Below are positions 1-14,811 of a stretch of DNA of 14,811 bases, piece by piece (the stretch's first letter is position 1; every line of letters starts with the position of its first letter). The stretch lies in assembly GCA_003598085.1 (NCBI GenBank), contig QZKU01000027.1, forward strand, positions 1 through 14,811. Direction: 5' to 3'. A program made the position numbers and the translations under genes. Origin of the DNA: Candidatus Abyssobacteria bacterium SURF_5 (GTDB lineage Bacteria > Abyssobacteria > SURF-5). Below the pieces are notes generated by a model. That model saw only the letters and a list, made by a program, of their open reading frames with translations, had not been told where the DNA came from and searched no databases.

Positions 1-9
1 CGCTTGCCG

Positions 10-94
10 CCCGCTTCGCTACCTGCTGTACGAGCAATTAGCAGGATAATCACGTTTCAGATTATAAAGTCAGCCAGGCTTTTCCTGGCACACC
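10..94 (+). repeat. Dispersed repeat, left copy (inverted relative to 2258-2342)
   Basis: This segment matches the reverse complement of about 2258-2342 with roughly eight mismatches in about 85 bases (aligned by eye). Shared landmarks are GAGCAATTA, GGATAATCAC, and TTTCAGATTATAAAGTCAGC (identical in both). The similarity probably continues left of the window, because the first nine bases still resemble the other copy with one indel. The segment ends in a small hairpin, GCCAGG-ctttt-CCTGGC (74-90), which is changed in the other copy. Nothing in it looks coding. It is probably an intergenic dispersed repeat; whether it is mobile cannot be told from two copies. Confidence 0.75.
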
Positions 95-458
95 AGAGGA
101 CGCAAAGAAGAAGGTAAGATCAGGATTTCCTTCGGTATTATTCCTTTCTCTGCATCCTTCGCGCCTTCGCGGTTAAACAGAGTTCTTGAAGCTTCAACCC
201 ACATCGACTCGGACCGATTCCATTCTCTTTTAAAAACAGCGTGCAAATCAAGTGCCCCACACGCGAGAGCCGTCAGCTTCTCCTGAAAGCTGTCCTTCAG
301 CGTCAATCCTGCGAGCTTTAAAGCTTGCCCCGGACCCCGATCCGGGGCAGGAATCCAGGGTCTGCGCCATCTGGCAAGATGGAACAGGAGAAACAAGAAC
401 TCAGGCAACCCGGCCCCAGAACCAGGCCTTTATGAAAACCCCCTCCACTCTCGTTGCC
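95..458. other. Non-coding stretch with repeat-like sequence and a GC-rich palindrome
   Basis: No convincing gene is visible. Open frames here are short, lack ribosome binding sites and have no recognisable protein character. The stretch around 150-178 (CTGCATCCTTCGCGCCTTCG) has the look of simple intergenic repeats seen in many environmental bacterial genomes. A perfect hairpin lies at 327-348, with 8-bp arms GCCCCGGA/TCCGGGGC around CCCCGA. It has no T-run after it, so it is not a clear terminator. Confidence 0.5.
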
Positions 459-487
459 TTTACAAAATAACTCAAATTGCGCATGAT
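459..487 (+). promoter_or_regulatory. Possible sigma-70-type promoter for the DoxX gene
   Basis: TTTACA (459-464), a 17-base spacer, then CATGAT (482-487) matches the -35/-10 consensus at 5/6 and 4/6 positions. It lies about 50 bases upstream of the DoxX start, a sensible distance. The match is moderate and could be chance. Confidence 0.35.
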
Positions 488-540
488 CAATGAAGGGAGC
501 GCGCTGTCCGCAGTAGTCCACATCAACGGAGGCATGCATT

Positions 541-948
541 ATGGACAAGAAATTCGTCCCACTCATCAGCAGAATCCTTCTCGGACACATTTTCCTTATA
601 GCCGGCATCGAAAAGGTATTCAATATCGATGGCACACAAGCTTACATGGCTTCCAAAGGAATGCCATTCACTCTGTTGTTCCTTCTGGCCGCTATCGCTT
701 TCGAGGCCGGGGGCGGGCTTTCGCTTATCCTTGGATACAAAGCGAGGTGGGGCGCCCTCGCATTGGTTCTTTTCCTCATACCGACCACGCTGATTTTCCA
801 CACAAATTTCGCCGAACCGATGCAGCAAGCAATGTTTATGAAGAACCTGGCTATCATGGGCGGACTGTTAATGATCGCCTCATATGGTCCCGGAAAACTG
901 AGCCTTGATGGGCGGAAAGGGCATCCCACAAAAACACAACCAGCCTGA
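541..948 (+). CDS. DoxX-family integral membrane protein
   Basis: A 135-residue protein of DoxX/DoxD type. The N-terminus (LISRILLGHIFLIAGIEKVF, residues 8-27) has the family's first-helix pattern of an RxxLGxxFxxxGxxK type, and three further hydrophobic segments lie at about 43-63, 68-86 and 96-115, giving four membrane spans. A glycine-rich turn (EAGGGLSLILG, 55-65) fits the family's conserved E-xx-GG region. The start is set by GGAGG (528-532), eight bases before the ATG. DoxX-like proteins are inner-membrane proteins linked to thiol/redox or quinone-related functions in some bacteria, but the role here cannot be told. The gene precedes a TetR repressor on the same strand that has its own promoter, so the two are probably separate units. 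Confidence 0.85.
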   Translation: MDKKFVPLISRILLGHIFLIAGIEKVFNIDGTQAYMASKGMPFTLLFLLAAIAFEAGGGLSLILGYKARWGALALVLFLIPTTLIFHTNFAEPMQQAMFMKNLAIMGGLLMIASYGPGKLSLDGRKGHPTKTQPA

Positions 949-1046
949 CCGGCACTCGTGGCGTTCCGCGGAATATCGCAGCATGAGGTGTGCAAAACAC
1001 CGGCGAACATCGCGCTTCATTTCCGACCTGTTCCTCATTCAACGCA

Positions 1047-1076
1047 TTGACAGCGGGCATCCACGTGCGTTATACT
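1047..1076 (+). promoter_or_regulatory. Sigma-70-type promoter of the tetR-family gene
   Basis: A perfect -35 TTGACA (1047-1052), an 18-base spacer and a -10 TATACT (1071-1076, 5/6). Transcription should begin near 1083, inside the palindromic operator that follows, so repressor binding would block initiation. Confidence 0.75.
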
Positions 1077-1081
1077 GTCAA

Positions 1082-1099
1082 TGAATGAACTGTCATTCA
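1082..1099 (+). promoter_or_regulatory. Palindromic operator for a FadR/YsiA-like TetR repressor
   Basis: TGAATGA-ACTG-TCATTCA is a perfect inverted repeat with 7-base half-sites. The half-sites and spacing are those known for the Bacillus FadR (YsiA) fatty-acid-degradation operator (TGAATGA-N4-TCATTCA). It starts six bases after the -10 box and ends ten bases before the repressor's ATG, which suggests autoregulation. Confidence 0.8.
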
Positions 1100-1108
1100 C
1101 GCTGAGCC

Positions 1109-1717
1109 ATGGCCAAACAAAAATCAAATACAATCCGAGAATCCATTATCGACGCCGCGATCGAGGTCTTCGCGAGAACCGGCTTCTATAAAGCCAAAGC
1201 CGCCGAAATCGCCGGCAAGGCCGATGTCGCCGTCGGCACCATCTATAACTATTTCAAAAACAAGGATGACATCCTGATCTCCATTTTCAATGAGCGCATC
1301 GGAGAGCTGACCAAGTCAGTCCGCACCGCAATCGAGAAAGTAGAAAAGCCGGAAGAAAAACTCTCGATCATCCTCGATTCCACTATCTCCGTCCTCGAAC
1401 ACGACCGGAAACTTGCAGAGGTCATTACAATCGAGCTGCGGCAAAGCAACAAGTTTTTCTCGAGTACCGCAATCGCATCTGTCACCGAATTCCTGGATCT
1501 GATTACAGATGTGATACGGGAGGGCCAGAAGAAAAAAGTCTTCCGGCTGGATATTGATCCGAGGTTCGTATCTCTCACGATTCTCGGCACCATCGAGAAT
1601 CTGCTCCACGTCTGGGTCCTCGGCGATAAAGTTCCCGAACTCAAATCCAAATATGATATCTCGCTCGTCCAGGGAGCCAAGAATCTGAAGCTGCTGCTCA
1701 CCCGCGGCCTTCACTGA
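1109..1717 (+). CDS. TetR/AcrR-family transcriptional repressor, FadR/YsiA-like
   Basis: A 202-residue one-component repressor. The N-terminal helix-turn-helix spans about residues 8-55: IRESIIDAAIEVFARTGFYK, then the recognition region ending GTIYNYFKNKDDIL, the TetR signature. The C-terminal ligand domain resembles the FadR/YsiA group, which binds acyl-CoAs. The operator just upstream has exactly the half-site known for Bacillus FadR, supporting a lipid or fatty-acid effector; that step is inference. The start has only a weak ribosome binding site, but the ATG lies at the expected distance after the promoter and operator. No second copy of the operator was seen in the window, so its other targets are elsewhere. 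The neighbouring DoxX gene has no matching site. Confidence 0.9.
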   Translation: MAKQKSNTIRESIIDAAIEVFARTGFYKAKAAEIAGKADVAVGTIYNYFKNKDDILISIFNERIGELTKSVRTAIEKVEKPEEKLSIILDSTISVLEHDRKLAEVITIELRQSNKFFSSTAIASVTEFLDLITDVIREGQKKKVFRLDIDPRFVSLTILGTIENLLHVWVLGDKVPELKSKYDISLVQGAKNLKLLLTRGLH

Positions 1718-1737
1718 ACTCCCATAAACCTGCCCGT

Positions 1738-1789
1738 AAAAAATGGGTGTGCAACCAATCCCATTTCAGTCGCACACCCCTAACCTCTC
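1738..1789 (-). terminator. Rho-independent terminator for the DUF3008-like gene
   Basis: The perfect 8-bp inverted repeat GGGTGTGC (1745-1752) / GCACACCC (1782-1789) is followed, reading on the minus strand, by ATTTTTTAC (1744-1736). That is the arm-plus-U-run form expected for a minus-strand transcript leaving the gene at 1821-2009. The 29-base loop is longer than usual. On the plus strand no T-run follows, though the hairpin may slow the convergent tetR transcript. Confidence 0.6.
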
Positions 1790-1820
1790 GTTCTTTGGCG
1801 GCAAGCACAACAGCGGTAGA

Positions 1821-2009
1821 TTATTTTTTGCTCTTCTTCTGCGGCTTTCCCTTTCGAGAGCCCTTCGCCATTTCCCTCAGTTTCTCCTCGCTCATCGATT
1901 CGTACATGCTCTTGGAAGGACCTTTCAACTCCGACTTCTTCTTTTTCCCTCGCTTGGCCGATAGCGCAACGCCCGCAGCTTGTAGCTGCTTCTGTGATTT
2001 GGCCGGCAT
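1821..2009 (-). CDS. DUF3008-like small basic protein
   Basis: A 62-residue, strongly basic protein starting MPAKSQKQLQAAGVALSAKR and ending in a lysine-rich tail. This matches the DUF3008 pattern as I recall it: MPAKS, a Q-rich helix with AAGAALSAKRG, then LKGxSKSMxESM and a basic end. No function is established. The KGPSKSM...SMSEEKLREMA stretch is the most conserved part of the family. The start is supported by GGAGG nine bases upstream on the minus strand. It is convergent with the tetR gene and is followed by its own terminator. Confidence 0.85.
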   Translation of the reverse strand: MPAKSQKQLQAAGVALSAKRGKKKKSELKGPSKSMYESMSEEKLREMAKGSRKGKPQKKSKK

Positions 2010-2257
2010 CGCTTTTTCCCTCCTCTCTCAGAATTTTGATTTCAACTCAACCCTCTTCCATACTATTCGCACAAATAGCAGAAAGATCAAGACGCGCGGC
2101 TCTCCTAAAGTTTTCAAAAACACAAACAGAAGATAATCCTGCGCCGCGCGGGATCAACGGGAGAGTGCATAAGGAAGAAAGCAAAGAGGTCTTAAACAGG
2201 AGATAGCAGAGGCAACAGAGCCGAGAAGCTGATTATCCTCTATCCTCTGCTTTCTTC
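2010..2257. other. Non-coding stretch upstream of the DUF3008-like gene
   Basis: No gene is seen. Its left part must carry the leader and promoter of the minus-strand small gene, but no box pair there is good enough to name. The right part (about 2160-2257) has repeated GCAGAGG/CCTCTGC words, part of the same kind of intergenic repeat that surrounds the inverted repeat copy to its right. Confidence 0.4.
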
Positions 2258-2342
2258 GGTGTGTCAGGAGAAGTCTGGCTGACTTTATAATCTGAAATGT
2301 GATTATCCTGTTAATTGCTCGTCCAGCATGTAGCGGAGCGGG
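2258..2342 (-). repeat. Dispersed repeat, right copy (inverted relative to 10-94)
   Basis: Reading on the minus strand this matches about 10-94 at roughly 90% over about 85 bases. Beyond the shared part, an imperfect palindrome follows: AATTGCTC (2313-2320) and GAGCAATT (2352-2359), 8-bp perfect arms around a 31-base GC-rich loop. Small palindromes follow at 2406-2416 (GCGGA-T-TCCGC) and 2414-2424 (CGCG-TAG-CGCG). The two copies bracket the DoxX, TetR and DUF3008-like genes. Confidence 0.75.
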
Positions 2343-2554
2343 GGGCGAACGGAGCAATTCATTATGCCGAAGCCCCGTGAATCGAACGTGCAAGCCATAG
2401 CGAAAGCGGATTCCGCGTAGCGCGGCGACCTTATGCCTGTCTTGAACAAATGGGCCTTATTCGCCTGTGATAATTTGACGCGCGCTCTCGACTTGGCAGT
2501 TCCCTCATGAATATTATCTTCGCATGCAAACCAGATATCAATAAAAAAAAACGC
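2343..2554. other. Non-coding stretch before the rhs promoter
   Basis: No gene is supported. Minus-strand open frames that cross it are shadows without ribosome binding sites. It holds the right arm of the AATTGCTC palindrome, two small GC-rich palindromes, and an A-tract at 2541-2551 that could act as an UP element for the promoter that follows. Confidence 0.4.
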
Positions 2555-2583
2555 TTGACAGTGGAAGAAAACCCAAGTATTAT
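2555..2583 (+). promoter_or_regulatory. Strong sigma-70-type promoter of the rhs gene
   Basis: A perfect -35 TTGACA (2555-2560), an optimal 17-base spacer and a -10 TATTAT (2578-2583, 5/6). A nine-base A-run lies just upstream. Predicted transcription starts near 2590, giving a leader of about 70 bases before the ATG at 2663. Confidence 0.75.
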
Positions 2584-2662
2584 GGTTTCCCACATGCTTG
2601 CAAGCTGAACAGGTTTTGAGCTCAAGGCATCCAGCTTGGCTCCAACTGAAGGAGAAAATAAG

Positions 2663-5600
2663 ATGAGAACCTTTGCGAAACTCATCGCGCTGCTGCCGTT
2701 TCTGCTTCTGGGATTTCCTCTGAACTTGCCTGCGAGTATTTTTGATACGAACCCGGAGATAGTCATTCCGCAAAGCGCCTTCGGTTCTCTTGCCGGATTC
2801 AAAGGGGTGATTGTGCCAACAGGACAGCAATTTTCGTTTCCACAAGAAATGAATATCAACGCATTCAAATCTGACGGGATGGGCGGAGGCATTATGGAGG
2901 TTCAAACCCTACCGATAGATTTTGACGAAACGGATGAGTACAATGTTTGCCACGCCGCAGGATGCGATGGAGGTTCTCTCAATGATCCCATGCCACCCTG
3001 CGGCCTCCAACTCTGCAAGTCTTGTATTATCTCATGGCTCGGTTGTTGCGGTGTTCCATGCTTTAGCTGTCCCGATCCGTCCTATTCAACAATGACGTTT
3101 GAGAATAACTTTCAGATAAGTTGCTATAAGGTGTGCGCGAGGTCCATAGGCTTGTTGCCATGCGATGGATACTGCCAGATGCCGTTTGGCGGAAACTCCT
3201 TTAGTCAATCTGAGCCTTTTTGCTTCGTCAGCGTTCCCAGATGGATATATGAATTGGTGGAAAAGGCGTTTGAGAAACATGACGATCCATCCAAAACAGA
3301 CGAGCCGGTAGACATAGTTACAGGTAATATGTTTACCTTTCCGCAAAGGGACTTGGTTCTTTCCGGAGTCAATGAGACATTCGAGTTCTACAGGACCTAT
3401 AACAGCAGAAGCGAGTATGACGGACCCTTTGGGTACGGGTGGACTCACAGCTATAATGTGGTAATAACCAAACGATCTTCAACATTATACGAGGTAATGG
3501 ACGGAGATGGGAAATTTCACTATTTCCGCGACAACTACGATTGGCCGTCAGGATTCTATACGCCGGTCAACAATGACGGTTCAAAGCTCGAAAGCATCTA
3601 TCAACAAGCGCATATCTGGGTCCGGGATGACGGCACAAAATTCTATTTCCCGTGGCTGATCTCTTCCCCTATGGATGTTCCGTATCGTCCCACGTCCATT
3701 GTCTATAAAGATGGAAATCAATTAACGTTTTCCCCGAGCGATGGCTCTCTTCCGACCCAGATCACCGACACTCATGGCCGGACAATAATTTTGGCCTATG
3801 ATAGCGGTCGAATAACCGACATATATCTCGAGCCAAACAAATTGATTGAATATGAGTATGACACGTCTGGTAATCTGACGACGGTTTCCTATCCGATTTT
3901 CAAGGGGGCAACGCCTTATCAGAAGAACTATGTTTATCAGATCCCGGCCGACCATAACCTCACTGAAATCAGAGATGAGAGGGAAAATTCGTTTTTCTAC
4001 TCCTACGACAGCAGTGACAGATGCATAACAGTAGAGGGTGAAGACGATGGCAACGGCCCTTATTTCAAAACTATTCTCCAGTACCCCGACGTAAATCATA
4101 CGACGGTCGAGCGCATACGAGGCGCTCAAACATTTACTGATAATTACACGTATTCTGATATGGGTTATGTCGTTCAGGTGGACCACGTCGATTCGGGAGT
4201 TACCGAAAAATATTCATACGATATTGTTCCCGACGGTATAACAACTGTGGAAAAGATTATTGAGAAACCGTCGGAAGGATATTACTTGAAAAGAGTAATC
4301 CATCTGGATAAGTACTCGAATATCCTTGACCGGGTCGAGGGACGTGTAGTAGATGAGGAGGCCGACCCGAGCGGCTACCCGGTCCGCATTTTTTATGAGG
4401 ATACGGCGAATCCTAATTTCCCGACAAAGGTTACCGATCAGCGCGCAAGCAGCGTGAACTTTGTTTATAATGCAATCGGAAAAATCGCTGAAATATACCA
4501 AAATAATGAAGGTGCGCCGGAAATCTTCTATGAGGTGACGGATTTCCTCTACAATCCCAACGGCACTCTCGACACCATAACGGACCCGAATGGCAAAATC
4601 GCCGGTTTTTCCTACTACGGTAATAAGGAACTACAAGCCATTGACCCGCCGGGTGTTCTGCCGGCTGTAACATATGAATACGACGGCGCCGGGCGTATAA
4701 CCAAAATCACCCAGAAGGACGACGCCGGAAATGACCGGGTGACCGATATTGTGCGCGACTGGCTGGGACGCATCACGCAGATTACTTATCCCGAGGAGAA
4801 GGGCAAACTCCTCGTTTTGGCCTGTGATTATGACGCTTCTGATGTGTACGACTTAAATGCAAGCTATGGCGTCAACTTGATCGACACCAACGGCGTCAAG
4901 ACGCAATTCCTCTACAATAATCTGGGACTACTGTGGAAGGTCGTTAATGACCGGGGAGAGGGGAAGAGCAATGCCGTCACCGCTCTTGAATACGATGCGT
5001 ACGGTAACATCATTTCACTTACCGATCCCGAGGGTAACACTACCACATTCGCTTATGATTCGCTCGATCGGTTGATATCTGTCACGTATCCTGCCGTCGA
5101 TCAGTACGTCAGGAAGAAAGAGTTTACCTATTATCCCGACGGCAGCCTGAAGACGCGCACTGACCAGAACGGGCAGACCACCACGTACACCTACGACACC
5201 AATAACCGGCTCTCTCAGATCACGTATCCCGACCTGAGCACCGTCACGTACACCTATGAGCCGAACGGGCTTCTGGCCTCGGCAACAAATTCCGCCGGAG
5301 CGGTCACCTTTCAATACGATGACATCAACAGGTTGCAGAACACGAATGGAACGCTCCCGGGCAATGCCGACTACGTCGAGTATCAGTATCACGACGGCGG
5401 CCAGCGCGAGTACATGACGAATCTGATGGGCCAGACTCAGTACACGCTGAACGATTGGAACGCAATTGATGATATCGTCAATCCGCACAGCCGCACGATG
5501 ACGTATTCGTACAACCAGTACACGGGCAACCTCGCGCGCATCGCGGCGACGAGCAGCATCTATACGCTCTATGATTTTGATAATCTTGACCGCCTCGACT

Positions 5601-6961
5601 ATTACCAGCTTTCGAACGGCAGCCTGTTCGATTACGAATATAACGACGCCAATCTCATCGACAGGATCAGTCTGCCCGGCGCCAAATCGTACGAGTACGT
5701 CTATGACGACATGTACCGCCTGACGAATGAATATTCCATCGACAACGGCTCGCCGGTCTATACGAACAATTATGGATATGACCTCGCCGACAACCGCACC
5801 AGCCTGGCCAACGGCAGCCTGGACACCTACGAAATCAATGCGCTGAATCAGGTGACGGCGATCTATCGGCTGGGCAATCCGATTGCCCAATTCGCTTATG
5901 ATCTGAATGGAAACCTCACAAGTCGAACCACCGGCGCGGGAACCGTCACGATGGAATACGACTATGAGAACCGCCTCGTCCGGATCACGTACCCGAGTAA
6001 CAGCGGAACCACCGAATTCGTGTACGACGCATTGGGGCGCAGGCTGAAGACAATCGAGAAGGACGGCCTCGGCCAGATAACCGGCGAGACGCATTATGCG
6101 TATGACGGGCTCGATCTTATCGCCGAGCTCGACGCTAATGACGCGCTGATTGCCGGCTTCACGCACGGGCCGGGCATTGACGACCCGTTGATCGCGCGGT
6201 ATGATGGCACTGATTACCTGTATCAGAAGAATCATCAGGGCAGCGTGCTCGGACTGGCGACGTTCGGCGGAGTGATGGTGAAGAGTTACCGATACGATGC
6301 CTTCGGCAACGTCAAGCAGGAGACCGGGCCGACGATAAACCGCGGCTTCACCTACACCTCGCGCGAGCGCCACGCCCGCTCCGGCCTCTACTACTACCGC
6401 GCCCGCTGGTACTCGCCCGAAATCGGACGCTTTATTACTCAAGATCCCATCGGCTATCTCGGGGGTGCGAATCTGTATGCATACGTGGGAAATGATCCAC
6501 TCAGCTATGTGGATCCATTTGGTTTGTGCAAGGAGGAAGCCGGTTGGCTTGACTGGCTGCAAGGACTTCTGGATGTCGCCGGCGCTCTTGAGCCAACTCC
6601 CATTTGTGATCTTACAAATACTGCCGTATACGCAGGAAGAGGAGAATATGATGACGCCCTATTAACATTGGCTGGGGTAATTCCGTATATAGGTGATGCT
6701 GGCAAAGGTGCTAAATATGCGAGTAAAATTGGTAAAGTCGAATGGCACCACCTGATCCCGAGATATCTCGGAGGCCCTGCCAACGGGTTAAAGGTACGCG
6801 TGGATGCTGTGTATCACCAATTAATTACCAATGAGTTTCGAAGGGCATGGGCATACGGGCAAGGAATGCCTGCCGCTGAACAAGTTCAGGAAATCGTGAT
6901 GAAGGTTTATAAGAAATACCCTGTGGACGACATTATAAGAAAGCAATTGGGTTTCCAGTGA
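2663..6961 (+). CDS. Secreted Rhs/YD-repeat protein with C-terminal HNH/EndoVII-like toxin
   Basis: A 1,432-residue polymorphic toxin. The start at 2663 is chosen because GGAG (2651-2654) lies eight bases upstream and it opens a Sec signal peptide (MRTFAKLIALLPFLLLGF); an in-frame ATG at 2636 would add nine residues and has no such site. Domains in order: signal peptide (1 to about 22); a region with 14 cysteines (about 96-187); a DUF6531-like start (DEPVDIVTGNMF and FYRTYNSR, from about 213); many YD repeats (for example YDTNNRLSQITYP, YDYENRLVRITYP); and the Rhs core with GLYYYRARWYSPEIGRF and a DPxG/DPFG pair ending at PFGL (about 1288). In known Rhs proteins the repeats build a shell and aspartates of the core release the C-terminus. 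The last 144 residues (from nucleotide 6527) hold a pre-toxin helix region (IPYIGDAGKGAKYASK) and VEWHHLIPRYLGG, a His-rich motif typical of HNH/EndoVII nuclease toxins. The nuclease call is inference. The next gene begins at or beside its stop and is its likely immunity gene. Confidence 0.9.
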   Translation: MRTFAKLIALLPFLLLGFPLNLPASIFDTNPEIVIPQSAFGSLAGFKGVIVPTGQQFSFPQEMNINAFKSDGMGGGIMEVQTLPIDFDETDEYNVCHAAGCDGGSLNDPMPPCGLQLCKSCIISWLGCCGVPCFSCPDPSYSTMTFENNFQISCYKVCARSIGLLPCDGYCQMPFGGNSFSQSEPFCFVSVPRWIYELVEKAFEKHDDPSKTDEPVDIVTGNMFTFPQRDLVLSGVNETFEFYRTYNSRSEYDGPFGYGWTHSYNVVITKRSSTLYEVMDGDGKFHYFRDNYDWPSGFYTPVNNDGSKLESIYQQAHIWVRDDGTKFYFPWLISSPMDVPYRPTSIVYKDGNQLTFSPSDGSLPTQITDTHGRTIILAYDSGRITDIYLEPNKLIEYEYDTSGNLTTVSYPIFKGATPYQKNYVYQIPADHNLTEIRDERENSFFYSYDSSDRCITVEGEDDGNGPYFKTILQYPDVNHTTVERIRGAQTFTDNYTYSDMGYVVQVDHVDSGVTEKYSYDIVPDGITTVEKIIEKPSEGYYLKRVIHLDKYSNILDRVEGRVVDEEADPSGYPVRIFYEDTANPNFPTKVTDQRASSVNFVYNAIGKIAEIYQNNEGAPEIFYEVTDFLYNPNGTLDTITDPNGKIAGFSYYGNKELQAIDPPGVLPAVTYEYDGAGRITKITQKDDAGNDRVTDIVRDWLGRITQITYPEEKGKLLVLACDYDASDVYDLNASYGVNLIDTNGVKTQFLYNNLGLLWKVVNDRGEGKSNAVTALEYDAYGNIISLTDPEGNTTTFAYDSLDRLISVTYPAVDQYVRKKEFTYYPDGSLKTRTDQNGQTTTYTYDTNNRLSQITYPDLSTVTYTYEPNGLLASATNSAGAVTFQYDDINRLQNTNGTLPGNADYVEYQYHDGGQREYMTNLMGQTQYTLNDWNAIDDIVNPHSRTMTYSYNQYTGNLARIAATSSIYTLYDFDNLDRLDYYQLSNGSLFDYEYNDANLIDRISLPGAKSYEYVYDDMYRLTNEYSIDNGSPVYTNNYGYDLADNRTSLANGSLDTYEINALNQVTAIYRLGNPIAQFAYDLNGNLTSRTTGAGTVTMEYDYENRLVRITYPSNSGTTEFVYDALGRRLKTIEKDGLGQITGETHYAYDGLDLIAELDANDALIAGFTHGPGIDDPLIARYDGTDYLYQKNHQGSVLGLATFGGVMVKSYRYDAFGNVKQETGPTINRGFTYTSRERHARSGLYYYRARWYSPEIGRFITQDPIGYLGGANLYAYVGNDPLSYVDPFGLCKEEAGWLDWLQGLLDVAGALEPTPICDLTNTAVYAGRGEYDDALLTLAGVIPYIGDAGKGAKYASKIGKVEWHHLIPRYLGGPANGLKVRVDAVYHQLITNEFRRAWAYGQGMPAAEQVQEIVMKVYKKYPVDDIIRKQLGFQ

Positions 6962-6969
6962 GGTGTCTG

Positions 6970-7836
6970 ATGCAAGAGCTTGCTGAGTTTCGTGTACCCG
7001 AAGATAATGCCCAAAGATATCTGCGCCCGAACGAGGGAAAGCTGTTGGGCGATAGCGTTCGGAAGGTAATCGTCCCCCTCCGTGGCGAAAGAGCACAATA
7101 TATTGGCAGGATTGATAAGGCGATGCACCGTGAGGAAGACAGATCCTTCTTCTTCGGATGGCACATCGTGCGGAAATATACCAAAGAAGAACTGCGCAAT
7201 GCCGAACTGCTCCAGATCATAATCAAAAGGACTTTCGAGCCCGCTGCTGAGGAATGCGGGACGGTGTACGATGACTACAATGCTTGCCGCCTCTGCGGGT
7301 TTGATAGAAAGCAGATGACCGAACTGTTCCTAAGCGTCGGAAGACTCGGCACGCGCACAGACATAGCAAGAACGATCGCCGGCGAAGTCGTCGTTTCCGC
7401 CCATTTTGCCGAAACGTGGGAAAGGCATGAATTGACGGGGCTTGGCTTCAGGCAGGTCTACCGGCGGATGAGCCGCCGTTCGCAGTTGGCCGGAAAACAG
7501 CCGACCGCTGCAGAAGGGTGGTACCAGATAGTTCCGCTCTCAAAACCTGTTGAAGTTGTCCCCCCTACCCGAGCAGGCATACACCCCTTTGATGACGATG
7601 AAGAAGGTGAATACAGATGTCCCGGGCATGTGCTGGGGCTGAATCTGCTTTCGGAGCTTACGGTCTCCCGCGAGAGCTACGAGGGCAGAGACTTCGCTGT
7701 CACTAACCTGGGGTTCGGATGCAAGCGAGGCCTCCTCAGACCGGAACGACGGCTGGTGATATCTCAGCGCGCATGGAACTGCTTGCTCCGTGATAAAGTG
7801 CGTGGTTTTACGGTCGAGATAGTCCATCTGGTCTGA
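6970..7836 (+). CDS. SitI6-like double-CXXCG-motif immunity protein
   Basis: A 288-residue protein from the ATG at 6970, chosen because GAGG (6960-6963) lies six bases upstream. A GTG at 6958, overlapping the rhs stop by four bases, would give 292 residues and is the alternative. Numbered from that GTG, the first half carries CRLCG (110-114) followed by a segment with TDIARTIAGEVVVS. The second half carries RCPGHVLGLNLLSELTVSR (220-238) and GLLRPERRLVIS. This matches the arrangement I recall for the double-CXXCG family described in Myxococcus, where SitI6 protects against a swarm-inhibition toxin. The second motif here is CPGH rather than a full CXXCG. Its place directly after the toxin end of the rhs gene makes it the expected cognate immunity protein, presumably cytoplasmic (no signal peptide or membrane span). 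Confidence 0.65.
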   Translation: MQELAEFRVPEDNAQRYLRPNEGKLLGDSVRKVIVPLRGERAQYIGRIDKAMHREEDRSFFFGWHIVRKYTKEELRNAELLQIIIKRTFEPAAEECGTVYDDYNACRLCGFDRKQMTELFLSVGRLGTRTDIARTIAGEVVVSAHFAETWERHELTGLGFRQVYRRMSRRSQLAGKQPTAAEGWYQIVPLSKPVEVVPPTRAGIHPFDDDEEGEYRCPGHVLGLNLLSELTVSRESYEGRDFAVTNLGFGCKRGLLRPERRLVISQRAWNCLLRDKVRGFTVEIVHLV

Positions 7837-7837
7837 C

Positions 7838-8053
7838 ATGCTTAACATGAGCCGGGTCCTTCCAAGCTTTATCAAGGATTCTCGCCTCAACGGACAATAT
7901 ATGAGCATAGCAGATCACGCTCTGAATGATCCGTATCGCTATAAAATGATGTATGCGGGTTGGAAAGCTGCGAACCCGATCAATCCGGTATGGTTGCAAC
8001 AACTAAATAGGATACCGCCTTGGATTAAATGGGCAACAGCTGGTGCTGTTTAA
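7838..8053 (+). CDS. Orphan 71-residue ORF, possible displaced toxin C-terminus
   Basis: The frame opens one base after the stop of the immunity gene and encodes 71 residues, MLNMSRVLPSFIKDSRLNGQ onward. It includes SIADHALNDPYRYKMMYAGW and ends NRIPPWIKWATAGAV. The composition, with aromatic and proline pairs, looks like real protein rather than a shadow frame. No ribosome binding site precedes the ATG, and the in-frame stop at about 7818 means it is not the tail of a longer visible frame. I do not recognise the family. Its position between two immunity genes is where displaced C-terminal toxin fragments accumulate behind rhs genes, so a leftover toxin tail belonging to the following SUKH gene is the best guess. 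An expressed small protein is the alternative. Confidence 0.45.
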   Translation: MLNMSRVLPSFIKDSRLNGQYMSIADHALNDPYRYKMMYAGWKAANPINPVWLQQLNRIPPWIKWATAGAV

Positions 8054-8130
8054 GTGCCTCAATGGCTAGTAGTGGGTCGTAGTCTCGGTATAGCAACAGA
8101 AACTCAAATGCAGTAAAGGAGATGTTCGAA

Positions 8131-8760
8131 TTGCCAGCATCGCCAAAGCAGATCCTTGAGAAGCATACTCATTTGATTACGCTCTTTCCTGGTCTTTCAG
8201 AACAAGAACTTGACAGGTTCAGAAAACGTTTGGGGGGATACCTTCCTGCCGAAATCAATGAGCTGCTGATTTACTCAACGGGATTTATCTACGCGCAGGA
8301 AAGAGCCATATGCTTCACCGGCCATGAAGATTTCGCATTTGAAGAGGCCTTTCCATGTTCAATCGCAGTGCTACCCGATGGTTTGGGGAACTTTTGGGTC
8401 GTGGACATAAATAAAGAGGATGGGGCATGGGGGCCGGTTTTCTATGTGTGCCATGACCCCGCCGTCGTTGTCGTGCAGGCGCCGGAACTGGCATCGTTTC
8501 TTCTGCAAGTTCTTCAACCCCTCGAGGGAGTTCCTAAGAACGCGCTGGATTATGTTTCCAAGAAGGCCGCGTTTACTATCTGGAGACAGGATCCTTGGCT
8601 CATGCCGTATAACGACCCGCGAATTCCCCAGGATCCCCTTGTTTCCGACTTTGCAAAACAGCTTTTGCAAAACTGTCGCATCGCCGATCTGCGCCGGAAA
8701 GAAATCGGAAGCGGCTTCAGATGGGGGGCGAGCCGTGGCACGGCGCAGATATGGGACTGA
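8131..8760 (+). CDS. SUKH (SMI1/KNR4) family immunity protein, C-terminus frameshifted
   Basis: The SUKH fold is recognisable from GLSEQELDRFRKRLGG and LPAEINELLIYSTGF, then LPDGLGNFWVVDI, WGPVFYVCHDPAVVVVQAPE and LASFLLQVL. SUKH proteins neutralise diverse, mostly nuclease, toxins in polymorphic-toxin loci. Start choice: AAAGGAG (8115-8121) abuts the ATG at 8122, which is too close to serve it, whereas TTG at 8131 sits nine bases downstream; 8122 is the alternative. The last ten or so residues (after GSGFRWG) look unnatural, while another frame continues with RYGTELILGVEHKEKATF to a stop at 8836. This resembles the usual end of the family. One extra G in the G6 run at 8723-8728 explains the switch. 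The gene may therefore be impaired, or the base may be a sequencing error. Confidence 0.8.
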   Translation: MPASPKQILEKHTHLITLFPGLSEQELDRFRKRLGGYLPAEINELLIYSTGFIYAQERAICFTGHEDFAFEEAFPCSIAVLPDGLGNFWVVDINKEDGAWGPVFYVCHDPAVVVVQAPELASFLLQVLQPLEGVPKNALDYVSKKAAFTIWRQDPWLMPYNDPRIPQDPLVSDFAKQLLQNCRIADLRRKEIGSGFRWGASRGTAQIWD

Positions 8761-8836
8761 GCTGATTCTTGGTGTCGAGCACAAGGAGAAGGCAACTTTT
8801 CGAAAAGCTTGGAAAAGAAAGGATCCGCGGAGGTAG
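8729..8836 (+). pseudogene. Out-of-frame C-terminal end of the SUKH gene
   Basis: In the frame shifted by one base relative to the SUKH gene, this stretch reads RAVARRRYGTELILGVEH and continues to KAWKRKDPRR before the stop at 8834-8836. Removing one G from the run 8723-8728 would join it to FRWG of the upstream frame. The 'RYGTELxLxxEHxEK' form followed by a basic tail is what I expect at the end of SUKH relatives. Confidence 0.6.
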
Positions 8837-8877
8837 CCAAAGTTCAATACAGTGCTCGTGATTTCAGATTTTCCTAG

Positions 8878-9082
8878 CATAGACTTCTGATTGACAATGA
8901 TCGGAAGTTAACTTATCCGATCACAAGCATCCCTTCTGCTCGGCTTGGGGAAAAAGCAGAAGCTGTTCGACTAACTCGTGCATGTGGCGGGATAGATTGA
9001 TGAGGTCAAAGAGGTTGCAGACATCGTTTGGAACTCGGGGAAATACAGGGACAAACGCCATATCAAGCGCCATAAGAATTGA
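8878..9082 (+). pseudogene. Decayed coding remnant in two frames, unknown family
   Basis: Two adjacent frames together read like one protein end. The first (8878-9000) gives RLLIDNDRKLTYPITSIPSA and ends in LTRACGGID before TGA. The second (from about 8996) continues IDEVKEVADIVWNSGKYRDK and ends in RHIKRHKN at TGA 9080-9082. A four-base insertion of the TGAT kind at about 8996-9002 would explain the break. An in-frame stop at 8875-8877 cuts it off from anything upstream. The family is not recognised. A leftover toxin or immunity tail is plausible from its position behind a SUKH gene, but that is inference. Confidence 0.4.
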
Positions 9083-9225
9083 TGCTCAAATACTTTGGTG
9101 CCATCATGGGGCCAGATCTGACGCTATTCAAATGGCCCCAAGTTACCGAAAGGAAAACGCGAAATGGAAATCGGAATGTTTTACCGCGAGCCGCTGCCTT
9201 CTTTTTATCTCAAGCAATCGAATCG
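9083..9225. other. Gap between the rhs module region and the mla operon
   Basis: No supportable gene. A short plus-strand frame from 9164 (MEIGMFYREPLPSFYLKQ) ends at 9259 and has no good start signal; it could be another fragment. No clear terminator hairpin with a T-run was seen for the minus-strand operon that ends at 9226. Confidence 0.35.
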
Positions 9226-10191
9226 TCAAGCAAGGATCGCTCTGTTCAGAGAAGTGTAGCGCCCGGAAAGATCGTAGTCCTTCATGTCTTTCGCGGTTAA
9301 CTTCTTCGAGGGACACCCATGAAGACATTTCCCGCAGAAGTCTCCGCAGATGATGCCAAAACAGTTATCGAGCATCCCCCGGTCGAACATGTGAATATTT
9401 TCCCCTTGCAGTTCCGAATAGAAATGCATGGGCTGGCCGGGTCCCTCCGGAATTTCAAGATGGGTCCGGCCGCCGGCGCCCTTCACCATCGCATGAATGC
9501 CGTACGCGCAACGGATATTGTCGTGGGTGGAATAGGTGATCGTTTTGCCGTCGATCGTGAGCGACTGGCTCTCGGTTTCAGAAAACGCCTGCGCCGGACA
9601 TGTTCGCACGCACTTCATCCCGCATTCCTTCGGCCGGCACAGAGCAGGGCCATCGTATAAAGGCGTCGGCTCGAGTTCGGCGGAGGTGAGGATCGAGTTG
9701 AATCGCTGCATCGACCCGAACTCCGGCGAAAGCCCCAACCCGTTCCAGCCCAGATCAACAATGCCCGCCGCTGCGGCCGCATGCCGGTGCGAGAACTCGG
9801 CACAGACCTTGTTCGTCGCGAGCGTTTCCTCGAAGTACTTGTAGAAGCTGCTGACCCATGTCGGCATAAAGCAAAGCGTCTTGTAGCCCTTGTATTCGAG
9901 CAGTTTCGCCATCCGATTCACGATGCGCGAGCTCTCGATGTTGGTCAGCCCGTATCCGTAAAACAGATACGGTGTGATCGTCTTGCCGGCCTGATCGTAT
10001 TCACCCCACACATCGGCCATTCCCTGAAAAATGTGCAGCCCGATCGAGATGACCGATTTGCACTCGGGCAGAAAGTCGGTAGGCCGATGTCCTTCCGGCG
10101 CGTTAGCAAAACGGCTGATCGGAGCTACGCCCACCAGATCGGCTCCCAGATTCAGCAACTCCGAAACCACTGCCTGCGTCAGCTTATCCAT
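9226..10191 (-). CDS. QueG-like double 4Fe-4S cluster protein
   Basis: A 321-residue protein with the N-terminal layout of epoxyqueuosine reductase (QueG) relatives: VVSELLNLGADLVGVAPISR, then CKSVISIGL near residues 44-52. It has two cysteine clusters, C185/C190/C194/C198 ending in CVRTCP, and C277/C282/C286/C289/C293 ending in CLHGCP, suited to two 4Fe-4S clusters. The spacing differs from classical QueG (CxxCxxCxxxCP), so a redox protein of the wider QueG/reductive-dehalogenase-like group is more likely than the tRNA-modifying enzyme itself. The start is well supported by GGGAGGAG ending five bases before the ATG. It lies 59 bases after the mlaD-like gene and probably shares its transcript. 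No signal peptide is seen, so it should be cytoplasmic. Confidence 0.75.
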   Translation of the reverse strand: MDKLTQAVVSELLNLGADLVGVAPISRFANAPEGHRPTDFLPECKSVISIGLHIFQGMADVWGEYDQAGKTITPYLFYGYGLTNIESSRIVNRMAKLLEYKGYKTLCFMPTWVSSFYKYFEETLATNKVCAEFSHRHAAAAAGIVDLGWNGLGLSPEFGSMQRFNSILTSAELEPTPLYDGPALCRPKECGMKCVRTCPAQAFSETESQSLTIDGKTITYSTHDNIRCAYGIHAMVKGAGGRTHLEIPEGPGQPMHFYSELQGENIHMFDRGMLDNCFGIICGDFCGKCLHGCPSKKLTAKDMKDYDLSGRYTSLNRAILA

Positions 10192-10250
10192 GCAGTCTCC
10201 TCCCTTTAAAACAAGCGCATCTTGAGAGGGCCTCTTGTACGGGAGATTTC

Positions 10251-11288
10251 TTATTGAAACGCGCCGAACAGTACGCTGGTAAACGTGATTATCGGGACCT
10301 GCTCGCGCAAATCCTCGGCGGCATGCCGCGATTCCTTGAACATGCGTGTCGCTTCATCATAGAGCGCGTCGTCCTGGATCAATTTACCCAGAGATCCCTC
10401 GCCTTTCTCAATTTTCTCGGAAATCTTGTCGATGCGCTCCATTGTCGCCTGCATTTTGGGTGTAGCTTCTCGAAGCGATGCCACCGCTTCCCGCATGTCC
10501 GCCTCGTTATCACCCAAAACACGCACGACCGTATCGGAAGCCTCGCCCAGCTTGGCCGACAAATCTCTCATATCATTATAAAGCGAATCGTCCTGTACCA
10601 GTTTCCCGAGCGTCCCCTCGCCGCTTTCCATTTTCCTCGCGATTTCGTTCACTCGTTCCATCGCTTCTTTCAGGTGAGGTCCTGCCGCGCGCAGATTCTC
10701 AATCGTCTCGCCGATGCCTTCTTCGTTATCCGTGACAATCCGGTTGAGCGAAGCAAAGGTCTCGCGGATGTTCTCGCGATTTTCTCCGAGGATGTCATCG
10801 ATCTGCGACGCCAGTTTCTCCTGGTTCTTATTGAAATTGTTCACCGCCAGCCGGATGTCTTCCGCCAGATCGGCCACGTTCTGCAGGATGGCCGTCATGT
10901 CGGCCGCCTGACGGGTCTGAACGGTGTCGCCGTCCTTGAGTATGGGCGCGTCCGGCGACCCGATCGTCATCCCGATATATTTCCCGCCAAGCAGACTCTC
11001 CGTCTCGATTCGAGCCGTGGAATCCTTGCGGATTATCGCATCTCGATTGATCAGCAATGCCACTTCCACCTGAGCTCCCCGAATCCGCATTTTCTTTACT
11101 TCGCCTATCTCAACTCCCGCCAGCGTCACTGGGTCATTCTCGACCAAGCCGTCGACCTTTTCAAAATTGGCGTAAAGAGTGTATTTTTTTTGAAACCAGT
11201 CGCTCAGGCTTCCACTGTAAAAGGTGAGGATGCCCAGAATGAGCATTCCGATTATGAAAAACAAGCCCACCTTCATTTCTCTCTTCAT
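10251..11288 (-). CDS. MlaD-like MCE-domain lipid transport protein
   Basis: A 345-residue MCE protein of the Mla phospholipid transport system. One N-terminal membrane anchor (about 7-25) is followed by the MCE domain (about 35-115), with VDGLVENDPVTLAGVEIGEV and a second motif ESLLGGKYIGMTIG. A long helical periplasmic tail follows, far longer than in E. coli MlaD (183 residues). The tail carries an internal duplication: GEGTLGKLVQDDSLY (223-237) and GEGSLGKLIQDDALY (296-310), 73 residues apart. It ends in a hydrophobic segment (ITFTSVLFGAF). In the family, hexamers bind lipid and sit on the MlaE/MlaF transporter. The start is supported by AGGAGGTG eight bases upstream. It is the fourth gene of the minus-strand operon, 50 bases after the mlaE-like gene with a hairpin between. 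Confidence 0.9.
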   Translation of the reverse strand: MKREMKVGLFFIIGMLILGILTFYSGSLSDWFQKKYTLYANFEKVDGLVENDPVTLAGVEIGEVKKMRIRGAQVEVALLINRDAIIRKDSTARIETESLLGGKYIGMTIGSPDAPILKDGDTVQTRQAADMTAILQNVADLAEDIRLAVNNFNKNQEKLASQIDDILGENRENIRETFASLNRIVTDNEEGIGETIENLRAAGPHLKEAMERVNEIARKMESGEGTLGKLVQDDSLYNDMRDLSAKLGEASDTVVRVLGDNEADMREAVASLREATPKMQATMERIDKISEKIEKGEGSLGKLIQDDALYDEATRMFKESRHAAEDLREQVPIITFTSVLFGAFQ

Positions 11289-11304
11289 TCGAATTTCACC
11301 TCCT

Positions 11305-11329
11305 GAAAACGAGGGGTCCCCTCGTTTTC
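11305..11329 (-). promoter_or_regulatory. Perfect hairpin between the mlaE- and mlaD-like genes
   Basis: GAAAACGAGGGG (11305-11316) and CCCCTCGTTTTC (11318-11329) are perfect 12-base complements with one base between, so an RNA stem of about 11 bp with a 3-base loop. On the minus strand it starts ten bases after the mlaE stop and ends directly before the ribosome binding site AGGAGGTG of mlaD. It could act as a processing or attenuation site, or tune mlaD translation. Its T4 run lies inside the stem, so it is not a standard terminator. Confidence 0.6.
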
Positions 11330-11338
11330 TCCCGCGGC

Positions 11339-12106
11339 TTAAAAAATCCTCGTAAGAAAATAATCGAATACGACGATAAGGACAAATGAGAGCACTACCG
11401 ACTGCGTCGTAAACCGGCCCACGCCTTCCGCGCCGCCGGTTGTCTTAAACCCCTTGAAAACACCGATGATCCCGACAATCCCCCCAAAGAACATCGCCTT
11501 GACGAGTCCGCGAAAGATTTCCTCAAAGGTGAGCGAGTCGAATAAATTGTCAAAATACTCTGCCCAGCTCAAATCCGCGTAGGTCGTTGCTATAAGGGCG
11601 CCTCCGAGGATGCCGATCATGTTGACATAGATGACGATGATCGGCACCATGAATACCGCGGCAATAAGGCGCGGCATCGAAAGGTAGTATACCGGATCCA
11701 CCCCCATCACGCGAAGCGCATCGATTTCCTCCGATACCTGCATCGTTCCGATCTCAGCCGTGATCGCCGCCCCGACACGCCCGGCAACCAGATAGCCGGT
11801 AAGCACCGGCGCCAGCTCTTTCGCAAGCGAGAGACCGACCACTGCCCCGATGATCCCTTCGAGATTGAACCGCAGCAACTGGTAAGCGGTCTGCAGAGCC
11901 AGCACCATCCCGATGAAAAACCCCATGAGAAGCGCGATCGGCAGTGTCCCCACCCCTATAAAAGCCATCTGCTTGAATATTGAAGCGCGGCTGCTGATGA
12001 TCCGCCTGCAATGGGCGAGCGTCTCGAAAAACAGGACGAGAATCTCGCCGGTCGTCTGGAAAAAATCTATCAGGCGGCTGCCCAGATACTCAACGAATCG
12101 TCGCAT
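11339..12106 (-). CDS. MlaE-like ABC transporter permease
   Basis: A 255-residue integral inner-membrane permease of the MlaE/YrbE family, which pairs with the MlaF ATPase and MCE proteins to move phospholipid. The family signature is clear: YLVAGRVGAAITAEIGTMQV followed by SEEIDALRVMGVDP. Several hydrophobic segments are visible, including IALLMGFFIGMVLALQTAY, AVFMVPIIVIYVNMIGILGG and SVVLSFVLIVVFDYFLTRIF at the end. The start at 12106 is preferred because GGAG lies six bases upstream and homologues begin near MRRFVEYLG. An ATG at 12133 would add nine residues and has no good site. Its 5' end overlaps the end of the upstream WPL-repeat gene by 17 bases, or 44 with the longer start, suggesting translational coupling. 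Confidence 0.92.
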   Translation of the reverse strand: MRRFVEYLGSRLIDFFQTTGEILVLFFETLAHCRRIISSRASIFKQMAFIGVGTLPIALLMGFFIGMVLALQTAYQLLRFNLEGIIGAVVGLSLAKELAPVLTGYLVAGRVGAAITAEIGTMQVSEEIDALRVMGVDPVYYLSMPRLIAAVFMVPIIVIYVNMIGILGGALIATTYADLSWAEYFDNLFDSLTFEEIFRGLVKAMFFGGIVGIIGVFKGFKTTGGAEGVGRFTTQSVVLSFVLIVVFDYFLTRIF

Positions 12107-13628
12107 CGCCTTCTCCGAGAACTGTTTCACCATGGGTTCTTAATAAATATAACACTTGAAAATCCCGTTGGTTTCCCTCGCGCGATGTGCCAAATAATCC
12201 TCCCAATATCTTCACATGCTCCGTATCCTGCTCAAGGTTTTGCTGATAATTGTAGAGGAGCGGGATGTTGATTTTTGTCTTCCCTGGCGTCTCCACCCGC
12301 TGAAACAACCGCCAGAGCGCGTATGTTCTCGTTTCTCCGTCAGGAGTCTCTGCGCGTTCATACACGGTCCAGAGCGGGGAATACTGTCGCTCGAAACCCT
12401 GCACATCGTCGAACCACAACAGCGATAGAGCCCGCGAATAGCTCGAGCCGTCTTCATATCGGAACGAGCGCCATAACGGCCACACCCTCGTCTTCTGAAA
12501 CATCACTTCATTCGTTTCCGGCGAAAACTTTGTGGTCGAAGCATAAAACGGCATCAGGCTTTTTTGAATCGTTTTCGGGTCTCCCTCGGCCTCATCTGCC
12601 CGCCGGTGCCACAGCGGCCATGCTATGAACTGTGTCTCGGAATCCTCCGTCGTCACTCGGCCATACAGCGGCCAAAACTGTCTGCGATCGACATTCTCCC
12701 CCTGCGTCCTAACCACAAAAGGCCACGGCGTGGCGCGCTCTGTGAAATTGGCCGCAAAGTTTTCCTCAAACGTAAAAAAAGGCCACAGATAAGCACGAAA
12801 ATGCCTGCGGCGATTATCCTCGCGCGCATACAATGGGAAAATGAGCAACCGCTCGCCCGGCTGCTCCTTGTCCAGATCATACTCCTGGTGATTGTAGATC
12901 GGCCACAGAATGAACTCGCTTCGGTACTCGCCTTCCTTTTGAAATTGGCCGTAAAGCGGCCACAGTCTGAACCCGCTGTAATCACCGCCGCCTGAAAATG
13001 AAAGCACCGGCCACACATAATTGCGTTGGCGAAGTTCGCCTTTCTGATATGAAAAGTAGAGCGGAAAAAGAACAAAAACTATCTCGTCGCGCCCCAAAAA
13101 GTGCTTGAGCTTGCCGCCGACCGGAAACAGGGCGAAGTAATCGCCGGCCTCTGTCGATTTGCCCCTGAAGATGATCGGGAACAACATGTACTGCATGTTG
13201 CTCTCATCTTCATTCATGAATTCATATACGTCTCGCCAATACGTGAACAGCGGGAAGATTCGAATGGTTACGTCTTTACCATCCCGCCGGAAAACATACA
13301 GCGGCCACAGAACCTGCACCCTTTTCCGGCTTTGATCTTTGTGCGTTCTCTCCACATAAAGTGGCCGCGCCGCAAACTGGCGCCATTCCGGCGATTCCTC
13401 GACGCTCACCAGCGGCCACAGAAAGTATCGCTGAATTACTTCCTCTTCTGTCTGCGCCGGCGCCTGAGTTGGCCGCTCCGGCGCCTCGTCCATTTCTTGC
13501 GCCAATGCCGCCACGGGTGTCAAAAGCATGAAAAAGAATAACGCATGCACCGCGCGCCCGAGACATGAGCAGCCGCAACGAAAACCCTTTTTCCCCGCTC
13601 CTGAGACACATGCAAAAGGAATCGTCAT
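12090..13628 (-). CDS. Exported WPL-repeat protein of the mla operon
   Basis: A 512-residue protein of no family I can name. A basic N-terminus and hydrophobic stretch (about 28-43, ALFFFMLLTPVAALA) form a Sec signal peptide with likely cleavage after ALA. The mature part is built from about 18 repeats of an aromatic strand motif of the form [LIV][WF]P[LFVI][YWF], every 20-35 residues: FLWPLV, VLWPLYVF, FPLFTYW, LFPLYF, RLWPLYGQF, ILWPIY, YLWPFF, FWPLYGRV, AWPLWHR, VWPLWRSF and others. Each is followed by a charged, often basic, turn. Alternating strands of this kind suggest a beta-rich envelope protein, possibly an outer-membrane barrel. It starts three bases after the mlaF-like gene and runs into mlaE, so it is part of the operon and a candidate partner of lipid transport. 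The role is inference. Confidence 0.85.
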   Translation of the reverse strand: MTIPFACVSGAGKKGFRCGCSCLGRAVHALFFFMLLTPVAALAQEMDEAPERPTQAPAQTEEEVIQRYFLWPLVSVEESPEWRQFAARPLYVERTHKDQSRKRVQVLWPLYVFRRDGKDVTIRIFPLFTYWRDVYEFMNEDESNMQYMLFPIIFRGKSTEAGDYFALFPVGGKLKHFLGRDEIVFVLFPLYFSYQKGELRQRNYVWPVLSFSGGGDYSGFRLWPLYGQFQKEGEYRSEFILWPIYNHQEYDLDKEQPGERLLIFPLYAREDNRRRHFRAYLWPFFTFEENFAANFTERATPWPFVVRTQGENVDRRQFWPLYGRVTTEDSETQFIAWPLWHRRADEAEGDPKTIQKSLMPFYASTTKFSPETNEVMFQKTRVWPLWRSFRYEDGSSYSRALSLLWFDDVQGFERQYSPLWTVYERAETPDGETRTYALWRLFQRVETPGKTKINIPLLYNYQQNLEQDTEHVKILGGLFGTSREGNQRDFQVLYLLRTHGETVLGEGDATIR

Positions 13629-13631
13629 CTT

Positions 13632-14363
13632 TTACTTATCTGGGAGACCTCGTAGAAATTGCTGAACATGCTCGTTTTCGCTTCGCGTCACTTCGGAAGG
13701 CGTCCCCATGGAGATGATGCGGCCTTCGTGCAACATGATCACCTTATCCGCCACTTTGAACCCATGCAACAGGTCATGCGTCACAATCAACATCGAGATT
13801 CGGCCCGTCCGCTTGAGATCCAAAATGAGATCGTCTATCCCGTTCGCTATGATCGGGTCCAGCCCTGCAATCGGTTCATCAAGAAAAATGTATTTCGGAT
13901 CAAGCGCCAATGCCCGTGCCAGGCCCGCCCTTTTCTTCATGCCGCCGCTCAGCTCCGAGGGCATCATGTTCTCGCTTCCTTCCAGACCTACCAGCTTCAG
14001 TTTCTCCGATACGATCTGGCTGATCTCCCGCTCTTCATAATTGCGGTGTTGGCGAATCGGAAAGGCGACATTTTCGCCCACTGTCATCGAATTAAAAAGC
14101 GCCGCTCCTTGAAACAGCATGCCAAAGTCGCGCCGAATAATGTTGAGTTCCTTTTCCGTGATCGAAGTGATATCCACTCCCTCAACCAGAATGTTGCCCC
14201 GCTCCGGCTTCGTTAACCCGAGGATGCACCGGATCAACGTGCTTTTCCCGACTCCGCTGCGCCCGATAACCACCACCGTCTCATTTGCAGGTATCTCGAA
14301 TGAGACATCGTCCAGAATAGAGTCGGAATTGTACCGAAACGTAACATGCTGAACTACAATCAA
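13632..14363 (-). CDS. MlaF-like ABC transporter ATP-binding protein
   Basis: A 243-residue ABC ATPase that should power the MlaE/MlaD lipid transporter from the cytoplasmic side. All catalytic motifs are present: Walker A GRSGVGKST (34-42), Q-loop Q85 (MLFQGAALF), signature LSGGM (138-142), Walker B YIFLDEP (158-164), D-loop AGLDP, and H-switch H196 (VTHD). The FQGAALFNSMTVGENVAFP stretch and SGGMKKRAGLARAL are typical of the MlaF/MCE-associated group. It starts with TTG, not ATG: GGAGG (minus strand, 14372-14376) lies eight bases before it and no in-frame ATG is available near the N-terminus. It is the first gene of the minus-strand operon, with a good promoter at 14417-14445. Confidence 0.95.
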   Translation of the reverse strand: MIVVQHVTFRYNSDSILDDVSFEIPANETVVVIGRSGVGKSTLIRCILGLTKPERGNILVEGVDITSITEKELNIIRRDFGMLFQGAALFNSMTVGENVAFPIRQHRNYEEREISQIVSEKLKLVGLEGSENMMPSELSGGMKKRAGLARALALDPKYIFLDEPIAGLDPIIANGIDDLILDLKRTGRISMLIVTHDLLHGFKVADKVIMLHEGRIISMGTPSEVTRSENEHVQQFLRGLPDK

Positions 14364-14416
14364 ATCTCACGCCTCCAAATGCGTGCTTGGGGGGATTTTT
14401 CTCAGCGAGTCAGTAT

Positions 14417-14445
14417 ATCTTAGACTAGCCTGCTTAGCCTGTCAA
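14417..14445 (-). promoter_or_regulatory. Promoter of the mla operon
   Basis: On the minus strand, TTGACA (14445-14440), a 17-base spacer and TAAGAT (14422-14417, 4/6) form a good sigma-70-type promoter. It lies about 50 bases upstream of the mlaF-like TTG start. Its -35 box is only 15 bases from that of the promoter facing the other way. Confidence 0.7.
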
Positions 14446-14460
14446 GAATTACCGAAAACC

Positions 14461-14489
14461 TTGACAAATTCCATCTTCATACTTATAAT
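14461..14489 (+). promoter_or_regulatory. Perfect consensus sigma-70 promoter reading into the tRNA-like array
   Basis: TTGACA (14461-14466), exactly 17 bases, then TATAAT (14484-14489): both boxes and the spacer equal the consensus. No protein-coding gene follows on this strand in the window. The first structured features downstream are a hairpin at 14550-14573 and the tRNA-like tandem repeats from 14603. Transcription should start near 14496. Confidence 0.8.
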
Positions 14490-14549
14490 TAAGAAGCATA
14501 AACAGATGAAATAGCAAGCGCATGCGTCCGGTTTCTGTGCGCTTATAAA

Positions 14550-14573
14550 CCTCCCTGTCGATCGGCAGTGAGG
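14550..14573 (+). other. Imperfect hairpin in the leader of the tRNA-like array
   Basis: CCTC-c-CTG and CAG-t-GAGG pair around TCGATCGG with one mismatch. It is followed after nine bases by a T6 run (14582-14587), a loose terminator-like arrangement; the gap is too long for a standard one. If it does terminate, the promoter would make only a ~90-base RNA. Confidence 0.35.
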
Positions 14574-14602
14574 TTAAAGCATTTTTTGTGCCACGCTTGC
14601 GC

Positions 14603-14700
14603 AACTGAATTCCCCGGTAGCTCAGTCGGTAGAGTCCCGCGTCCTCGCGGGATTAACCACCAAGCCGCCGGAGACATGACCGATCAGGTATCGGCCAGAA
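14603..14700 (+). repeat. tRNA-like tandem repeat, unit 1
   Basis: The 98-base unit begins AACTGAATTCCCCGGTAG. Bases 14611-14634 match the 5' part of a bacterial tRNA: a 7-base acceptor strand, TA, and the D-arm GCTCAGTCGGTAGAG. After that the match ends. A GC-rich hairpin TCCCGCG-TCCT-CGCGGGA (14635-14652) stands where the anticodon arm should be but with a 4-base loop. No TTCGANTC T-arm and no complementary 3' acceptor strand follow. A second hairpin, CCGAT-CAGGT-ATCGG, lies at 14680-14694. It is therefore not a functional tRNA gene as seen. Confidence 0.75.
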
Positions 14701-14796
14701 AACTGAAATTCGCCGGTAGCTCAGTCGGTAGAGTCCCGCGCCTCGCGGGATTAACCACCAAGCCGCCGGTAACTGACCGATCAGGTATCGGTTAAA
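14701..14796 (+). repeat. tRNA-like tandem repeat, unit 2
   Basis: A 96-base near-copy of unit 1, with the same D-arm (14719-14733), the same anticodon-position hairpin with a 3-base loop (TCCCGCG-CCT-CGCGGGA, 14734-14750), and the second hairpin lengthened to ACCGAT-CAGGT-ATCGGT (14776-14792). Differences fall in loops and linkers, while both stems are kept or strengthened. Confidence 0.75.
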
Positions 14797-14811
14797 AACT
14801 GAATTCCCCGG
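14797..14811 (+). repeat. tRNA-like tandem repeat, start of unit 3 (cut by window end)
   Basis: AACTGAATTCCCCGG is identical to the first 15 bases of unit 1, so the array continues beyond the window. Unit 3 could be another repeat or a genuine tRNA gene; the window cannot tell. Confidence 0.7.

Follow-up and report, generated by a model that had tools for sequence, protein, structure and literature searches.

The window analysed here is one whole contig (C27) of 14,811 nt from the 5.1-Mb, 145-contig, 98% complete genome of a Candidatus Abyssobacteria bacterium (G000). At the right end of this contig, a promoter is followed by tandem units that begin like a tRNA gene and then depart from it. 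What are these units, what lies beyond the contig end, and does the same arrangement occur elsewhere? A preliminary description of the sequence had proposed an array of structured small RNAs, tRNA decoys or a tRNA-derived selfish repeat.

Anatomy of the units

Two tandem units start at positions 14611 and 14710 of the forward strand, and a third start lies at 14805, giving spacings of 99 and 95 nt; the preliminary description had recognized the tandem repetition but put the unit length at 96-98 bases. Unit 1 opens with nucleotides 1-24 of tRNA-Asn (14611-14634), comprising the acceptor 5' strand and the D-arm, which are identical to the tRNA-Asn of genome G098 at 7 of 7 and 16 of 17 positions, respectively. 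An 18-nt palindrome with a 7-bp stem and a 4-nt loop (14635-14652) substitutes for tRNA nucleotides 25-34, removing the 5' strand of the anticodon stem and two loop bases. It is followed by TTAACCACC (14653-14661), a remnant of tRNA-Asn nucleotides 35-43 that is identical to the G098 gene at 9 of 9 positions, and by a non-tRNA tail (14662-14709) with a second hairpin (14680-14694, 5 bp) that is predicted to pair back on the 5' half. Unit 2 consists of nucleotides 1-24 with one change relative to tRNA-Asn (TCGCCGG; 14710-14733), a 17-nt palindrome with a 7-bp stem and a 3-nt loop (14734-14750), and the TTAACCACC remnant with its tail (14751-14804), whose second hairpin (14774-14794) reaches 8 bp in the RNA fold. 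The same 17-mer is present at positions 107-123 of contig C45 of this genome. Neither unit has a T-arm or a 3' acceptor strand. The parts that the preliminary description had listed for each unit, including the extension of one stem in unit 2, were all confirmed.

ARAGORN detected no tRNA in the array, in agreement with the earlier view that the units are tRNA-like without being tRNAs; a cloverleaf with anticodon and T-arms was not found, and the RF00005 model was not reached. Rfam assigned no known family to the array at the gathering score, and its weak matches were due to chance. Compared with dinucleotide shuffles, the RNA folds gave z-scores of -4.0 (unit 1) and -5.3 (unit 2), or -3.1 and -4.3 when the palindrome was kept unshuffled, two units in the window being too few for statistics. 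The tail and the second hairpin are not conserved from genome to genome. Taken with the leader described below, the units are very likely disabled 5' halves of tRNA-Asn(GTT) in the transcribed leader of the tRNA-Asn gene.

Promoter, leader and contig end

A sigma-70-type promoter, TTGACA-N17-TATAAT, lies upstream of the units on the forward strand (14461-14489). It scores 12/12, as the preliminary description had stated, and only 0.3 sites of any kind scoring at least 9/12 are expected in shuffled sequence. Identical hexamers with the same 17-nt spacer are located 5' of tRNA-Asn in the related genomes G001 and G002. The 5' leader ahead of unit 1 (14490-14610, forward strand) carries a hairpin at 14548-14575 that folds with a z-score of -3.2 and was not called terminator-like; the preliminary description had placed it at 14550-14573 and suggested that it could limit read-through. 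In G002, a leader of ~100 nt separates a like promoter from an intact tRNA-Asn.

What had been taken for the start of a third unit (14805-14811, forward strand) consists of TCCCCGG, 7 nt identical to tRNA-Asn nucleotides 1-7, after which the contig ends. We detected 41 tRNAs in the G000 assembly, and tRNA-Asn was not among them; tRNA-Cys, tRNA-Ile, tRNA-Ala-TGC and tRNA-Leu-TAA are missing as well. Given the promoter and synteny in G001 and G002, and given the missing tRNA-Asn, we infer that the promoter in the window is that of tRNA-Asn and that the sequence at 14805 is very probably not another unit but the beginning of the real tRNA-Asn(GTT), truncated where the contig stops. Contig C135 of G001 ends in an analogous way, 24 nt into tRNA-Asn. 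The repeats or the tRNA themselves probably caused C27 to end where it does. Elsewhere in the window, positions 2636-8760 encode an RHS-repeat protein (PF05593, DUF6531), an ORF without a Pfam match and a SUKH/SMI1-KNR4 protein, a set typical of a polymorphic toxin with its immunity gene.

The locus in relatives and on a second contig

G001 has the same Mla ABC-transporter gene as neighbour, the same promoter and three palindromes, one of which follows TAGCTCAG, a scrap of the D-arm. G002, which belongs to the same family as G000, has the promoter, the leader and an intact tRNA-Asn but no units, and a PF01541 search of the contig holding this tRNA-Asn found no GIY-YIG gene. In G000 itself, contig C45 opens with a GIY-YIG-like C-terminus (..RERQIKKRGPRRYVQDHSQSVESRASRD and a stop), a C-terminal fragment recognized by eye, which reads into GTAGAG, the 17-mer of unit 2 and TTAACCA. 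Contig C45 is probably the other side of the window locus, and we predict the join C27, tRNA-Asn, C45. Neither tRNA-Asn nor GIY-YIG is visible beside the window array itself, where C27 ends.

The whole architecture in Hydrogenedentota

The D-arm-plus-palindrome sequence had a single exact match in 84,980 species, in a Candidatus Hydrogenedentes MAG (G098), in which two units lie directly 5' of an intact tRNA-Asn(GTT). BLAST matches in other genomes were nearly all tRNA-Asn genes themselves. A phage or plasmid origin was rejected, since phages and plasmids gave no DNA match and IMG/VR none by pattern.

We searched 68 Hydrogenedentota genomes for the arrangement. On contigs C554 of G151 and C85 of G146, a 5'-half unit, tRNA-Asn, a spacer, a GIY-YIG gene and a 3'-half pseudo-tRNA with the same core follow one another on a single contig, and the pseudo-tRNA is followed by a second spacer or a second start of the GIY-YIG gene. 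The spacer between the intact tRNA-Asn and the GIY-YIG gene is terminator-like. In G098, the arrangement is split between contigs C9 (two units, tRNA-Asn and the start of the GIY-YIG gene) and C95 (the end of that gene and the pseudo-tRNA), and in G149 and G150 it was seen at contig ends. In the left copies, the acceptor 5' strand is present and the 3' half is gone; the right copies have no 5' strand and in most cases retain the 3' half. Wherever the assembly continues (G098, G146, G150, G151 and the tRNA-Phe locus of G440, described below), the units are followed by an intact tRNA gene of their own isotype.

We also scanned tRNA-Asn loci without reference to the palindrome, covering 30 loci in Hydrogenedentota and 15 outside this phylum. 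Copies of the 5' half were present at 4 of the 30 loci, always upstream, and at none of the 15 outside loci. The break lies at nucleotide 24 in three of these copies; the fourth, interrupted by a palindrome in the D-loop, breaks at nucleotide 16. Copies beginning at nucleotide 35 or later lie downstream, and the upstream/downstream picture holds at 4 to 5 of the 30 loci.

Some other loci showed variant arrangements. In G113 (contig C190, L118), two or three tandem 3'-half tRNA-Asn units flank a GIY-YIG gene on both sides and use a related palindrome, TCCGCC-GCA-GGCGGA. At L014 (G010, contig C3) and L018 (G069, contig C37), a second tRNA-Asn 3' end lies 250-340 nt downstream with an inverted T-arm in between, and no GIY-YIG gene was found at either locus.

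A third phylum and a second tRNA isotype

A core pattern consisting of GTAGAG and the palindrome was run on a sample of 386 genomes. As GTAGAG is built into it, this pattern is blind to site specificity, which the palindrome-blind scan can show. The pattern was present in G000 and in G440, a genome outside both Abyssobacteria and Hydrogenedentota, while the corresponding control pattern had zero matches in all searched genomes. Matches in G441 and G412 were dismissed as chance, lying inside genes and without tRNA context. On contig C57 of G440, five tRNA-Asn-like units with a spacing of ~92 nt stand at the contig end and probably precede tRNA-Asn. Three further units lie 5' of an intact tRNA-Phe. 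Next to the G440 arrays, where the contigs end, a GIY-YIG gene was not seen. That two isotypes share one design speaks for a process that affects tRNA genes repeatedly, and against a single event. The architecture recurs in at least three bacterial phyla, usually with a GIY-YIG gene beside it.

The GIY-YIG gene beside tRNA-Asn

In 6 of the 30 Hydrogenedentota loci, a GIY-YIG gene (PF01541, E-values of 1e-14 to 1e-17) lies just 3' of tRNA-Asn on the same strand; the E-values were 3e-16 in G151, 6e-17 in G149 and 8e-15 in G146, and in G000 the GIY-YIG-like C-terminal fragment on contig C45 is the only trace of such a gene at this locus. The encoded proteins have ~90 amino acids. Their nearest solved relatives are 1zg2 and 1ywl (UPF0213), followed by SLX1, with the match confined to the catalytic domain. 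The family has one to four members per genome. The gene ends in the tRNA-Asn D-arm, with the protein terminating in ..VESRxxRD before the stop in G146, G149 and contig C45. In G157, G121 and G113, a GIY-YIG gene adjoins tRNA-Asn without 5'-half units, which indicates that the gene and the units are separable. Overall, the units likely belong to a recurrent GIY-YIG-associated locus, of which C45 would be the other side.

The palindrome

The palindrome in the units is of the type TCCCGC-N-GCGGGA, with the general form TCMCGC-N-GCGKGA. Two stem pairs show compensatory changes (pair 3, C-G/A-U; pair 7, G-C/C-G), with a score reached by 0 of 500 shuffles; the sequences are related, so this covariation is indicative. 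The general form is dispersed genome-wide, with 85 matches against 7 for the control in G000, 131 against 8 in G001 and 97 against 6 in G440, and it is 3 to 16 times commoner than the control in genomes that have units or are close to G000. A different repeat, GGATTCCCGCTTTCGCGGGAATGAC, which may resemble the Neisseria dRS3 repeat, supplies part of this count. The palindrome also occurs in the D-loop and T-arm of broken tRNA copies. GTAG stands 5' of the palindrome inside tRNA copies because the tRNA itself has GTAG; at the dispersed copies the flanks vary, and a consistent GTAG or CGTC tag is absent.

Mobilization of the palindrome by a RAYT was considered and rejected. The Y1_Tnp loci in these genomes carry mostly other palindromes; two Y1_Tnp loci of G440 each hold one TCACGC palindrome. 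The RAYT-like genes of G149 and G150 (Y1_Tnp loci L181-L205) have their own REP-like flanking palindromes, such as CCCAGCGATGAATCGCTGGG and CGGCGGCGTCGAGCCGCCG. In G000, two further GIY-YIG genes (L084 on contig C33 and L088 on contig C98) have another palindrome, GTCATTCCTGC..GCAGGAATCCAGG, at their flanks, a hint that GIY-YIG genes may be associated with palindromes more broadly.

Predicted folding of the units beside the real tRNA

We folded constructs that join the units to the tRNA they precede. With natural units, the predicted probability of the acceptor stem of the real tRNA was 0.93 in G150, 0.91 in G151, 0.97 in G146, 0.90 at the tRNA-Phe locus of G440 and 0.88 for the window, the last being a hypothetical construct of the window units and the G002 tRNA. 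With the unit tails shuffled, these values were 0.17, 0.35, 0.67, 0.10 and 0.21, respectively. G098 behaved in the opposite way, with 0.20 for natural units and 0.57 for shuffled tails. Putting the native 10 nt back in place of the palindrome lowered the acceptor-stem probability in 4 of 6 constructs and was harmless in G098 and G146. When the tail after nucleotide 44 alone was shuffled, self-pairing was significant in G000 and at the G440 tRNA-Phe locus, and not in G150, at the G440 tRNA-Asn array, in G098 or in G146. These models suggest that the folding of the units may keep the copies harmless to the real tRNA; as G098 contradicts this, we put insulation forward as a hypothesis and not as a result.

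Discussion

We consider it fairly probable that the window holds the left-hand side of an element located at tRNA-Asn, its units being scars of a GIY-YIG element that duplicates tRNA segments in the manner of SegB, with the surplus halves defused by palindrome and tail. A putative GIY-YIG nuclease would nick or cut the DNA at or near tRNA-Asn, and recombination repair between the tRNA and the tRNA-like D-arm that ends the GIY-YIG gene would duplicate segments of the tRNA. The survivors would be lineages with one intact, promoter-linked tRNA-Asn. Surplus halves would persist if they are unable to rob the real tRNA of its 3' strand, and the palindrome, together with the tail, which is complementary to the tRNA half, would make each unit fold on itself. 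Among the natures proposed in the preliminary description, a tRNA-derived repeat is the one that the evidence favours; its selfishness is presumed.

A bolder and more tentative proposal is that these loci represent a new class of mobile elements in at least three phyla. A small GIY-YIG gene would insert at an essential single-copy tRNA gene (Asn, Phe), split the host gene at nucleotides 24/35 with a 17-nt palindrome at both joints, and supply a complete copy of the tRNA that is transcribed from the promoter of the host. Each further round would add 5' halves in tandem on the upstream side and 3' halves on the downstream side, all of them refolded in a way that spares the real tRNA from misfolding.

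The units could instead be neutral debris, with ordinary tandem duplication of the tRNA locus yielding dying partial copies in which a common REP-like palindrome landed, and the GIY-YIG gene a bystander or hitch-hiker. The genome-wide dispersal of the palindrome, the separate occurrence of units and GIY-YIG genes, and the near identity of units 3-5 on contig C57 of G440, as plain tandem duplication would produce, all agree with such an origin. However, the breakpoints recur at nucleotides 24 and 35 in separate genomes and in both types of half, which random landing would not achieve. Moreover, a GIY-YIG neighbour at 6 of 30 loci greatly exceeds what chance would give with so small a family, and the split is orderly, with the acceptor 5' strand only upstream and the 3' strand only downstream. 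We therefore regard neutral debris as rather doubtful.

It is improbable that the units form a regulatory leader, an attenuator or processing signal that controls tRNA-Asn expression. Their position in the leader, the stable hairpins between promoter and tRNA and the presence of several units in some lineages would suit this role, but G002, from the same family, does without units, unit number and tails vary widely, and no terminator-like site was found inside the units.

Very improbable, too, are the small structured RNAs and the tRNA decoys of the preliminary description, units of an independent array that would be cut from one transcript and bind tRNA enzymes or nucleases. The strong promoter, folding beyond that of shuffles and the stems kept between units are compatible with such an array. 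Yet wherever the sequence runs on, the units stand in the leader of an intact tRNA of the same isotype, and 5' halves with no anticodon loop, T-arm or 3' acceptor strand offer little for tRNA enzymes to recognize; the variable tail and second hairpin and the lack of an Rfam family also speak against this reading.

Scars of ordinary integrase-type islands that use tRNA-Asn as attachment site are a most improbable source. At its distal end, such an island regenerates the 3' portion of the tRNA, and in G141, a Hydrogenedentota genome (contig C801, 10500-17500; L126), a ~5.2-kb element that looks like an integrase-type island does lie between tRNA-Asn and a 49-nt copy of the 3' half downstream. 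Integrative elements at tRNA sites and the present loci both place an intact tRNA beside a partial copy. The former copy the 3' end, however, whereas the present loci have their 5' halves upstream, their 3' halves downstream and palindromes where the parts join; to our knowledge, att duplications carry no palindromes. No 3'-end direct repeat with an integrase gene was found in the window, where the units are 5' halves and no integrase is among the proteins tested. Finally, although the array and several homologous loci stand at contig ends, an assembly artefact is barely conceivable, as the sequences of units 1 and 2 are not the same, G151 and G146 have homologous units in the interior of contigs, and G001 keeps related palindromes at the syntenic site.

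If a GIY-YIG element does act at tRNA-Asn, homing nucleases linked to tRNA genes would be known not only from phages but also from the chromosomes of bacteria that are themselves little known, and the loci would show how the only copy of an essential tRNA gene could withstand repeated attack and remain functional. They would also offer a concrete, testable example of RNA segments that evolve so as not to interfere with the folding of a neighbour, give a clue to the spread of a palindrome whose enrichment in these genomes reaches 16-fold, and explain the tendency of tRNA-Asn to fall in assembly gaps of these lineages.

The open-licence literature that we searched contained no description of such arrays, and only the papers on SegB and REP sequences proved useful. 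Group I introns also interrupt tRNA-Asn in or near the anticodon loop, as one does in the unrelated genome G065 (contig C8; L016, 1527-1743; RF00028, 82.5 bits). Unlike these introns, the present loci match no intron model, have lost nucleotides 25-34 and, in relatives, keep an intact tRNA beside the broken ones. REP/RAYT palindromes and CGTC repeats resemble the unit palindrome in being short, GC-rich and dispersed in the genome, with some copies inside genes (PMC3733652); the palindrome described here differs in its 7-bp stem, its loop of 3 and the variable flanks of its dispersed copies. The UPF0213 and SLX1 proteins are akin to the element's GIY-YIG protein in the catalytic domain only.

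The T-even phages encode SegB, a free-standing GIY-YIG homing endonuclease. In phage T6, it causes a unit of tRNA-Tyr and segB to be amplified in tandem, probably via a sequence common to the 5' end of the tRNA and the 3' end of segB (PMC13096335); this amplification was reported only in 2026 (PMC13096335). Unlike SegB, the present system is chromosomal, occurs in uncultured bacteria, encodes a putative nuclease of ~90 amino acids and has surplus half-tRNAs blocked by a palindrome. In both systems, a GIY-YIG gene adjoins a tRNA gene and a repeated unit comprises the tRNA and the nuclease gene; the microhomology in T6 between the 5' region of the tRNA and the end of segB has its counterpart here in a GIY-YIG gene that runs into the D-arm of tRNA-Asn.
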